Shown piece by piece: positions 1 to 64,000 of a stretch of 64,000 nt of DNA. The stretch is from positions 1 through 64,000 of the forward strand of contig NZ_JALPRJ010000021.1 of the NCBI RefSeq assembly GCF_030464885.1, written 5' to 3'. The notes under the pieces were generated by a model. The model was not told the origin of the DNA and ran no database searches. It worked only from the letters and a program-made list of their open reading frames with translations. Each line of letters opens with the position of its first letter. The stretch's first letter is position 1. The translations under genes and the position numbers were made by a program. Origin of the DNA: Caballeronia sp. SEWSISQ10-4 2 (GTDB lineage Bacteria; Pseudomonadota; Gammaproteobacteria; Burkholderiales; Burkholderiaceae).

Positions 1-11
1 AACGAGCTTTC

Positions 12-34
12 TCGCTGTCGTCGCGCGACAGCGA
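12..34. terminator. Perfect hairpin at the left edge, possible terminator
   Basis: Positions 12-20 (TCGCTGTCG) and 26-34 (CGACAGCGA) form a perfect 9-bp stem around a 5-nt loop. It lies beyond the 3' end of the leftward PucR-type gene and could end that transcript or one entering from the left. No clear U-run follows on either strand, so the terminator role is inferred from the fold alone. Confidence 0.35.
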
Positions 35-180
35 CGTTGTGTATAACGACATGCCTTGAACGGGGTGTTTTCCATCCTGGTAGCAAGTCAGTGCAAGCGA
101 TGAAAACACTTACGCCGTTTCTGGCGATGGACCGCAGGGAATTGTCTTTCTGAAGCGCGGATAATTAGACAGGGCCTGGT

Positions 181-1431
181 TTACCTGGTGGAGCCGCGCA
201 GCTTGATTGCAATATCGAGCTTCGATATCCAGCTTGCGTCGTCCAGGCGTGCGCCAAGGATATTTTCGATTCGTTCGAGCCGATAATTGAGCGTATTCGG
301 ATGGATGCCGAGAACGCTTGCGGTTACCTTTCTTCGTTGTAGCTGATTGAAGTAGGTCTTGAGTGTTTCGAGTAACTCCGGTTCGCTCGCCAGCTGTTCG
401 ACTAGAGAGACGAGGTATCGCAGCGCGTTTTTCGTACCGCGTACGCTTTCTTCGAGGACGATTTTCGAATACAACCACACGCGCTCTTCGCCTCCCTGAC
501 TGCGGCCGAGACTAAGGGCGCGGTTTGCTTCCTCCGCGGACATAGCCCAGCCTGCTGCGCCTTCGCCCATCAGGCCAACGCCGATCGCCTTGATTTCCGG
601 TATTGCTTCTGCGAGTGCTGCGATCTGCTTGCCCACTTGAAGATCACTCACGCCCATTAGGTCACCGAGCCGGGACGGTATCCACACGAGCAGTGTCCCG
701 CGGTGCCAGATATCGACGAGCTCATCGACGGACAATTTGAGGCGCCGTGCGGTTGCAACGACAATTCGATCCAGTTCGCTTTTGAACGTGGGTGAATTGC
801 TGTCGATCGAGTGAACGTCGATGGCCAGCGCTATTCTGGGAATCGTTCCATCGAACCGAAGGGCGGCAGCGGTCTTGGCGAATCCCTCGGTATCTTCGGG
901 ATAGTGAAAAATAATGCTGTGCAACTGATATCGGAGTGAGTCCCGCCAGCGAGCCTGTTTATATTGTTCATCCAGGTAAGTCTGAGAGATGATCTGCGCC
1001 AGGATGTCGAAGAACTCCATCAAAAACGGAGAGATTCGGAATAACAGCTCATCCCGCAAATCGTCACTTTTCTCATCCAGTTCAATATAGAAACACCATA
1101 ATTCACGGGACCCCAGTCGGAACGCGCGCAGTAGCGCATCGAGGGGTACGCCTTGGTAGACCCTCCGGCGGCCGTACTCCCGGAAGGCTTCAAACTCTTC
1201 AGCGGATGGCGCGCTACCGGACAATAGAGTATCGAACCAAAGCTTCGCAGACCAGGCGATCGAATTGCGTATATCAAGTTTTGCTGGAGAATCCAGATCG
1301 GCATACAGCTTGATATTCATCAACGCTGCATATACTCGATCGCCGACTCTCGCGTGATCAACGGCGATTTTCTCAGTCCACCCGCGTAGGGCTAGCGATA
1401 TTTCAGGGACACTTTTAGTCACGCTTTGCAT
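181..1431 (-). CDS. PucR/CdaR-type helix-turn-helix transcriptional regulator
   Basis: This 416-residue cytoplasmic regulator has the PucR/CdaR layout. An N-terminal sensory region of about 170 residues is followed by a middle GGDEF-like region. The C-terminal helix-turn-helix (about residues 355-405) carries the family pattern LGIHPNTLNYRLERIE followed by LG. It is transcribed away from the ring-cleavage operon that begins at 2075, so it is the natural candidate regulator of that operon. PucR family members often respond to catabolic substrates; the ligand here is unknown. The start is uncertain: an AGAGGA lies directly against the ATG at 1431, and a GTG a few codons downstream would have better spacing. 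No truncation is visible. Confidence 0.88.
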   Translation of the reverse strand: MQSVTKSVPEISLALRGWTEKIAVDHARVGDRVYAALMNIKLYADLDSPAKLDIRNSIAWSAKLWFDTLLSGSAPSAEEFEAFREYGRRRVYQGVPLDALLRAFRLGSRELWCFYIELDEKSDDLRDELLFRISPFLMEFFDILAQIISQTYLDEQYKQARWRDSLRYQLHSIIFHYPEDTEGFAKTAAALRFDGTIPRIALAIDVHSIDSNSPTFKSELDRIVVATARRLKLSVDELVDIWHRGTLLVWIPSRLGDLMGVSDLQVGKQIAALAEAIPEIKAIGVGLMGEGAAGWAMSAEEANRALSLGRSQGGEERVWLYSKIVLEESVRGTKNALRYLVSLVEQLASEPELLETLKTYFNQLQRRKVTASVLGIHPNTLNYRLERIENILGARLDDASWISKLDIAIKLRGSTR

Positions 1432-2074
1432 TCCTCTGTGATCGTCGTCCTCGCTAGCTTACCGAAGTCTCGTCCCGATGTATGACTCTGCGAGTGCATC
1501 GGCCTCTTTTCCGGTTGGCTTACGTCGGGGTCGTCAAAGCCATATTTTGCGCTACGTCGTATTGCTCGGGCCGCAACTGACGAATGATAAGTGCGAAAGA
1601 AAAATGAGCGGGAAAATCGCCCGTGCGCCAGGTTTAGACCTCCAGGGCAGCATCGCCAGCCCTGCACCGACCAACGAACAGAACAAGCTGTGCAACCATG
1701 CCGTACTGACGAAACCGACCTCCCCAAGTTTTGCACGCTCTCGAAAACAGCTCGCTCAAGTGTCCGAAGCTGGCACCGGGATGTCATGACCACGGTCTTT
1801 CACTCTTCTTACATATACCTCGTATCCGGTGCGCCCCAGCTACATAGACGATAGAACCGAATCCGTCAGTTCGCCACATCCGCCTGCAGCCGCGCGGACA
1901 AGGCTTGGGCACACGCGCTGCGCACTCGCTCACCCTTCAAAAAAGTGCCATTGAATCTCATTTTTGTGTAGAGACGCGCGCGCCATCCTCAAATATTCTT
2001 ACCCCATCGAGACGATACGTACGGCGCTGAAGTCCTCATCCAGCCGTCGGCGACGAGTAATTCAAAGGAGATGG
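1432..2074. promoter_or_regulatory. Divergent intergenic region between the PucR gene and the ring-cleavage operon
   Basis: About 640 bp without a convincing gene. It must hold the promoters for the leftward regulator and the rightward operon. An AT-rich stretch at 1941-1970 begins with the 18-mer AAAAGTGCCATTGAATCT, which recurs exactly at 27345-27362 upstream of a decayed copy of the next gene. This part is therefore likely promoter or operator sequence that was duplicated with the gene. No IS remnant was recognised in 1432-1900. Confidence 0.5.
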
Positions 2075-3052
2075 ATGTTGACAAAAAAAGTCCCACTCAA
2101 GATCGCGATTGCTGAGCATCCGCACACGTCGGCCATTCGTAACGGCTCCATTTCCATCGATGGCGTGGATGCCGAGTTCATCACAGTCCAGCCGCAAATC
2201 GGTGCGTTTCGCCGGATGGTGCGCGATGTCGAGTTCGACGTTTGCGAACTGGCGCCGACGACCTACATCATCGCCCGCGCCTATGGAGCGCCGTTTGTCG
2301 GATTGCCGATCTTTGTGGTGCGGCGCTTTCACCATGGCGGGCTGCTGGTGCGTCCGGACGCCGGGATCAAAACCCCCAAAGACCTGGAGGGCAAGAAGGT
2401 GGGGGTGCGCGCTTACTCAGTCACGACCGGTGTGTGGACGCGCCAGGTTTTCATTGACGAGTTCGGGCTTGATTCATCGAAGGTGACCTGGGTCGTCGAT
2501 GACGAGGAGCATGTCACTCAGCTCAAGCTGCCGTCGAACGTGATCCACGCTCCCGCTGGCAGCTCGCTGGCGGACATGATGGCCAACGGCGAGCTGTCAG
2601 CAGGCTTTGGCGCCGCCGCAGGCATTGGCCGCACCGGCGCACCCACGGGAGGATGGAAGGAGGTCGAGGCCGACTACCCCGATTTGTTGCCCAATGCAGC
2701 CGAACTCGAGGCCGAGTACTACACCCGTACGGGGGTGTATCCGATGCATGGAACCATCGTCGTCAAGGACTCGGTGCTGGCTGAACATCCGTGGATCGCG
2801 AAATCGATCTTTGACGCTTTTGCACAGGCCAAGAAGGAATGGCTGGCGCGTCTCGATGCCGGTGATGCCACCAGCAAAAGCGACAAGAAGTATCTTGAAC
2901 TGCGCAAGATCGTTGGACACGATCCGCTTCCGTACGGTCTTCAAGAAAACCTGAGAACCATTAAAACGTTGGAAGCCACCGCGTTCAAGCAGGGTCTCAC
3001 GCCTCGCCGCATGTCCATTAACGAACTGTTTGTGGACCCACTGGCCTGCTGA
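2075..3052 (+). CDS. PBP2-fold protein of the 4,5-dihydroxyphthalate decarboxylase family (copy A)
   Basis: This 325-residue protein has the periplasmic-binding-protein type 2 fold seen in 4,5-dihydroxyphthalate decarboxylases. The family signatures are FRRMVRDVEFDVCEL (about residues 45-60), followed by LPIFVVRRFHH and DLEGKKVGVRAYSVTTGVWTR. There is no signal peptide, so a cytosolic decarboxylase is more likely than a transport binding protein. I chose the ATG at 2075 because AAAGGAG lies at 2064-2070; an upstream in-frame start at 1964 would add an arginine/serine-rich extension with no family match. It is the first gene of the operon, with ligJ 74 bp downstream. A second paralogue is at 9971, and a decayed 5' copy is at 27310-27639. 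The substrate is unknown but is probably a carboxylated phenol or a related ring acid. Confidence 0.8.
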   Translation: MLTKKVPLKIAIAEHPHTSAIRNGSISIDGVDAEFITVQPQIGAFRRMVRDVEFDVCELAPTTYIIARAYGAPFVGLPIFVVRRFHHGGLLVRPDAGIKTPKDLEGKKVGVRAYSVTTGVWTRQVFIDEFGLDSSKVTWVVDDEEHVTQLKLPSNVIHAPAGSSLADMMANGELSAGFGAAAGIGRTGAPTGGWKEVEADYPDLLPNAAELEAEYYTRTGVYPMHGTIVVKDSVLAEHPWIAKSIFDAFAQAKKEWLARLDAGDATSKSDKKYLELRKIVGHDPLPYGLQENLRTIKTLEATAFKQGLTPRRMSINELFVDPLAC

Positions 3053-3126
3053 CCCAGAAGCAACTATCTTGCATGGGACCAGAGTAACGCGCTAAAGCGC
3101 GAACTCCGGTCGACATAGGTGACAAC

Positions 3127-4152
3127 ATGATTATCGATTGCCACGGCCATTTCACGACCGTACCTACTTCATTTCGCAACTGGCGTGCCAAGCAGGTCGA
3201 GTTCGCAAACGACCCAGCCAACGCACCGTCACGCACCGATGCACATGTGACCGACGACGAAATTCGCGAAGGGGTCGGCAATGGTCAACTCAAGCTGCAG
3301 CGCGAGCGGGGCAGCGACTTGACGCTGTTTTCGCCGATCGCCGGATTGATGAGCCACCATCTGGGCAATGAACGTACGAGCCTGGAGTGGGCTGAAGTAT
3401 CAAACGACCTCGTGTACCGCGTGACGAAACTCTATCCGGACAATTTTGCGCCGGTCTGCCAGTTGCCGCAATCGCCGGGCGTAGCACCCGCGAATTCCAT
3501 CCCCGAGTTGCGACGCTGCGTCGAGCAGATGGGCTTCGTGGGATGCAACCTGAACCCCGATCCGACGGGCGGCTACTGGACCGGCAAGCCGATGACCGAT
3601 CGCGAGTGGTATCCACTCTACGAAGCGCTGGTCGACCTGGACGTGCCCGCGATGATCCACGTGGCAGCCTCCTGCAACCCCTGCTTCCATGGCACCGGAG
3701 CCCACTATCTGAACGCCGATACGTCGGTGTTCATGCAGGTGCTGCAGTCCGACTTGTTCAAGGATTTCCCGGCGTTGCGCTTCGTTATTCCACACGGCGG
3801 TGGTGCGGTTCCCTATCACTGGGGACGCTATCGAGGAATGTCGCTGGAAATGTGTAATCGCCCGCTCGAAGGATTGCTGAACAACATCTTCTTCGACTCG
3901 TGTGTCTATCACAAGCCGGGCGTCGAGTTGCTGACCAAGGTTATACCGACCGATAACGTGATGTTTGGATCGGAAATGGTCGGTGCAGTGCGAGGCAAGG
4001 ATCCGGCAACCGGCCAGTACTTCGACGACACCAAGCGCTACATCGACGCTTGCACCGAGCTGACGGACGAGGATCGCTTCAAGATCTTCGAAGGCAACGC
4101 ACGGCGCGTCTACCCGCGTCTCGATGCGCGCCTGAAGGCCCGCAGCAAATAA
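3127..4152 (+). CDS. ligJ: 4-oxalomesaconate hydratase
   Basis: This 341-residue amidohydrolase-superfamily protein matches LigJ of the protocatechuate 4,5-cleavage and gallate pathways in length and along its whole sequence. LigJ hydrates 4-oxalomesaconate to 4-carboxy-4-hydroxy-2-oxoadipate in the cytoplasm. Visible markers are the N-terminal metal motif IIDCHGHF, LPQSP followed by GFVGCNLNPDP, VPAMIHVAASCNP, IPHGGGAVPYHWGR and LFGSEMVGAVRG-type residues near position 280. It sits between the first PBP2-fold gene and a second amidohydrolase. Together with the dioxygenase and aldolase downstream, it places the pathway on the oxalomesaconate route. The assignment rests on remembered similarity to the Sphingobium SYK-6 enzyme rather than a search. 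Confidence 0.88.
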   Translation: MIIDCHGHFTTVPTSFRNWRAKQVEFANDPANAPSRTDAHVTDDEIREGVGNGQLKLQRERGSDLTLFSPIAGLMSHHLGNERTSLEWAEVSNDLVYRVTKLYPDNFAPVCQLPQSPGVAPANSIPELRRCVEQMGFVGCNLNPDPTGGYWTGKPMTDREWYPLYEALVDLDVPAMIHVAASCNPCFHGTGAHYLNADTSVFMQVLQSDLFKDFPALRFVIPHGGGAVPYHWGRYRGMSLEMCNRPLEGLLNNIFFDSCVYHKPGVELLTKVIPTDNVMFGSEMVGAVRGKDPATGQYFDDTKRYIDACTELTDEDRFKIFEGNARRVYPRLDARLKARSK

Positions 4153-4197
4153 CATTGGCGCCAGCCGTACGCAACTGAAAAAGGGACTGAGACACTC

Positions 4198-5049
4198 ATG
4201 GCTTCATCAATTGTTGATATCCATCCACACATCATTTCCGACGAGGAGAGCCGTTATCCGCCGGCACCGCTGTTCGGCACGCGCTCGGAATGGTCGAAGG
4301 AACGCCCCACTACCGTCGAGACATTGATCGCGTCGATGGACAACGCCGGCGTTGCCAAGGCCGCCGTGGTCCATTCTTCGACCACCTACGGTTTCGACAA
4401 CAGTTATGTAGTTGACAGTTGTGCGAAGTATCCAGGACGCCTCGTTGCCGTCGGCTCCGTCGACGTGTTGCAGTCGGATGCGCCAGCGCGCATCCGCGAA
4501 TGGGTCAAGCTTGGCCTTGCTGGTTTGCGCCTGTTCACGGGCGGTAGCACGAAGGAGTTCGACCCGAGCGAACTCGATGATCCACGTTCATTTCCGGCGT
4601 GGGAACTTTGTGCGGAGCTTAGCCTGACGATGTGCATTCAGACCGGTCCAATCGGACTGCCGCAGGTAACGAAGCTTGCCCGTCTTTTTTCCGACGTGCC
4701 CATCATCCTCGATCACCTTGGACGTCCCGACGTCGCTGACGGTGCGCCCTATGCCGCGGCGCAAAGTTTGTTCGACCTGGCGCCGCTCGAAAACATCTAC
4801 CTGAAGCTCACGCCGCGTATCTTTGGCGATGTGAAGAAGGAAAAGGCAAGCGCCGAAACATTCTTCCCGCGCGTGGTCGAGGCATTTGGCGCGAAGCGGA
4901 TGGCCTGGGGATCGAATTTTCCGACGTCGCCAGGAACGCTCCCGGAAATTCTGGCGACCGCTCAGGCGGGTCTGCAATGCCTGAGCGATGAAGACCGCGC
5001 GTGGATATTTGGCAAGACGGCACAGCAACTGTATCCAGCCGTAGCCTAA
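4198..5049 (+). CDS. Amidohydrolase-2 family hydrolase, LigI-like
   Basis: This 283-residue TIM-barrel amidohydrolase belongs to the COG3618 group, which includes 2-pyrone-4,6-dicarboxylate lactonase (LigI). The N-terminal VDIHPHII supplies the HxH metal or substrate site. LDHLGRPD lies near residue 180, and WGSNFP near residue 240 carries the late-barrel region. Next to ligJ, a lactonase that opens a pyrone dicarboxylate to 4-oxalomesaconate is a sensible role, but no dedicated CHMS dehydrogenase (LigC) is present, so a different lactone or acid is possible. The start has AAGGGA 12-17 bases upstream and follows ligJ by 45 bp, consistent with cotranscription. Confidence 0.78.
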   Translation: MASSIVDIHPHIISDEESRYPPAPLFGTRSEWSKERPTTVETLIASMDNAGVAKAAVVHSSTTYGFDNSYVVDSCAKYPGRLVAVGSVDVLQSDAPARIREWVKLGLAGLRLFTGGSTKEFDPSELDDPRSFPAWELCAELSLTMCIQTGPIGLPQVTKLARLFSDVPIILDHLGRPDVADGAPYAAAQSLFDLAPLENIYLKLTPRIFGDVKKEKASAETFFPRVVEAFGAKRMAWGSNFPTSPGTLPEILATAQAGLQCLSDEDRAWIFGKTAQQLYPAVA

Positions 5050-5139
5050 GTTCTGATGCATCCGTGCAGTCCACCCAAGGCGCCAGCGACGCCTTGGGTG
5101 GCCGAGAAACAGAATCAGTGCAAACCAAGAAGAAAGCAG

Positions 5140-6420
5140 ATGGAGACAAGCAAGTCAGGACGAACAGGGACCGTGAGCCGATGGGGCACTCTCGCGCTCC
5201 TTGCGATCGGTGTTTTAATTTCGTTTGTCGATCGCACCAGCATTTCTTCCACGCTGGCGGACGCAAGTTTCGTTAAACACTTTGCGCTCACGAACGTTGA
5301 TCGCGGCTGGATCAACTCGGCTTTCTTCTGGTCGTATGGACTGTTTCAAGTGCCGATGGGCTGGGCGGCCGATCGCTATGGCGTCAAATGGCCCTACGCG
5401 GTCAGCTTCGCGGCGTGGTGCATCGCTACCGCGTTGATGGGGGCGGTGACGGCGCTCGCGAGCCTGGTCGTCCTGCGCCTGATCATTGGCATGTCCGAAG
5501 CTATCGTAATTCCTGCAAGCTATCGCTGGATTCGCAACAACTTCGGCGAAAGCCAGAATGGCCTGGCCGTCGGCATTCTCGCGATGGGCAACAAGTTCGG
5601 TCCCGCCCTCGGTGCACCGGTCGGGGCCTGGTTCATTGTCAATTATTCCTGGCAGGTCATGTTCGTGGCGACGGGCCTGGTTGGGCTGATCTGGCTGGCG
5701 CCGTGGTTGCTGCTGGTCCGCAATGACCTTCCATCGCGGACGGAACTCACCGCGGCGAATCGAAGCGCCCGCACGGTCGGCCTCGGCAGCATCTTGTCCA
5801 GCCCGGTCGTATGGGGCGGAATGATCACCAACTTTTGCTACGGCTACTTCACATTCTATTGCATGACCTGGATGCCAGCCTATCTGGTCGAGCAACGCGG
5901 TCTCTCGATTTCGAGGTCCGGGCTGTTCACCTTCTTCAGCTTCGCCGGCATCGCGATCGTCGCGGCCGTCGCGGGATGGGGAGCGGACCGGATCATCGCA
6001 CGGGGAAACAACGCTGTACTGGTGCGTAAGGCATTCACCATTGCGGGCTTTGTGGGCGGATGTACCGTCCTGCTCGGCGCCTATGCGCATTCGCTTGAGA
6101 TGGCCTTGTTCTGGAACGTGCTCTCGCTCTCGCTGCTCGGCCTTACCACTGCGAACAACCTTGTCCTGTCGCGCCTGACCTTGATCCCCAAGCAAGCGAT
6201 CGGATTGGTCACCGGCGTGCAGCAGGTTGCCACCAGCCTCGCGGGCGGTGTGGCAGCAAGCCTGTCGGGCTGGCTTCTCCACGTCAGCGGAAGCTACGAC
6301 CTGTCGATGATGGTGATCCTGGTTTTCCTGCTGATCGGTGCAACGGCCACTGCAACCCTGTTCCGTCCCGAATGGGCGCCGAAGGTGACCGAAGCGCGTG
6401 GCTCGCTGCGGCAAGCCTAG
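5140..6420 (+). CDS. MFS transporter, anion:cation symporter type
   Basis: A 426-residue integral membrane carrier with about twelve predicted hydrophobic segments. The first-loop signature is FVDRTSISSTLAD, followed by VPMGWAADRYGVK between helices 2 and 3. These mark the ACS/phthalate-permease branch that imports organic acids, including aromatic carboxylates. The ATG at 5140 begins METSKSGRTG just before the first helix. An upstream ATG at 5056 would add 28 polar residues that are poorly supported. Its position inside the ring-cleavage operon suggests that it imports the pathway substrate. Substrate specificity cannot be read from the sequence. Confidence 0.85.
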   Translation: METSKSGRTGTVSRWGTLALLAIGVLISFVDRTSISSTLADASFVKHFALTNVDRGWINSAFFWSYGLFQVPMGWAADRYGVKWPYAVSFAAWCIATALMGAVTALASLVVLRLIIGMSEAIVIPASYRWIRNNFGESQNGLAVGILAMGNKFGPALGAPVGAWFIVNYSWQVMFVATGLVGLIWLAPWLLLVRNDLPSRTELTAANRSARTVGLGSILSSPVVWGGMITNFCYGYFTFYCMTWMPAYLVEQRGLSISRSGLFTFFSFAGIAIVAAVAGWGADRIIARGNNAVLVRKAFTIAGFVGGCTVLLGAYAHSLEMALFWNVLSLSLLGLTTANNLVLSRLTLIPKQAIGLVTGVQQVATSLAGGVAASLSGWLLHVSGSYDLSMMVILVFLLIGATATATLFRPEWAPKVTEARGSLRQA

Positions 6421-6483
6421 AAATCACGGCATGGCCGCAATAGCAGGCCTTGTTGAACACATTAATTCACTGAGAGATCCTAC

Positions 6484-7470
6484 ATGGCGAAGATCGTATT
6501 CGGGATGGCGGTGCCGCACAGCGGCATGCTTGGGCAGGCACCGGAGGACTGGCTGAAAAACGGTGAGCGGGACCGTAACAATCAGGAGCTGTGGTACCGC
6601 AATCGGACCTGGACCTATCCCGAGCTGGAAGCGCATCGTGAAGCGGCCTTCGAGAAATTCCTGACGCTCGAAGAGCGCACTGCGCGCGCTGCGCGCTGCC
6701 GTACCGCGCTTGATAAGATGGCCGCCGCCTACCGCGACGCGAACATCGATGTCGCGATCATTCTGGGCAAGGACCAGAAGGAGATCTTCACTGATTTCTC
6801 GCCCTCGATCGTCATCTATAGCGGCGAGGAAGTGCACAACGGCCCACCACAGCGGCAAGTCTATGCGCCCGACCATCACGTCACGCACAAGTGTCATCCC
6901 AAGCTGGCTGCCCATCTCATCGGCAGCTTCCAGCAAGAGGGTTTCGACCTGACGGACCTCTTCGCGTGGCCCGACAACGTGTGGATGAAGCCACTGCCTG
7001 ACTATCCGGTCGCGCCGCACGCGTACAGCTTCGTGTATCACCAGATCATGGACGACAATCCGCCGCCGCACGTCCCGATCATCATGAATTGCTTCTATCC
7101 GCCGACACAGCCGTCGATGCCACGTTGCATTGAATTCGGACGGGTCCTGCGCGACGCCATCAATGCGTGGCCTGAAGACGTGCGTGTGGGTATCTTCGCC
7201 TCCGGCGGCTTGTCCCACTTCGTCAACGACGAGGAGTTCGATCACAGCATCATGAAGATGCTGGCTGACTACGACTATGACGGCCTGGCCGCGGTGGATG
7301 ACCGCTCATACCAGTCCGGCACCTCCGAAATCAAACTCTACGTCAGCGTGATGAAGGCGGTGCAGGAAACGGGTGCCGAGATGACGCTGGTGGACTACGT
7401 TCCCTGCTGGCGCACACCTGCGGGGACCGGCGAAGGCATGGGTTTCATGTACTGGAAAGCGGCCGACTGA
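6484..7470 (+). CDS. Class III extradiol ring-cleavage dioxygenase, LigB family
   Basis: This 328-residue protein belongs to the LigB-type non-haem Fe(II) dioxygenases that open catecholic rings beside the hydroxyls. AVPHSGML near the N-terminus gives the first iron histidine, the HNGPP and PDHHVTHKCHP segment lies around residues 120-140, and FASGGLSHF near residue 240 carries the catalytic histidine. It is longer than protocatechuate dioxygenase beta subunits (about 300) but shorter than the fused gallate dioxygenases DesB/GalA (about 420). No separate LigA-like small subunit is nearby, so it probably acts alone. The product most likely feeds LigJ and the aldolase of the same operon. Confidence 0.85.
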   Translation: MAKIVFGMAVPHSGMLGQAPEDWLKNGERDRNNQELWYRNRTWTYPELEAHREAAFEKFLTLEERTARAARCRTALDKMAAAYRDANIDVAIILGKDQKEIFTDFSPSIVIYSGEEVHNGPPQRQVYAPDHHVTHKCHPKLAAHLIGSFQQEGFDLTDLFAWPDNVWMKPLPDYPVAPHAYSFVYHQIMDDNPPPHVPIIMNCFYPPTQPSMPRCIEFGRVLRDAINAWPEDVRVGIFASGGLSHFVNDEEFDHSIMKMLADYDYDGLAAVDDRSYQSGTSEIKLYVSVMKAVQETGAEMTLVDYVPCWRTPAGTGEGMGFMYWKAAD

Positions 7471-7532
7471 TCTGGCTTCATGCAACCCGCTATACATCCA
7501 CCCGCGCACTCAATTAACGAGAGAGAAAGGCC

Positions 7533-8390
7533 ATGAGCGATATGCGCCTCAACAGCATCATTCGCGCTTTCGAATCCAATAAGCCCGCATTCACTGCATT
7601 CGCAAAGCTGGATAAGCAGACCGCCATCGAGATGAGCGATGCACCGTATGACGGCATCGTTTTCGAGATGGAGCACAACCCCTACGACGTATCGGCATTG
7701 GGCGATGCGTTGCAGTACATGCTTAACCGAAAGCAGATTGCCGAATCCGGCTCGGTTGCGCCGCGCGTCACACCGATTGCCCGTATTCCCGCGAACGGCG
7801 TCGAAATGAACCAGGCCTTCGCGAAGCAAGTGCTCGATCGCGGCGCCTATGGCGTGGTATGGCCGCATGTAGCGACGGTCGAGCAGGCCTATAACGCCGT
7901 GGCATCGTGCCGCTATGCCCGGCCCAAGAACGCACCGCCGTATGAGCCCAAGGGCGTACGTGGTGACGGCCCCGCAACCGCTGCTCGCTACTGGGGCTTG
8001 AGTATGGCCGATTACTACAAAAAAGCGGATGTCTGGCCGCTGGCGCCGCAGGGGGAAGTTCTGGTCGGGCTGATGTGCGAGAGCACCGAGGCGATTGAAA
8101 ACCTCGACGACATCCTGTCGAACGTGCTCGGCATTGGCTTCATTCTTATCGGCGAAGGCGATCTTAGCCAGCAACTTGGGTATCCGCGCGAGTATGAGCA
8201 CCCGGCCGTGCTCGATGCCATGCGCCAGATTGTCGAGACTTGCCACAAGCACAAAGTGGTGGTCGGCAATCCGCATGTCACTGCGAAGAATCATCAGCGG
8301 CTGCTTGAAGAGGGATACCGCTTCCTGATGTCGGCGCCGCAGCGCAGCTATGGCGTTGTAGGCACGGCGCGCGAGATGGCGGGGTATTGA
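7533..8390 (+). CDS. HpcH/HpaI-family aldolase
   Basis: A 285-residue class II (metal-dependent) pyruvate aldolase family protein. PIARIPANG provides the conserved catalytic arginine. CESTEAIEN and IGEGDLSQQLG supply the Glu and Asp metal ligands, and FEMEHNPYD replaces the usual LDxEH motif. In this operon the obvious job is retro-aldol cleavage of 4-carboxy-4-hydroxy-2-oxoadipate, the LigJ product, to pyruvate and oxaloacetate. In the classical pathway a LigK/ProA-type aldolase does this, so the protein would be a functional analogue. GAGAAAGG precedes the ATG. The stop codon is followed immediately by the ATG of the ThDP enzyme, implying translational coupling. Confidence 0.86.
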   Translation: MSDMRLNSIIRAFESNKPAFTAFAKLDKQTAIEMSDAPYDGIVFEMEHNPYDVSALGDALQYMLNRKQIAESGSVAPRVTPIARIPANGVEMNQAFAKQVLDRGAYGVVWPHVATVEQAYNAVASCRYARPKNAPPYEPKGVRGDGPATAARYWGLSMADYYKKADVWPLAPQGEVLVGLMCESTEAIENLDDILSNVLGIGFILIGEGDLSQQLGYPREYEHPAVLDAMRQIVETCHKHKVVVGNPHVTAKNHQRLLEEGYRFLMSAPQRSYGVVGTAREMAGY

Positions 8391-9935
8391 ATGAACGGAG
8401 CCGAAAGCCTGGTGCAGACGCTCACCGATCAGGGTGTCGATATATGTTTCGCGAACCCTGGTACCTCGGAGATGCACTTTCTGAAGGCGCTCGAAAACCC
8501 GAGCATGCGCAGCGTCCTTTGCCTTTTTGAGGGTGTCTGCACAGGCGCTGCGGACGGGTATTACCGGATGAAAGACATGCCGGCATCCACTCTGCTGCAT
8601 CTCGGGCCGGGACTCGCGAATGGGCTCGCCAACATTCACAATGCCAAACGGGCATCGTCGGGCATGGTCAACATCGTGGGCGAGCATTCGGCGTCGCACC
8701 TGAAATACGATCCACCGCTGATGTCCGATATCGAAGGCCTGGCGCGGCCGCTGAGTCACTGGGTGCGCCGCGTTGAATCGCCGGTTGCGGTGGCATGGGA
8801 CGTTGCAACTGCGGTGAGCAAGGCAAGCGAACATCCGGGGCAAATTGCGACGCTCATTTTGCCGGGTGACACCTCGTGGCAGGATGCGGGCGAACAAATC
8901 GTGCTGCCGCGCACGGTCGCCAATGCGAAGATCCCGGACGCTGCACGCATCGAGCATATTGCGCAGGTACTGCGCTCGGGCGAGCCGGCGCTCATCATCC
9001 TGGCCGGTCGCTCGACACGCGGCCGCGCGCTCAAGCTGGCGGGCAAGCTCAAGGCGGCCACAAGCTGTCGCATAGCGACGCAATTCTTCAGCGCGCGGAT
9101 CGAACGCGGGGCAGGGCGGGTCACGCTCGAACGCATTCCCTATGCCGTGGGACCGGCTGTCGAATATTTGAAAGGCTTCAAACACATCATCACGGTGGAG
9201 ACGACCGAGCCAATCGCATTCTTCAGCTATCCTGATAAACCGAGCTTGCTCAAGTCGTCCGGCACCAGCGTTCATTCGCTGGTCGAAATTGGCGAGGACG
9301 GTGCCGCCGGCCTTGAGATGCTGGTTGAGGTGCTCGGTGCGACGAACTCGGCAGCCGTGCTCCAGCCGCGTTCGGACGCCCCGCCGCCGACTGGCGCATT
9401 GAGTCCTGCCACGATTGCCCAGGCGCTGGCCGCCGCTCTGCCCGAAAACTGCATCCTCGTCGATGAATCGCTGACCACAGGCCGCGAGACGATGGGCCTG
9501 ACCGTTGGTGCTGCGCGTCATGACCTCATCAACAACATGGGCGGCTCGATCGGCTATGGCACACCGGTTGCCACCGGCGCCGCGCTCGCTTGCCCTGAGC
9601 GGCGCGTGTTCTGCATGGTCGGTGACGGCAGCGCCATGTACACCATCCAGTCGCTGTGGACGCAGGCACGCGAGAGCCTGAACATCACAACGATCATCTT
9701 TGCCAACAACAGCTACGCCATCCTCAAGGCCGAGTACGCCAACATGGGCGCCGGTGCGCCAGGGCAGCAAGCGCTGGCCATGATCGATATCGACCGGCCG
9801 CGTATCGACTGGCTGGCCATGGCGAAAAGCATGGGTGTTCCAGCCGTTGCTGTGGATACAGCCGAGGCTTTCCACAAGGCCATGGCCGACTCAGTCAACG
9901 AGCCGGGACCGTGTCTCATCGAGGTGCGACTGTAA
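8391..9935 (+). CDS. Thiamine-diphosphate-dependent enzyme, acetolactate synthase/benzoylformate decarboxylase type
   Basis: A 514-residue ThDP enzyme with the three-domain POX layout. The N-terminal PYR domain starts MNGAESLVQTL and has the activating glutamate in LCLFEGVCTGAADGY (about residue 50). The C-terminal PP domain carries the GDG...NN cofactor motif, GDGSAMYTIQSL then FANNSYAILKAEY, near residues 415-445. Members decarboxylate 2-oxo acids or make carboligations. The start abuts the aldolase stop, so it belongs to the same pathway, but the known LigJ route has no ThDP step. It may decarboxylate an upstream arylglyoxylate-type acid or a ring-cleavage 2-oxo acid. The exact reaction is not identified. 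Confidence 0.85.
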   Translation: MNGAESLVQTLTDQGVDICFANPGTSEMHFLKALENPSMRSVLCLFEGVCTGAADGYYRMKDMPASTLLHLGPGLANGLANIHNAKRASSGMVNIVGEHSASHLKYDPPLMSDIEGLARPLSHWVRRVESPVAVAWDVATAVSKASEHPGQIATLILPGDTSWQDAGEQIVLPRTVANAKIPDAARIEHIAQVLRSGEPALIILAGRSTRGRALKLAGKLKAATSCRIATQFFSARIERGAGRVTLERIPYAVGPAVEYLKGFKHIITVETTEPIAFFSYPDKPSLLKSSGTSVHSLVEIGEDGAAGLEMLVEVLGATNSAAVLQPRSDAPPPTGALSPATIAQALAAALPENCILVDESLTTGRETMGLTVGAARHDLINNMGGSIGYGTPVATGAALACPERRVFCMVGDGSAMYTIQSLWTQARESLNITTIIFANNSYAILKAEYANMGAGAPGQQALAMIDIDRPRIDWLAMAKSMGVPAVAVDTAEAFHKAMADSVNEPGPCLIEVRL

Positions 9936-9970
9936 TTCTATTCAAGCTTCATGCGTAAGGAGAGACATCA

Positions 9971-10867
9971 ATGACAACGACGCTGACCGGGGTGCCAACC
10001 CTGCGCACCAATCTGGCTGATTACCCGGTAACGAAGGCGATGAAGGACGGACGGGTGAGCTCGGACATCATCAAGCTAGACTATTGCGGACCGACCCTGG
10101 CCCATAACGGCTTCAAGGCGATGGTGCGCGAAAACGCCTTCGACGCGGGCGAGCTGGCGATCGTCACCTTCTTGCAGGCGAAGGCCTATGGCAAGCCCTA
10201 CGTCCTGTTGCCGACGCCAATCTCGGGACGCTTCCAGCATCATTGCGCCGGCTTCAACATCGACTTTAGCGAGTTGAAGCCGAAGGATATCGAGGGCAAG
10301 AAGGTCGGCGTTCGCACCTATACCCAGACGACAGCGCTCTGGATTCGGGGCATCCTGCGCCACGAATACGGTGTCGATCTCGACAAGGTGACCTGGATGA
10401 CGCTCGGTGACGGACATCTCGCCGAGTATCGCGATCCGAATAACTGCGTGCGCTTGCCCGCAGGCTCGTCGATCCCGCAGATGATGCTCGACGGTGAGCT
10501 GAGTGCAGCATTGCTCGGTGAAGACATGCCGAAAGACCCGCGTGTGCGCACGCTTGTTCCCGATGCGCAAGCCGCAGCCAAAGACTGGTTTGCGCGCGAG
10601 GGTGTGGTGCCGATCAACCACATGTTCGTGGTGCACGAGGACATTTCGAAGCAGCGCCCCGACATCGTTCGCGAGTTGTACCGGATGATCGTAGAAAGCT
10701 GTGCTCTCACTGAAGGCGGCGTGCCCGCTATCTTTCCGCCGATCGGGCTGGAGGAGAACCGCAAAGGGCTTCAATTGGCGATCGACTGGGCGCTTGACCA
10801 GAAGATCATTCCGCATCGCCTGTCCGTCGACGAACTGTTCGATGACGTCACGGGCAGTCTGGGCTGA
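9971..10867 (+). CDS. PBP2-fold protein of the 4,5-dihydroxyphthalate decarboxylase family (copy B)
   Basis: A 298-residue paralogue of the protein at 2075. Shared landmarks are the KAMVRENAFDAGELA segment, DIEGKKVGVRTYTQTTALWIRG, RLPAGSSIPQMMLDGELSAAL and the closing SVDELF. It has no signal peptide. AAGGAG lies just upstream of the ATG. Having two diverged copies in one operon suggests either two decarboxylation steps or a heteromeric enzyme. A role as a transport binding protein is unlikely because no ABC permease or ATPase lies in this operon. It is the last intact gene of the cluster and is followed by a LysR remnant. Confidence 0.8.
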   Translation: MTTTLTGVPTLRTNLADYPVTKAMKDGRVSSDIIKLDYCGPTLAHNGFKAMVRENAFDAGELAIVTFLQAKAYGKPYVLLPTPISGRFQHHCAGFNIDFSELKPKDIEGKKVGVRTYTQTTALWIRGILRHEYGVDLDKVTWMTLGDGHLAEYRDPNNCVRLPAGSSIPQMMLDGELSAALLGEDMPKDPRVRTLVPDAQAAAKDWFAREGVVPINHMFVVHEDISKQRPDIVRELYRMIVESCALTEGGVPAIFPPIGLEENRKGLQLAIDWALDQKIIPHRLSVDELFDDVTGSLG

Positions 10868-10874
10868 ATGATGA

Positions 10875-11297
10875 TTCGCAGGAAGGAACGGTAAGGAAGG
10901 ATGGAGCGCATCGGATTGGATCCGGGCTACGCTTCACGCACGCGCGCAGAAGGCCGGTGTGATTCTGAATCCGATCATTGAGCTCGACCATCAGTCGACG
11001 GGATTCGAGCTGGCAGCTCGAGGACTGGGTGATGTGATTGCCTCGCGGCCGATTCTTCATCGCCTCGGCTACGAGAAAAAATTGGGTTGGAAACCTATTG
11101 ATCCTCCGCTCTTTGAAGTATTCGCGTTCATCCATCGTTACGATGCACCGCTTTCGGCAGCGACAAGAGCACTGATGCAGTTGATGCGGGAGCATCTCGC
11201 GCGCATGCAGCGCGCATATGCGCACCTTGATTCCGACTATCCGCCAGATGTAGCCGCTAGCGCGGCGAATGAACCGCATAGGCCTTCGAACGGGTAA
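10875..11297 (+). pseudogene. C-terminal remnant of a LysR-type regulator
   Basis: An open frame without a proper start encodes only the last part of a LysR substrate-binding domain. From about 10911 it reads SDWIRATLHARAQKAG, continues ELDHQSTGFELAARGLGD and ends after RALMQLMREHLARMQRAY. The N-terminal DNA-binding half (about 200 residues) is missing, and an in-frame stop at 10872 closes the frame upstream. The broken end lies immediately after the decarboxylase-family gene, so the operon has probably been joined to a rearranged neighbour here. A GTG at 10959 could start a 112-codon product, but its function is doubtful. Confidence 0.65.
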
Positions 11298-11323
11298 TAC
11301 CTGGGCTCTGATTTGATGGACGA

Positions 11324-11346
11324 CTCCCTTCCTTCGGGGTAGGGAG
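11324..11346. terminator. Hairpin between convergent LysR remnant and LysR gene
   Basis: CTCCCT at 11324-11329 pairs with AGGGAG at 11341-11346, with extra pairing inside around a TTCG loop. It sits between two convergent units, a usual place for a bidirectional terminator. No strong U-run follows, so confidence is low. Confidence 0.35.
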
Positions 11347-11363
11347 CTTGCTGCCACGCGCAT

Positions 11364-12314
11364 CTAAGCCACCGGCTCGACACCACTCCCGTGAGCGTTT
11401 GTTCTTTGGAATGTTTCGACGATCAGCGCTTGCATCAGGTCAGCCGTGCGAATCACGCCAAGGCTTTCTCGCGTGACGCAGAATACGGGTCGCTCAGACA
11501 TCCACTCGGGCACCGGCAGCCGATACAACTTACCTCGCTCTACCCAAGGCTCGGCAATGTGATCGGGCACAATGCCAACGAACTGGCCACAAAGTAGTAG
11601 TTGCAGCGTTCCCTCAACATGATGCGACAACGTTCGTGCTCTTTCCGATAACGATAAAGGCACCGTTTCGTTCACAAGATAGCCTCTGCGCACATAGGAC
11701 GCGCTCTCTTCGACCAATTGCTTGGCGCGGTGTTCGTCCGCACCGAAAGCAGCGTGACCGCGTCCGCAATACATCGAAGCGCTCTCGGAGGTCACAACCT
11801 GATAGTTGAGCGATGGCAGGTTCGACTTGCATATCGTGATGCCCAGCGCAGCTTTTTTTTCCGCTACCGCGCGCTCCACCAGGTCAGGTGATGCCACGTT
11901 GAGATTCAGGGTTACCTGCGGATAGCGATCGCAAAATTCACCGATCGCCATGGAAACCGGGTTTGCTGGCGTGAAGGCGCTGTGGTCAATGAGCCAGATG
12001 GACAGTTCGCCGCGAATCTCGTTCTTCGCTGTTCCCAGCACCTCACGAAATTCGTCGATGGCGTCCAGTAGGCGCAGCGTAGCAGCGTAGGCGACCTGAC
12101 CCTCCGCGGTAAGTTGAAAACCGCTGCGCCCACGCACACAAAGCTGGCAACCTACCCGTGTCTCGAGATCGGAAAGCTGCTTGCTGATTGCCGAGGTGCC
12201 AAGACCGGTGGCCTCTTCCGCAGCTGAAAGCCCACCGCACTCCACAACGGCCTTGAAGAGCCGCAAGTGCTTGATGTCAATATCGTGAAGTGGCGGGATC
12301 GGTAAAGTCATCAA
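11364..12314 (-). CDS. LysR-family transcriptional regulator
   Basis: A 316-residue LysR regulator. The N-terminal winged helix-turn-helix covers about residues 14-73 (HLRLFKAVVECGGLSAAEEA, then ISKQLSDLETRVG), and the effector-binding domain follows to the end. It is transcribed leftward and lies downstream of the carbamoylase and hydantoinase genes on the same strand, so it may regulate this nitrogen-compound cluster. An ATG one codon after the annotated start is equally possible. A 342-bp internal piece of this gene (11774-12115) is duplicated at 50484-50825, showing past rearrangement. Confidence 0.9.
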   Translation of the reverse strand: MMTLPIPPLHDIDIKHLRLFKAVVECGGLSAAEEATGLGTSAISKQLSDLETRVGCQLCVRGRSGFQLTAEGQVAYAATLRLLDAIDEFREVLGTAKNEIRGELSIWLIDHSAFTPANPVSMAIGEFCDRYPQVTLNLNVASPDLVERAVAEKKAALGITICKSNLPSLNYQVVTSESASMYCGRGHAAFGADEHRAKQLVEESASYVRRGYLVNETVPLSLSERARTLSHHVEGTLQLLLCGQFVGIVPDHIAEPWVERGKLYRLPVPEWMSERPVFCVTRESLGVIRTADLMQALIVETFQRTNAHGSGVEPVA

Positions 12315-12391
12315 CGAAATGGGTCCTGAGTAGAGCGGTGGTCACGGCAACGACGCTCAGACTGTCGCAATTGCCGTCGTCCGGTAAGCGC

Positions 12392-13663
12392 TTATTTTGC
12401 GCCGAGGACGCGATCTAACAGGAGCAACGTCTCTGCCAGCACGCGAGTGCCGTCGAGTAACTGATTCGGGTCGAGCCATTCTTCGGGACAATGGCTACGC
12501 CCGTCTAGGCACGGCATGAAAATCATGCCCATGGGCCCGACGTTCTTCATGTAAACCGCGTCGTGGCCAGCGCCACTTGGCATTCTAACGCTTGCATAAC
12601 CCAGATGGTCGGCCGCCTGCTCAACACACTCGATCACCACGTCCGAGCAGTCCGTTGGATTGCCCGAGGTCAGGTCGACGAATGTTGCATCAAGCCTGAG
12701 CGCATGCAAATGGGCTTGAGTTTCGCGCATGAGATTCTCGGGGAAATTCTGGAGCACTTCGTTCGTGTCACTACGCACTTCCAACACCATATCGACTCGC
12801 CCCGGTACCGCGTTCGGCACGTTCGGCTCTACGGCGATGCGGCCTACGGTCGCCACCACATAGTTGAGGCGGCCACTTAGCGTGCTCGCCATCCTGTGAG
12901 TCGTTTCGATAAGACGGGCGGCGCCCACGAGTGCATCGCGGCGAAGATCCATGGGGGTCGTGCCAGCGTGATCTGGCTGCCCGATAACAGAGATCGCCAC
13001 GCGCCGAATCCCGACAATATTGGTGACTACGCCGATCGGCAGATTACGGCTTTCCAGCACAGGACCCTGTTCTATATGCAACTCGACAAAGGCGGCGACG
13101 CTGTCCGAGCCTCGCAGGGCCGTGCCGAGATCGTCAGGCCGTGCGCCGATGCGCAGCATCGCTTCGCGCAAGGTTTCGCCTTCATGATTGCGCGCGCACA
13201 GCATGTCGCTGCCCAGTTTGCCGCATAGCGCGCGACTGCCGACGCAGGACACGCCGTAGTCGCTAGGCTCTTCGGAAAGAAAGTCGATGACTTCCAGCGA
13301 ATGGCGCAGCGATATCTTCGCGTCCTTGAGCGCATGAGCGACTTCGAGGGCTGCCAGCACGCCAATGATTCCGTCGAAGCGGCCACCTGCAACCACGGTG
13401 TCGCAATGAGAACCGCTGACCAGCGGCGCGAGTGCCGGCTCGCTTCCCGCGTGCCGGCCGATCAGGTTGCCGCCGGCGTCAAGTTCGACAGTCAGGCCCG
13501 CGGCAATGAATTCGCTCTGGAGCCAATCTCGAGCGCGCAGGAATTCCCCGCTGAACGCGCGGCGAGTCCAGGGAACGTCTGTCCGAACAAAGCCGGCAAG
13601 CTTTTCCACACGTGCCCAGAGGCGATCGAGATCAAGTGGCAGAAGGCTGGATGTGGTTGTCAT
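12392..13663 (-). CDS. M20-family amidase/N-carbamoyl-amino-acid hydrolase, candidate N-carbamoyl-L-glutamate hydrolase
   Basis: A 423-residue zinc hydrolase of the hydantoinase/carbamoylase (Zn-dependent amidase) family. Metal-site motifs are SGSHCDTVVAGGRFDGIIG (about residues 82-100), FLSEEPSDYG with the catalytic and bridging acids, ELHIEQGPVLE and a late SGAGHDAVYM. Such enzymes remove the carbamoyl group from N-carbamoyl amino acids or act on allantoate and ureidoglycolate analogues. The start overlaps the stop of the hydantoinase-like gene by ATGA at 13660-13663, so the two are translationally coupled. Beside lyase, urocanase and amidohydrolase genes, N-carbamoyl-L-glutamate is the attractive substrate; this is inference. 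Confidence 0.85.
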   Translation of the reverse strand: MTTTSSLLPLDLDRLWARVEKLAGFVRTDVPWTRRAFSGEFLRARDWLQSEFIAAGLTVELDAGGNLIGRHAGSEPALAPLVSGSHCDTVVAGGRFDGIIGVLAALEVAHALKDAKISLRHSLEVIDFLSEEPSDYGVSCVGSRALCGKLGSDMLCARNHEGETLREAMLRIGARPDDLGTALRGSDSVAAFVELHIEQGPVLESRNLPIGVVTNIVGIRRVAISVIGQPDHAGTTPMDLRRDALVGAARLIETTHRMASTLSGRLNYVVATVGRIAVEPNVPNAVPGRVDMVLEVRSDTNEVLQNFPENLMRETQAHLHALRLDATFVDLTSGNPTDCSDVVIECVEQAADHLGYASVRMPSGAGHDAVYMKNVGPMGMIFMPCLDGRSHCPEEWLDPNQLLDGTRVLAETLLLLDRVLGAK

Positions 13664-15027
13664 TGGTTTTTAGTCGTGAGGGTGGGGCGTACGAAGCGCC
13701 CATCGCCAGATGAACCACAAATTTGACCTCTGTTATAGACGAGTCGTCCCCGACAGAACGTCGAAACCACTTCTACGTTAAATTGCATGCCCTCGAACGC
13801 GCTCCATTGCACAGCTGACAGGCTGCGCGAAGGATCGTATGCGTGCACGCGCGGATCGAGAATGACAAGGTCTGCATCGTGGCCGGCTTCAAAACCGCCT
13901 TTTTGTTTGTCGATCAGGAAGTGGTGGGCTGGACCATCGCACAGCAGGCGCGCAACCATGCGCAAGTCGATGCCGTGCTGCTCACAGCCCGTCCAAAGCG
14001 CTGGAAGTAGCGTTTCCAGACCCGGGCCACCCGACGCATTCAAGAATACGTTGGGATTTTGCTTGCGCTCAAGTCCCCAACTAACGTGATCAGATGAAAC
14101 GAAGGTGCAGTCGCCGTTCGCGACGTGACGCCAGAGGAGTTCTGTCTCTGCACGCGGCCGGATTGGGGGATAGTGCTTGGCACGCGCACCGAATCTGCGC
14201 GTATGGTCCTCGTGGTTCAGCATCAGGTACTGGACACAGGTTTCGATGCTAGACGCGTGTCCCGCGCCTCGATAGAGGTTGCCCAACTCAAAACCGCGCG
14301 CCGTCGAGACGTGCACGGCGTGTGCGCGCGCGCCGGTTTCGGCGCCGATCTCGTAGATCAGCGCGGTCGCAAGATTTTCGATCAGCGGTGTATGCGCTCG
14401 CAGGAAAGCATCCCAGCCGGTGTCACCGGCTTGCGTCAAGCGCCGCACGTTTTTGCGGGTCAACTCCTGCATTTGATTGTGCACGCCGCACGCAAGACCC
14501 GACGGACCGATCATGCGGAATGCCTCGAAGAGCACATCTTCCTCGACACGGGGGAACCGGCCCGGACTCGCCTCGAAGGTCGAAAACTTGAACGCGCACA
14601 CACCGCCGTCTATGAGACCCGCAGCCGCCGCAAGCCCGTGCTTTTCGTTAAGCGTGCCGAATAGTGCGACGTCCACTACGCAATCCCGCTCCACTTCAGC
14701 GATCTTGGCGTCAAGTTGGGAGCGGGTGGCCACGGGCTCGGGGTCGTCGTAAGGCATGTCGACCATCACTGTGATACCCCCGGCAGCCGCGGCATTTGAT
14801 GCTCGGCCCAGACCCTCCTGATTCGCCTGGCTACCCGCGTGGACTTGCCCATCGATCACGCCGGGCATGACCCATTGCCCATGCGCATCCAGCGTGTCGC
14901 GGCCAGCTGGCGGGGTGCCTGTGCCACGCATGACAAACCGGCCGTCGCGTACGGCAAGCCAGCCGTCTTCAACAATTTCGCGAGCATCGACCAACCGCCC
15001 GCGCACTATAAGGTCGAAATCGCCCAT
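13660..15027 (-). CDS. Hydantoinase/allantoinase-like cyclic amidohydrolase
   Basis: A 455-residue member of the dihydroorotase/allantoinase/hydantoinase family. It contains GVIDGQVHAG where the family normally has the HxH metal pair, AFKFS for the carboxylated lysine, CGVHNQMQE and HAVHVSTARG for the later histidines, and FVSSDHVSW for the aspartate. The first histidine of HxH is replaced by glutamine, which is unusual. The family opens cyclic ureides. With the coupled carbamoylase it would convert a 5-substituted hydantoin to an N-carbamoyl amino acid and then to the amino acid. The ATG at 15027 has AAAGGA at suitable spacing; a GTG lies one codon upstream. Confidence 0.83.
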   Translation of the reverse strand: MGDFDLIVRGRLVDAREIVEDGWLAVRDGRFVMRGTGTPPAGRDTLDAHGQWVMPGVIDGQVHAGSQANQEGLGRASNAAAAGGITVMVDMPYDDPEPVATRSQLDAKIAEVERDCVVDVALFGTLNEKHGLAAAAGLIDGGVCAFKFSTFEASPGRFPRVEEDVLFEAFRMIGPSGLACGVHNQMQELTRKNVRRLTQAGDTGWDAFLRAHTPLIENLATALIYEIGAETGARAHAVHVSTARGFELGNLYRGAGHASSIETCVQYLMLNHEDHTRRFGARAKHYPPIRPRAETELLWRHVANGDCTFVSSDHVSWGLERKQNPNVFLNASGGPGLETLLPALWTGCEQHGIDLRMVARLLCDGPAHHFLIDKQKGGFEAGHDADLVILDPRVHAYDPSRSLSAVQWSAFEGMQFNVEVVSTFCRGRLVYNRGQICGSSGDGRFVRPTLTTKNQ

Positions 15028-15215
15028 CACTTAGTCCTTTGTCTTTACTGACGATGGACGAAGTGTCCCCCGCAAAAATGTCAACAACCATGATGGAACG
15101 AACAAGTTCACTTTCCGTTTATCGCATGGTTTCTCGAGGCCACTAGCCGAATAATTCGCTGAACTGCTCCTTGTGCAGCAGAAATCGACTGCCATTTAAC
15201 GAGAGACCTTTCGCA
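15028..15215. promoter_or_regulatory. Divergent promoter region of the urocanase and hydantoinase units
   Basis: A 188-bp gap between divergent transcription units. An 11-bp perfect inverted repeat, CGAATAATTCG, lies at 15148-15158, and a second imperfect dyad (CTGCTCC...GCAGCAG) lies just to its right. These are plausible operator sites for a shared regulator such as the LysR protein at 11364. No -10/-35 pair is clear enough to call. Confidence 0.4.
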
Positions 15216-16910
<1,695 letters not shown>

Positions 16911-16920
16911 GAGGTCGGCC

Positions 16921-18465
16921 ATGGGACAACTGCACCTCATAGAACAAGTCCTGGTGGCGGGAATGCCAGGTTGCCCGCCGCAAACCATGGATGTATTGAT
17001 CGACACGGACCGCTTCGTCGCTATTGCGCCAAAAATCGATCTAAGCACGGTACGCATAGATGAGCGCACCAACGGCCACCGGCTGTTGATGGTTCCCGGT
17101 CTGATTAACGCGCATCACCACTCTCACGACCGGTTTGACAAGGGCCGCTTCTCTGGTTTGCCGCTCGAGATTTGGATGAGCTTGTACAACCCGCCCACGC
17201 ATTCGCGCGGATGGACGGCGCGGGAGGTATACCTGCGAACCTTGTTAAACGGTACCGAGATGCTTCGGAACGGTATTACGACGGTCGTCGATGACATTCA
17301 TTTCGGCGGTTGCACCGATCCTGAAGTGGTGTCTGCGGCGTTCCAGGCTTACACCGATCTCGGCATGCGTGCGGACGTGAGCGTTGCATGGGGCGATCGC
17401 GCATTTCGTGACTCAGTTCCCTATCTCGACCGGCACCTACCCGCCAATGCAGGATCGACATGCCCCGTGCGGACTGGCGACTGGACGCTCGCGTTCTGGG
17501 AGGAGCTTGCGCAGGAATGGAAGGGCCGGGTGCGCTTTGTTTTTTCACCTTCCGCTCCTCAGCGGTGCTCGACGGCATTTATCGAGAGGACTTGCGAACT
17601 CGCAAGAAAACATGACCGTCCAGTGCTGTTGCACGTGCTTGAGACGCGGATACAGGCGCTCACCGCAATAAAGAACTACGGCATGCCGATGGTGGAATAC
17701 TTGAATTGCCATGGTCTGCTTGATCACCATTGCGTGCTGGCGCATGGTGTCTGGCTGAGCGAAAGCGAACTCGACTTGATCGCCGGCGCTGGTGCGAGCG
17801 TCATCCATAATCCTGCCTGCAACCTGAAGCTTGCAAGCGGTATTGCACCTATCGGCGAGATGCTGCGCCGAGGTATTGCGGTCGGGCTCGGAACGGACAA
17901 CAACAATGGCAATGACCTGAATTCGATGCTCGATGCAATGCGTCTTGCCGCGTTGGTCAGCGGCACGGGGGACGCAAGCCTGGAGGCCGGCATTGACGCG
18001 TCACAGGCATTCTCAATGGCAACCGCTGGCGGCGCACGTTCAATCGGGCAGACGACAATCGGCAGCATCCGCGTCGGAATGCAGGCCGACTTCGTTCTGC
18101 TGGATCTATCGAGCAATGCTTTCCTGCCGCTCAATGATCCACTCACACAACTCGTGTTCTGCGAGCAGGGGCAGTCTATTCGCGAGGTCTACGTTGCCGG
18201 CCAAAAGCTGGTGGACAATGGGCGGATCACGCGTGTTGACGAAAGCGCCATGCTCGCCGAACTGGACGAGCACATGCCCTTCGTGCAACAGCGCATCCAG
18301 GAGGGCGAAGCAGCGGCGGCTCACCTGAGGCCATTTCTCGAGGCGGCTTATATGGACTGCCTTGCTGACCCGTTGATGCAACCATGGCTAAGTCGCCATC
18401 GGGCGCTGTTGGACCCGGCCCCGCTCATTCAAAAACATACCCCCTTCAACTGGATAAGCATATGA
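16921..18465 (+). CDS. ATZ/TRZ-type amidohydrolase, candidate thiohydantoin-propionate desulfhydrase or deaminase
   Basis: A 514-residue metal-dependent amidohydrolase of the cytosine/guanine/S-adenosylhomocysteine deaminase group. Metal motifs are LINAHHHSHDRF (about residue 62), LLHVLETR, CVLAHGVWLSE and GLGTDNNNGNDLN. It is longer than HutI (about 405) or HutF (about 455) and lacks their usual signatures, so it is not an obvious member of the normal Hut route. Its start is 10 bp after the urocanase stop, and its stop overlaps the lyase start by ATGA. In ergothioneine breakdown an amidohydrolase-type desulfhydrase follows the hydratase, which fits this position. That function is inferred. 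Confidence 0.82.
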   Translation: MGQLHLIEQVLVAGMPGCPPQTMDVLIDTDRFVAIAPKIDLSTVRIDERTNGHRLLMVPGLINAHHHSHDRFDKGRFSGLPLEIWMSLYNPPTHSRGWTAREVYLRTLLNGTEMLRNGITTVVDDIHFGGCTDPEVVSAAFQAYTDLGMRADVSVAWGDRAFRDSVPYLDRHLPANAGSTCPVRTGDWTLAFWEELAQEWKGRVRFVFSPSAPQRCSTAFIERTCELARKHDRPVLLHVLETRIQALTAIKNYGMPMVEYLNCHGLLDHHCVLAHGVWLSESELDLIAGAGASVIHNPACNLKLASGIAPIGEMLRRGIAVGLGTDNNNGNDLNSMLDAMRLAALVSGTGDASLEAGIDASQAFSMATAGGARSIGQTTIGSIRVGMQADFVLLDLSSNAFLPLNDPLTQLVFCEQGQSIREVYVAGQKLVDNGRITRVDESAMLAELDEHMPFVQQRIQEGEAAAAHLRPFLEAAYMDCLADPLMQPWLSRHRALLDPAPLIQKHTPFNWISI

Positions 18466-19988
18466 ACTCGATCGTCGAAATTTCCCCCGGCCACACGCAG
18501 CTTGGCATCTGGCGCGCCGTGCTCGCAGGCGATGCAGCACGGCTACATCAAAGTGCGCACGGGGGTGTTGAAAGCGCGGCTGCAATGGTTGAGCAACTGG
18601 TGCGGGCCGGCAAACCGGTCTATGGCCTCAACACTGGTTTTGGTAAGCTCGCGCACGTGCGCATTAGCGATGCGGATCTGTCCAAGCTCCAGCAGAACCT
18701 CGTCATGTCGCACATGACCGGCTACGGGCCAGCCCTCGACGCGAACGTAGTACGGCTTGCGATGGCGCTGAAAATCGCAAGCCTTGGCCGCGGTGCTTCG
18801 GGTGCGAAGTTGCGCACCGTCCATTTGCTTGAACAAATGCTCGAGCGCGGCGTGGTGCCGGTGATTCCCGCGCAAGGCTCGGTCGGCGCGTCGGGCGATC
18901 TCGCACCGCTTGCGCATATGAGCGCTGTGCTCACCGGTGGTGGCGAGGCCGTGTACCAAGGCGAAGCGCTCTCCGGGGCACAGGCGCTGGCGCGTGCGGG
19001 CCTCGCACCCATATCGCTCGCGCCAAAAGAGGGGCTTGCGCTGATGAATGGAACTCAAGTGTCCACTGCGCTAGCCCTGTGCGGACTGTTTGCATTGGAA
19101 AAGTCGTTCACGGCGGCAATGGTCATTGGGTGCCTTGCAACAGAGGCGATTGCCGGTTTGGCGAGTCCGTTTGACCCGCGCATCCAGGCGCTGCGTGGCC
19201 AACCTGGACAGATCGAGGTGGGGCGGACGATGAAAGCGCTCCTCGACAATAGCCCGATGCGGGCTATTAGCGAAGCATCCGGTAAAGTGCAGGATCCCTA
19301 TAGTATTCGTTGCCAACCACAAGTGCTCGGTGCATGTCTCGACCTGATCCGCAACGCCAGCGCGACACTCGAGATAGAGAGCAATGCGGCTTCGGACAAC
19401 CCACTCATCTTTACTGACACGGGCGAAGTAATCTCTGGAGGCAACTTTCATGCTGAGCCGGTCGCGTTTGCTGCAGACATGCTCGCCATTGCCATCACTG
19501 AAATAGGTAACCTGTCCGAGCGGCGCTGCAACCTCTTGCTGGACCCATCGTTCTCGGGTCTACCAGCAATGCTCACGCCCGACGCGGGCCTGAATTCTGG
19601 CTACATGACCGCGCATATATCTGCAGCAGCGATGGCATCGGAAAATAAGCAGCGTGCGCACCCGGCGTCCATTGACACCATTCCGACCGCGGGCAACCAA
19701 GAGGATCATGTCTCGATGGCGACTCACGGCGCGCGTCGCCTGCTGGAAATGAACGACACGCTGCGAGGAATACTTTCAATTGAAGCATTGTGCGCGGCAC
19801 AGGCGCTAGACCTGCGTGGCGGCGATTGCTGTTCGCCGCTCTTGAAGAGCGCCTTCGACGCCATTCGTACGCGAGTGCCCTTCATGCCCGAAGACCGTCC
19901 GATTGCTCCAGACATGGCGAGCATCGCCGAGTCGATCCGCAGCGGCGCGCTTGTTCAACAAACGGGACTCGCATCATTTTTCAATTGA
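18462..19988 (+). CDS. hutH: Histidine ammonia-lyase family enzyme, candidate ergothionase
   Basis: A 508-residue MIO-dependent ammonia lyase. GSVGASGDLAPLAHMS (about residue 145) contains the Ala-Ser-Gly that cyclises into the MIO cofactor. YGLNTGFGKLA supplies the catalytic tyrosine region, and QDPYSIRCQPQVLG and ASENKQRAHPAS with NQEDHVSM supply the other active-site loops. It removes ammonia from L-histidine or, in relatives, trimethylamine from ergothioneine. The ATG at 18462 overlaps the preceding stop (ATGA). The urocanase, a non-Hut amidohydrolase, hydantoinase and carbamoylase neighbours, together with the lack of HutI/F/G, favour the thio-histidine substrate. The family assignment is firm; the substrate is not. 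Confidence 0.9.
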   Translation: MNSIVEISPGHTQLGIWRAVLAGDAARLHQSAHGGVESAAAMVEQLVRAGKPVYGLNTGFGKLAHVRISDADLSKLQQNLVMSHMTGYGPALDANVVRLAMALKIASLGRGASGAKLRTVHLLEQMLERGVVPVIPAQGSVGASGDLAPLAHMSAVLTGGGEAVYQGEALSGAQALARAGLAPISLAPKEGLALMNGTQVSTALALCGLFALEKSFTAAMVIGCLATEAIAGLASPFDPRIQALRGQPGQIEVGRTMKALLDNSPMRAISEASGKVQDPYSIRCQPQVLGACLDLIRNASATLEIESNAASDNPLIFTDTGEVISGGNFHAEPVAFAADMLAIAITEIGNLSERRCNLLLDPSFSGLPAMLTPDAGLNSGYMTAHISAAAMASENKQRAHPASIDTIPTAGNQEDHVSMATHGARRLLEMNDTLRGILSIEALCAAQALDLRGGDCCSPLLKSAFDAIRTRVPFMPEDRPIAPDMASIAESIRSGALVQQTGLASFFN

Positions 19989-19992
19989 TCTG

Positions 19993-20007
19993 ACCGGCCT
20001 TCGGGCC
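19993..20007 (+). terminator. Short GC hairpin after the lyase gene
   Basis: CGGCC and GGCCG flank a TTCG tetraloop shortly after the lyase stop. This is a stable 5-bp stem of the kind found in attenuators and terminators. No U-run follows, so it may only reduce readthrough into the transporter genes. Confidence 0.3.
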
Positions 20008-20238
20008 GTCGCCAATGGCCACACAGCGTTCATACCGACGGACCGCGGTGTGAACACTTGCGCTCGTTTTAACAATGCGCTCGGAGTGCTCACGTTGCCC
20101 GCACCATCAGGCAAGTAAAGTTTCCATATCGTGGCTTGATCCCCTCTTTTTGACGCTCAAATAATTCTCCCAACCGCTCTCTGAATGCCAGTTTATAGGC
20201 AGATGGCGGTAATAAACCTTAACAACTAAAGGAAGATC

Positions 20239-21021
20239 ATGAAGAGATTTTTTGTGGCGGCGATGACCCTGCTCGTCCTTTATTCAAGCGTGAGTATGGC
20301 AAGCGATGCTGCCGTGATTCGTTTCGGTGTGGACGCCAGCTATCCGCCACTCGAATTCAAGGATCCCGAAGGTAAGCCGACCGGTTTCGATATCGATCTA
20401 GGTTCCGAAATCTGCCGGCGGCTGAACGCGCGTTGCGAGTTTGTTGACATGAGCTTCGATGGATTGATTCCGGCACTGCTGAGCCGGAAATTTGACGGCG
20501 TGCTTTCGTCCTTGTCAGTGACCGAGCAACGGAAGAAGGAGATCACATTTAGCGACAAGCTATTCAGTTTGCCGTCGCGACTCGTCGCGCGCCGCTCAAG
20601 CGGGATCACGCCTACCGAGCAAGGACTCAAGGGTAAAACGGTTGGGGTTGAGCAGGGCACGATCCAGGAAACGTTTGCACGCACTTACTGGCAGCCCGCA
20701 GGCGCACACATCCAGGCCTATCAATCGCAGGATCAGGTTTACGCCGATCTGACGGCTGGGCGTCTTGATGCTTCGTTTCAGGATGAGGTCCAGGCCAATG
20801 CGGCCTTTCTTACGACCCCCCAAGGCAAAGACTTCGCTTTTGCGGGCCCCGTGCTTAGAGATACTAAGGTCCTTGGCGATGGCGCAACGGCTGTGGGACT
20901 TCGAAAAGACGACGTCGAGTTACGTGACAAGATTAACCGCGCTTTGCACGATATGCACGCCGACGGAACCTTCCAGCGGATCGAGAAAAAGTACTTCTAT
21001 TTTGACGTCTACAGCGACTAA
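20239..21021 (+). CDS. HisJ/ArgT-type periplasmic substrate-binding protein
   Basis: A 260-residue solute-binding protein with an N-terminal signal peptide (basic start, hydrophobic core to about residue 22, cleavage probably near SMAS). The mature part opens IRFGVDASYPPLEFKD and contains the arginine in SLSVTEQRKKEITFSD and the aspartate in GRLDASFQDE that bind amino-acid carboxyl and amino groups in HisJ. The C-terminus KKYFYFDVYSD is also HisJ-like. It should deliver a basic or imidazole amino acid, plausibly histidine or ergothioneine, to the permeases that follow. AAAGGAAG precedes the ATG. The lyase ends 250 bp upstream, so it may have its own promoter. Confidence 0.92.
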   Translation: MKRFFVAAMTLLVLYSSVSMASDAAVIRFGVDASYPPLEFKDPEGKPTGFDIDLGSEICRRLNARCEFVDMSFDGLIPALLSRKFDGVLSSLSVTEQRKKEITFSDKLFSLPSRLVARRSSGITPTEQGLKGKTVGVEQGTIQETFARTYWQPAGAHIQAYQSQDQVYADLTAGRLDASFQDEVQANAAFLTTPQGKDFAFAGPVLRDTKVLGDGATAVGLRKDDVELRDKINRALHDMHADGTFQRIEKKYFYFDVYSD

Positions 21022-21095
21022 GGGCGTCGTTCCGCGCTCAACGTAGCGCGGCTTATAGGTCCGGTCCGAAGTATTCCGTTTTTGAGGGGTTCATC

Positions 21096-21785
21096 ATGTC
21101 CTGGCAAGCCTATCTTCCACTTATCGCGCGAGGTGCGTGGACGTCTGTGCAACTATCGTTGTGGGCGCTCTTTATCGCATTCCTGCTGGGGCTGGCCACT
21201 GCAGGAGCGAAACTGAGCGGGCGCCCGGCTGCGATCTTTGTGGCCAGACTTTACACAACGCTTATTCGGGGCGTGCCCGATCTCGTGCTCATGCTGCTCC
21301 TGTTCTATGGCATCCAACGCGGCCTGAACTGGCTAACCGATCTCTGCGGTGTCGAGTTGATCCAGATCAATCCGTTCGCCGCAGGTGTTATGACGCTGGG
21401 CTTCATCTACGGTGCGTATTTTGCAGAGACGTTCCGAGGTGCATTTACTTCGGTGGATTGCGGGCAACGTGAAGCGGCCACTAGTTTCGGCATGACCCCT
21501 TCTCAGAGCTTCAGATTGGTCACCTTCCCGCTAATGATGCGCTTCGCGCTCCCCGGGATAAGCAACAACTGGCAGGTCCTCGTCAAGTCGACTGCGCTCG
21601 TCTCCATTATTGGCCTAAGCGATGTTGTGAAGGCTGCGGTGGATGCCGGCAAGGGCACTTATCACGTCCTGTTGTTTATGCTGCTCGCAGCCGGCCTGTA
21701 TCTCTTCTGGGCATCGTTGTCGGGCATCTTGCTCCGACAGCTTAGCCGACGCTATTCCTTAGGAATCAGGGTGGCCGGACTATGA
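21096..21785 (+). CDS. HisQ-type ABC permease
   Basis: A 229-residue inner-membrane permease of the polar amino-acid uptake (HAAT) family with about five hydrophobic segments. LIRGVPDLVLMLLLFYG is the typical early loop. YFAETFRGAFTSVDCGQREAATSFGMT is the EAA motif that docks the ATPase (about residues 110-135). It pairs with the next gene, whose ATG overlaps this stop (ATGA). GAGGGG lies upstream of its own ATG. It would form the HisQ half of a heterodimeric channel. Confidence 0.92.
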   Translation: MSWQAYLPLIARGAWTSVQLSLWALFIAFLLGLATAGAKLSGRPAAIFVARLYTTLIRGVPDLVLMLLLFYGIQRGLNWLTDLCGVELIQINPFAAGVMTLGFIYGAYFAETFRGAFTSVDCGQREAATSFGMTPSQSFRLVTFPLMMRFALPGISNNWQVLVKSTALVSIIGLSDVVKAAVDAGKGTYHVLLFMLLAAGLYLFWASLSGILLRQLSRRYSLGIRVAGL

Positions 21786-22537
21786 TCGAAATAGCCCAAC
21801 AATACTGGCGCGCGTTCCTCTGGACAGATGGGCAAGGCTATAGCGGCGTCGCAGTAACCTTCTTTCTTTTGTTGGTCTCGACAGTGGGAGGGTTTCTTCT
21901 GGCGATTCCGCTTGCCATCGTCCGTGCGTCTCCTAACCGATACTTGAATGCGCCAGTCTGGTTGTACACGTATGTGTTTCGAGGCACGCCTCTGTATGTC
22001 CAGTTGCTGATCATTTACACGGGCGTTTATAGCCTCGATTTTGTGCAGCAACACGAGTTGACGAATAGCTTTTTTCGCAGCAGCTATAACTGCACGATTC
22101 TCGCGTTCATCCTTAACGAATGCGCCTATGTCACGGAGATTCTCGCTGGGGCAATCAGGGCGACGCCAGCCGGAGAAGTGGAGGCGGCTCGTGCTTTCGG
22201 AATGTCGCCACGCACACTTTACACCCGGCTGATTATGCCTTCTGCATTCCGCCGCGCTCTACCCACTTTGAGCAACGAAGTTATCTTCATGCTTCATGGA
22301 ACCACGGTCGCTTTTACCGCTACGGTCCCCGATATCTTAAAAGTGGCGCGCGACGCGAACGCCGCAACTTATGGGTCGTTTCAGGTCTTTACCCTGGCGG
22401 CACTCATATATTTGGCGATCTCCTTGGTGCTCATCGCCGGGTTTAGGCGTGCCGAAATTCGTTGGCTCGACCATCTGGGTCCGCGACAAGCGAAAGCCGG
22501 CGTCGCGTTGCTCCCAACCCTTCCAAACAAGGCTTGA
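21782..22537 (+). CDS. HisM-type ABC permease
   Basis: A 251-residue partner permease with five to six hydrophobic segments. It has the [21 protein letters not shown] region and an EAA loop at [28 protein letters not shown]. Its start overlaps the HisQ-type gene by ATGA, and the ATPase gene begins 4 bp after its stop, so the four transporter genes form one unit. HisQ/HisM-type heterodimers carry arginine, lysine, ornithine or histidine; the ligand here must be inferred from the binding protein and the adjacent lyase. Confidence 0.92.
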
Positions 22538-22541
22538 CATC

Positions 22542-23309
22542 ATGCATACCCTGGACGTTACCGACATCCACAAAAGCTACGGCAACAACGAAGTCCTCAA
22601 AGGCATTTCGATCACGGCGAACGCAGGCGACGTGGTGAGCATCATTGGATCGAGTGGCTCTGGCAAGAGCACGTTTCTGCGATGCATCAACTTCCTGGAA
22701 ACACCCGACCAGGGTCGTGTACAACTAGGGGATCTCGACATTTCCATGCAAGGGGAAAACGGTACGAGGGCCACGCTGCCAGAACGCAAAACGCTGCGAG
22801 CGCTTCGGACCCGGCTTGCGATGGTGTTCCAGCATTTCAACCTGTGGTCGTACCTCAACATCGTCGAAAATCTTTGTGTGGCGCCTATGCATGTGCTCGG
22901 CATCACGCGCTCGGAAGCGGAGACTAAAGCGCGGCACTATCTCGCGAAAGTGGGCCTTGATTCGAAAGTTCATAAAAGCTATCCGGCGCATCTGTCTGGT
23001 GGCCAACAGCAGCGCGTAGCAATTGCCCGGGCACTGGCGATGGAGCCGGACGCCTTGCTTTTCGACGAACCGACTTCGGCGCTTGATCCTGAGCTGGTTG
23101 GCGAAGTGCTGCGGATTATGCAGAAGCTCGCCGAAGAGGGCAGAACAATGATCGTGGTAACTCACGAGATGGGTTTCGCCCGACACGCATCGACTCACGG
23201 TATCTTTCTCCACAATGGCAGGATAGGAGAAGAGGGTAAGCCGGACGATATTTTTGGCCACCCGAGCAGCGAGCGGCTCAAGCAGTTCCTGTCATCCAAC
23301 GTAAAGTAG
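22542..23309 (+). CDS. HisP-type ABC transporter ATPase
   Basis: A 255-residue nucleotide-binding subunit. Walker [19 protein letters not shown] lies near residue 38, the Q-loop follows in [11 protein letters not shown], the signature is [15 protein letters not shown], and Walker [15 protein letters not shown] is followed by the switch histidine in [11 protein letters not shown]. Length and spacing match HisP. I chose the ATG at 22542 because it begins the normal HisP N-terminus ([14 protein letters not shown]); an in-frame start at 22371 would lie inside the HisM-type gene. Confidence 0.94.
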
Positions 23310-23333
23310 GCCGTGGCATAACTCTGCTACGGC
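23310..23333 (+). terminator. Hairpin after the ABC importer operon
   Basis: GCCGTGGCA at 23310-23318 pairs with TGCTACGGC at 23325-23333 (9 bp with one G-T wobble, 6-nt loop) directly after the ATPase stop codon. The U content downstream is weak. It is a reasonable intrinsic terminator or 3'-end stabiliser for the operon. Confidence 0.45.
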
Positions 23334-23454
23334 TTATCCGTCCCCCGCCTCCTATTGAGCATTGTCAGTTTGCGGGACCTCAAGATATGAGTTCTTGCAG
23401 TTTTTACATAGTCATGATCGGCATCACGTCGATCAACCCTCTCAGAGAAGAAAC

Positions 23455-23850
23455 ATGACCAAAAGTATCAAATTGCAATTGATGGGCGGAATGTACTGCA
23501 TCTCGCGTCTTAGCGGCGGTGCCCCCATCCCCCCTTGGGCAGATGGAGAAGGTTTCGTCTCGATCTCACGTAACGGTGATGAACTTTCGATCGTTTGCAA
23601 ACAAGAGCGCGTGCCGCCCGGTACTAAAGTTGATCTCGGATGGGTCTGCCTTAAATTTGTCGGACCTTTTGCGTTCGGCGAGACGGGGATCGTGCTGTCC
23701 GTAATCCAGCCCCTGTCTGAGAATGGCCTCGGCATCTTTGTTGTTTCCACCTTCGATGCAGACTGCATGTTGCTCAAGCGCGCTGACTTAGAACCGGCCA
23801 CAAGGCTCCTTAAGGCGGCGGGGCATACGATTATCGATGAACCGTCATAG
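23455..23850 (+). CDS. ACT-domain protein of the CASTOR/ACT_7 type
   Basis: A 131-residue small cytoplasmic protein. Its opening IKLQLMGGMYCISRL, then PPWADGEGFVSISRNGDELSIVC and GPFAFGETGIVLSVIQPLSENGLGIFVVSTFDAD, resembles the tandem ACT-like domains of bacterial homologues of the arginine sensor CASTOR. Such domains bind amino acids; the biochemical role of the bacterial ones is mostly unknown. I start it at 23455 because AGAGAAG precedes that ATG and the upstream in-frame extension is not conserved-looking. It follows the importer genes by about 145 bp and may sense the imported amino acid. Confidence 0.8.
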   Translation: MTKSIKLQLMGGMYCISRLSGGAPIPPWADGEGFVSISRNGDELSIVCKQERVPPGTKVDLGWVCLKFVGPFAFGETGIVLSVIQPLSENGLGIFVVSTFDADCMLLKRADLEPATRLLKAAGHTIIDEPS

Positions 23851-24015
23851 TCGTATTGGTTAATCGCCCAGGGCACTGGCGAATAGCAAAATGGTTAGCG
23901 CTCGCCACGGCAATATCGGTTCATCAAGCTCCGCGAGGTCAACAAGAAAGCGATTGTGTGAAAAGGAATCTTCGCCGGTGATCCGGACAACACGAAGACG
24001 CCCCGCCATCGTTGT

Positions 24016-24954
24016 TTATTTCGTACGATGAGGCTGGTCTCGAGCAGTGACCCGGAACTGGCTTGGCGCTTGACCGACTTCTTTCCGGAAGAAACGCGTG
24101 AAGTACGCGGCATCCGAGAAGCCAAGCCCAAAGGCGATCTGCTCCACGGACATATCCCCGAAAATGAGGTTTCGTTTGGCTTCGGTGATGATGCGTGCGT
24201 GAATCATCTTGGTGGGGCTTTGCCCTGTTGCGGAGGCGCAGGCCGCACGCAGTTGCACCAGTGACACCGCCATCGTTGACGCATAGTCCTGTAGCGGCAA
24301 GTTCTGCCGGTAATGCTGATCGATCAACTCACGAAACCGGTCTGCCAGGCGGATCTCGTTGCGTGTCGCGCCGTCGTTGTCAATCTGGTCCAGACAGGTT
24401 CCGCGAACTAGCATGAGCAACAGTGAGGTAAGCAGTGCTTCCGTTCCTACAACATGGCCGACCGCCTTGGATTCAAGCTCCTGTTGGAGCCTTTTGATCA
24501 AGCTGAAAAACTCCGTTGCTGCCATGGTAGCTGAAGAGAGTGGGATCATCCGAGGTAATGCCCACAGCTGGATGAATTCGTGAAGTTTGCTGTTGACTTG
24601 CGTCAGGTAGGCCACCTCGATCGTTACGACCCATCTATCCACATCGATCTCGTAGTCAAGGCCATGAACGCAGTCGGTCGGTAATAGCAGCGCGCAAGGG
24701 CCTTCGAACGGCACATTGCTGCCCTCAAGGTTTATTACACCGCGTCCGTTACGAACGAATATCACCTGGCCGTACTCTGGATGCGCGTGAGGCTCGGTTC
24801 GCCAGCGACCCCGGTCAGTGACATGCCCGATATTCACAAACCACTTTTCTTTTTCTTCAGGACGCTCGACATACAGCCGGACCTTTGGAACCGTTGTCAG
24901 CGTCGCTTTGTTGTTCGAGTGGCGTTGATATTTTGTCATCGCACTGTCTTTCAT
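24016..24954 (-). CDS. AraC-family transcriptional regulator with cupin sensor
   Basis: A 312-residue regulator. An N-terminal cupin-type sensor (HAHPEYGQVIFVRNGRG, about residues 55-72) is followed by a C-terminal double helix-turn-helix containing LQDYASTMAVSLVQLR, then SPTKMIHARIITEAKRNL and the signature IAFGLGFSDAAYFTRFFRKEVG. The ATG at 24954 is chosen because AAGGAG lies 5 nt upstream; a longer frame back to 25059 has no such site. It converges on the ACT-domain gene and is divergent from the lactonase gene at 25710, either of which could be its target. Confidence 0.9.
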   Translation of the reverse strand: MKDSAMTKYQRHSNNKATLTTVPKVRLYVERPEEKEKWFVNIGHVTDRGRWRTEPHAHPEYGQVIFVRNGRGVINLEGSNVPFEGPCALLLPTDCVHGLDYEIDVDRWVVTIEVAYLTQVNSKLHEFIQLWALPRMIPLSSATMAATEFFSLIKRLQQELESKAVGHVVGTEALLTSLLLMLVRGTCLDQIDNDGATRNEIRLADRFRELIDQHYRQNLPLQDYASTMAVSLVQLRAACASATGQSPTKMIHARIITEAKRNLIFGDMSVEQIAFGLGFSDAAYFTRFFRKEVGQAPSQFRVTARDQPHRTK

Positions 24955-25709
24955 ATTGTCTCCTTGGCGAGGATCAACGGGATCGATTTGGTGAAGACCG
25001 GTCATTGAAATTCCGGTCTTACGTAGAAAGATTTCTCGCGCTGGTCTCGCTTGAACCATGTCTCATCGATTAGACGACGGCCGGTCGTTCCCGCCACGTG
25101 GTTGGTGAGAAGGACGGCCTTGTCGATTGATCGACGATCGTCATCATTCTAGGCTTGGATCAGCATTGACTCAATGATCACCAGGCTTGGCTTCCAAGAA
25201 ATGGAGGAAGCCGAGGTTGGTAGCATGACACATTTCGCGCCACGTCCGATTGCGCAGTTACCCTTCTCGCCAATTTCTGCGACATCTCGGCCCCTCCGGG
25301 ACGAACGACACTGAGGATCACCCCTACCTCGGAACGACGTGTGGGATAGATGGCTGACCGAGCAAAGATGCGAATTGGACGAGTCACAACACTTGGTCAA
25401 GCTTTCTGCGGTCTTTCACCGATGGAAAAAATGCCGGTGAATCGCAATTTTGTGCAGGGACGAGAGATCGGGCATCGAATATCCTTTTCCGCACAGGCGA
25501 TACTTCCGGTGGCGAGTCTCTTTCGAGCTGCCTGGAAACCTAATCGTTCCTGCGGCGGCGCCAAAAACCGCTGATGGTCTTCACCGACATTGCGCTGTGG
25601 TGAACCAGCGAATGGAATAACGGCTGATTGTCCGCTTGCGGTCTATGAATAATGGGGCGGCGGGCAGCGGCTATACCCTCACATCATTTGACTTCCAAGT
25701 TAAGAGACT
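24955..25709. other. Intergenic region without a recognisable gene
   Basis: About 755 bp between the AraC gene and the lactonase gene. Short open frames on both strands have no family signature, and no IS end was recognised. It presumably holds the AraC promoter at its left end and the lactonase promoter at its right end; the middle looks like decayed sequence. Confidence 0.4.
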
Positions 25710-26888
25710 ATGACGCAGTCCCTCCGGAGAGGTATGTTGACGCGAGTCGTGGTTATGGCGGCACTTGCCATGCTGACGTTGTTAGCAGGAACATACAGCG
25801 AGCAGGGTCGAGCGGCCACGTTACCGAAAAATGCGCAAACGGAACTCGTTTACGTGGGCACGCAGGAGCGCCGAATTCACGCGCTGCGCTTCGACGCCTA
25901 CACCGGCAAGCTCACTATGATCGGCCCGGTTGAGGAGGGGCTGAGATCCACATGGCTAGTTGCGCATCCCCAACTACCGATACTTTATTCGGTCGACGAT
26001 CAAAACACAGAAGAGGGAAGTATCACTGCCTATGCGGTGGATCGCGGGAACGGTGCGCTTACCAAAGTGAACGCGGTCGCCACAGGAGGCAACGGAACCA
26101 CGTATTTGTGGTTAGACATACCCTCGATGACCTTACTCGGTGCCAATTACAGCAGTGGGTCTGTATCGAGCATTGTTATCAACCCCGAAGCAAGCATGGG
26201 CTCACTCGTGTCCACGATCAAGGAGACCGGTTCCGGACCAAACCGTCGGCAGGCGAGCGCACATGCGCACAGCGTCGCAGTCGATCCGTCAGGTCGATAC
26301 GCACTTGTTCCCGATCTGGGTGCCGATCGTGTTTTCGTTTATGGCTTTGACCGGGCGACTCATGCGTTGTCGCCGGATGACGGGGCCAATCCGCGGTCCT
26401 TCATTGCCCCGCCGGGCAGCGGCCCCCGTCATCTCGCTTTCGGTTTGAACGGTCAGTTCGTTTATTTGCTAACTGAACTAACTGCGGAGATCATGGTTTT
26501 ACGCTGGGATGCATCGCAAGGGCATTTGACACTAGTGCAATCGTTGCCGACGACCAGCCCGGAATTTCAGGGTGCCAGGAGCGCAGCCGAGATCGCGCTC
26601 AGCCATGACGGGTGTTTTGTCTATGTCGGAAACCGCGGAGAAAATACGCTGGTCGTCTATCGCGTTAGTCCTGACTCGGGGGAGCTTTCTCTGGTTCAGC
26701 GCACGTCCTCGGGCGGTCAGAGACCATGGGGATTTGCAATCGATGCGTCGGGGAAATGGATGCTGGTCGAAAACCAAAGTAGCAGTAAAGTGAATGTGTT
26801 CAGAATCGACCCCGTGTCGGGCATGGTGTCGGACACCGGGCAATCGGTTGACGTACCTGCTCCTGTCAGTGTTGTCTTTGTGAGATAA
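25710..26888 (+). CDS. Exported lactonase of the seven-bladed beta-propeller (6-phosphogluconolactonase) family
   Basis: A 392-residue protein with an N-terminal signal sequence (MTQSLRRGMLTRVVVMAALAM, core to about residue 27, cleavage near GRAATL) and repeated propeller blades: YVGTQERRIHALRFDAYTG, LPILYSVDD, AHSVAVDPSGRYALVPDLGADRVFVY, GPRHLAFGLNGQFVYLLTE, GCFVYVGNRGENTLVVY and GQRPWGFAIDASGKW. This is the PF10282-type lactonase family. Family members open sugar lactones or related esters; export suggests a periplasmic substrate. A second ATG at 25734 is an alternative start. It is monocistronic, with an AraC regulator upstream on the other strand. Confidence 0.85.
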   Translation: MTQSLRRGMLTRVVVMAALAMLTLLAGTYSEQGRAATLPKNAQTELVYVGTQERRIHALRFDAYTGKLTMIGPVEEGLRSTWLVAHPQLPILYSVDDQNTEEGSITAYAVDRGNGALTKVNAVATGGNGTTYLWLDIPSMTLLGANYSSGSVSSIVINPEASMGSLVSTIKETGSGPNRRQASAHAHSVAVDPSGRYALVPDLGADRVFVYGFDRATHALSPDDGANPRSFIAPPGSGPRHLAFGLNGQFVYLLTELTAEIMVLRWDASQGHLTLVQSLPTTSPEFQGARSAAEIALSHDGCFVYVGNRGENTLVVYRVSPDSGELSLVQRTSSGGQRPWGFAIDASGKWMLVENQSSSKVNVFRIDPVSGMVSDTGQSVDVPAPVSVVFVR

Positions 26889-27137
26889 GGAACTAGCCTA
26901 TCATGGGACAGATCTGTCGCACTTAGTTAGAACAACTAACACAATGAAGGTTGAAGTTGCCGCGAACAGATTATTCAGGCAGCGATCTTCATGAACGCCT
27001 CCTGAGTGAAGGCGAGGCGTTCGAATCGGTGCGTACGCTTAAGCCCAGGTCGGTCGTAGCGGAAGCTGGTAGCACCGCTTACCACCGGCCCGACGTTTCC
27101 AGTTTCTGGGAACAGAAGCCCGACTAAACAGTTTCCG
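26889..27137. other. Gene-free stretch before the IS110 fragment
   Basis: About 250 bp with only short frames. A minus-strand frame of 88 codons crosses it, but its sequence is arginine-rich and overlaps the IS110 remnant antisense, so it is not called. It is probably decayed mobile-element sequence. Confidence 0.35.
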
Positions 27138-27260
27138 ATGCGTCGCGCCGTTCGTCCGGTCAAATCTGTCGAGCAGCAGGGGATCCAGGCGCCGCATCGC
27201 ATGCGCGCCGTCCTTCTGCGCAAGCGTACCGCGCTGATCAACTACGCAGCGGACCGGTAG
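27138..27260 (+). mobile_element. Fragment of an IS110-family transposase
   Basis: A 40-codon frame reads RPVKSVEQQGIQAPHRMRA then LLRKRTALINYAA. This matches the central IS110/IS1111 pattern (K-x-E-Q-Q, H-R-x-R, RT-x-L-I-N). The N-terminal DEDD catalytic part and the C-terminal serine region are absent, so it is a dead remnant. It lies directly beside the decayed promoter and gene copy at 27310-27639 and may mark the event that brought that copy here. Confidence 0.65.
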
Positions 27261-27309
27261 GACCAGTCGAACTGAATCTGATTTCGTTCCGCGCAGGTGC
27301 TGCCGCTCA

Positions 27310-27639
27310 TAAGGCTGCGGCGCATGCGCTCGCCCACTAGTAACAAAAGTGCCATTGAATCTAATTTTTATCTAGGGACGCGTGATCCGTTCTCCAATAT
27401 CGTTACTCCGTCCAGACGATTCGGCCGGCACTGGAGCCCTTGCCCAGTCGTCGGTGAAGACTAAGCCACAGGAGAGATTATTGCCCAGAAAAGTCCCGCA
27501 CATGAGCGCACTTGCTGAGCAACTACGTGCGTCGTCCAACGGTAACGGGTCCATTCCCATTGAGAACGCGGTTGCCGTGTTCATCACGGTCCTGCCGCAA
27601 TTTGGCGCGTTTCGCCGGATGGTGCGTGATGCCGAATGA
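27310..27639 (+). pseudogene. Decayed copy of the promoter and 5' end of the decarboxylase-family gene at 2075
   Basis: The segment repeats the upstream region and the first 50 or so codons of the gene at 2075. An 18-mer (AAAAGTGCCATTGAATCT) at 27345-27362 is identical to 1941-1958. The reading frame around 27481 gives LPRKVP, aligned with LTKKVP of the intact protein, and 27570-27639 gives VFITVLPQFGAFRRMVRDAE, aligned with EFITVQPQIGAFRRMVRDVE. The start ATG is replaced by TTA, the middle is degraded, and a TGA ends the frame where the parent continues. Similarity stops at that point. Confidence 0.75.
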
Positions 27640-27708
27640 TATTTATGGAATTGGCAACCGAATGTCGTAACAACAATATAAATAACTACACAATAATTTG
27701 GAGACAAA

Positions 27709-28740
27709 ATGAAGAAGCTGGCGATATTTTTATCATGTGCTGCATCCGCCTGTGTTTTTAATACTGCAAGTGCTCAGTCGTCAGTCACTCTGTACGGCGT
27801 CATTGACAACGGTTTGGCATACCAGAGCACCAATGCGGGGGCGGCATACCGCGCGGTACCAGGTGGACTATATTCAACTAGGTATGGCTTCAAAGGATCT
27901 GAGGATATTGGTGGCGGCCTTAAAATCAATTTCCAACTGGAACAAGCCTTCTCTGGCATGACTGGCGCGGCAACCAATCCGGCTGAGGCCTTTAACCGTC
28001 AGGCATGGGTTGGGATGTCTGGAGGTTTTGGCGAGGTGCGTTTTGGTTTGCAGAATTCACCCCAATATGACGTCCTCCAAGCCGCAATGGATCCAACGGC
28101 AGTAAAGAGTATCGCGTCTCCCATGAATAACTTCAACAGCTTGACCATTCGGGAGAGTAACGCGATTTCCTATTTCACACCCACGTTCGACGGCTTTAGC
28201 GCCAAGTTTATGGTCGCAATGCGCGATTCGACGACTAAACCGACCAACGGACTGCTGTTCTATAACGCCGTAGTTCAATATGTAAAAGGGCCCTTCAGTG
28301 GGGCGGCCGGCTATGAGCAGGCGGCCAATGCAACCGGGACCTCAATACTGAAGCTTTTCAATGCAGGGGCGTCTATTGCGACAGGGCCCAACCGGTTTTG
28401 GCTGGCATATCACACGGAACTTCAGACAAATACTTTGAAAGACTCCAAGCGGGACGTGTATCAAGTATCGGATTCATACTTGTTCAGTCCTACTGATCAA
28501 CTTTCACTGATGTATGGCTATGTGCATGACCGAACAGGCGCGGGGAACAACGCACAGGAATTGGGCTTAATTGACGAATACTTCCTTTCCAAGGCGACGG
28601 AGGTATACGCTGCGCTCGGATTTATCCAAAACCGGAATCGGGCGGGGTACACCCTGAACGGCACCGCGTATTCGGGAATCGCGGTCGTGCCCGGCGCCGA
28701 CACGCGCGGCATTAACCTTGGGATCGTGCACAAATTCTGA
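27709..28740 (+). CDS. Gram-negative porin, Burkholderiales OmpC-like
   Basis: A 343-residue outer-membrane beta-barrel porin. The signal peptide ends at SAQSSVTLYGVIDNGL, the hallmark start of mature Burkholderia porins. It also has YGFKGSEDIGGGLKINFQLE (about residues 58-77) and AFNRQAWVGMSGGFGEVRFG, and it ends HKF with a terminal phenylalanine as required for BAM-dependent insertion. GGAGAC precedes the ATG. It stands alone between the decayed gene copy and a chemoreceptor gene, and it may supply substrate entry for one of the catabolic islands. Confidence 0.95.
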   Translation: MKKLAIFLSCAASACVFNTASAQSSVTLYGVIDNGLAYQSTNAGAAYRAVPGGLYSTRYGFKGSEDIGGGLKINFQLEQAFSGMTGAATNPAEAFNRQAWVGMSGGFGEVRFGLQNSPQYDVLQAAMDPTAVKSIASPMNNFNSLTIRESNAISYFTPTFDGFSAKFMVAMRDSTTKPTNGLLFYNAVVQYVKGPFSGAAGYEQAANATGTSILKLFNAGASIATGPNRFWLAYHTELQTNTLKDSKRDVYQVSDSYLFSPTDQLSLMYGYVHDRTGAGNNAQELGLIDEYFLSKATEVYAALGFIQNRNRAGYTLNGTAYSGIAVVPGADTRGINLGIVHKF

Positions 28741-28992
28741 GTGCGCCGGGAGAACGGCAAGGAGCGGGTGGTCCAGGACCATCGCGATGAAGGAACAGCG
28801 AACCACAGTTCGGCTCCAGAACTTGTCTGGCCAGTCGCAGCACGGACTGCTCCGCATCGGAAGGGAGAGGAGCTGTAGCCGATGATAAACGGACGGGAGA
28901 AGTCAGACTCTGTCGTTCGTCACTGACTCGGTGGCATGCCGCGTCGTTTTCGCTAGCGCGTCGAGCGCCAGCTCTACTTGATAGGGTGGTAC

Positions 28993-30525
28993 ATGAAGCT
29001 GGTCCATCAACTCCCCCTGGCGTTGGGCATCGCGTTGCTGGGTGCATCCGCGGCAGGACTCTTCGGAGTTTTCCAGATGAACAATGCTGCGGACACGTAC
29101 GAGCGGCTTTTCGAAGTGGATGGTACGCAGGCACGCCAGGTCGCCGATGCGTTGGTCGCTTTCAAGAACCAGGTGCAGAACGGGAAAGACATCCTGCTGC
29201 GCGGCAAGAACCCCGAGCAACTCGACAAGTACTGGGGCGCCTTCGAGAAGTACGAGCAGGCTTCGCAGGCCGCCACGGAGAAGCTCGCGGTCGAGTTGCC
29301 GCCCGGCGAGGCCCGCTCGAAGATCGAGCGATTCAACATTCTCCACAAGGAGATGGGGCAGTCGTACCGCAAGGCGATCGAGCAGTTCAAAGCCTCGGGA
29401 TTCGATATTGCCGTCGGGGACCTAGCCATGGATGGCATCGACCGAGAGCCGGTGATTCTGCTGCGCGAATCCGGCAGCAAGATCGTCGAGCAGACTACCG
29501 CTGCCATCGCCCAAGCAAAGGAAAAGCAAAAACGCGTGGTCCTTGCGAGCGTCGGTGCCATGGTGCTCACCCTTCTGGCCGGCATCGCCGGCACGGTCAT
29601 GTTTTCGCGCGCGATTACGCGCAAGCTCGGCGGTGAGCCCGACGACGCACGCGAGGTGGTGCGCCAGATAGCGATGGGCAATCTCAATGTCGAGCTGCGC
29701 GTGCAGCCGGGCGACACGGACAGTCTGATGGCAGCCATGAAGGCGATGACCGTCTCGCTCGCCGCCATCGTTGGGCAGGTGCGCAACAGCAGCGATTCTA
29801 TCGCGACCGGCTCGGCGCAGATCGCGTACGGCAACGCCGACCTTAGCCAACGAACAGAGGAGCAGGCGAGCGCGCTGCAGGAAACTGCCGCATCCATGGA
29901 GCAGCTCAGCGCTACCGTCAGGCAGAACGCCGAGAATGCCCGGGAAGCTAGCGAGTTGGCCACCGGCGCCTCTTCGATCGCATTGCAGGGTGCAAACGTG
30001 GTGGGTCAGGTCGTCGAGACGATGAAGGGCATCAATGAGGGTTCGCGCAAGATTGCCGACATCATCGGCATAATCGACGGCATCGCAGCCCAGACCAACA
30101 TCCTCGCGCTCAACGCGGCAGTCGAAGCGGCCCGCGCGGGCGAGCAGGGGCGGGGCTTCGCGGTCGTCGCTACCGAAGTCCGCAGCCTCGCCCAGCGCAG
30201 CGCGCAGGCCGCCAGTGAGATCCACGCGCTGATCTCCAACAGCGTCGAGCGGGTCGATCACGGTACCGCGCTCGTCGACGAGGCGGGCACGACGATGACC
30301 CACATCGTCGGTGCCATCCAGCGCGTGACGATCATCGTGAGTGAGATCAGCAGAGCCAGTGCGCAGCAGAGTGCCGGCGTCGAGCAGGTGGGGAAAGCTG
30401 TAGGCCAGATGGATCGGACGACGCAGCAGAATGCCGCGCTGGTCGAGGAGAGCGCCGCGGCGGCCGAGAGCCTCAAGCAGCAGGCAGCGCAGTTGGTCGA
30501 TTCCGTGGCCCAATTCCAGCTCTGA
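28993..30525 (+). CDS. Methyl-accepting chemotaxis protein
   Basis: A 510-residue membrane chemoreceptor. A first membrane helix (about residues 7-28) precedes a helical periplasmic four-helix-bundle ligand domain. A second helix lies at about 189-210, followed by a HAMP region and a cytoplasmic signalling coiled coil. The hairpin tip [30 protein letters not shown] is the conserved CheA/CheW contact. The start at 28993 is favoured by an AGGGTGG upstream; a TTG five codons earlier is possible. No CheB/CheR pentapeptide is seen at the C-terminus (ending VAQFQL). The ligand is unknown; the catabolic neighbourhood suggests an aromatic or carboxylic acid. Confidence 0.95.
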
Positions 30526-30622
30526 GGGGCGTCGCGTCGGGTCCATACATGTCGCATTAAGCCGACCTGCTATGGTGGTTGGCCCCGGGACGAGCGATGT
30601 AACGAATGATCAAGACCCCTAA

Positions 30623-30850
30623 CGCCACTGCGAGCAAGACGCTAAACGGCTGCATTACCCGCTGGACATAATGCTGACATGCGTAGGTTGGTTCGTCGCC
30701 TATCCGTTGAGTCTGCGTCATCTGGAAGAAATGACGTCCGAGCGAACGGTGTCGGTCGATCATTCGACGGTGCACCGGTGGGCTATCAAGTTGCTGCCTG
30801 CGCTCGCTAAGGCATTCGGACCGCGCAAGAAAAAGGGTCGGTCGAAGTTG
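30623..30850 (+). mobile_element. N-terminal fragment of an IS6-family transposase
   Basis: The frame reads RLHYPLDIMLTCVGWF, then YPLSLRHLEEMTSERTVSVDHSTVHRWAIKLLPALAKAF. This matches the helix-turn-helix start of IS6/IS26-type transposases (HYP..II, Y-x-x-S-x-R-x-L-E-E-M, VDHSTIHRW). The DDE catalytic core that should follow is missing. After about 30850 the frame runs into unrelated sequence to 31147. It is a dead insertion-sequence remnant at the boundary between the porin/chemoreceptor segment and the acyl-CoA island. Confidence 0.75.
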
Positions 30851-31149
30851 GTGAATCATGCATGTCCGCTCGGCGAAGGCGCGCGATCCCACGAGCCGAA
30901 GGCTGCCGCCGACAGCGATGCCCCGCCGGTGACAACTTTAATTTGGTCTACGCTTGGGCACTATCTCCCGTGCCATCAACAAGCCATCACCGTGACACAA
31001 GCAAATGACGAGAACAGCTCGGATGTGCTGCAAATCAATCAGATCGGTCTCGCCATCCAGGTGCGTTACGACATGGGGCGGTACCCGGGGCGGGTCGATT
31101 CCCCTCAAGCTGTCCCTTTGGGCCTAAACGGGAATTCAATCAGGTAAGG
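30851..31149. other. Unassigned sequence after the IS6 fragment
   Basis: Roughly 300 bp with an open frame continuing from the transposase remnant but without family similarity. It is probably junk left by the rearrangement; it also contains the 3' flank of the leftward reductase gene. Confidence 0.35.
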
Positions 31150-32211
31150 TCAACCCGCAACGTCCAGCACGAGCTTGCCGAAATTCTCGCCTGAGAACAG
31201 CTTCAGCAATGCATCATGGAACGCGGGCACGCCGCCCGCGATGACGTCCTCCTTCGACTTCATGCGCCCGTTAGCCAGGTAGCCCGCGAGTTCGGCGACG
31301 GCCTCCGGGTAGCGTGACGCGTAGTCGAATACGACGATCCCTTCCATCCGCGCACGGTTCACCAGCAGGGACAGGTAATTCTTCGGGCCGGCGACCGCGG
31401 TGCCGCTATCGTTGTTGTACTGGCTGATGGCGCCGCAGATGACGATACGTGCGCCGCGTGCGAGCCGCGTCATCACGATATCGAGGATCTCGCCGCCTAC
31501 GTTGTCGAAGTAGACGTCCACGCCATCCGGGCAATACTGTTTAAGCCCGTCGCGCATGGCAGATTGGCCGGCCTTGTAGTCGATGCAGGCGTCGAAGCCA
31601 AGCTCGCTCACCACCCAGTCGCATTTCGCCTTGCCGCCTGCGATGCCGACTACGCGACAGCCCTTGATCTTCGCAAGCTGGCCGACGGTCTGGCCAACGG
31701 CGCCTGCTGCGCCGGAGACGACCAGCGTGTTGCCCGCCTGCGGTTCACCAACGTCGAGCAACCCGAAGTAGGCGGTCATGCCCGGCATGCCGAGCACGTT
31801 CAGCCATTGCGTCGCAGTGCCGAGCTGCCGGTCGATTTTAAAAAGGGCGCCGCGCCGCACGTCCTCGGCGCGGATGCGCGCGAACTCCTGGACGCCGAGC
31901 AGCGCGCTGACTTCATCGCCGACTGCAAATGACGGGTTCTTCGACGCGACGACCCTGCCGATGCCGCCAGCGCGCATCACTTCGTCGATGCCAACAGGCG
32001 GGATATAGCTCTTGCCCTCGTTCATCCAGCCGCGCATGGCCGGGTCCAACGACAGGGCGAGCGTCCTGACGAGCAGTTCGCCGTCGGCGAGTTCGCTCGC
32101 GTCGGGCACGGACTCTTCGGTCAAGCGCCAGTTCTCGCTCGTCGGTAATCCGGTTGGCCGCGAGGCGAGACGGATCTGGCGGTTGATCGAGGCAGCGGCG
32201 GTGATGGTCAT
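31150..32211 (-). CDS. Zinc-independent NADP-dependent medium-chain reductase (PTGR/curcumin-reductase type)
   Basis: A 353-residue MDR-family oxidoreductase. The N-terminus NRQIRLASRPTGLPTSENWRL and the region LSLDPAMRGWMNEGKSYIPP are typical of the leukotriene B4 12-hydroxydehydrogenase/curcumin reductase group. The Rossmann motif is VSGAAGAVGQTVGQLAKIKG, followed by GIAGGKAKCDWV for NADP recognition and YFDNVGG. These enzymes reduce the double bond of alpha,beta-unsaturated ketones and aldehydes. It is divergent from the AraC gene at 32467, which may control it. Confidence 0.9.
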   Translation of the reverse strand: MTITAAASINRQIRLASRPTGLPTSENWRLTEESVPDASELADGELLVRTLALSLDPAMRGWMNEGKSYIPPVGIDEVMRAGGIGRVVASKNPSFAVGDEVSALLGVQEFARIRAEDVRRGALFKIDRQLGTATQWLNVLGMPGMTAYFGLLDVGEPQAGNTLVVSGAAGAVGQTVGQLAKIKGCRVVGIAGGKAKCDWVVSELGFDACIDYKAGQSAMRDGLKQYCPDGVDVYFDNVGGEILDIVMTRLARGARIVICGAISQYNNDSGTAVAGPKNYLSLLVNRARMEGIVVFDYASRYPEAVAELAGYLANGRMKSKEDVIAGGVPAFHDALLKLFSGENFGKLVLDVAG

Positions 32212-32466
32212 GTAAGGTTCCTCATGGAGAGCCTGCGGTCAGCCGGCAACGGCGTCGCCTGATGCGCGTGGAATCCGTCTATTGTCCGTTCGTCCGCGCC
32301 CCGTGAAAGGTGCGATAAGCCCGTCGGCGTGGTGATTTTAGGACAGTTGGGGGGAAGTCATCATTGCAAATAGCCAGGTGCCTTGCTAGCTTAGCCAGTC
32401 CAATCGCGACGATACAACGAGATGGCGCCGCGGGACGTATGGACGCAGGAGGAAGGAGACAGAAGG

Positions 32467-33573
32467 ATGGAGGGCCATTGTACCGATCCCGGGCCAATCA
32501 ACCGGGCCCGTGCGGGCGCGCAGCGCCAACAGGAAGACCAGTTCGCGCTGCGTCGGCTTCCTGACTTCGAGCTGCGCATTTATCCGCCGCACAAGATTGC
32601 CGCGCTCGTCGCGGAGCTAGGCGAACAGGGCGTACCGGCGCAGGCGGCACTGGCCGGGACAGGTCTCGACGCGTCCCAACTGGGCACTCCTGCAACGCGC
32701 GTGTCCTACCGGCAGCTATCCACGGTCATGAGCAATGCATTGCGCCTGTCGCGCGATCCGGCGATCGCATTGCGAGCCGGTCAGCGGGTTCACGTCACGG
32801 CGTACGGCATGTACGGCTATGCGCTCCTCAGCAGCGCGAGCTTTGCCGATGCAATGGCGCTCTCCGGAACCTACGTGCCCGTCATCGGGCCGCTGTGCGA
32901 CACCATTTACTCCCGCAACGAAACAGTCGCGACCTATACGTCCGAGCCGATCTACTGGCCGAACCCGGCCAGCGATATCTACCGCTTCGCCATCGAATTT
33001 GCGACGTCGCTCCACCTGACGGTCGCGCGGGATCTGGCCGGTCCGTCGTTCAGGCTCACCCGCCTGCGCTTCGTCTACGGTGCGCCCGCGCATGCGCACG
33101 CCTACCATCAGCTGTTTGAGTGCCCCGTGCTGTTCGGCCAGACCTGCAACGACCTGCAATACGACGCGGCCTGGTTCGACCGCCCCGTCACGCTCGCCGA
33201 TCCGATTACCTACGCGATGTCGTGCGAAACGTGCGAGCGATTGCTGCGCGAAGTGAACGAGGGGGGAGGCATCGCCACCGACATCCGGCGGATTCTGCAC
33301 AGCCGGTCCGGCCAGTTTCCGAGCCTCGAGGCGATGGCGGAGATGCTGTCCATGCACCCGCGCGCGCTGCGCCGCAAGCTCGAGAGCGAAAACACGTCGT
33401 ACCGCGACCTGCTCGCCGAGGTGCGCATGCGTCTCGCGATCGAATACCTGCGCAAGACGCGGATGACCAACGAAGAGATTGCGAGCCTGCTCGGCTATAG
33501 CGACGCCGCGAACTTCCGGCATGCCTTCACCCGCTGGACCGGCAAAAGCCCGACCACCTTCCGCTGCTGCTAG
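32467..33573 (+). CDS. AraC-family regulator with arabinose-binding-like N-terminal domain
   Basis: A 368-residue regulator. The N-terminal domain (about 40-220: ALVAELGEQGVPAQAALAG, AYGMYGYALLSSASFADA) is the Arabinose_bd type common in regulators of catabolic operons. The C-terminal AraC DNA-binding domain includes LEAMAEMLSMHPRALRRKLE and IASLLGYSDAANFRHAFTRWTG. I start it at 32467 because a strong AGGAGGAAGGAG stretch lies upstream. The gene is divergent from the MDR reductase and precedes another MDR gene, MaoC and an epoxide hydrolase, which it may regulate. Confidence 0.9.
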   Translation: MEGHCTDPGPINRARAGAQRQQEDQFALRRLPDFELRIYPPHKIAALVAELGEQGVPAQAALAGTGLDASQLGTPATRVSYRQLSTVMSNALRLSRDPAIALRAGQRVHVTAYGMYGYALLSSASFADAMALSGTYVPVIGPLCDTIYSRNETVATYTSEPIYWPNPASDIYRFAIEFATSLHLTVARDLAGPSFRLTRLRFVYGAPAHAHAYHQLFECPVLFGQTCNDLQYDAAWFDRPVTLADPITYAMSCETCERLLREVNEGGGIATDIRRILHSRSGQFPSLEAMAEMLSMHPRALRRKLESENTSYRDLLAEVRMRLAIEYLRKTRMTNEEIASLLGYSDAANFRHAFTRWTGKSPTTFRCC

Positions 33574-33708
33574 CTTGGGGCGCGGCCGGTGCCGTCGCCG
33601 GGCGGCGTGCGTTGTCCTAAACTAACCGGCAAAGCGGCTTCGCCGCACCTCCCGTTGCACAGGCTCGGCCAGTACGCTGGTGCGTTTGCGACTGTGTATG
33701 GAGAGCCG

Positions 33709-34719
33709 ATGAAAGCACTTGTTTGCCACGCCTACGGGCCGATCGAGAACCTGCAGGTCGAAGAAATCGATGCGCCCGCTGCGGGGCGAGGCCAACTGTC
33801 GATAGACGTGATGGCTGCATCGATCAATTTCCCCGATGTCCTGACGGTCCAGGGGCTGTACCAGGTGAAGCCGCCACTGCCGTTCGTGCCGGGCGCGGAG
33901 CTGGCCGGCACGGTCCGCGCGGTCGGCGAGGGCGTCACGGGCTTTCGTGCCGGAGACCGCGTGGTCGCCTTGACCGGTACCGGCGCGTTCGCCGAGCAAT
34001 GCGTGGTCGATGCGGTGAATGCCGCGCCTTGGCTGGCATCGCTGGGCTTCGACGTCGGCGCATCGTTCGTGCTTGCTTATGGCACGTCGCTGCATGCGTT
34101 GCAGACGGTCGCCCGGCTGCAGGCAGGCGAGACGGTGCTTGTGCTGGGCGCGGCCGGCGGTGTCGGCATCGCGGCGATCGAGATCGCGAAGGCGCTGGGC
34201 GCGCGCGTGATCGCCGCCGCGTCGAACGCGGACAAGCTCCAGTTGGCGCGGGAAGCGGGCGCCGACGAAACCGTCGACTACACGCAACTAGACTGGCGCC
34301 GCGCCATCGACGCGCTGACTGACGGCCGCGGCGTCGACGTGGTCTACGACCCGGTCGGTGGCCCGTATACGGAACCGGCGCTGCGGGCGACGGCATGGCG
34401 GGGCCGCTACCTGGTGGTGGGATTTGCGGCAGGCGACATTCCGAAACTGCCGCTGAATCTCACCTTGCTCAAGGAACGAATCATCCTCGGCGTGTTCTGG
34501 GGCGAGGCCATGCGGCGCGAGCCGCTGCAGCACGCCGCAAATCTGCGTCAGTTGACCAATTGGGTCAAGGCTGGCCGCTTGCGGCCCGCCGTGACGGAAC
34601 GTGTTCAGCTCGAAGGCGCAGCGGCGGCGATGGTGCGGCTAGCGAACCGGCAGGCGATGGGCAAGCTGGTCGTGCTGCCGGGTGACGGTAACGGTGAGGC
34701 TGAGGACGCGAAGCAATGA
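33709..34719 (+). CDS. NADPH:quinone-reductase-like zinc-independent MDR oxidoreductase
   Basis: A 336-residue MDR protein of the quinone oxidoreductase group. It has MKALVCHAYGPIENL at the start, PFVPGAELAGTVRAVGEGV, LVLGAAGGVGIAAIEIAKALGARVIAAASNADK as the dinucleotide motif and VDVVYDPVGGPY. No zinc ligands are visible. The ATG at 33709 has GGAGAG close upstream; an upstream frame extension of 40 residues is not family-like. Its stop overlaps the MaoC start (ATGA), so the two are coupled. It probably reduces an enoyl or quinone intermediate. Confidence 0.9.
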   Translation: MKALVCHAYGPIENLQVEEIDAPAAGRGQLSIDVMAASINFPDVLTVQGLYQVKPPLPFVPGAELAGTVRAVGEGVTGFRAGDRVVALTGTGAFAEQCVVDAVNAAPWLASLGFDVGASFVLAYGTSLHALQTVARLQAGETVLVLGAAGGVGIAAIEIAKALGARVIAAASNADKLQLAREAGADETVDYTQLDWRRAIDALTDGRGVDVVYDPVGGPYTEPALRATAWRGRYLVVGFAAGDIPKLPLNLTLLKERIILGVFWGEAMRREPLQHAANLRQLTNWVKAGRLRPAVTERVQLEGAAAAMVRLANRQAMGKLVVLPGDGNGEAEDAKQ

Positions 34720-35171
34720 GCGCCGCCGTGTATCCGCTCGCCGCGATGCCGCAACTGGTCGGCCAAACACTCGGCACCAGCGACTGGGTGCAGGTCGACC
34801 AGTCGCGCATCGATAGCTTCGCTCACGCCACCGGTGACGACCAGTGGATTCATGTCGACGCCCAGCGTGCGGTCGGCGGCCCATTCGGGACCACGATCGC
34901 GCACGGGTTCCTGACGCTGTCGCTGCTGCCCGTTCTGATGACCTCGGCGTTCTCGATCGACGGCGTGCGCATGTCGGTGAACTATGGTCTCGACCGCTTG
35001 CGGTTTCTCGCGCCGGTGCCGGTGAACAGTCGCCTGCGCGGCCATTTCAGGTTGCTCGCCTGCGACGCAATTGAAGGCGGCGCGCAGCTGAAAGTCGAGA
35101 CAACGATCGAGCGCGAAGGTGCGGGCAAGCCGGTGTGCGTGGCCGAAGCGCTGTCGCGCTGCTTTCGCTGA
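34716..35171 (+). CDS. MaoC-family hot-dog dehydratase
   Basis: A 151-residue single hot-dog protein with the (R)-hydratase motif: the catalytic aspartate lies in SFAHATGDDQWIHVD, and the histidine in GPFGTTIAHGFLTLSLLP. Members hydrate trans-2-enoyl-CoAs to 3-hydroxyacyl-CoAs or act as broad-range dehydratases. It is coupled to the preceding MDR gene by an ATGA overlap, and the epoxide hydrolase follows 41 bp later. It is likely part of a short operon handling a CoA-thioester or an alkene-derived intermediate. Confidence 0.9.
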   Translation: MSAAVYPLAAMPQLVGQTLGTSDWVQVDQSRIDSFAHATGDDQWIHVDAQRAVGGPFGTTIAHGFLTLSLLPVLMTSAFSIDGVRMSVNYGLDRLRFLAPVPVNSRLRGHFRLLACDAIEGGAQLKVETTIEREGAGKPVCVAEALSRCFR

Positions 35172-35212
35172 TAATCGCCTCCATTCCAATCGCTCAATAT
35201 GAGGTCAATTCC

Positions 35213-36193
35213 ATGATCGTCGGCATGCAGCACAAATTCGCGCACGTCAACGGCATCCGGATGCACTACGTCGAAAAAGGCGATGGTCCGCTCGTGCTGC
35301 TCTGCCACGGATGGCCGGAGTCCTGGTACGTCTGGCGCTCGCAGATCGACTCGCTGGCGGCAGGGGGCTATCGCGTGGTGGCGCCCGACCAGCGCGGCTA
35401 TGGGCTCACCGACGCACCGGAAGCCGTCGAGTCCTATGACGTCCTGAATCTGGTCGGCGACCTGGTCGGCCTCGTCAAGGCGCTCGGCGAAGAGCAGGCG
35501 ATCCTGATCGGACACGATTGGGGAGCCGCCGTCGCCGCCTACGCGGCGCTGCTGCGTCCGGACCTGTTTCCTACCCTCGGGCTGCTGAGCGTTCCTTATG
35601 CGCCGAGGCGGCCGACGCGTCCGTCGGCGCGCTTTGCGCTGGCCACGCAGGAGCGCCATTTCTATCAGGAGTATTTCCAGCAGCCGGGGCGGGTTGAGCG
35701 GGAACTGGAGGAGGACGTCCGCCGCGCGCTGCTCGGCATCCTGTACACGGCGTCGGGCGACGCGGCCATGACGGGGCGGTCAGCCAATTTCGTGATCTTC
35801 GACAAGGCCACGCGCTTCATCGACAACCTGGCGCTACCTGACGAACTCCCTTCGTGGCTGACCGATGCGGACCTGCAATATCTCGCCGGTCAATTCGAGC
35901 GGAGCGGATTTTGCGGGCCCATCAACTGGTATCGGAACATTGACCGGAACTGGTCGATGACCGGCTTCCTCGACGGTGCCCGGATTATGCAGCCGACGCT
36001 CTTCGTAGCCGGGGAGTTCGATGGGGTGCTGAAAATAGTGGGCAAGGATTTCGACGACCTCGAAGTCAATGTCCCCAATCTCTGGAAGAAGCACTTGGTT
36101 CCCAAAGCCGGTCATTGGGTGCAACAAGAGCGTCCGGACGAGGTGAATGAGGTGATCCTGAAGTTCCTCGCCGAACAGTCGAACAATCGATGA
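35213..36193 (+). CDS. Alpha/beta-hydrolase, soluble epoxide hydrolase type
   Basis: A 326-residue alpha/beta hydrolase. CHGWPESWYVWRSQI gives the HGxP oxyanion motif (about residue 35). ILIGHDWGAAVAAY contains the nucleophilic aspartate, and KAGHWVQQERPDEVN contains the catalytic histidine. The Asp nucleophile and HGWPESW mark epoxide hydrolases or haloacid-type relatives. The ATG at 35213 follows GAGG; a longer frame from 35135 overlaps the MaoC gene and lacks support. It ends the operon and converges on the porin gene. Confidence 0.88.
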   Translation: MIVGMQHKFAHVNGIRMHYVEKGDGPLVLLCHGWPESWYVWRSQIDSLAAGGYRVVAPDQRGYGLTDAPEAVESYDVLNLVGDLVGLVKALGEEQAILIGHDWGAAVAAYAALLRPDLFPTLGLLSVPYAPRRPTRPSARFALATQERHFYQEYFQQPGRVERELEEDVRRALLGILYTASGDAAMTGRSANFVIFDKATRFIDNLALPDELPSWLTDADLQYLAGQFERSGFCGPINWYRNIDRNWSMTGFLDGARIMQPTLFVAGEFDGVLKIVGKDFDDLEVNVPNLWKKHLVPKAGHWVQQERPDEVNEVILKFLAEQSNNR

Positions 36194-36263
36194 AGCCGCC
36201 GCGTTTCAAATAAGCGCATAGGCAGGCCGATGCGGGCCGGTAAGACCGGGTAAGACCGCGCTC

Positions 36264-36293
36264 CACGGGCCTCGCGTTCGCGTGAAGTCCGTG
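36264..36293. terminator. Hairpin between convergent epoxide hydrolase and porin genes
   Basis: CACGGGC at 36264-36270 pairs with GTCCGTG at 36287-36293 (one wobble), with more pairing possible inside (CGCG/CGCG). The position between two convergent stops suggests a shared terminator. U-runs are weak. Confidence 0.4.
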
Positions 36294-36310
36294 TCGTGTT
36301 GCGTGCTCCG

Positions 36311-37402
36311 TCAGAACATATGGCGAATGCCGGCCTCCACGCCGACCGTCGTGCCTTGCGTGCCGTATAACGCGCCGTTGACCGCCAGGCCCGTGTCCAT
36401 GCTGCCGTGGTTGTTCACGAAGCCGGCCTGCGCATACACCATCGTCGCCTTCGATAAGCTGTATTGCGCGCCTGTCGCGGCGAGGATCGAGTGATTGTTG
36501 GTGTTGTTGCCGTCGCGCGTGACCCAGACGCCGGCATTGAGGTTGAGGGCCGGCGTAACGGTATAGGCCACTCCGCCGGAATAAACGCGGCTGTCGAAGG
36601 ACCCTGCCACCTTGTAGAGCGCGAACGACGCTTTCACGGTCAGGTTCCCGAACGTATAGCTGCCGCCGACCGTGCGGCCTTCGAAAGCCAGCGTGCTCGC
36701 GACCGGAATCGACGCGGCGCTGCCGCCCGCGTTGCCGCTGTAGTACGCCATATCGAGCGCCAGAGGACCGTTGTGATACGTGGCGGCCGCCGAGTATTGC
36801 CGGCCGGCCTGATACGTTCCGGCCGAACCGCCGAGCGCCGCCATCACGCTGCCTTGCAGGCCGTAGATATCCGGCGTGGTGTATGACACGGCATTCGGGT
36901 TGAACAGCCCGGTCACCAGTACGGAGTCGAGATAGGTGATCAGGCCGCTGCCGAACTGTGAAATGCCGCGCGAATCGGAGCCATACGTCGCGATGAAGAA
37001 CGGCGAGTATTGCAGGCCGGCCTTGAGCGTGCCGAACCCACCGTCCAGTCCCACCCACGCCTGGCGTCCGAACACATTGCCGTTCGAGTCGCCGATCGCG
37101 CCGGTGCCCAGGTTGATACCGCTTTCGAGAGTGAAGATCGCATGCAGGCCGCCGCCGAGGTCCTCGCTGCCTTTCAGGCCGAAGCGTGACGACGATACCC
37201 CTCCCGACGAGAACGAGAGTTGCCGGCCGGCATTGCCGCCAGTGGTGGAGTCAATGGTCTTGCTCGTGTAGAGCAGCGAGCCGTCCACGATCCCGTACAA
37301 CGTGACGCTACTCTGAGCACGCGCGTACGGTGCGATGCTAAGCATGCAGATACCGATCATGCCGAGTGTGGCGCCCATGCGTGCAGGTCGAAATGTGAAC
37401 AT
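36311..37402 (-). CDS. Gram-negative porin, Burkholderiales OmpC-like
   Basis: A 363-residue porin. The signal peptide ends at ARAQSSVTLYGIVDGSLLY. It also shows SRFGLKGSEDLGGGLHAIFTLE, VFGRQAWVGLDGGFGTLKAG and a C-terminal GIRHMF. AGGAGA lies 8 nt before the ATG. It is the last gene of a leftward unit that starts with a CoA ligase and an MFS carrier, so it probably gives outer-membrane entry for the acid activated by that ligase. Confidence 0.95.
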   Translation of the reverse strand: MFTFRPARMGATLGMIGICMLSIAPYARAQSSVTLYGIVDGSLLYTSKTIDSTTGGNAGRQLSFSSGGVSSSRFGLKGSEDLGGGLHAIFTLESGINLGTGAIGDSNGNVFGRQAWVGLDGGFGTLKAGLQYSPFFIATYGSDSRGISQFGSGLITYLDSVLVTGLFNPNAVSYTTPDIYGLQGSVMAALGGSAGTYQAGRQYSAAATYHNGPLALDMAYYSGNAGGSAASIPVASTLAFEGRTVGGSYTFGNLTVKASFALYKVAGSFDSRVYSGGVAYTVTPALNLNAGVWVTRDGNNTNNHSILAATGAQYSLSKATMVYAQAGFVNNHGSMDTGLAVNGALYGTQGTTVGVEAGIRHMF

Positions 37403-37472
37403 CTGTCAGGTCTCCTGTTTCGATAGTCTCGAATGTCGTTATGGAATAAAAGGGAATAAAAGGCGCGGGACT

Positions 37473-38813
37473 TCACCCGGCGTGCTGCGGGTACGGCTGG
37501 GCGGTACGTTTCGTGATCAGGAGGACGAGGCCCGCCGCGATATACATCACGACCACGAGGTACATGCTGTAGACGGCGTTGCCGGTGTGCTGGACGATCA
37601 GTCCGTTGAGGCTCGGGCTTATGGCCGGCCCGAGGTTGCCGAGGCTGCTGATCAGCGCGATGCCGGCGGCGGCCTTGCTGGCCGGCAGGGATTCGCTGAC
37701 GAGCGCGAAGAAGAGCGGCGTTGCGGCTGCGATGCCGATCGCACCGAACGACAACGCGGCGAGGGAGCCGGGCAGGTTGCCGTGCAGCAGCGTCGTCACC
37801 CAGAGGCCGGCCGCCGCGATCATGACGCTCGCCGCGAAGTGCCGCTGCCGTTCGCGCCGCCGGTCCGACCGGCGCCCGAGCACGATCATGCCGACTATCC
37901 CGCATGCGTTGGGAATGGTCGTGAGCAGGCTCACGACCAGCACGTCCTTGAGTCCCCAGCTCTGAATCAGCGTCGGCATCCAGAACACGATCATGTAGGT
38001 TGCGCCGAGCAGCAGGAAGTACACGAACGAGAGCAGCCAGATGCGCGGGTCGCGCAGCAGTTGGGTGCGTGTCGATGCCTGGCCGCCGGCGGTTTGCGCG
38101 ATGCCCTGCGCGAGGCTATCGCGCAGCAGTGCTTTCTCGGCCGGCGACAGCCATGCCGCGTCGGCGGCCTTGTCGTCGAGCAGCAGATAGAGCAGCAGGC
38201 CGGCTGGCAGTGCGGGCAGTCCTTCGAGCAGGTACAGCCACTGCCAGCCGTGCCAGCCGTTGACGCCGTCGAGATACTTGAGGATCGCACCGCACAGCGG
38301 ACCGGCAATGACGCCGACGATCGTCGTCGCGGACATGAAGATCGCGATCGCCTGGCCGCGGCGTGCCGGCGGATACCAGTAGGTGAAGTACAGGATCACG
38401 CCAGGGAAGAAGCCTGCCTCGAACGTGCCGAGCAGAAAGCGTGCGAGGTAGAACTCTGCCGGTGTCCTGACAAAGAGGATCGCGGTTGCGACGATGCCCC
38501 ACAGGACCATGATGCGCAGCAGCGTGCGACGCGCGCCGAACTTTTCGAGCAGCAGGTTGCTCGGCACCTCGAACAGGAAGTAGCCGATGAAGAAGATGCC
38601 GGCGCCGAGGCCATAGACCGCTTCGCCCCACGGCAAGGTGTGCTTCATCTGCAATTGCGCGTAGCCGATGTTGATGCGGTCGAGGTACGCGATCATGTAC
38701 GCGAGCAGCAGCACCGGAAGAATGCGCCGGTTGATCTTCGAGAACACGGCATCGACGGGCGTACGGGTGGACGAAAGCGATGGCGGAGTTCGCTTGGCCG
38801 CATTGGGGTTCAT
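37473..38813 (-). CDS. MFS transporter, ACS family organic-acid carrier
   Basis: A 446-residue carrier with twelve predicted helices. YLDRINIGYAQLQM and FEVPSNLLLEKFGARRTL are typical of the anion:cation symporter family (tartrate, phthalate and hexuronate carriers). AAGGAGAC precedes the start. It lies between the CoA ligase gene (57 bp upstream) and the porin gene (about 70 bp downstream) on the same strand. The order ligase-carrier-porin points to uptake and activation of one organic acid. Confidence 0.92.
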   Translation of the reverse strand: MNPNAAKRTPPSLSSTRTPVDAVFSKINRRILPVLLLAYMIAYLDRINIGYAQLQMKHTLPWGEAVYGLGAGIFFIGYFLFEVPSNLLLEKFGARRTLLRIMVLWGIVATAILFVRTPAEFYLARFLLGTFEAGFFPGVILYFTYWYPPARRGQAIAIFMSATTIVGVIAGPLCGAILKYLDGVNGWHGWQWLYLLEGLPALPAGLLLYLLLDDKAADAAWLSPAEKALLRDSLAQGIAQTAGGQASTRTQLLRDPRIWLLSFVYFLLLGATYMIVFWMPTLIQSWGLKDVLVVSLLTTIPNACGIVGMIVLGRRSDRRRERQRHFAASVMIAAAGLWVTTLLHGNLPGSLAALSFGAIGIAAATPLFFALVSESLPASKAAAGIALISSLGNLGPAISPSLNGLIVQHTGNAVYSMYLVVVMYIAAGLVLLITKRTAQPYPQHAG

Positions 38814-38869
38814 GTTTTGTCTCCTTATATGTTTCGGGCTGTCTTGCCGGAATCGGCCCGTGCGATTCG

Positions 38870-40573
38870 TCAGGTCTGCGAGACCTGTGCAGTCTTTTCC
38901 TCGTCGCGCAGTTCCTTCTTGGAGATCTTGCCGACGGGCGTTTTGGGCAGCGCCTCGCGGATTTCCAGCGCCTGCACCATCTCGTGCTTGCCGAGCTTGT
39001 CCTTCAGGAACGCCTGGAGCTCGGCGAGCGTGAGCACTTGCGCGTCGGGCTTGAGCACGACGAATGCCTTGGGCGACTGGCCGCGGTATGCATCGGGGAT
39101 GCCGATCACCGCCGCCTCATAGACGTCCGGATGCTGGTAGATCGCCTCTTCCAGCAAGCGCGGGTAGACGTTGTAGCCGCTGCACAGCAGCATGTCCTTG
39201 GTGCGGTCGACGATAAAGACGTAGCCGTCTTCATCCATGTAGCCGACGTCGCCGGTGCGCATGAAGCCGTCGGATGTCGTCATGTCGGCGGTGGCTTCGC
39301 GGTTGCTCCAGTAGCCGCTCGTCACGTTGAGGCCCTTGATGCAGATCTCGCCGGTGTGGCCGCGCGGCACGTAGCGCGCCGGCGTGCTGAGGTCGAGCAT
39401 GCGGATCGTAATGCCGGGCAGGGGCAGGCCGCACGAGCCTGCCTTGTGGACGCCCCGCACGGGTGTGTAGGTGCCGGTCGCCGTGGTTTCGGTCATGCCC
39501 CAGCCTTCGATCAGCGCGCAGCCTGTGATTGCCGACAAGCGTTGCGCGATTTCCTGCGGCAGCGGTGCGCCGCCGGAGTTGCAGAACTTGAGCGAGGTGA
39601 GGTCGCGCCGTCCGATGTCGGGGTGGTTGAGCAGGGCGGTGAACATGGTCGGCACGCCCGGGAAGCAACTGACCTTGTGCCGTTCGATATCGGCGAGCAC
39701 GGCGGCCGCGTCGAAGCGCGGGTGCTGGATGATCTCGGCCGCGTTGAGAATGCCGAACAGCATGTTGACGGTCAGCGCGTAGATATGGAACGGCGGCAAT
39801 ACGGCGAGGATGCGTTCCTCGCCATCCGCCAGGACCGGCGGCTCGCCCTGCATGGTTTCGCGAAGCTGGGTAACTGCCGCGACGAGATTGGCGTGCGACA
39901 GCATCGCGCCTTTCGGCAGGCCGGTTGTGCCGCCGGTGTACTGCAGGACGGCGAGCGCGTGAAGCGGGTCTGCGATCGCGTGCGGGACGAAGCTGCCATC
40001 GTTGTCGAGCAGTTGCGCGAAGCTCAGGTGCCGATCGTCCCACCGTACATCGGCAAGAGAGCCATGTGCGGCGATACGTTCTGCCGCTTCGCCGCTGGCT
40101 TCGGCCATTTCCGCCATCGTGCCGACGATCAACCGTTTCAGCCGGGTCGTCTCGAGCATCGGTGCCATCTGCGGATAGAGCGACGCCGCGTCGAGCGTGA
40201 ACAGGACGTCGGTGCGGCTGTCGTGAATCTTGTGCTCGAGCACTTTCGCGGCATCGAGCGGCGAATAATTGACCACGGTGCCGCCAGCCTTCAGGATGCC
40301 GAAGAAAGCAATTACGTAGTGCGGCGTGTTCGGCAGGTGCAGGCCGACGTGCACGCCGGGTCCCACGCCGAGGCGTTGCAGACCCTTTGCCGCGCGGCTG
40401 GAAAGCGTGAGCAGCTCGGCAAAACTCAGGCGCCTGCCCTCGAACTGCAGTGCCGGCTTGTCGGGCCAACGGGCAGCGCTGTCGTCGAGCAGCTGCTGCA
40501 CGGGCACCGGCGCGATCTCGATGTTCCAGTGCACGCCGCTCGGGTAGGACTTGATCCAGCACAGGTCTTCCAT
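38870..40573 (-). CDS. Acyl-CoA synthetase (fatty/dicarboxylic acid CoA ligase type)
   Basis: A 567-residue ANL-superfamily ligase that makes an acyl-adenylate and then the CoA thioester. P-loop motif LQYTGGTTGLPKGAMLSH lies near residue 215, the A5/A6 region at GWGMTETTATGTYTP, A7 at GFMRTGDVGYMDEDGY, hinge A8 at DRTKDMLLCSGYNVYPRLLEE, and the catalytic lysine in PKTPVGKISKKEL. Length and motifs are those of FadD-like and PimA-like ligases. It heads the leftward ligase-carrier-porin unit and would feed the beta-oxidation operon that starts at 41960. The ribosome site is weak. Confidence 0.92.
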   Translation of the reverse strand: MEDLCWIKSYPSGVHWNIEIAPVPVQQLLDDSAARWPDKPALQFEGRRLSFAELLTLSSRAAKGLQRLGVGPGVHVGLHLPNTPHYVIAFFGILKAGGTVVNYSPLDAAKVLEHKIHDSRTDVLFTLDAASLYPQMAPMLETTRLKRLIVGTMAEMAEASGEAAERIAAHGSLADVRWDDRHLSFAQLLDNDGSFVPHAIADPLHALAVLQYTGGTTGLPKGAMLSHANLVAAVTQLRETMQGEPPVLADGEERILAVLPPFHIYALTVNMLFGILNAAEIIQHPRFDAAAVLADIERHKVSCFPGVPTMFTALLNHPDIGRRDLTSLKFCNSGGAPLPQEIAQRLSAITGCALIEGWGMTETTATGTYTPVRGVHKAGSCGLPLPGITIRMLDLSTPARYVPRGHTGEICIKGLNVTSGYWSNREATADMTTSDGFMRTGDVGYMDEDGYVFIVDRTKDMLLCSGYNVYPRLLEEAIYQHPDVYEAAVIGIPDAYRGQSPKAFVVLKPDAQVLTLAELQAFLKDKLGKHEMVQALEIREALPKTPVGKISKKELRDEEKTAQVSQT

Positions 40574-40883
40574 GGGGTCTCGCTCGGTTCCTCTGGTTTG
40601 GGTGTCCGCTGAACCACGTTCCGCTCTGGACGTCAGATTGCCGCCGTCATGCGATCGGCGCGGGTCGTAGGCGACTGGACACGTGACGCAGCGTACTGAG
40701 CGTGCTTTGTCAACGGAAGGTTCGATTGGTCCGGTTTGCCGGTTCGTTCTGGACGAAGCCGGACGGGCGATGCTGGCAAGGCAAGCAGCACGGGCTTTGC
40801 CGCGCTAGCGGCGAGCCAGGCTAAGGGAAATCACCATGGACGTTGGGGCGCATCGGCCCTCGTGGCAATGTAGTTGGCGCAGA
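40574..40883. promoter_or_regulatory. Upstream region of the CoA ligase unit
   Basis: About 310 bp between the LysR stop and the CoA ligase start. It should hold the promoter of the leftward ligase-carrier-porin unit. No clear operator dyad, IS end or small gene was recognised. Confidence 0.4.
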
Positions 40884-41807
40884 TCAGACCGCCGGCATGC
40901 TTGCCGGGGCGGCGAAGGCGTCCATCAGTTGTTGCCGGAACCACCGGTTGGCCGGGTCGGCGTCGGAGTTCGCATGCCAGTAGAGGTATGCATCCGCCGA
41001 CGCCGTGTCGAGCGGGCACGGATGCATCTGGTTGTCGAAGAGCGCGTTGAGGAGCCGTGCATAGCGGCCGGGCATCGTGAGCAGCAGGTCGGTCTGGCTC
41101 ACCACCCGGCAGGCCGCGAAATAGTGAATGCACCGCAGCCGCACACGCCGCTGCAGGCCGAGTTTCACGAGCTCCATGTCCTCGAGCCCCAGCCCGCGGC
41201 GCCGGCTCGTGACGAGCACGTGCTGCTCCGCAACGTAGCTTTGCACGGAGAGCCGCCGACCCACGCGCGGATGGCCGCAGCGGCTCAGCACGACAAGTTC
41301 GTCCGATGCGAGGCGCTCGCTGCGCACGGTCTGCGGAATGGACAGCACGACGTCGATCGCGGCGTCGAGCGCGCCCGATTGCAGGTCCGACTCGAGTGTG
41401 CGCCGGTCGTGGTGCACGGACGCGATGTCGATCGCCGGTGCGTGCTCGACCACGTGCTTCATCAGCGGCGGCAGCACGACCGATTCGAGCACGTCGCGCA
41501 CGCCGAGCGAGAAACGCTTGGTCGTCGATTCAACGTCGAACTGGTTCGTCTCGTGCAGCGTCAGCTCGAACGAGCGAAGCGCTTCGCGCACCCGGCCGAT
41601 GATCGACCGGGTGAACGGCGTGGGCACCATCACGTGTCCCTGCCGTTCGAATAGCGGGTCGCCGAGCAGCTCACGCAGGCGGTTCAGCGCATGGCTGAGC
41701 GCCGACTGGCTCAGGTTCAGCTGTTCGGCCGCGCGCGTGATGCCGCCTTGCGTATAGATGCACTCGAGCGCGACGAAGAGGTTGAGGTCAACTCTGGATA
41801 TATGCAT
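40884..41807 (-). CDS. LysR-family regulator, NodD-like branch
   Basis: A 307-residue LysR regulator. The DNA-binding domain (about 6-65) reads DLNLFVALECIYTQGGITRAAEQL then QSALSHALNRLRELLGDPLF, the pattern of the NodD/LinR/SyrM-like branch, and an effector domain follows. It is divergent from the phosphotransferase operon and just upstream of the ligase unit, so it is the obvious regulator of both. An inverted repeat in the 41.8-kb intergenic region overlaps its start codon and suggests autoregulation. Confidence 0.93.
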   Translation of the reverse strand: MHISRVDLNLFVALECIYTQGGITRAAEQLNLSQSALSHALNRLRELLGDPLFERQGHVMVPTPFTRSIIGRVREALRSFELTLHETNQFDVESTTKRFSLGVRDVLESVVLPPLMKHVVEHAPAIDIASVHHDRRTLESDLQSGALDAAIDVVLSIPQTVRSERLASDELVVLSRCGHPRVGRRLSVQSYVAEQHVLVTSRRRGLGLEDMELVKLGLQRRVRLRCIHYFAACRVVSQTDLLLTMPGRYARLLNALFDNQMHPCPLDTASADAYLYWHANSDADPANRWFRQQLMDAFAAPASMPAV

Positions 41808-41855
41808 GAAATGAGTTGGTCGCTATTCGAACTATTCATTTGTCTCATTATGCAT
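41802..41855. promoter_or_regulatory. Inverted repeat in the LysR/phosphotransferase divergent promoter
   Basis: ATGCATGAAATGAG (41802-41815) and CTCATTATGCAT (41844-41855) form an imperfect inverted repeat about 54 bp across, with TTCGAA and AT-rich sequence between. The left arm covers the LysR start codon. Position and size fit a LysR-type operator controlling both directions. Confidence 0.5.
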
Positions 41856-41959
41856 GGGTGCGTAGTCTGGCGGAAGGAGACAAATGCATGGGATAGATGC
41901 GAGGCTGGACGAGTTCGATTACATCGACATCACCGACGCCTGTTCCCGCCGACAACCGC

Positions 41960-43077
41960 ATGAGCGAGATCCTTTCCACCACGACCGCCATCAGGTCCGC
42001 GCATCGCTTCGATGTCTCGCGGCTCGAGACGTGGCTATGCGCGCGCATCCACGGTTTTCGCGGACCGCCGGAGGTCGCGCAATTCTCGGGCGGCCAGTCG
42101 AATCCAACCTATCTGCTGACCACGCCGGCGGCAAAGTATGTGCTGCGCCGCAAGCCACCGGGAACGCTGCTGCCGTCCGCGCATGCGATCGATCGCGAAT
42201 ACCGTCTGCTCACCGCGCTGCGTGGAACCGGGGTGCCGGTCGCTGACCCGTACTGCTATTGCGACGATGCGTCGGTGATCGGCTCCGAGTTCTATGTGAT
42301 GAGCTACGTGAACGGGCGTGTGCTGTGGGACGCGCGTCTGCCCGGCATGACGCCAGATGAGCGCCGCGCGGTCTTCGACGAGATGAATCGCGTGATGGCG
42401 GCGTTGCATACGCTCGACATTGACGCGCTCGGGTTGCGAGATTACGGCCGGACTGGTAGCTACTTCGAGCGCCAGGTGTCGCGCTGGACCAAGCAATATT
42501 GCGCGTCGCAGACACATCGGATCGAATCGGTCGAGCGGCTGATCGCGTGGCTGCCCGAGCACATGCCTACGCGCGAGACGACTGCGCTGGTGCACGGCGA
42601 TTTTAGCCTGCACAACATGATGTTCGCGCCGGACGAACCGCGAATCATCGCGGTGCTGGACTGGGAGCTGTCTACGCTCGGCGACCCGTTCGCCGATTTC
42701 GCGTATCTGTGCCTCGCATGGCATATGCCGTCCGATGGAGGGCGCGGGCTTGGCGGGTTAAGCGCGGCGGAGATCGCCTCGCTCGGCATTCCGCAGGAAT
42801 CCGCGTTCGTGAGCGAATACTGTCGCCGTACCGGCGTCGAGAAGGTCGACGCGCGCGAATGGAACTTCTATCTCGCGTACAACTTCTTTCGCGGCGCGGC
42901 GATCCTGCAGGGGATCACCAAACGTGCGCTCGACGGCAACGCGAGCAATGAGCACGCACTCGAATTCGGTCAGCGCGCCGCGGTGTTGGCCGATCTCGGC
43001 TGGACCTGCGCCGAGCGCGCAATGAACGTTAAGACGTCGCGCTTGATCGCTGCATGCACTCACAAGGAGCAACACAA

Positions 43078-43081
<4 letters not shown>
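41960..43081 (+). CDS. Phosphotransferase-family kinase, LvaA/ACAD10-11 N-domain type
   Basis: A 373-residue APH-fold kinase. [12 protein letters not shown] and [20 protein letters not shown] form the nucleotide lobe, [11 protein letters not shown] is the catalytic loop and [18 protein letters not shown] the metal-binding loop. Homologues beside acyl-CoA dehydrogenases include LvaA, which phosphorylates 4-hydroxyacyl-CoA in levulinate catabolism, and the kinase half of ACAD10/11. The stop overlaps the acyl-CoA dehydrogenase start by ATGA. The start is uncertain: ATG at 41960 begins the family-like [13 protein letters not shown] at 41897 is upstream in frame, and a strong GGAAGGAG serves an out-of-frame ATG at 41884. 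This is not an antibiotic-resistance gene. Confidence 0.88.
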
Positions 43082-44289
<1,208 letters not shown>

Positions 44290-44332
44290 GCGGCGCAACG
44301 ATGCCTGTACGGTTATCTATACAGGAAACGAC

Positions 44333-46414
44333 ATGACAGTGGAGTACAAGGTGCAGGATGGCGTCGCGCTGATCACGCTCGACAATCCCCCCGTCAACAG
44401 CCTCGGACACGCGACGCGCCTCGGCATCGTCGAAGGCGTCGCGCGCGCCGCGGACGATGACAGCGTGCGTGCAATCGTCATCACAGGCGCCGGAAAGGCG
44501 TTCTCGGGCGGCGCAGATATCCGCGAGTTCAACACGCCGAAGGCGGCACAGGAGCCATCGCTGCACACCGTCATCGAGGCCGTCGAATCGAGCGCGAAGC
44601 CGGTCGTCGCCGCGCTTCATTCGGTGGCGATGGGCGGCGGGCTGGAATTGGCAATGGGTTGCCACTATCGCGTAACCGCGCCGGGTACGCTGATCGCGTT
44701 GCCGGAGGTGAAGCTGGGGCTCTTGCCGGGCGCGGGCGGCACGCAGCGTCTGCCGCGTGCGGTCGGCCTGGAGCCGGCGCTGAACATGATCGTGTCCGGC
44801 GACACCGTGCCGTCGGACAAGCTTGCCGGCAGCGGCCTGTTCGACCAGGTGATCGATGACGACCTGCTGGCCGGCGCGATCGCGTTCGCGCAACGCGCGG
44901 CGGACAGCGGCAAGCTGCCGAAGCTGCGCGAGCGGAAGGTCGCGCACGAGAACCCGGAAGGTTTCCTGCAGCACGCGCGCAATACGATCGTAGCCGCCGC
45001 GAAGCATTTTCCCGCGCCGGGGAGGTGCGTGGACGCCGTGCAGGCCGCTGTCCAAAAGCGCTTCGACGACGGCATCCAGTTCGAGCGCTCGCTTTTCATC
45101 GAACTGATGGATACGCCGCAATCGCGCGCACTGCGTCATGCGTTCTTCGGCGAACGGGCCGCCGGCAAGATTCCCGATGTTCCCGAGGACACTCCCCTGC
45201 GCCAAGTGGAGCGCGTCGCGGTGATCGGCGCGGGCACGATGGGCGGCGGCATCGCGATGAACTTCCTGAACGCGGGCATTCCGGTCACGATCCTGGAGAC
45301 CGCGCAAGCCGCGCTCGAGCGCGGCGTCGCGACGATCCGCAAGAATTACGAGAACAGCGCGAAGAAGGGCAAGCTCACGCAGGAGCAGGTCGAACAACGC
45401 ATGGGGCTCCTCACGCCGTCGCTGTCCTATGACGACCTCCGCGACGTTGATCTGGTCGTCGAGGCGGTGTTCGAGGAAATGGGCGTCAAGGAAAGCGTGT
45501 TCAAGCGCCTCGATGAAGTCGCGAAGCCCGGGGCCATTCTCGCGTCGAATACCTCGACGCTCGATGTCGACAGAATCGCCAGTTTCACGAAGCGGCCGCA
45601 GGACGTGGTCGGCATGCACTTCTTCAGCCCCGCCAACGTGATGAAGCTGCTGGAAGTCGTGCGCGGCGCGAAGACGTCGAGCGACGTGCTTGCCACCGTG
45701 ATGCAGATCGCGAAGCGGATCAGGAAGACCGCGGTCGTGTCGGGCGTCTGCGACGGCTTCATCGGCAACCGCATGATCGAACAATACGGCCGTCAGGCCG
45801 GCTTCCTGCTCGACGAGGGTGCGCTGCCCGAGCAGATCGACAAGGCCATCGAGAAGTTCGGTTTCGCCATGGGGCCGTTCCGCATGGGCGACCTTGCAGG
45901 CAACGATATCGGCTGGGCGATCCGCAAGCGCCGCGCGATCGAGCGGCCGGACATGCAGTACTCGAAAACCGGTGATCTGCTCTGCGAAATGGGCCGCTTC
46001 GGCCAGAAGACCGGCGCGGGCTGGTATGACTACAAGGCGGGCGACCGCAAAGCGCATCCGTCGCAGGACGTGAACGAGATGATCGAGCGGCACTCGCGCG
46101 ATCTCGGCCTCACGAGGCGCAAGATTTCCGACGAAGAGATCGTCGAGCGCCTCGTATATGCGCTCGTCAACGAAGGTGCGAAGATTCTGGAAGCGGGGAT
46201 TGCGTCGAAGGCATCGGACATCGACATGGTCTATCTGACTGGCTACGGCTTCCCGCTCTTCGTCGGCGGACCGATGCTCTATGCAGACACTGTGGGCCTC
46301 TACAACGTGCTGCAGGCGGTGCGCCGCTACAGCACGGGCTACCTCGGCCAAGCGTGGCTGCCGGCGCCGTTGCTCGAGCGTCTCGCGGCGCAAGGCAAAG
46401 GTTTCAACGACTGA
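44333..46414 (+). CDS. Fused enoyl-CoA hydratase/3-hydroxyacyl-CoA dehydrogenase
   Basis: A 693-residue bifunctional beta-oxidation enzyme of the FadB/FadJ/PaaZ-like type. The N-terminal crotonase domain (about 1-200) has AFSGGADIREF, MGGGLELAMGCHYR and LPEVKLGLLPGAGGTQRLPR, with both catalytic glutamates. After a linker, the NAD domain (about 295-470) opens VERVAVIGAGTMGGGIAMNF and has the HFFSPANVMKLLEVV region, and a C-terminal dehydrogenase domain follows (DGFIGNRM to the end). It converts enoyl-CoA to 3-oxoacyl-CoA. In a normal unit a thiolase gene would follow; here only a 28-codon thiolase remnant does. Confidence 0.94.
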   Translation: MTVEYKVQDGVALITLDNPPVNSLGHATRLGIVEGVARAADDDSVRAIVITGAGKAFSGGADIREFNTPKAAQEPSLHTVIEAVESSAKPVVAALHSVAMGGGLELAMGCHYRVTAPGTLIALPEVKLGLLPGAGGTQRLPRAVGLEPALNMIVSGDTVPSDKLAGSGLFDQVIDDDLLAGAIAFAQRAADSGKLPKLRERKVAHENPEGFLQHARNTIVAAAKHFPAPGRCVDAVQAAVQKRFDDGIQFERSLFIELMDTPQSRALRHAFFGERAAGKIPDVPEDTPLRQVERVAVIGAGTMGGGIAMNFLNAGIPVTILETAQAALERGVATIRKNYENSAKKGKLTQEQVEQRMGLLTPSLSYDDLRDVDLVVEAVFEEMGVKESVFKRLDEVAKPGAILASNTSTLDVDRIASFTKRPQDVVGMHFFSPANVMKLLEVVRGAKTSSDVLATVMQIAKRIRKTAVVSGVCDGFIGNRMIEQYGRQAGFLLDEGALPEQIDKAIEKFGFAMGPFRMGDLAGNDIGWAIRKRRAIERPDMQYSKTGDLLCEMGRFGQKTGAGWYDYKAGDRKAHPSQDVNEMIERHSRDLGLTRRKISDEEIVERLVYALVNEGAKILEAGIASKASDIDMVYLTGYGFPLFVGGPMLYADTVGLYNVLQAVRRYSTGYLGQAWLPAPLLERLAAQGKGFND

Positions 46415-46430
46415 AGCGGGAGAAGCCAAT

Positions 46431-46517
46431 ATGACTGATGCAGTGATTGTTTCCACCGCTCGCGCGGGGCTTGCGAAGAGATGGAAGGGCGCGGCCGGCC
46501 CCTTCGAGGTGCTGTGA
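46431..46517 (+). pseudogene. Thiolase gene reduced to 28 codons by an internal in-frame deletion
   Basis: The frame reads MTDAVIVSTARAGLAKRWKG and then AAGPFEVL-stop. The first 20 residues match the N-terminus of acetyl-CoA acetyltransferases (DAVIVSTARTGLAK), and the last eight match their C-terminal GxGAAGLFEV end. About 1.1 kb of coding sequence, including the active-site cysteine and the two catalytic regions, is missing while the frame is kept. GGGCGCG at the join is compatible with recombination between short matches at the two ends. The ribosome site (GGGAGAAG) and the TGATG junction with the next gene remain. An assembly collapse cannot be excluded. Confidence 0.8.
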
Positions 46518-48385
46518 TGAGCTCGCTACTGGTGTCGCGCCGCGACCTGAACTTCCTCCTCTACGAATGGCTCGACGTCGAGTCGCTCACGCGGATTCCA
46601 CGGTTTGCGGACCATTCCCGCGAGACGTTCGACGCCGTGCTCGATACCAGCGAGCGCATCGCGACCGAACGCTTCGCGCCGCACAACAAGAAGAACGATC
46701 AGCAGGAGCCGCATTTCAACGGCACCACGGTCCACATCATTCCCGAAGTGAAGGCGGCGCTGAAAGTCTTCCGGGACGCGGGGCTGATGGCCGCGGGACA
46801 GGATTTCGAGCGCGGCGGCATGCAGTTGCCAGCTGTCATCGAGAAGGCTGCGTTCGGTTATTTCGTTGCGGCCAATGCGGGTACCAGCTCGTATCCGTTC
46901 CTGACTATGGGCAACGCCAATCTGCTGATCGCGCACGGCACGCCTGCGCAGATCGACACGTTTGCGCAACCGCAGATCGAAGGACGTTTCTTCGGCACGA
47001 TGTGCCTCTCGGAGCCGCAGGCGGGGTCGTCGCTGTCGGACATCACCACGCGCGCGGACCTCGAAGGGACGTCGCCGTGGGGGCGTCAGTACCGCTTGAG
47101 CGGCAACAAGATGTGGATTTCCGCCGGCGAGCATGAACTGTCGGACAACATCGTCCATCTGGTGCTTGCAAAGACACCGGGGCCGCACGGCAAACCGATT
47201 CTGGGCGTAAAAGGGATTTCGCTCTTCATCGTGCCGAAGTTCCTTGTCCGTCCCGATGGCACCTTAGGTGAGCGCAACGACGTCGTGCTGGCCGGCCTGA
47301 ACCACAAGATGGGCTATCGCGGGACGACGAACTGTCTCCTGAACTTCGGCGAAGGCACGCGGTTCCGGCCGAAGGGGCCGGACGGGGAGCCGCGTGCGGG
47401 CGCGATCGGTTACCTCGTCGGCGAGGAGCACCACGGCCTCGCGTACATGTTCCACATGATGAACGAGGCGCGCATCGGCGTCGGCATAGGCGCCACGATG
47501 CTCGGCTACACTGGCTACCTGCATGCGCTCGATTACGCCCGCACTCGCGTGCAGGGCCGGCCTGTCCTGTCGTCTGGCAAGGACGCCGCGTCGCCGCAGA
47601 TTCCGCTCGTCGAGCATGCCGACGTGCGCCGCATGCTGCTCGCGCAGAAAGCGTATGTGGAAGGCGCGCTCGGCCTGAATCTGTACTGCGCGCGGCTGAT
47701 CGACGAGGCGCGGGATGCAGCCGACGCGGCCGCGCGGCGCAAGCTCGGGCTACTGCTCGACATCCTCACGCCGATCGCGAAGAGCTGGCCGTCGCAGTGG
47801 TGCGTCGAGGCCAACAGCCTCGCGATCCAGGTTCATGGTGGTTACGGCTATACGCGTGAATACAACGTCGAGCAGTTCTATCGCGACAACCGTTTGAACC
47901 CGATCCACGAGGGCACGCACGGCATCCAGGCGCTGGACCTGCTCGGGCGCAAGGTCGTGGTGCAGGACGGCGCTGCATTGACGGCCCTGGCCGAGCGCGT
48001 GCAGGCCTGCATCGACCGTGCACGCACAGCTGGCGACATCGAACTGGCGGGCTACGCGCGTGCGCTCGGCGACGCCGTCCAGCAGCTCGGCCAAGTCACG
48101 CGTGCGTTGTGGGCCGCCGGAGATCCGCGCGTGACGCTCGCGAACGCATCGGTCTATCTGGAGGCGTTCGGCCATGTCGTCGTCGCATGGATCTGGCTGG
48201 AGCAGGCCGTCTGCGCGGCGCGTGCGTTCGCGAACGCGCAGGGCGACGATGCCGCCTTCTATCGCGGCAAGCTGGAGGCTGCGCGCTATTTCTTCCGCTG
48301 GGAACTCCCGAAGACCGGCTCGCAGTTCGCGTTGCTAGCTTCGCTCGATACGACCACGCTCGACATGAAGGACGACTGGTTCTGA
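46517..48385 (+). CDS. Acyl-CoA dehydrogenase, long type (about 600 residues)
   Basis: A 622-residue acyl-CoA dehydrogenase. Its N-terminal stretch MSSLLVSRRDLNFLLYEWL is typical of the long bacterial form (3-methylmercaptopropionyl-CoA dehydrogenase/AcdA-like). It also has GTMCLSEPQAGSSLSDITTRA, GNKMWISAGEHELSDNIVH, NEARIGVGIGATMLGYTGYLHALDYARTR and IQVHGGYGYTREYNVEQFYRDNR with the catalytic-base region. The ATG overlaps the thiolase remnant stop (TGATG), so translation is coupled. It oxidises an acyl-CoA to the enoyl-CoA in the same pathway; the substrate is unknown. Confidence 0.93.
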   Translation: MSSLLVSRRDLNFLLYEWLDVESLTRIPRFADHSRETFDAVLDTSERIATERFAPHNKKNDQQEPHFNGTTVHIIPEVKAALKVFRDAGLMAAGQDFERGGMQLPAVIEKAAFGYFVAANAGTSSYPFLTMGNANLLIAHGTPAQIDTFAQPQIEGRFFGTMCLSEPQAGSSLSDITTRADLEGTSPWGRQYRLSGNKMWISAGEHELSDNIVHLVLAKTPGPHGKPILGVKGISLFIVPKFLVRPDGTLGERNDVVLAGLNHKMGYRGTTNCLLNFGEGTRFRPKGPDGEPRAGAIGYLVGEEHHGLAYMFHMMNEARIGVGIGATMLGYTGYLHALDYARTRVQGRPVLSSGKDAASPQIPLVEHADVRRMLLAQKAYVEGALGLNLYCARLIDEARDAADAAARRKLGLLLDILTPIAKSWPSQWCVEANSLAIQVHGGYGYTREYNVEQFYRDNRLNPIHEGTHGIQALDLLGRKVVVQDGAALTALAERVQACIDRARTAGDIELAGYARALGDAVQQLGQVTRALWAAGDPRVTLANASVYLEAFGHVVVAWIWLEQAVCAARAFANAQGDDAAFYRGKLEAARYFFRWELPKTGSQFALLASLDTTTLDMKDDWF

Positions 48386-48432
48386 ATCTGTCGTGCAATC
48401 CGACGTGAAAACAACATAGTTCTGGAGACATC

Positions 48433-49218
48433 ATGGGTACGTTGAAGCAGTTGTTCGATCTTTCCGGCAAGACGGCGCTCATTACGGGCGGCTCGCGCGG
48501 GCTCGGCCTGCAGGTGGCTGAAGCATTGGGCGAGCAGGGTGCGCGCATCGTCTTGTCCGCACGCAAGGCTGGCGAGCTGCGGGAGGCGCAAGCGCACCTG
48601 AAGTCGCTCGGCATCGACGCCGACTGGATCGCCGCAGACGCGGCACTGGACATTGACATCCAGCGTCTTGCCGACGAGACGCTCGCAAAACTGGGCCACA
48701 TCGACATTCTCGTCAATAACGCCGGCGCCACGTGGGGCTCCCCCGCCGAGGACCATCCGGTCGAAGCGTGGGACAAGGTGATGAACCTGAACATTCGCGG
48801 GTTGTTCCTGCTCACGCAGCAGATCGGCAAGCGCTCGATGATCCCGCGCCGGTACGGCAGGATCGTCAATATGGCTTCGGTTGCTGGCCTGCGAGGCAAC
48901 CCGCCCGATTCGCTCAACACTGTCGCCTATAACACCAGCAAGGGCGCAGTCGTGAATTTCACGCGTGCGCTCGCTGGCGAATGGGGGAAGTACGGCATTA
49001 CTGTCAATGCGATTGCACCGGGATTTTTCCCGTCGAAGATGACGCGCGGCGCGCTCGAGCACCTCGGGGTCGAGAAGCTGGCAGCGGACCTGCCATTGCA
49101 GCGGATTGGCGACGACGAGGATCTGAAGGGTGTCAGCTTGCTGTTCGCGTCGGACGCCAGCAAGCACATTACTGGACAGATACTTGCTGTGGACGGTGGC
49201 GCGAGCGCCGTGCTGTGA
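48433..49218 (+). CDS. Short-chain dehydrogenase/reductase
   Basis: A 261-residue classical SDR. The cofactor motif is ALITGGSRGLGLQVAEALGEQG (about 14-35), with NNAG near residue 95. The catalytic Ser-Tyr-Lys lies in IVNMASVAGLRG and VAYNTSKGAVVNFTRALA, and the closing ITGQILAVDGGASAVL is typical. It would reduce or oxidise a hydroxy/oxo group. In the Lva-like interpretation it could interconvert 4-oxo and 4-hydroxyacyl groups. It follows the long acyl-CoA dehydrogenase by 47 bp. Confidence 0.93.
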   Translation: MGTLKQLFDLSGKTALITGGSRGLGLQVAEALGEQGARIVLSARKAGELREAQAHLKSLGIDADWIAADAALDIDIQRLADETLAKLGHIDILVNNAGATWGSPAEDHPVEAWDKVMNLNIRGLFLLTQQIGKRSMIPRRYGRIVNMASVAGLRGNPPDSLNTVAYNTSKGAVVNFTRALAGEWGKYGITVNAIAPGFFPSKMTRGALEHLGVEKLAADLPLQRIGDDEDLKGVSLLFASDASKHITGQILAVDGGASAVL

Positions 49219-49252
49219 TAGCGACGTGACGACAACGCAGGGGAGGGGGTAG

Positions 49253-50173
49253 GTGACAGACTTCAATGGAAAGGTCGCGGTCGTGACGGGAGCCGGCTCG
49301 GGGTTCGGCCGCGAGTTCGCTCGCGCAGGTGCAGCGCTCGGCATGAAGCTCGTGCTGGCCGATGTGCAGCAGGACGCGCTCCACGACACGGTGAAGGAGC
49401 TCGAAGCGCGTGGCGCACAGGTGATTGCACAGCGTGTCGACGTGAGTCGCGCAGAACAGGTCGAAGTGCTCGCGGAGTCGGCGTTTTCCAGGTTCGGCGC
49501 AGTGCATCTGCTGTTCAACAACGCCGGCGTCGGCGGCAGCGGCGGGCTCGTATGGGAGAGCACCGTGCAGGACTGGGAGTGGACGCTGGGCGTGAACCTG
49601 TGGGGTGTCGTGCACGGCATACGCGCATTCGTGCCGCGCATGCTCGCAGCGGCACGGCTAGACCTGGACTATCGCGGCCACATCGCGAACACCGCGTCGA
49701 TGGCGGGGCTCGTCAATGCGGCCATGATGGGGACTTACAGTGTGTCGAAACACGCGGTGGTATCGCTTTCGGAAACGCTGTTTCACGATCTTTCGCTTAC
49801 CGGCGAGCAAGTGCGGTGCTCGGTGCTGTGTCCGTACTTCGTGTCGACCGGGATCACGCGCTCAGAGCGCAATCGTCCCACTGAGCTGGCCGAAGAAGGA
49901 CCGCTGACCCGATCGCAGCAGGTCGCCAAGGCCATGAACGAGAAGGCGGTGAGCGCGAGCCGGGTCAGCGCGAAACAGATTGCCCAGATGACCTTCGACG
50001 CCATTCGAGATGGGAGCTTCTACATCTATTCGCATCCGCACCGGCTTGCCGGCGTCGAAAGCCGCATGACCGACCTGTTGACGGCGCGCAATCCGGTCGA
50101 CCCGCTGGCAGCACAGCCGGAGGTGCGCGCGGCACTTGAGGCGGCGGCGCGGATAAGGAACGAATTTATTTGA
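49253..50173 (+). CDS. Short-chain dehydrogenase/reductase
   Basis: A 306-residue classical SDR with VAVVTGAGSGFGREFARAGA (about 7-26), LLFNNAGVGG, and the catalytic NTASMAGLVN and TYSVSKHAVVSLSETLFHD. It starts with GTG at 49253, preceded by a purine-rich GGGGAGGGGG. It is longer than the preceding SDR because of a C-terminal extension (HRLAGVESRMTDLL onward), as in oxidoreductases acting on larger hydrophobic alcohols. It is the last gene of the acyl-CoA operon. Confidence 0.9.
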   Translation: MTDFNGKVAVVTGAGSGFGREFARAGAALGMKLVLADVQQDALHDTVKELEARGAQVIAQRVDVSRAEQVEVLAESAFSRFGAVHLLFNNAGVGGSGGLVWESTVQDWEWTLGVNLWGVVHGIRAFVPRMLAAARLDLDYRGHIANTASMAGLVNAAMMGTYSVSKHAVVSLSETLFHDLSLTGEQVRCSVLCPYFVSTGITRSERNRPTELAEEGPLTRSQQVAKAMNEKAVSASRVSAKQIAQMTFDAIRDGSFYIYSHPHRLAGVESRMTDLLTARNPVDPLAAQPEVRAALEAAARIRNEFI

Positions 50174-50483
50174 TCAGGTCGCCCATACGGAACAACTGAT
50201 TGCGGGTTTCGATCGGAATCAGGGTCGCGCTCCTTAAGGAGAATGCGGGATTGCATGGAGAGGAACCCCCCGCAACCAGTTGCTAGCTATCTTGGTGGAC
50301 ACTATCCTCACGTGCTATACCGCTTTGCTCAAGATGAGTTCGCCGTGCGCCCTCGACCAAATGCGACCGAACTTGTCTGACCGGGCATAGGTTGGAAATC
50401 GGTCGAACCATCCAATAGCTTTTTAACGGGCATCTACAACGCCGTCGCCGGGGCGGCGGTTGCGGACCTCGCGCTATCCATCT
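50174..50483. other. Non-coding stretch after the acyl-CoA operon
   Basis: About 310 bp without a gene. Nothing beyond possible decayed mobile-element sequence is seen, and no intrinsic terminator was clear. It leads into the duplicated LysR fragment. Confidence 0.35.
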
Positions 50484-50825
50484 TCGAAGCGCTCTCTGAG
50501 GTCACAACCTGATAGTTGAGCGATGGTAGGTTCGACTTGCATATCGTGATGCCAAGCGCAGCTTTTTTCTCCGCTACCGCTCGCTCCACGAGCTCAGGTG
50601 ATGCGACATTGAGATTAAGGGTTATCTGCGGATAGCGATCGCAAAATTCACCGATCGCCATGGAAACCGGGTCTGCTGGCGTGAAGGCGCTGTGGTCAAT
50701 GAGCCAGATCGACAGTTCGCCGCGAATCTCGTTCTTCGCTGTTCCCAGCACCTCGCGAAATTCGTCGATGGCGTCCAGTAGGCGCAGCGTAGCAGCGTAG
50801 GCGACCTGACCCTCTGCGGTAAGTT
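50484..50825 (-). pseudogene. Truncated copy of the LysR gene at 11364-12314
   Basis: The segment matches 11774-12115 with only scattered substitutions and no net length change over 342 bp. It encodes the middle of the regulator (ELSIWLIDHSAFTPADPVSM, GEFCDRYPQITLNLNVASPELVERAV, KAALGITICKSNLPSLNYQV). Both ends are abrupt. The DNA-binding domain and the C-terminal half are absent, so no functional regulator is made. It is a recent partial duplication, on the same strand as its parent. Confidence 0.85.
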
Positions 50826-51137
50826 AGCAACCCGGCACTAACCCTGACCACTACCGGCGGAACCCAGCAGCCGACGCTGACCCAGAACCGCTATCAGCAA
50901 GTCTTGTGTAAGGGTACCCTTAACCTTTATAGGTATTTGCTGATAAAAAATACAGTGGCTCCTGAATGCGAGGAGCCGGGTTAGCACGGAGAATTGATCG
51001 GCAGCAAGAGTCTGCTTGTGTCTGATATCGCGCCTCGATTTGGCGGTTAGCGCCAATTCCTCAAGGTGCGATGATCTCCATGGCAATTTTACTGAGGCAA
51101 GATGGGATGGTTGCGATTACGGTGAGGGGCCAAATAC
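50826..51137. promoter_or_regulatory. Structured upstream region of the histidine kinase gene
   Basis: This 312-bp gap contains nested dyads. TATCAGCAA (50892-50900) and TTGCTGATA (50937-50945) flank a 14-bp perfect palindrome TAAGGGTACCCTTA (50909-50922). A hairpin GGCTCC...GGAGCC (50957-50977) follows. The region is a strong candidate for operators, a leader RNA or a small RNA. GAGGGGC before 51138 is the kinase ribosome site. Confidence 0.5.
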
Positions 51138-53696
51138 ATGAATAAACCATCGCCGACCGAAGACAGTGCCGCGAGTATCGATCCGAGCCCGATACCGCCT
51201 GCCATTCGAGCCGATACTTATACGCAAGAACAAGCTGATCCGCTACGCGAATACCAGGAAGATATGGATCGTCAACTGGTTGAACACACTGCGGATCTGC
51301 TCGAACGAAATCGGCGGCTACAAGAGGAAATCGCCGGCTGGAAGAAGACATTCGAAGAAGGACAAGGCAAATCGGAGGGGCGCTTGCATCGCCTCGCAGG
51401 AAATATTCCTGGATTTCTCTACACCTTTCGCATGTCTTCCGACGGGCGCTTCAGTTTTCCGTTTGCCAGTGACGGGATCCGGGAAATCTATGATCTGGAC
51501 CCGGACGACGTCGCAACCGATATGGCGCCGCTCCATGCAATGGCTCATCCGGATGACCGGCTATCCATTGAGGAGGCTATCGGGAAATCCGCTCGCGAAC
51601 TCAGCTTTTTCAACGTTGAATTTCGGGTGCTCAATCCCGTGAGGGGCGAACTCTGGATAGAGTCTCGCTCCATGCCGGAGCGAGAGCCGGACGGCGGCGT
51701 CCTGTGGCATGGCGTCATGTTCGACATTGGCGCGCGCAAGGCGGCCGAGATGGCGCTGCGTGCAAGCGAACAGCGCTACCGGGAAATCTTCGACAATGTG
51801 TCCGACGCGCTCTTTTTGCTGGAGGTCACAGCCGATTCGACGTTCCGTTTTATCGAAGTCAATCCCGCCGTCGAAAGGCTGATGGAACTGTCTCGCGACG
51901 AGATCGTCGGGAAGCATGTGGAGGAACTCATGAGCAGCGAACAGGCTCATCGCCTGATTGCGAGCTTGCGGCGGTGCCTGGAGGTCGACGCGCGCATTGA
52001 TGAAGAGGTCGAACTCGATCTGCCTGCCGGATCCTATGCTTTCCATGTGGATTTTCTTCCAGTGCGGGGCGTTACTGGCGGACGCGTTCGTCGCGTTGCC
52101 GGGATTGCGCGAGATATCACCATACGCAAGCAGCACGAAGCGGTACTGCAGGAACGCGGCGAACTGGCGTTGAGACTAAGGAAACTGGTAGAGATTGCAC
52201 CGGGTGTGCTAGGCGAATTCTTGCTGTCACCCAATGGAAACGTGAGCATGCCGAACGCGTCGGATCAATTGGAAGAACTCATCGGCCTCAGCCGTGAGGA
52301 TGTCATGGAGGACGCATCCCGTATCCATCCATTGATACATCCGGACGACCTTCCTAAACACCTGGCGTCCATTGCCGAGTCAGCCCACACGATGGAGCCT
52401 TGGCACGATGAGTTTCGAGTGCGGCATCCGCGCAAGGGCGACGTCTGGATCGAAGGACGTTCCATACCTGATCGTGAGCCGGATGGCGGAATTCGATGGT
52501 ATGGATTCCTCCATGACGTGACCGGGCGCAAGCGTACGGAGGCGTTGCTGCATGCCAGCGAAGAGAAGTTTCGTACGTTGGCGGAGCACTCACCCGATGT
52601 TATTGGTCGCTACGACAGGGAAGGCAAGCGCATTTACGTTAATCCGCAATATGAACGGATCAGCGGCGCTTCGCCGGCGCAGTGTCTTGGCAAGACAGCG
52701 CTTGAGTTCGCGTTTTTACCGCCGTTGGTGGCTGCGCAGTTCTCGCAAAAGCTCATGGAGGCGATGGAATCCGGAGTCACCGCCGAGATCGATTTCAACT
52801 GGACAAAGGACGGGAAAGCGATATGGTGGTTCGTGCGTATCGTGCCCGAGTTCGACGCGAATGGCGAAGTGGCCAGCGCATTGGCCATCTCATGCGACAT
52901 TTCGGAGCGCAAGGAGATTGAGGAAGTGCTGCGCGCCCTGGTCACGCGTCGCGACGCGGATCGGGAGGAGGAGCGCCGCCGTATTGCCCGGGAGCTTCAC
53001 GACGAACTCGGGCAGCAGTTGTCGGCGGTGCGCATGAAGGTCGGTGTGCTCGACCTGCAGTTCGGCAAGGACCAGCCACTGCTGCGCAAGGAGATGGCGC
53101 GTCTGCTGGCGCTGGTGGACAAGACTATTCAGGTCACCCGGGATGTATCGACCTCACTACGGCCGGCAGTGCTGGACATGGGCATTATCGCGGCGCTGGA
53201 ATGGCTAACGGTAGAGTTTTCCCAATACAGCGGGCTTCCGTGCGACCTGGACGTGTCCGAACGCGAGGTCGACCTGAGCGAGGAAATGGCGGTCGCCGTG
53301 TTCCGTATCACCCAGGAGTCACTGACGAACGTGGCACGCCATTCGAAGGCGGACAGCATCCAGGTCACCTTTAATCTCGAGCAGGAAACCATCTTCCTCG
53401 AGGTAAAGGACAACGGCGTTGGGTTCGATTCGGAAAGCTTGCAGAAGTCGGATTCGTTCGGTCTCTTTGGAATCCGCGAGCGCGCAATTGCGGTTGGCGG
53501 CGAAGCCCTCGTTTCCAGCAAGCCTGGTTGCGGTACCGTGGTACAGGTGCACATTCCGCTGGAAAAGGGGGAGCGCTCGGGTGGAGGTGGAGACGAAGAC
53601 GCGGTCGTCCTCAGGCGTCTATCCGCTGCGAGCCTCGATCGAGCCGGCATCTCCCAATTCCGCGGACGGTTCAGGCCGGACAAGGAAGGGAAATGA
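51138..53696 (+). CDS. Multi-PAS sensor histidine kinase, NarL-partner (HisKA_3) type
   Basis: An 852-residue cytoplasmic sensor kinase with no clear membrane helix. A coiled N-terminus is followed by four PAS/PAC units (about 75-205, 205-335, 340-465 and 470-605; PAC endings such as WHGVMFDIGARKAAE and WYGFLHDVTGRKRTE). The H-box RRIARELHDELGQQLSAVRM holds the phosphorylatable histidine. The ATPase domain has ITQESLTNVARHSKA, VKDNGVGFD and FGLFGIRERAIAVGG. Such kinases normally partner NarL/FixJ-type response regulators, but no receiver-domain gene is adjacent, so it is an orphan in this window. The last 30 residues are low-complexity and not family-like. Confidence 0.92.
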   Translation: MNKPSPTEDSAASIDPSPIPPAIRADTYTQEQADPLREYQEDMDRQLVEHTADLLERNRRLQEEIAGWKKTFEEGQGKSEGRLHRLAGNIPGFLYTFRMSSDGRFSFPFASDGIREIYDLDPDDVATDMAPLHAMAHPDDRLSIEEAIGKSARELSFFNVEFRVLNPVRGELWIESRSMPEREPDGGVLWHGVMFDIGARKAAEMALRASEQRYREIFDNVSDALFLLEVTADSTFRFIEVNPAVERLMELSRDEIVGKHVEELMSSEQAHRLIASLRRCLEVDARIDEEVELDLPAGSYAFHVDFLPVRGVTGGRVRRVAGIARDITIRKQHEAVLQERGELALRLRKLVEIAPGVLGEFLLSPNGNVSMPNASDQLEELIGLSREDVMEDASRIHPLIHPDDLPKHLASIAESAHTMEPWHDEFRVRHPRKGDVWIEGRSIPDREPDGGIRWYGFLHDVTGRKRTEALLHASEEKFRTLAEHSPDVIGRYDREGKRIYVNPQYERISGASPAQCLGKTALEFAFLPPLVAAQFSQKLMEAMESGVTAEIDFNWTKDGKAIWWFVRIVPEFDANGEVASALAISCDISERKEIEEVLRALVTRRDADREEERRRIARELHDELGQQLSAVRMKVGVLDLQFGKDQPLLRKEMARLLALVDKTIQVTRDVSTSLRPAVLDMGIIAALEWLTVEFSQYSGLPCDLDVSEREVDLSEEMAVAVFRITQESLTNVARHSKADSIQVTFNLEQETIFLEVKDNGVGFDSESLQKSDSFGLFGIRERAIAVGGEALVSSKPGCGTVVQVHIPLEKGERSGGGGDEDAVVLRRLSAASLDRAGISQFRGRFRPDKEGK

Positions 53697-53811
53697 AATA
53701 GGCTTGCCTGGGCTGGAACCCGGATGTGCAAAGCTGCGGAGATCGCCTATCCTTGCGCAGCAACAATAAGGCGACGTGGCGACGGTCTGCCGGATAGACA
53801 AAGGAGATCGA

Positions 53812-53931
53812 GTGATCCGACATCCAGACGATGCGTACGGAATACCGGCGTACGAGTGCTGTCCTATGGTTGAGCCTATGCATGGGCTCGCTTGTCCAGG
53901 CTTTGCCAGGAGGAATGGCACATGGCCTTGA
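53812..53931 (+). CDS. Possible 39-codon leader ORF overlapping the AraC start
   Basis: A GTG at 53812, preceded by AAAGGAG at good spacing, opens a 39-residue frame (VIRHPDDAYGIPAYECCPM...) that ends at 53931, 10 bases inside the next gene. It has no family signature. The good ribosome site and overlapping stop suggest either translational coupling to the AraC gene or chance. Confidence is low. Confidence 0.25.
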   Translation: MIRHPDDAYGIPAYECCPMVEPMHGLACPGFARRNGTWP

Positions 53932-54872
53932 TGGAACATTTTTCGACGGCGGAAGTGCAGGCAAACGATCGCATCGGGCTCTGGAACCAGATCGTCGGGC
54001 AGACCTTTCGCGGTGGCGCCGTCGATGCTCAGCAAGACGATTTCCTCGCGGAATTCTGGCGCTGGAATGTCGGCCCCATCCGGCTGATGCGCGCAAAATC
54101 CCAACGCTCGACGGTGACGCGATGGAAGCAATCCCGTGCAGACGACGCTGACGCGGGCCGGCTGATCCTGCATATTCAAAACCGGGGGGCTTCGCAAACC
54201 ACACAACATGCGCGTTCGGCAACTCTGTCGGCTGGAGACCTGACGCTGTGTGACGCCGCCAGCCCCTATACGCTCGATATTTCGGATGGCAACGATCTCC
54301 TTGTTCTCGATGTTCCGGTGTCGTGCTTTGACCATCCGGACAAGGTGACGGGTTTGATAACGCAGCGACTGTCCAGTGGCAGCCCGCACGTCGCGCTGTT
54401 GCGGCGCTTTGTCCTGTCGCTCTGGGATGAATTCGGTGGCTGGGTATCGGAAAACGAAGACGATACGGCTCTGGGACGCGCCCTTTCCGAGCTCGCCGGC
54501 CTGGCGTTGTCGCCAGACGCGATTATCGATGTCGCGGGAACGAACGAGGATCGCGAAAGAATTCGCAACTGGATACAGGAAAGGTTGACCGACCCCGACC
54601 TTTCAACCTCAATGATCGCCAACCGGTTGAATCTTCCGGTGCGAACCATACAGGACATATTCGCGCGCATGGGAACCACGCCAACGCAATACATTCTTCG
54701 CCATCGGCTCGAACGTGCGCACTCAATGCTGATCGATCATGCCGACAGGTCGGTCACCGACATTGCTTTTGAGGTGGGTTTCAACGACTCCAATTATTTC
54801 AGCCGAGCGTTCAAAAGGCGTTTTGACGTAACACCCAGCATGCTAAGAGCGAGATTGCGAAAATCTTCATGA
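53922..54872 (+). CDS. AraC-family transcriptional regulator
   Basis: A 316-residue regulator with an AraC_binding_2-type N-terminal sensor (FSTAEVQANDRIGLWNQIVG, then LILHIQNRG and TLSAGDLTLCDAASPYTL). The C-terminal DNA-binding domain includes STSMIANRLNLPVRTIQDIF and VTDIAFEVGFNDSNYFSRAFKRRF. The ATG at 53922 is preceded by AGGAGGA with 6-7 nt spacing. This family often controls aromatic, benzoate or alkane genes. It converges on an aryl-alcohol-type dehydrogenase gene, a reasonable target. Confidence 0.92.
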   Translation: MALMEHFSTAEVQANDRIGLWNQIVGQTFRGGAVDAQQDDFLAEFWRWNVGPIRLMRAKSQRSTVTRWKQSRADDADAGRLILHIQNRGASQTTQHARSATLSAGDLTLCDAASPYTLDISDGNDLLVLDVPVSCFDHPDKVTGLITQRLSSGSPHVALLRRFVLSLWDEFGGWVSENEDDTALGRALSELAGLALSPDAIIDVAGTNEDRERIRNWIQERLTDPDLSTSMIANRLNLPVRTIQDIFARMGTTPTQYILRHRLERAHSMLIDHADRSVTDIAFEVGFNDSNYFSRAFKRRFDVTPSMLRARLRKSS

Positions 54873-54925
54873 GGAGGGGTGTTAAATGGCGGCGTTGCCG
54901 CCACCACTTAGCGGCTCACTTGCAA

Positions 54926-56020
54926 CTACATTCTCAGCACAGGCTTTAGTGCAATGCCTTTGGCCGAGTCCTGCATAGCCTGATTTATCTGCCCGAACTC
55001 ATAGAAACGGATAAGACGGTCGAACGGGAAACGACCCTGTCGCCAGAGTTCAATCAGTTTCGGAATGAACAGCTTGGGAACACAGTCTCCCTCGATGGCT
55101 CCGCCAACAGACTGCCCGAAGAACAGGCTGTTGATCGGCAGGGTAATCGATGCCCCCGGAGACGATACACCGAGGATGACGCACTGACCGAGCGGCAGCA
55201 GCGATTCGACCGCCTGCTGAATCACCGCTGGCACGGCCGTTGTGTCCAGCGAATATCCCACGCCGCCACAGAGCGCGCGGATCGCGTCGACGGCATTACC
55301 CTCCGCCGCATTGATCGTATGCGTCGCCCCGAGTTCCTTCGCCAGCGTGAGCCGGTTGGCATGGACATCCACCGCTATGATGGTCGTGCAGCCGACAACC
55401 TGTGCGGCCATGATGGCCGAAAGCCCGACTGCTCCCGCGCCGAAGACCGCAATGGAAGACCCGATCGCGGGCTTGAGCTTGTTCATCACCGTGCCTGCAC
55501 CGGTCTGGATTCCGCAACCCAGAGGACCAAGCAGTGCCAGGTCAACATCCTTTGGAACTTTGACGGCGTTGCGTTCGTTGGCAAGCGCATAGCTTGCGAA
55601 TGCCGACTGACCGAAGAAATTTCCGCTGATATCGACGCCATCGCAACAGATGGTGGCGCTTCCATCGGCGCGGCGTCCGGAAAAATTGAGCGGTAGCGCC
55701 TGATAACAATAAGTGGGAAGGCAGCGCAGGCAGTTGGGGCATTTCCCGCACGATGCAACAGTCAGTACGACGTGATCGCCAACGGCAAGTTCGGTCACGG
55801 CCGACCCGATCTTTTCCACCACGCCAGCGCCTTCATGGCCGAGGACGGCCGGAAGCGGTACCGGCAAATGCTGGTCACGCACGCTGACGTCTGTATGGCA
55901 GAGGCCCGTGGCGACGATGCGCACCAGTACTTCGTCATCCTGAGGTTCGTCGAGCGTAACGGTTTTCAGTTCCCAATCCGCACCGCAACATTGCGTCACG
56001 GCTGCAAGTGTCTCGATCAT
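54926..56020 (-). CDS. Zinc-dependent alcohol dehydrogenase, aryl/benzyl-alcohol type
   Basis: A 364-residue zinc MDR enzyme. Catalytic zinc ligands lie in TGLCHTDVSVRD and GHEGAGVVE, the structural zinc cysteines in CGKCPNCLRCLPTYC, and the Rossmann motif in FGAGAVGLSAIMAAQVVG followed by VDVHANRL with an NAD-type aspartate. The layout is that of class III-like aryl-alcohol dehydrogenases (XylB, AreB). It interconverts an aromatic or allylic alcohol and its aldehyde. The upstream GFA-family gene starts the unit; the two genes are separated by 9 bp. Confidence 0.92.
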   Translation of the reverse strand: MIETLAAVTQCCGADWELKTVTLDEPQDDEVLVRIVATGLCHTDVSVRDQHLPVPLPAVLGHEGAGVVEKIGSAVTELAVGDHVVLTVASCGKCPNCLRCLPTYCYQALPLNFSGRRADGSATICCDGVDISGNFFGQSAFASYALANERNAVKVPKDVDLALLGPLGCGIQTGAGTVMNKLKPAIGSSIAVFGAGAVGLSAIMAAQVVGCTTIIAVDVHANRLTLAKELGATHTINAAEGNAVDAIRALCGGVGYSLDTTAVPAVIQQAVESLLPLGQCVILGVSSPGASITLPINSLFFGQSVGGAIEGDCVPKLFIPKLIELWRQGRFPFDRLIRFYEFGQINQAMQDSAKGIALKPVLRM

Positions 56021-56029
56021 GGTCTTTCC

Positions 56030-56473
56030 TTATTCTTTTGAGGAGAGTCCGGCGGCGGGCGGCATCCGGTCAAATCGGGCGGTTCCGGGCAGGTCCGGCA
56101 TCCAGGACACGGCGCGGTCACAATAGATCTGCATCTGGGGAGCCGGCATTGAAGGGGAATCCATCAATCCCGCCTTGATGACGGTGATGCCTTGCTCATC
56201 GGTTGCGGCGCTGATGGTCTGCACCGGCGAACCGCACACGCCGCAAAAGCGCCGCGAGATTGCCTGACCGCTGTCGCTGACATCCATGAATTCCGAGAGC
56301 GTTCCTTCGATGTCGACCGCGGCCGCAGGCACGATCATGGCCGCGGAAAATGCCGAGCCACTTTGTTTCTGGCAATGCCGGCAATGACATAGCGCAACCG
56401 CGAGCGGCTCGGCGGCCAACGAAAGCCTTACTCCTCCGCAAAGACAAGATCCCCGATAAACGGTGTCGCCCAT
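56030..56473 (-). CDS. GFA-family zinc protein (glutathione-dependent formaldehyde-activating enzyme-like)
   Basis: A 147-residue CENP-V/GFA-fold protein. Zinc cysteines lie in GSCLCGGVRL, in ALCHCRHCQKQSGSAF and in RFCGVCGSPV. Members were named for glutathione-formaldehyde adduct formation, but most have unknown thiol or aldehyde chemistry. AAGGAGG precedes the ATG at ideal spacing. It is cotranscribed with the alcohol dehydrogenase, which suggests a role with the aldehyde made by that enzyme. Confidence 0.9.
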   Translation of the reverse strand: MGDTVYRGSCLCGGVRLSLAAEPLAVALCHCRHCQKQSGSAFSAAMIVPAAAVDIEGTLSEFMDVSDSGQAISRRFCGVCGSPVQTISAATDEQGITVIKAGLMDSPSMPAPQMQIYCDRAVSWMPDLPGTARFDRMPPAAGLSSKE

Positions 56474-56698
56474 TTGTATCCTCCTTTTTCGTCTCTTGAA
56501 TAGTTATTCAACCCTCTGCATGCCCGAGAGCCGCGCTTGTATTTGACTCACGACACAGTCTGCTCGCGAGGCGATGGTCGATCTCGCACTCCAGCGCGAA
56601 CCTCATCCGCACAATTGCGCAATACGTTCGACGTGCTTCAGCGTTTTCCCCTATCAGTCCCTGCTTGCATTCGTTTGAAATTAACTTATTATTGATAA

Positions 56699-56717
56699 TA
56701 GATATTAAATATAACTA
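56699..56717. promoter_or_regulatory. Candidate MarR operator upstream of the MFS-porin unit
   Basis: TAGATAT-N5-ATAACTA at 56699-56717 has the same arm length and spacing as the TAGTTAT-N5-ATAACTA site beside the MarR gene (59930-59948), with one mismatch in the left arm. It lies 29 bp before the MFS start codon, close to the equivalent distance at the other site. An outer TTAACTT/AAGTTAA pair (56681-56687 and 56719-56725) brackets it. Confidence 0.6.
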
Positions 56718-56745
56718 AAAGTTAAACCTGAAAGGAGACACCTTC

Positions 56746-58017
56746 ATGAGTACTGCCCCACAACACGACACAGCGTATGAGCGCAAGACACTTGTCCTGC
56801 TTGGTCTTGGGTTCGGCCTCGTTGGTCTTGATCGATGGATCGTCGCGCCGTTGTTTCCGCACATGATGCATGACCTCGGGCTCAATTTTCAGCAGCTCGG
56901 CAGCCTGATCGGCATCCTGAGCGTGACATGGGGAGTGTGGGCTATCGCAATGGGGCCGGTATCCGACCGTATCGGCCGGAAGAAAATTCTCGTGGTCACT
57001 ATGGTCGCCTTCTCCCTGTTATCGAGCCTGTCCGGGCTGGCCACGAGCTTCGCGAGTCTGATGCTGATCCGCGCGGTGATGGGGATTGCCGAGGGCGCGT
57101 TTACGCCGGCCAGCGTTGCTGCCACCGGCGAGGCGTCGTTACCATCGCGGCGCGGCTTCAACCAGGGTTTGCAACTCAGCATGTTCTCGTTGCTCGGTCT
57201 TGGTTTCGCCCCCATTCTCGCCACGCAGTTGCTGCGCGTAGTGCCGTCGTGGCACTGGGTGTTCATGATTTCGGCGGCGCCGGGGCTGATCGTGGCGGTG
57301 TTGATCGCACGGACGCTGCGCGATCAGCCGCGTAGCGTTGGCGTTAGCGTTCGTGCCACTGCTACGTCCAGCGCGGCGCGTCCGCGCTGGACAGCGCTCT
57401 TCGCCAGCCGCAACGTATGGCTGGCAACGGCGGCGATCCTGTGTGCGATGGCCGGCATTTTCGTCGTTAGCGCGATGGTGCCGACGTACCTCGTCGAGGT
57501 CCTGCATCTGGATACGCAGAGCATGGGTTTCGTCGTGTCGGCGATCGGTTTTGGCGGCTTCATCGGTTCGTTCGGCCTGGCCGGTATGTCCGACTACATT
57601 GGGCGCCGTAACGCGGCAGTCATCGCGTTCGCCGCGGCTGCCGCATTGCTGTACGTGTTCTCGTGCACCGGCCCGAATCCACCACTGCTATTCGCGTTGT
57701 TGTTCGGCATCTCGGTGTTCGCACTTGGCCTGCTCGGACTTCTGAGCGGACCGATTGCCACTGAGGCCGCGCCGCTTGGTCTGGTTGCATCGTCGGTCGG
57801 TTTTGTCTCCGGTACCGGGGAGATATTTGGCGGCGGTCTCGCGCCTGCCATTGCGGGCTTCATTGCGCAGCATTTCGGCCTAGCGTTCACGCTTGATTTC
57901 GCGCTTGGCGGTCTGATTGCCGGCGCCGCGGTGTCGCTGTTTCTGGCCGAGACGGCGCCCCGCAAACTGGCACAACGGGCTGCCATTCTCGGCACTTCGG
58001 GAGATCAGCCAGTATGA
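56746..58017 (+). CDS. MFS transporter for an aromatic or organic acid
   Basis: A 423-residue carrier with twelve predicted helices. FGLVGLDRWIVAPLFPHMMHD and MGPVSDRIGRKKILVVTMVAFS carry the loop 1 and loop 2-3 signatures, and GLAGMSDYIGRRNAAVIAFA repeats the motif in the second half. It is related to ACS/AAHS aromatic acid carriers. AAAGGAGA precedes the ATG. It is followed by a porin gene and, across a MarR gene, by the CoA-ligase operon, so it probably imports a hydroxycinnamate-like acid under MarR control. Confidence 0.9.
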   Translation: MSTAPQHDTAYERKTLVLLGLGFGLVGLDRWIVAPLFPHMMHDLGLNFQQLGSLIGILSVTWGVWAIAMGPVSDRIGRKKILVVTMVAFSLLSSLSGLATSFASLMLIRAVMGIAEGAFTPASVAATGEASLPSRRGFNQGLQLSMFSLLGLGFAPILATQLLRVVPSWHWVFMISAAPGLIVAVLIARTLRDQPRSVGVSVRATATSSAARPRWTALFASRNVWLATAAILCAMAGIFVVSAMVPTYLVEVLHLDTQSMGFVVSAIGFGGFIGSFGLAGMSDYIGRRNAAVIAFAAAAALLYVFSCTGPNPPLLFALLFGISVFALGLLGLLSGPIATEAAPLGLVASSVGFVSGTGEIFGGGLAPAIAGFIAQHFGLAFTLDFALGGLIAGAAVSLFLAETAPRKLAQRAAILGTSGDQPV

Positions 58018-58024
58018 AACGCTA

Positions 58025-58045
58025 GCCCGCCGTTTCGAGACGGGC
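58025..58045 (+). terminator. GC-rich hairpin after the MFS gene
   Basis: GCCCG at 58025-58029 can pair with CGGGC at 58041-58045, with an alternative CCGT/ACGG stem inside. It follows the MFS stop directly. It may be a weak terminator or an attenuator before the porin gene; there is no U-run. Confidence 0.3.
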
Positions 58046-58229
58046 CGCGTCACTCGCTGGCGCGCATCCGTACAGATCAACCCCTGGATTCAGAACGGCC
58101 TGAAGGCTGTGGATTGTCACGCCTGTATCGGCTGCATCGAATCCGGGGGTATGTCGCAAAAGCAATAGCAATAGCAAACCAACTGACGACGAAAAGTCGC
58201 AATTTTTATATCCGGTAAGGAGACAGTCA

Positions 58230-59306
58230 ATGAAGATGAAAGCGGTTTGTACAGCAGCCGGCATGCTGTTCGCGTGCCACGCGTTCGCCCAAAGCAATGT
58301 GACGATCAGCGGTTTAATCGACGGCGGTGTGTCTTACGTCAGCAACGAAGGCGGCGGCCGCACGCTGAAGTTCGATGACGGGATCGCGGTCCCGAACCTC
58401 TTGATATTTTCGGGCAAGGAGGATCTTGGAGGCGCCACGCGCGCGGTTTTTGAATTGACGAATCAGTTCGAACTCGGCACCGGCACCTTCATGCCCGGAC
58501 AGAGCCTGTTCAGCCGCACGGCTTACGTGGGTCTCGATGACGATCGGTTAGGGCGTCTCACGCTCGGCAATCAGTATGATTTCATGGTCGACTCGCTGTT
58601 CTTCGGCTTCAACGACGCAGCCCTTGCTGCGGCCGGTGTTTACGACTTCCGCAACGGGCCGTTCGCCAAGCTTGCGTTGCCCGGCAATCCGACCGGCGCG
58701 TTCGATTGGGACCGGATGGCCGGCGAGCGGATCACCAATTCAGTCAAATATCAGAGTGCGAGTTTCAATGGATTTTCGGCCGGCGCGATGTACGGCTTCG
58801 GCGGCGTAGCGGGATCGATTGGCGCGAGCAACGCGTCGAGCTTCGGGCTCAACTATGTGAACGGCGCGTTTGGCGCGAATGCTGCCTATACGCTCGTTAA
58901 AACGGCGACGACCAGCGCTCAGGACAGCGTGCGTAACTGGGGTGTCGGTAGCCACTATCGCTTGGGTACGGTCACGTTGACGGGGCTGTTCACAACAGTG
59001 CGCAACAACCTGAACGGCGCTGGCATATGGCAGGTCGAGGCCGGCACCGCTTGGCAGATCAACCCCTTCTTGAGCTTGAGCGGCGCGTATTCTTATATGA
59101 AGGGGAACGCGGTGGTCGACGACAATCACGCGCATCAGCTGACGGCGATGCTGCAATACTTCTTGTCGAAACGCACTAGCGTTTATGTCGCGACTGTCTA
59201 TCAACGTGCGAACGAAGGCGCCAATGCGCAGATCAATGACGTGATGGTGGCGTCGAGCTCGGCGTCGCAGTTCATCGGCCGCGTTGGTGTGCTGACGCAC
59301 TTCTGA
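58230..59306 (+). CDS. Gram-negative porin, Burkholderiales OmpC-like
   Basis: A 358-residue porin with a signal peptide ending at HAFAQSNVTISGLIDGGVSY. Other porin signatures are LLIFSGKEDLGGATRAVFELTNQF, LFSRTAYVGLDDDRLGRLTLGNQYDF and the terminal GRVGVLTHF. AAGGAGAC precedes the ATG. It lies 212 bp after the carrier gene on the same strand and forms with it a likely uptake pair for the neighbouring phenylpropanoid-type genes. Confidence 0.95.
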   Translation: MKMKAVCTAAGMLFACHAFAQSNVTISGLIDGGVSYVSNEGGGRTLKFDDGIAVPNLLIFSGKEDLGGATRAVFELTNQFELGTGTFMPGQSLFSRTAYVGLDDDRLGRLTLGNQYDFMVDSLFFGFNDAALAAAGVYDFRNGPFAKLALPGNPTGAFDWDRMAGERITNSVKYQSASFNGFSAGAMYGFGGVAGSIGASNASSFGLNYVNGAFGANAAYTLVKTATTSAQDSVRNWGVGSHYRLGTVTLTGLFTTVRNNLNGAGIWQVEAGTAWQINPFLSLSGAYSYMKGNAVVDDNHAHQLTAMLQYFLSKRTSVYVATVYQRANEGANAQINDVMVASSSASQFIGRVGVLTHF

Positions 59307-59348
59307 GTCCGCAGCATGCATCCGCAAACCGGCAAAACGGCCGCCGGT

Positions 59349-59822
59349 TCAGTCGGAAAATATCTTTCGCAATAGCGCTTTCAACAGCTCGCGTTCGGCT
59401 GTGGAAAGCCTGTCTACCGCAGCGTCGTCCGCGTCCGCCGCCGCTTTCAGGGCGCGGCCATAGAGCCGCGCACCCTGAGTCGTCAGCTCGACAAGCTGCG
59501 CGCGCTTGTCGTTGGGATTGCGCTGGCGGGTGAGCAGGCTGCGTGCTTCAAGCCGGTCAAGCAACGTCGCGAGATTGGGCGGCGCCACCACGAGCGCCTC
59601 GGCCAGCGCCTTCTGATTGATTCCGGGATTGTCTTTCACGATCGACAGCACGCTGAATTCCGCTTGCCGCAGGTCGTGTTTTTCCATCCGTTCGTCGAAT
59701 AGCGACTGGATGACGAGATACGCCCGGCGCAGGTTGTAACCCACGAGGCCGAGCAGTTCGGTCTGGTCGGTCTGGTCGGCCTGATCGTCGGCAGCGTTGT
59801 CTGGAGCGGGTTTTGAGGCCAT
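59349..59822 (-). CDS. MarR-family transcriptional regulator
   Basis: A winged-helix regulator of 157 residues from the ATG at 59822. The DNA-binding core reads RQAEFSVLSIVKDNPGINQKALAEALVVAPPNLATLLDRLEARSLLTRQRNPNDKRAQLVELT, where the helix-turn-helix and beta-wing are clear. A start at 59924 would add 34 residues with no ribosome site and place the start 5 bp from the operator, so 59822 is preferred. MarR proteins next to CoA-ligase genes (CouR, PhdR, FerC types) respond to hydroxycinnamoyl-CoA. It is divergent from the crotonase operon. Confidence 0.88.
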   Translation of the reverse strand: MASKPAPDNAADDQADQTDQTELLGLVGYNLRRAYLVIQSLFDERMEKHDLRQAEFSVLSIVKDNPGINQKALAEALVVAPPNLATLLDRLEARSLLTRQRNPNDKRAQLVELTTQGARLYGRALKAAADADDAAVDRLSTAERELLKALLRKIFSD

Positions 59823-59929
59823 GGGGGTAGACGCTTTCACGCAAGAGAGGGCGCGCCGATCATAACACGCGAGTTCATCGAAACAGGCTTGCAGACACCC
59901 GATGAACGCTTCCCGGCTTGCCATCTTAA

Positions 59930-59948
59930 TAGTTATGTTATATAACTA
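59930..59948. promoter_or_regulatory. Candidate MarR operator, perfect 7-bp dyad
   Basis: TAGTTAT at 59930-59936 and ATAACTA at 59942-59948 form a perfect inverted repeat with a 5-nt spacer between the divergent MarR and crotonase genes, 33 bp before the crotonase start. The 10-mer TATAACTAAA at its right end (59941-59950) recurs at 56710-56719 before the MFS gene. Confidence 0.65.
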
Positions 59949-59980
59949 AATGCATGTTTCAACACCGACGCTTAACGACC

Positions 59981-60769
59981 ATGAATATGACGCAACCTGA
60001 CTATCAGTATCTGAGCGTCCAGTTCGAAGAATCGATCGCACTGGTCTGTCTCAATCGCCCCGCCAAGCGTAACGCGATCAGCGACGCGCTAGTGGCGGAA
60101 TTGCGCCATGCGTTCGAAACGATGCGGGAGACCGTGCGTGCGATCGTCCTGCATGCCGAGGGTGAACATTTTTGTGCGGGGCTCGATCTGGCCGAAATGC
60201 GCGAGCGCCCCACGGTGGAAGCGATGCATCATTCACGCATGTGGCACGCCGCTTTTGAGCAGATCCAGTTCGGGCGTGCGCCGGTCATCGCCGTGTTGAA
60301 GGGGGCGACCATCGGCGGTGGTCTCGAACTCGCCTCCGCGTGCCACGTCAGGGTCGCGGAAGAGTCAGCGTTTTACGCGTTGCCCGAAGGCAGCCGCGGC
60401 CTTTTCGTGGGCGGCGGCGCGTCGGTGCGGGTGTCGCGTTTGATCGGCGTCGCGCGGATGGGGGACATGATGCTGACCGGCCGGGTTTATAACGCACAAG
60501 AAGGGTACGACACCGGGATCGCCCAGTATCTGGTGAAGAGCGGCGAAGGGCTTGAGAAGGCGCGCGAACTCGCCAGGCGGATCGCGCAGAACTCGCCGAC
60601 CACCAACTACGCCGTGACCCAGGTGCTGCCGCGAATCGCCGACCAATCGATTCAAGATGGCTTGCTGACCGAGTCGCTGATGGCCGCGATTGCGCTGAGC
60701 GACCCGCAGACGCAGGAGCGACTGGCGGCGTTCCTCGAACATAAGGTCGGCCGCGTGGTTCCAAAGTAA
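59981..60769 (+). CDS. Crotonase-family enoyl-CoA hydratase, hydroxycinnamoyl-CoA type
   Basis: A 262-residue crotonase. AEGEHFCAGLDLAEM is the first oxyanion-hole loop, GATIGGGLELASACHVRVAEE the second, and ALPEGSRGLFVGGGASVRVSRLIG the catalytic-loop region. It is expected to hydrate a cinnamoyl-CoA-like thioester. In feruloyl-CoA hydratase-lyases the same fold also cleaves to the aldehyde, but a downstream SDR and amidohydrolase favour hydration followed by oxidation here. The start at 59981 gives the family-like opening MNMTQPDYQYLSVQFE; a frame extension to 59954 overlaps the promoter. It is the first gene of the operon. Confidence 0.88.
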   Translation: MNMTQPDYQYLSVQFEESIALVCLNRPAKRNAISDALVAELRHAFETMRETVRAIVLHAEGEHFCAGLDLAEMRERPTVEAMHHSRMWHAAFEQIQFGRAPVIAVLKGATIGGGLELASACHVRVAEESAFYALPEGSRGLFVGGGASVRVSRLIGVARMGDMMLTGRVYNAQEGYDTGIAQYLVKSGEGLEKARELARRIAQNSPTTNYAVTQVLPRIADQSIQDGLLTESLMAAIALSDPQTQERLAAFLEHKVGRVVPK

Positions 60770-60844
60770 ATCCGCGCTCGCTCGTCACGCAACAAGATAG
60801 CCGTACACGGCTACTGCAAACAGGATGATGGACGGAGACAATTG

Positions 60845-62716
60845 ATGCCAGCACATACCTATCGACGCGTAAGTTTCGGCGTCGGTCCGCTTGAAGTGAG
60901 CGAAGACAGCAACGGCTCGTTGCGCGTTCGCTCAACAACACCGCTAGGCCCGTATCCGGATCGCGTGATTGATCGGCTGTTCGAGCATGCCGCCGAAGCG
61001 CCGGAGCGCACCCTGGTTGCACGCCGCAGTCCCGACGGGCAATGGCAGCACGTAACCTACGCACAGGGCGCTGCTGCGGCACGCAGCATTGGTGAGGCGC
61101 TGCTTGCGCGCGGCTTGTCGGCCGAACGTCCGGTCGCGATTCTTTCCGGCAACTCGCTGCAACATGCGCTGGTTGCGCTCGGCTGCATGTGCGCTGGTGT
61201 TCCGTATGTGCCGGTATCGCCCGCGTATTCGCTGCTGGACAAGAGCTACGCGAAGCTGCGCCATATTCTTTCGATGCTGACGCCGGGCCTCGTCTTCGTC
61301 GACGACGGCGCACGCTTTGCCGCCGCCTTGCGCGAAGCGGTGCCGGCCGACGTAGAGGCGGTTGTCGGAAAGACGCCGCCGGCTGACCGCACGAGTACTT
61401 CGTTTGACCAACTGGTCGCCACCATGCCGACCGATGTGGTCGAGCGCGCGCGGGCCGCGACCGGCCCCGATACGATCGTCAAGTTTCTGTGCACGTCGGG
61501 CTCGACGAAGATGCCCAAGGCGGTGATCAACACGAACCGGATGTGGTCCAGCAACCTCGTGATGGAAACCGCGGCATGGCCATTTCTTGCCGAAGAGCCG
61601 CCGGTTTTTGTCGACTGGCTACCGTGGCATCACACGTTTGGCGGCAACCAGAACTTCGGACTGACGCTGTTTCACGGCGGCTCGCTTTATATAGACGACG
61701 GCAAGCCGACAACGGATGGCATGGCGGTAACGCTCGCCAACCTGCGCGAGATATCGCCAACGGTCTATTTCAACGTACCCAAAGGGTGGGAAGAAATTGC
61801 GCGTGCATTGGAGCGGGACGCCGGGTTGCGCGCGACTTTCTACCATCGGCTGCGCATGCAGTTCTATGCTGGCGCCGCGCTCGAGCAACCTGTGTGGGAC
61901 CGGCTTCACGCCAGCGCCGTCGCGCACTGCGGTGAACGGATCGTGATGAACACTGGCCTTGGCATGACGGAGACCGCGCCGTCTGCTTTGATGATCGTCG
62001 AGACGGAAGTGATGGCGGGCCAGATTGGCGTGCCGCTGCCGGGGATGGAACTGAAGCTTGTGCCCGTAGGCGACGGCCAGAGCCGCAAGCTCGAGGTGCG
62101 TTATCGCGGCCCGAACGTGACGCCCGGCTACTGGCGCGCGCCGGAACAGAGCACCGAAGCGTTCGACGAAGATGGCTTCTTTTGTTCCGGCGATGCGGTC
62201 CGCTGGCTTGATCCAAAAGACCACGATCGCGGCTTCGTTTTCGATGGCCGGGTCGCCGAAGACTTCAAGCTGAATACCGGCACGTGGGTGAGCGTGGGGC
62301 CGCTGCGGCAACGTGTGATTGCGACGGGCAGTCCGTATGTGGGCGACGTTGTCGTTACCGGGCACGATCGCCACGAGATCGGCGTGCTGATCGTGCCGAA
62401 TCTTGCCGCATGCCGCCAGCTTGCCGGCGCATCGCACGACGCACCACCAGCGATGGTCTACGCGCATCCCGATGTCGTCGCGATGTTCGGCGCCCTGGTC
62501 GAGCGCCTGTACGCCGACGGGACGGGCAGCGCGAGCCGGGTTGCGCGTGGTGCGCTGCTCGATCCGCCGCCGTCCCTTGTGACCGGCGAAGTCACCGATA
62601 AAGGCTCGATCAACCAGCGCATGGTGCTTGCACAGCGCGCCACGACGGTCGAAGCGTTATATCGCGGCGACGCCACGCTCACCGTTTGGGTGCCACGTTC
62701 AATCGTGGCCGTGTAA
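60845..62716 (+). CDS. Feruloyl-CoA synthetase-like aryl-CoA ligase
   Basis: A 623-residue ANL ligase of the feruloyl-CoA synthase group. The opening YRRVSFGVGPLEVSEDSNG and STTPLGPYPDRVIDRLFEHA are characteristic of that group. The P-loop is LCTSGSTKMPKAVINTN, and WLPWHHTFGGNQNFGL, MNTGLGMTETAPSA, DGFFCSGDAVRWLDP and FDGRVAEDFKLNTGTWVSVGPLR complete the motifs. The final region GEVTDKGSINQRMVL has the catalytic lysine. It activates a phenolic acid, such as ferulate, p-coumarate or caffeate, to the CoA ester. GGAG precedes the ATG at 60845; a TTG lies one codon earlier. Confidence 0.9.
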   Translation: MPAHTYRRVSFGVGPLEVSEDSNGSLRVRSTTPLGPYPDRVIDRLFEHAAEAPERTLVARRSPDGQWQHVTYAQGAAAARSIGEALLARGLSAERPVAILSGNSLQHALVALGCMCAGVPYVPVSPAYSLLDKSYAKLRHILSMLTPGLVFVDDGARFAAALREAVPADVEAVVGKTPPADRTSTSFDQLVATMPTDVVERARAATGPDTIVKFLCTSGSTKMPKAVINTNRMWSSNLVMETAAWPFLAEEPPVFVDWLPWHHTFGGNQNFGLTLFHGGSLYIDDGKPTTDGMAVTLANLREISPTVYFNVPKGWEEIARALERDAGLRATFYHRLRMQFYAGAALEQPVWDRLHASAVAHCGERIVMNTGLGMTETAPSALMIVETEVMAGQIGVPLPGMELKLVPVGDGQSRKLEVRYRGPNVTPGYWRAPEQSTEAFDEDGFFCSGDAVRWLDPKDHDRGFVFDGRVAEDFKLNTGTWVSVGPLRQRVIATGSPYVGDVVVTGHDRHEIGVLIVPNLAACRQLAGASHDAPPAMVYAHPDVVAMFGALVERLYADGTGSASRVARGALLDPPPSLVTGEVTDKGSINQRMVLAQRATTVEALYRGDATLTVWVPRSIVAV

Positions 62717-62743
62717 AGGTGTAAGGGAGTAAAGGAGTCACCA

Positions 62744-63646
62744 ATGGATATAGATAACCTGATTGCGATCGACACGCACGTTCATGCCGAAGTGTCGTGC
62801 TGCCAGCCGCCGGACCTCTTCGGCAAGGTGTTCGACGACGCGGCGGACAAATACTTTGGCACTGTGCTGCGCCAGGGGCGCCGCCCGACGATTCCCGAAA
62901 CGATCGAGTACTACCGCGAACGCAAGATCGGCTTCGTCATGTTCACCGTCGACGCCGAAAGTCAGATGGGCCGCCGCCGGATTCCAAATGAAGAGATCGC
63001 CGAGTTTGCGGCCAACAACCGGGACATCATGATCGCTTTTGCGAGCATCGATCCGCACAAGGGCAAGATGGGTGCGCGCGAGGCACGGCGGCTGATCGAG
63101 GAATGCGGCGTGCGCGGCTTCAAGTTTCATCCGACCGTGCAAGGTTTCTATGCGAACGACCGCATGGCTTATCCGTTGTACGAAGTGATTGCCGAATATG
63201 GACTACCGGCGATATTCCACAGCGGCCATTCCGGCATCGGCAGCGGCATGCCCGGCGGCGGCGGATTGCGGCTCAAATACTCGGAACCGATTTACCTTGA
63301 CGACGTCGCGGCTGACTTTCCCGACATGAAGGTCGTGATTGCGCATCCGTCGTGGCCATGGCAGGACGAGGCGTTGTCGATCTGCTTGCACAAGCCGAAT
63401 GTGTACATCGATCTATCCGGGTGGTCGCCGAAGTATTTTCCGCCGCAACTGGTGCAGTACGCGAACTCGCTGCTGAAGGAACGCATGTTGTTCGCCTCCG
63501 ATTTCCCGCTGATTCACCCGGACCGCTGGCTCGACGATTTTCAGAAGGCCGGCTTCAAACCGGAAGTGCATCAGCTGCTGCTCAAGGACAACGCGGTGCG
63601 TCTGCTCGGACTGGGCGCGAAGCCTGAACCGGCACAGGCCGGTTAA
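62744..63646 (+). CDS. Amidohydrolase-2 family protein, candidate aryl-3-oxoacyl-CoA hydrolase
   Basis: A 300-residue TIM-barrel amidohydrolase. IAIDTHVHAEVSC gives HxH, GVRGFKFHPTVQGFYANDRMAYPLYEVI and LPAIFHSGHSGIGSG follow, then MKVVIAHPSWPWQDEAL and LFASDFPLIHPDRW with the late aspartate. Close relatives beside feruloyl-CoA-synthetase, crotonase and SDR genes are annotated as 4-hydroxyphenyl-beta-ketoacyl-CoA hydrolases (PhdC-like), which release 4-hydroxybenzoate-type acids without a thiolase. This fits the gene order here. Gamma-resorcylate-decarboxylase-like activity is the alternative. The gene is in line with the ligase gene, 27 bp after it. Confidence 0.82.
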   Translation: MDIDNLIAIDTHVHAEVSCCQPPDLFGKVFDDAADKYFGTVLRQGRRPTIPETIEYYRERKIGFVMFTVDAESQMGRRRIPNEEIAEFAANNRDIMIAFASIDPHKGKMGAREARRLIEECGVRGFKFHPTVQGFYANDRMAYPLYEVIAEYGLPAIFHSGHSGIGSGMPGGGGLRLKYSEPIYLDDVAADFPDMKVVIAHPSWPWQDEALSICLHKPNVYIDLSGWSPKYFPPQLVQYANSLLKERMLFASDFPLIHPDRWLDDFQKAGFKPEVHQLLLKDNAVRLLGLGAKPEPAQAG

Positions 63647-63667
63647 TCTTTTAAAGGGACTCAAGAC

Positions 63668-64000
63668 ATGCAAGCAGAAAGACAAGCCGCGCTCGTCACC
63701 GGCGCCGCATCGGGGCTTGGCGCGCAAACCGCGCGTGCACTTGTTGCAGCCGGCGCGCGGGTCACGCTGCTGGACGTGAACGAAGCAGCGGCGCAGGCGT
63801 TGGCTGAAGAACTCGGCCATGCGAATGCGTTCGCGCAGCGTTGCGACATCACGGACGCGGCTTCGGTCGAAGCGGCCATCGACGCCAGCGAGCGCGCACA
63901 CGGCGTAGCGAGGATTCTGGTCAACTGCGCAGGGATCGGCGGTGCGAAGCGGCTTGTCGGGCGCGACGGTGCGCCGATGCCGCAAGAGGACTTCGCGCGG
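63668..64000 (+). CDS. Short-chain dehydrogenase, truncated by the window end
   Basis: The first 111 codons of an SDR. AALVTGAASGLGAQTARALVAAG is the cofactor motif (about 7-29), LLDVNEAAAQALAEEL selects NAD(H) by its aspartate, and ILVNCAGIGG is the NAG motif. The segment GRDGAPMPQEDFAR resembles type II 3-hydroxyacyl-CoA dehydrogenases (HSD10-like). It begins 21 bp after the amidohydrolase stop, with AAAGGGA upstream. Its predicted role is oxidation of the aryl-3-hydroxypropionyl-CoA to the 3-oxo compound. The catalytic Ser-Tyr-Lys region lies beyond the window. Confidence 0.88.
   Translation, partial: MQAERQAALVTGAASGLGAQTARALVAAGARVTLLDVNEAAAQALAEELGHANAFAQRCDITDAASVEAAIDASERAHGVARILVNCAGIGGAKRLVGRDGAPMPQEDFAR

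Follow-up and report, generated by a model that had tools for sequence, protein, structure and literature searches.

Histidine catabolism and ergothioneine catabolism, the latter including its S-methyl branch, are the routes known to us that place a lyase and a urocanase-family enzyme in series. The ergothioneine cluster (ErtA-ErtE; NCBIfam models NF058529, NF058530, NF058538 and NF058540) and the unit described here follow the same logic of lyase, hydratase, hydrolysis at C2, hydantoinase and carbamoylase, and ErtD and ErtE homologues are common to both. In contrast, where the ergothioneine cluster has a MIO-less ergothionase, a thiourocanate hydratase and an S-Me-THD desulfurase, and its six canonical loci an MFS carrier, the unit has a MIO lyase (HAL), a urocanase (UroB) that falls outside the thiourocanate hydratase, an amidohydrolase (AmiC) and a HisJQMP importer. 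The S-methyl thiourocanate/S-methyl thiohydantoin branch (NF058531, NF058532) likewise has a variant urocanase of the same family; unlike that branch, loci of the present type lack an S-Me-THD protein and their UroB scores below cut-off. With the hut operon the unit shares a HutH-type lyase, the urocanase family and a HisJQMP-type importer, while differing in the absence of HutI, HutF and HutG from the 64-kb stretch, in its hydantoin end-route and in that its genome carries hut genes separately.

Gene content and conservation of the cluster

The whole 64-kb stretch of DNA analysed is referred to as the window. The M20 carbamoylase, hydantoinase, urocanase, amidohydrolase, lyase and HisJQMP importer genes listed in the initial annotation were all located at 12392..23309, at the positions it gave. 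The unit is nevertheless wider than this, with a LysR gene and an ACT-domain gene conserved alongside the cluster:

11364..12314, minus strand: LysR-family regulator (Pfam LysR), conserved with the cluster
12392..13663, minus strand: ErtE-type N-carbamoyl-L-glutamate amidohydrolase (M20; NCBIfam NF058540)
13660..15030, minus strand: ErtD-type hydantoin-5-propionate amidohydrolase (NCBIfam NF058538)
15031..15215, no strand: candidate divergent promoter region, proposed from the divergent gene arrangement only
15216..16910, plus strand: UroB, hydratase of the urocanase family in a clade of its own (Pfam Urocanase)
16491..16563, no strand: poly-G run within the gene for UroB, probably an artefact, absent from the relatives compared
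16921..18465, plus strand: AmiC, amidohydrolase (PF01979)
18459..19988, plus strand: HAL, MIO-type histidine ammonia-lyase homologue (TIGR01225), likely start 18462
20239..21021, plus strand: HisJ/LAO-type periplasmic binding protein (best PDB matches HisJ 2m8c/1hpb)
21096..21785, plus strand: HisQ-type permease (nearest NCBIfam model HisQ, below cut-off; conserved place)
21782..22537, plus strand: HisM-type permease (NCBIfam NF011651)
22542..23309, plus strand: HisP-type ATPase (nearest NCBIfam model HisP, below cut-off; conserved place)
23455..23850, plus strand: ACT-domain protein, in 10 of 10 related loci at 57-83% identity

Relatives of HAL begin at the position equivalent to 18462, not 18459. 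Within the candidate promoter region an AATAATT block was invariant in the seven loci, out of 11, that were aligned. The LysR orthologue occupies the same place in seven Pseudomonas loci (63-66% identity) and in Burkholderia sp. L27 (93%). In NZ_CP024936.1 and NZ_CP152372.1 the ACT gene carries the annotation 'ACT domain-containing protein'; its product gave no NCBIfam match at E 1e-8.

The arrangement is not due to chance, as it was found again at 10 other loci (11 including the window). Its carriers are a few Pseudomonas, together with Paraburkholderia and Burkholderia plasmids typed as conjugative. The unit is not always complete, since in Burkholderia sp. L27 the cluster flank is without hydD and most of carbE; among the 10 related loci, one (L023) is missing several of the genes and another (L020) has a truncated lyase.

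The hydantoinase and the carbamoylase

The last two enzymes could be identified with those of ergothioneine breakdown, as the initial annotation had proposed. The hydantoinase passed the curated NCBI model for ErtD, NF058538 (667 bits, cut-off 600) and was 74-76% identical to ErtD of the six canonical ergothioneine loci, and the carbamoylase passed the ErtE model NF058540 (616 bits, cut-off 520) with 65-67% identity to ErtE of the same loci. Assignment by family thus gives good support to a predicted conversion of hydantoin-5-propionate to L-glutamate.

The lyase

HAL passed the hutH model TIGR01225 (613 against a cut-off of 539) and was 51% identical to HutH of its own genome, as against 27.7-29.2% to ergothionase (ErtA) homologues. 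The MIO motif Ala-Ser-Gly is present in HAL and lost in all three ErtA homologues aligned. The residues of the HutH active site are also conserved. In the tree HAL grouped with HutH, away from ergothionase, although no more than 23% of bootstrap trees recovered HutH as a single group; this group consists of 13 rows but fewer distinct genes, with rows L092-L096 being second copies of neighbouring HutH genes and not the 38-40% paralogues, and the truncated lyase reading frame of L020 was omitted. The retained motif, the identities and the tree together rule against HAL being a MIO-less ergothionase, and a MIO-type lyase step acting on a free alpha-amine is well supported by family membership.

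The urocanase and its poly-G run

UroB passed the hutU model (571 against 375) but failed the thiourocanate hydratase model NF058530, scoring 553 against a cut-off of 930. Two intact orthologues also failed the latter (596 and 602), while a control ErtB scored 1055, which places UroB outside the thiourocanate hydratases by this model. The S-methyl thiourocanate hydratase model (cut-off 880) gave 572 for UroB and 618 and 624 for the two intact orthologues. UroB-type sequences formed a clade of their own with a support of 100/100.

The urocanase gene contains a 73-base run at 16491-16563, made up of 55 G, one C and 17 G. In the compared stretch of the gene, G runs do not exceed three bases in any of the three closest relatives, and all eight aligned orthologues from genome contigs encode about 24 conserved residues at this site; the run is probably a sequencing or assembly error. 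Part of the apparent divergence of UroB is due to this run. The L072 orthologue was marginally nearer to ErtB (45-47%) than to HutU (43-45%), an observation that runs against the reading of the unit that we favour below.

The amidohydrolase and the absence of an S-Me-THD desulfurase

The initial annotation had taken the amidohydrolase for the desulfhydrase of ergothioneine step 3. This was not supported, as the step-3 desulfurase in all six canonical loci is an S-Me-THD (DUF917) protein and not an amidohydrolase. Such a protein was found in none of the 11 loci of the present type, which have an AmiC-type amidohydrolase instead. Nothing in the genome of the window exceeded the cut-off of NF058529 (best 38 bits against 440), and the same was true of all seven other carrier genomes searched (best 105 bits), a set that left out the chromosomes of two plasmid hosts.

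AmiC shares its fold and its zinc site (HxH, H, E, H, D) with heteroaryl deaminase/chlorohydrolase amidohydrolases, with H65, H67, H238, E241, H275 and D326 invariant in 16 of 16 sequences. It passed none of the best 25 NCBIfam models (best 237 against 540). In structure comparison the nearest folds were an MTA/adenosine deaminase homologue, AtzA, the isocytosine deaminase Vcz and TrzN. Fold and zinc-site residues are common to AmiC and these deaminases and chlorohydrolases (Vcz, MTA/SAH deaminase, AtzA, TrzN, guanine deaminase), but identity in the structural alignments is only about 19-29%. AtzA and TrzN act on C-Cl bonds, and TrzN also on C-S. Their match to the AmiC fold is no worse than that of the deaminases, and of five AmiC structure models four were poor (mean pLDDT 58.8-64.4); both points count against the reading favoured below.

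The importer and the case for ergothioneine

Only the HisM-type permease passed its model (NF011651, 379 against 306); the HisJ homologue (292 against 459), the HisQ-type permease (267 against 319) and the HisP-type ATPase (399 against 466) scored below the NCBIfam cut-offs. The HisJ homologue has kept the alpha-amino clamp, and the importer is of the cationic amino acid type. At the side-chain position E is found in the window and two plasmids, but Q in the Pseudomonas loci, which weakens the argument for a cation.

It had been proposed that the five families match the ergothioneine route step for step and that the unit imports and mineralises ergothioneine or a similar modified histidine. 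On this view HAL would be the ergothionase, UroB the thiourocanate hydratase and AmiC the desulfhydrase, and trimethylamine and sulfide would be set free. In its favour are the homologues of ErtD and ErtE, the shared five-step logic and the slight leaning of the L072 orthologue towards ErtB. The match, however, is confined to steps 4 and 5, and as the first three enzymes differ from those of ergothioneine breakdown, ergothioneine itself is probably not the substrate. With a HutH-like lyase that has retained MIO, a urocanase that fails the hydratase model, no desulfurase over cut-off in genome or loci, and a clamp-bearing amino acid importer in place of the MFS carrier of the six canonical loci, we regard mineralisation of ergothioneine as very improbable, while the 'modified histidine' part of the proposal was retained.

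Separate hut genes and the case for plain histidine

The unit had been described as not a histidine operon, which the analysis supports, and as lacking HutI, HutF and HutG. When HutI, HutF and HutG of the same genome were compared with the whole window by tblastn, no match was obtained at E<1e-3, so that the hut-operon arrangement, in which HutI and either HutG or HutF adjoin HutH and HutU, was not found there. The absence applies to the window and not to the genome, in which HutI, HutF and HutG lie with a separate HutU on another contig (C135); two MIO HutH genes are also present. All five Pseudomonas carriers searched have kept their own HutH and HutU, the HutU match containing one in-frame TAA in two of the Pseudomonas genomes, a point against the reading favoured below. 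The scores of HAL and UroB on the HutH and HutU models would suit the degradation of plain histidine, or of 2-oxohistidine from oxidative damage, via hydantoin-5-propionate, with AmiC acting elsewhere or upstream. This we consider improbable in view of the separate hut genes here and in the Pseudomonas carriers, the divergence of UroB and the retention of AmiC in all 11 loci, when 2-oxohistidine would not require it.

Proposed pathway and substrate

The reading that we favour, with moderate confidence, is a catabolic unit dedicated to an L-histidine that bears a substituent at C2 and has its alpha-amine free, leading via hydantoin-5-propionate to L-glutamate. HisJQMP would import this compound, and the MIO lyase would remove ammonia to give a C2-substituted urocanate, which UroB would hydrate to the C2-substituted imidazolone-propionate. 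AmiC would then hydrolytically exchange the C2 substituent for oxygen, yielding hydantoin-5-propionate, whose ring the ErtD homologue would open before the ErtE homologue removed the carbamoyl group to give L-glutamate. Both the choice of substrate and the reaction assigned to AmiC are inferred.

The heteroaryl deaminase fold of AmiC makes an amino group the likeliest C2 substituent, with thiol or methylthio nearly as likely. The former would make the unit a horizontally spread pathway for L-2-aminohistidine, proceeding through 2-aminourocanate, with UroB as a fourth kind of urocanase and AmiC as a 2-amino-imidazolone-propionate deaminase ahead of the ErtD/ErtE route to glutamate. We put this forward tentatively; no natural 2-aminohistidine is known to us, and no mention of '2-aminohistidine' was found in the open-access literature. 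Equally tentative, and a sub-case of the favoured reading, is 2-thiohistidine or S-methyl-2-thiohistidine as substrate, with AmiC as an AtzA/TrzN-like hydrolytic desulfurase replacing S-Me-THD. The sharing of ErtD and ErtE with ergothioneine clusters and the equal nearness of the AmiC fold to TrzN and AtzA are consistent with this, but UroB falls below both sulfur-substrate models and no source of free 2-thiohistidine is known to us.

In the open-access literature, a scope outside which most subscription journals lie, we found no earlier description of these genes as a set, nor anything on histidine ammonia-lyase together with hydantoinase and urocanate hydratase, or on thiourocanate hydratase together with ergothioneine. 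Among the matches listed, none concerned a bacterial hydantoin-5-propionate pathway by title, none of those on ergothioneine with the Ert enzymes or thiohydantoin bore on the subject by title, and the single match on catabolism of S-methyl ergothioneine lay off the subject; PMC13405746 was, by title, an on-topic paper on thiourocanate. If the 2-amino proposal is true, L-2-aminohistidine would be a histidine derivative so far unrecognised as a natural nutrient. The combination is rare and partly plasmid-borne yet kept together in Pseudomonas and Burkholderiales, which implies a habitat where a free-amine histidine modified at C2 is abundant enough for the pathway to be under selection. ErtD and ErtE homologues alone are insufficient to call their carriers ergothioneine degraders, and the lyase and urocanase of the unit should not be called HutH and HutU, the names that they bear in the plasmid annotation.

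Organisation of the unit

Gene calls and profile searches bore out the coordinates and gene families first reported for 12392..23309. The minus-strand arm encodes a LysR regulator, an M20 carbamoylase and a hydantoinase, and the plus-strand arm a urocanase (UroB), an amidohydrolase (AmiC), a lyase, a HisJQMP importer and an ACT-domain protein.

15031-15215, predicted divergent promoter region between the two arms

An AATAATT block, invariant in the seven divergent promoter regions aligned, is a possible regulator site. Within the urocanase gene, a 73-base near-pure G run (55 G, one C, 17 G) occupies positions 16491-16563. There all eight aligned orthologues code for a conserved stretch of some 24 residues, and in the three nearest relatives no run of G exceeds 3. 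The insert-like run probably stems from a sequencing or assembly error, so conclusions on the window urocanase rest on intact relatives.

Comparison with ergothioneine catabolism

The enzymes were scored against the curated models for ergothioneine catabolism in NCBIfam release 20.0. The hydantoinase and carbamoylase exceeded the ErtD (667 vs 600) and ErtE (616 vs 520) cut-offs, respectively. The urocanase fell below those for thiourocanate hydratase (553 vs 930) and S-methyl thiourocanate hydratase (572 vs 880) and exceeded that for hutU (571 vs 375), while the lyase exceeded that for hutH (613 vs 539) and the amidohydrolase none among the best 25 NCBIfam models listed. Two intact UroB orthologues scored 596 and 602 on the thiourocanate hydratase model (cut-off 930), indicating that the poly-G run was not the cause of the low score. 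As a control, the thiourocanate hydratase search was run in 398 Burkholderiaceae genomes, with three candidates scored per genome; 23 reached the cut-off, the window's genome not among them. Thiohydantoin desulfurase exceeded its cut-off of 440 in none of seven other carrier genomes, the best match, in one of them, being 105 bits.

Six loci with a thiourocanate hydratase (L064-L069) were taken as the canonical comparison. L064 exceeded the cut-offs for steps 2, 3 and 4 (1055 vs 930, 611 vs 440 and 698 vs 600), with no ergothionase model among the NCBIfam matches of its cluster; an ergothionase homologue was present in five of the six loci, with none inside the fetched stretch of L067. Step 3 falls to an S-Me-THD (DUF917) protein, which its model identifies in L064 and which is present at 77-99% identity in the other five; all six loci carry an MFS carrier. 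In contrast, neither protein had a match in any of the 11 window-type loci. Thus the initial annotation, in which five families matched the ergothioneine pathway step for step, stood for the hydantoinase and carbamoylase but failed at the urocanase, which is not recognised as a thiourocanate hydratase, at the lyase, which is HutH-type, and at step 3, where the unit has an amidohydrolase and the canonical loci an S-Me-THD protein.

The lyase and urocanase

The MIO tripeptide was gone from three aligned ergothionase homologues (GS-I/L-GEADITILSH), in agreement with PMC13405746, which describes ergothionase as lacking MIO. The window lyase retains GSVGASGDLAPLAH in the alignment. A tree of 31 lyases placed the cluster lyases as one group (100/100) within the HutH-type group (99/100), well away from ErtA. 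What we take to be the HutH active-site residues are all retained in the window lyase.

Among 30 urocanases, UroB (11), ErtB (10) and HutU (8) each formed one group (100/100), with a single near-S-methyl sequence apart on a long branch. Intact UroB proteins were 43-48% identical to members of the ErtB or HutU group, marginally higher to ErtB. Segments alike in the aligned HutU and ErtB diverge in UroB (TEMCPCHD vs TDQTSSHD or TDQTAAHD), which is consistent with an altered substrate without naming one.

Proposed substrate

As the ErtD- and ErtE-type enzymes match most closely, a route through hydantoin-5-propionate is expected, and ring C2 would then have to finish as a carbonyl. MIO chemistry needs an amine able to bond to MIO, which trimethylammonium cannot do; taken with the hydantoin-5-propionate route, this points to a histidine that is substituted at C2 and has its alpha-amine free. 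The importer is of the HisJ/LAO class, and residues that we presume to form the alpha-amino-acid clamp are kept in all ten aligned HisJ homologues. For the C2 substituent, amino, thiol and methylthio were considered: the deaminase-like AmiC favours amino, while sulfur (thiol or methylthio) is possible given the ending held in common with ergothioneine clusters. Of the initial interpretation, a modified-histidine pathway is probably correct, but ergothioneine is probably not the substrate. Judged by its sequences, the unit ends in ErtD/ErtE-type steps, as ergothioneine catabolism does, and has other enzymes predicted for steps 1-3.

Genomic context and distribution

The window's genome (9.44 Mb, 212 contigs) encodes HutU, HutI, HutF and HutG on another contig, C135, all four over curated-model cut-offs and preceded by a lyase homologue and HisJQMP-like ABC genes. 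It also holds two further MIO-type HutH genes, 51% identical to the window lyase. On contig C110 (5893-9261 of fetched stretch L006), apart from the four C135 genes, a HutH gene and a HutC-like regulator gene lie near an apparent transposase gene, regulator and transposase being named by eye. The lyase homologue heading the C135 locus (9402-10982 of fetched stretch L008, about 70.4-72.0 kb of C135) is without the MIO tripeptide (GSVGY---LSHMAH) and scored 454 against the HutH cut-off of 539; possibly it acts on hercynine as a trimethylamine lyase, with urocanate passing to HutU, or it may be inactive.

A genome-contig scan gave ten loci, comprising two weak matches and eight orthologous clusters, seven in Pseudomonas (two of them in P. 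salomonii) and one in Burkholderia sp. L27. Two more clusters lie on plasmids typed as conjugative, in Paraburkholderia graminis (amidohydrolase 96%) and Burkholderia ambifaria (71%). An orthologue was found in none of 57 other genomes of the window's genus (three had homologues of 34-42%), in two of the 398 in the family sample (the window's own and, by contig, L27) and in three of the 398 in the Pseudomonas sample. Setting aside the poly-G run, all five enzymes are complete in nine of the 11 window-type loci. The lyase reading frame is truncated in P. kitaguniensis, and the L27 cluster is without the hydantoinase, most of the carbamoylase and HisJQMP; a 74-residue carbamoylase match remains there, adjoining the urocanase (L023, about 7900-8300). 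The L27 genome has a HutU; at the threshold applied it gave no further lyase.

Between HisP and the ACT gene, each of the seven Pseudomonas loci has an additional M20D deacylase-like gene (16257-17513 in L022), for which the window, L27 and both plasmid loci gave no match. The gene suggests possible use of an N-acylated form as well. HutH (51-52%) and HutU (44-45%) occur elsewhere in all five Pseudomonas genomes searched with both proteins, one HutU match having an in-frame TAA in two of them. Because these separate copies are kept, the cluster lyase and urocanase look specialised.
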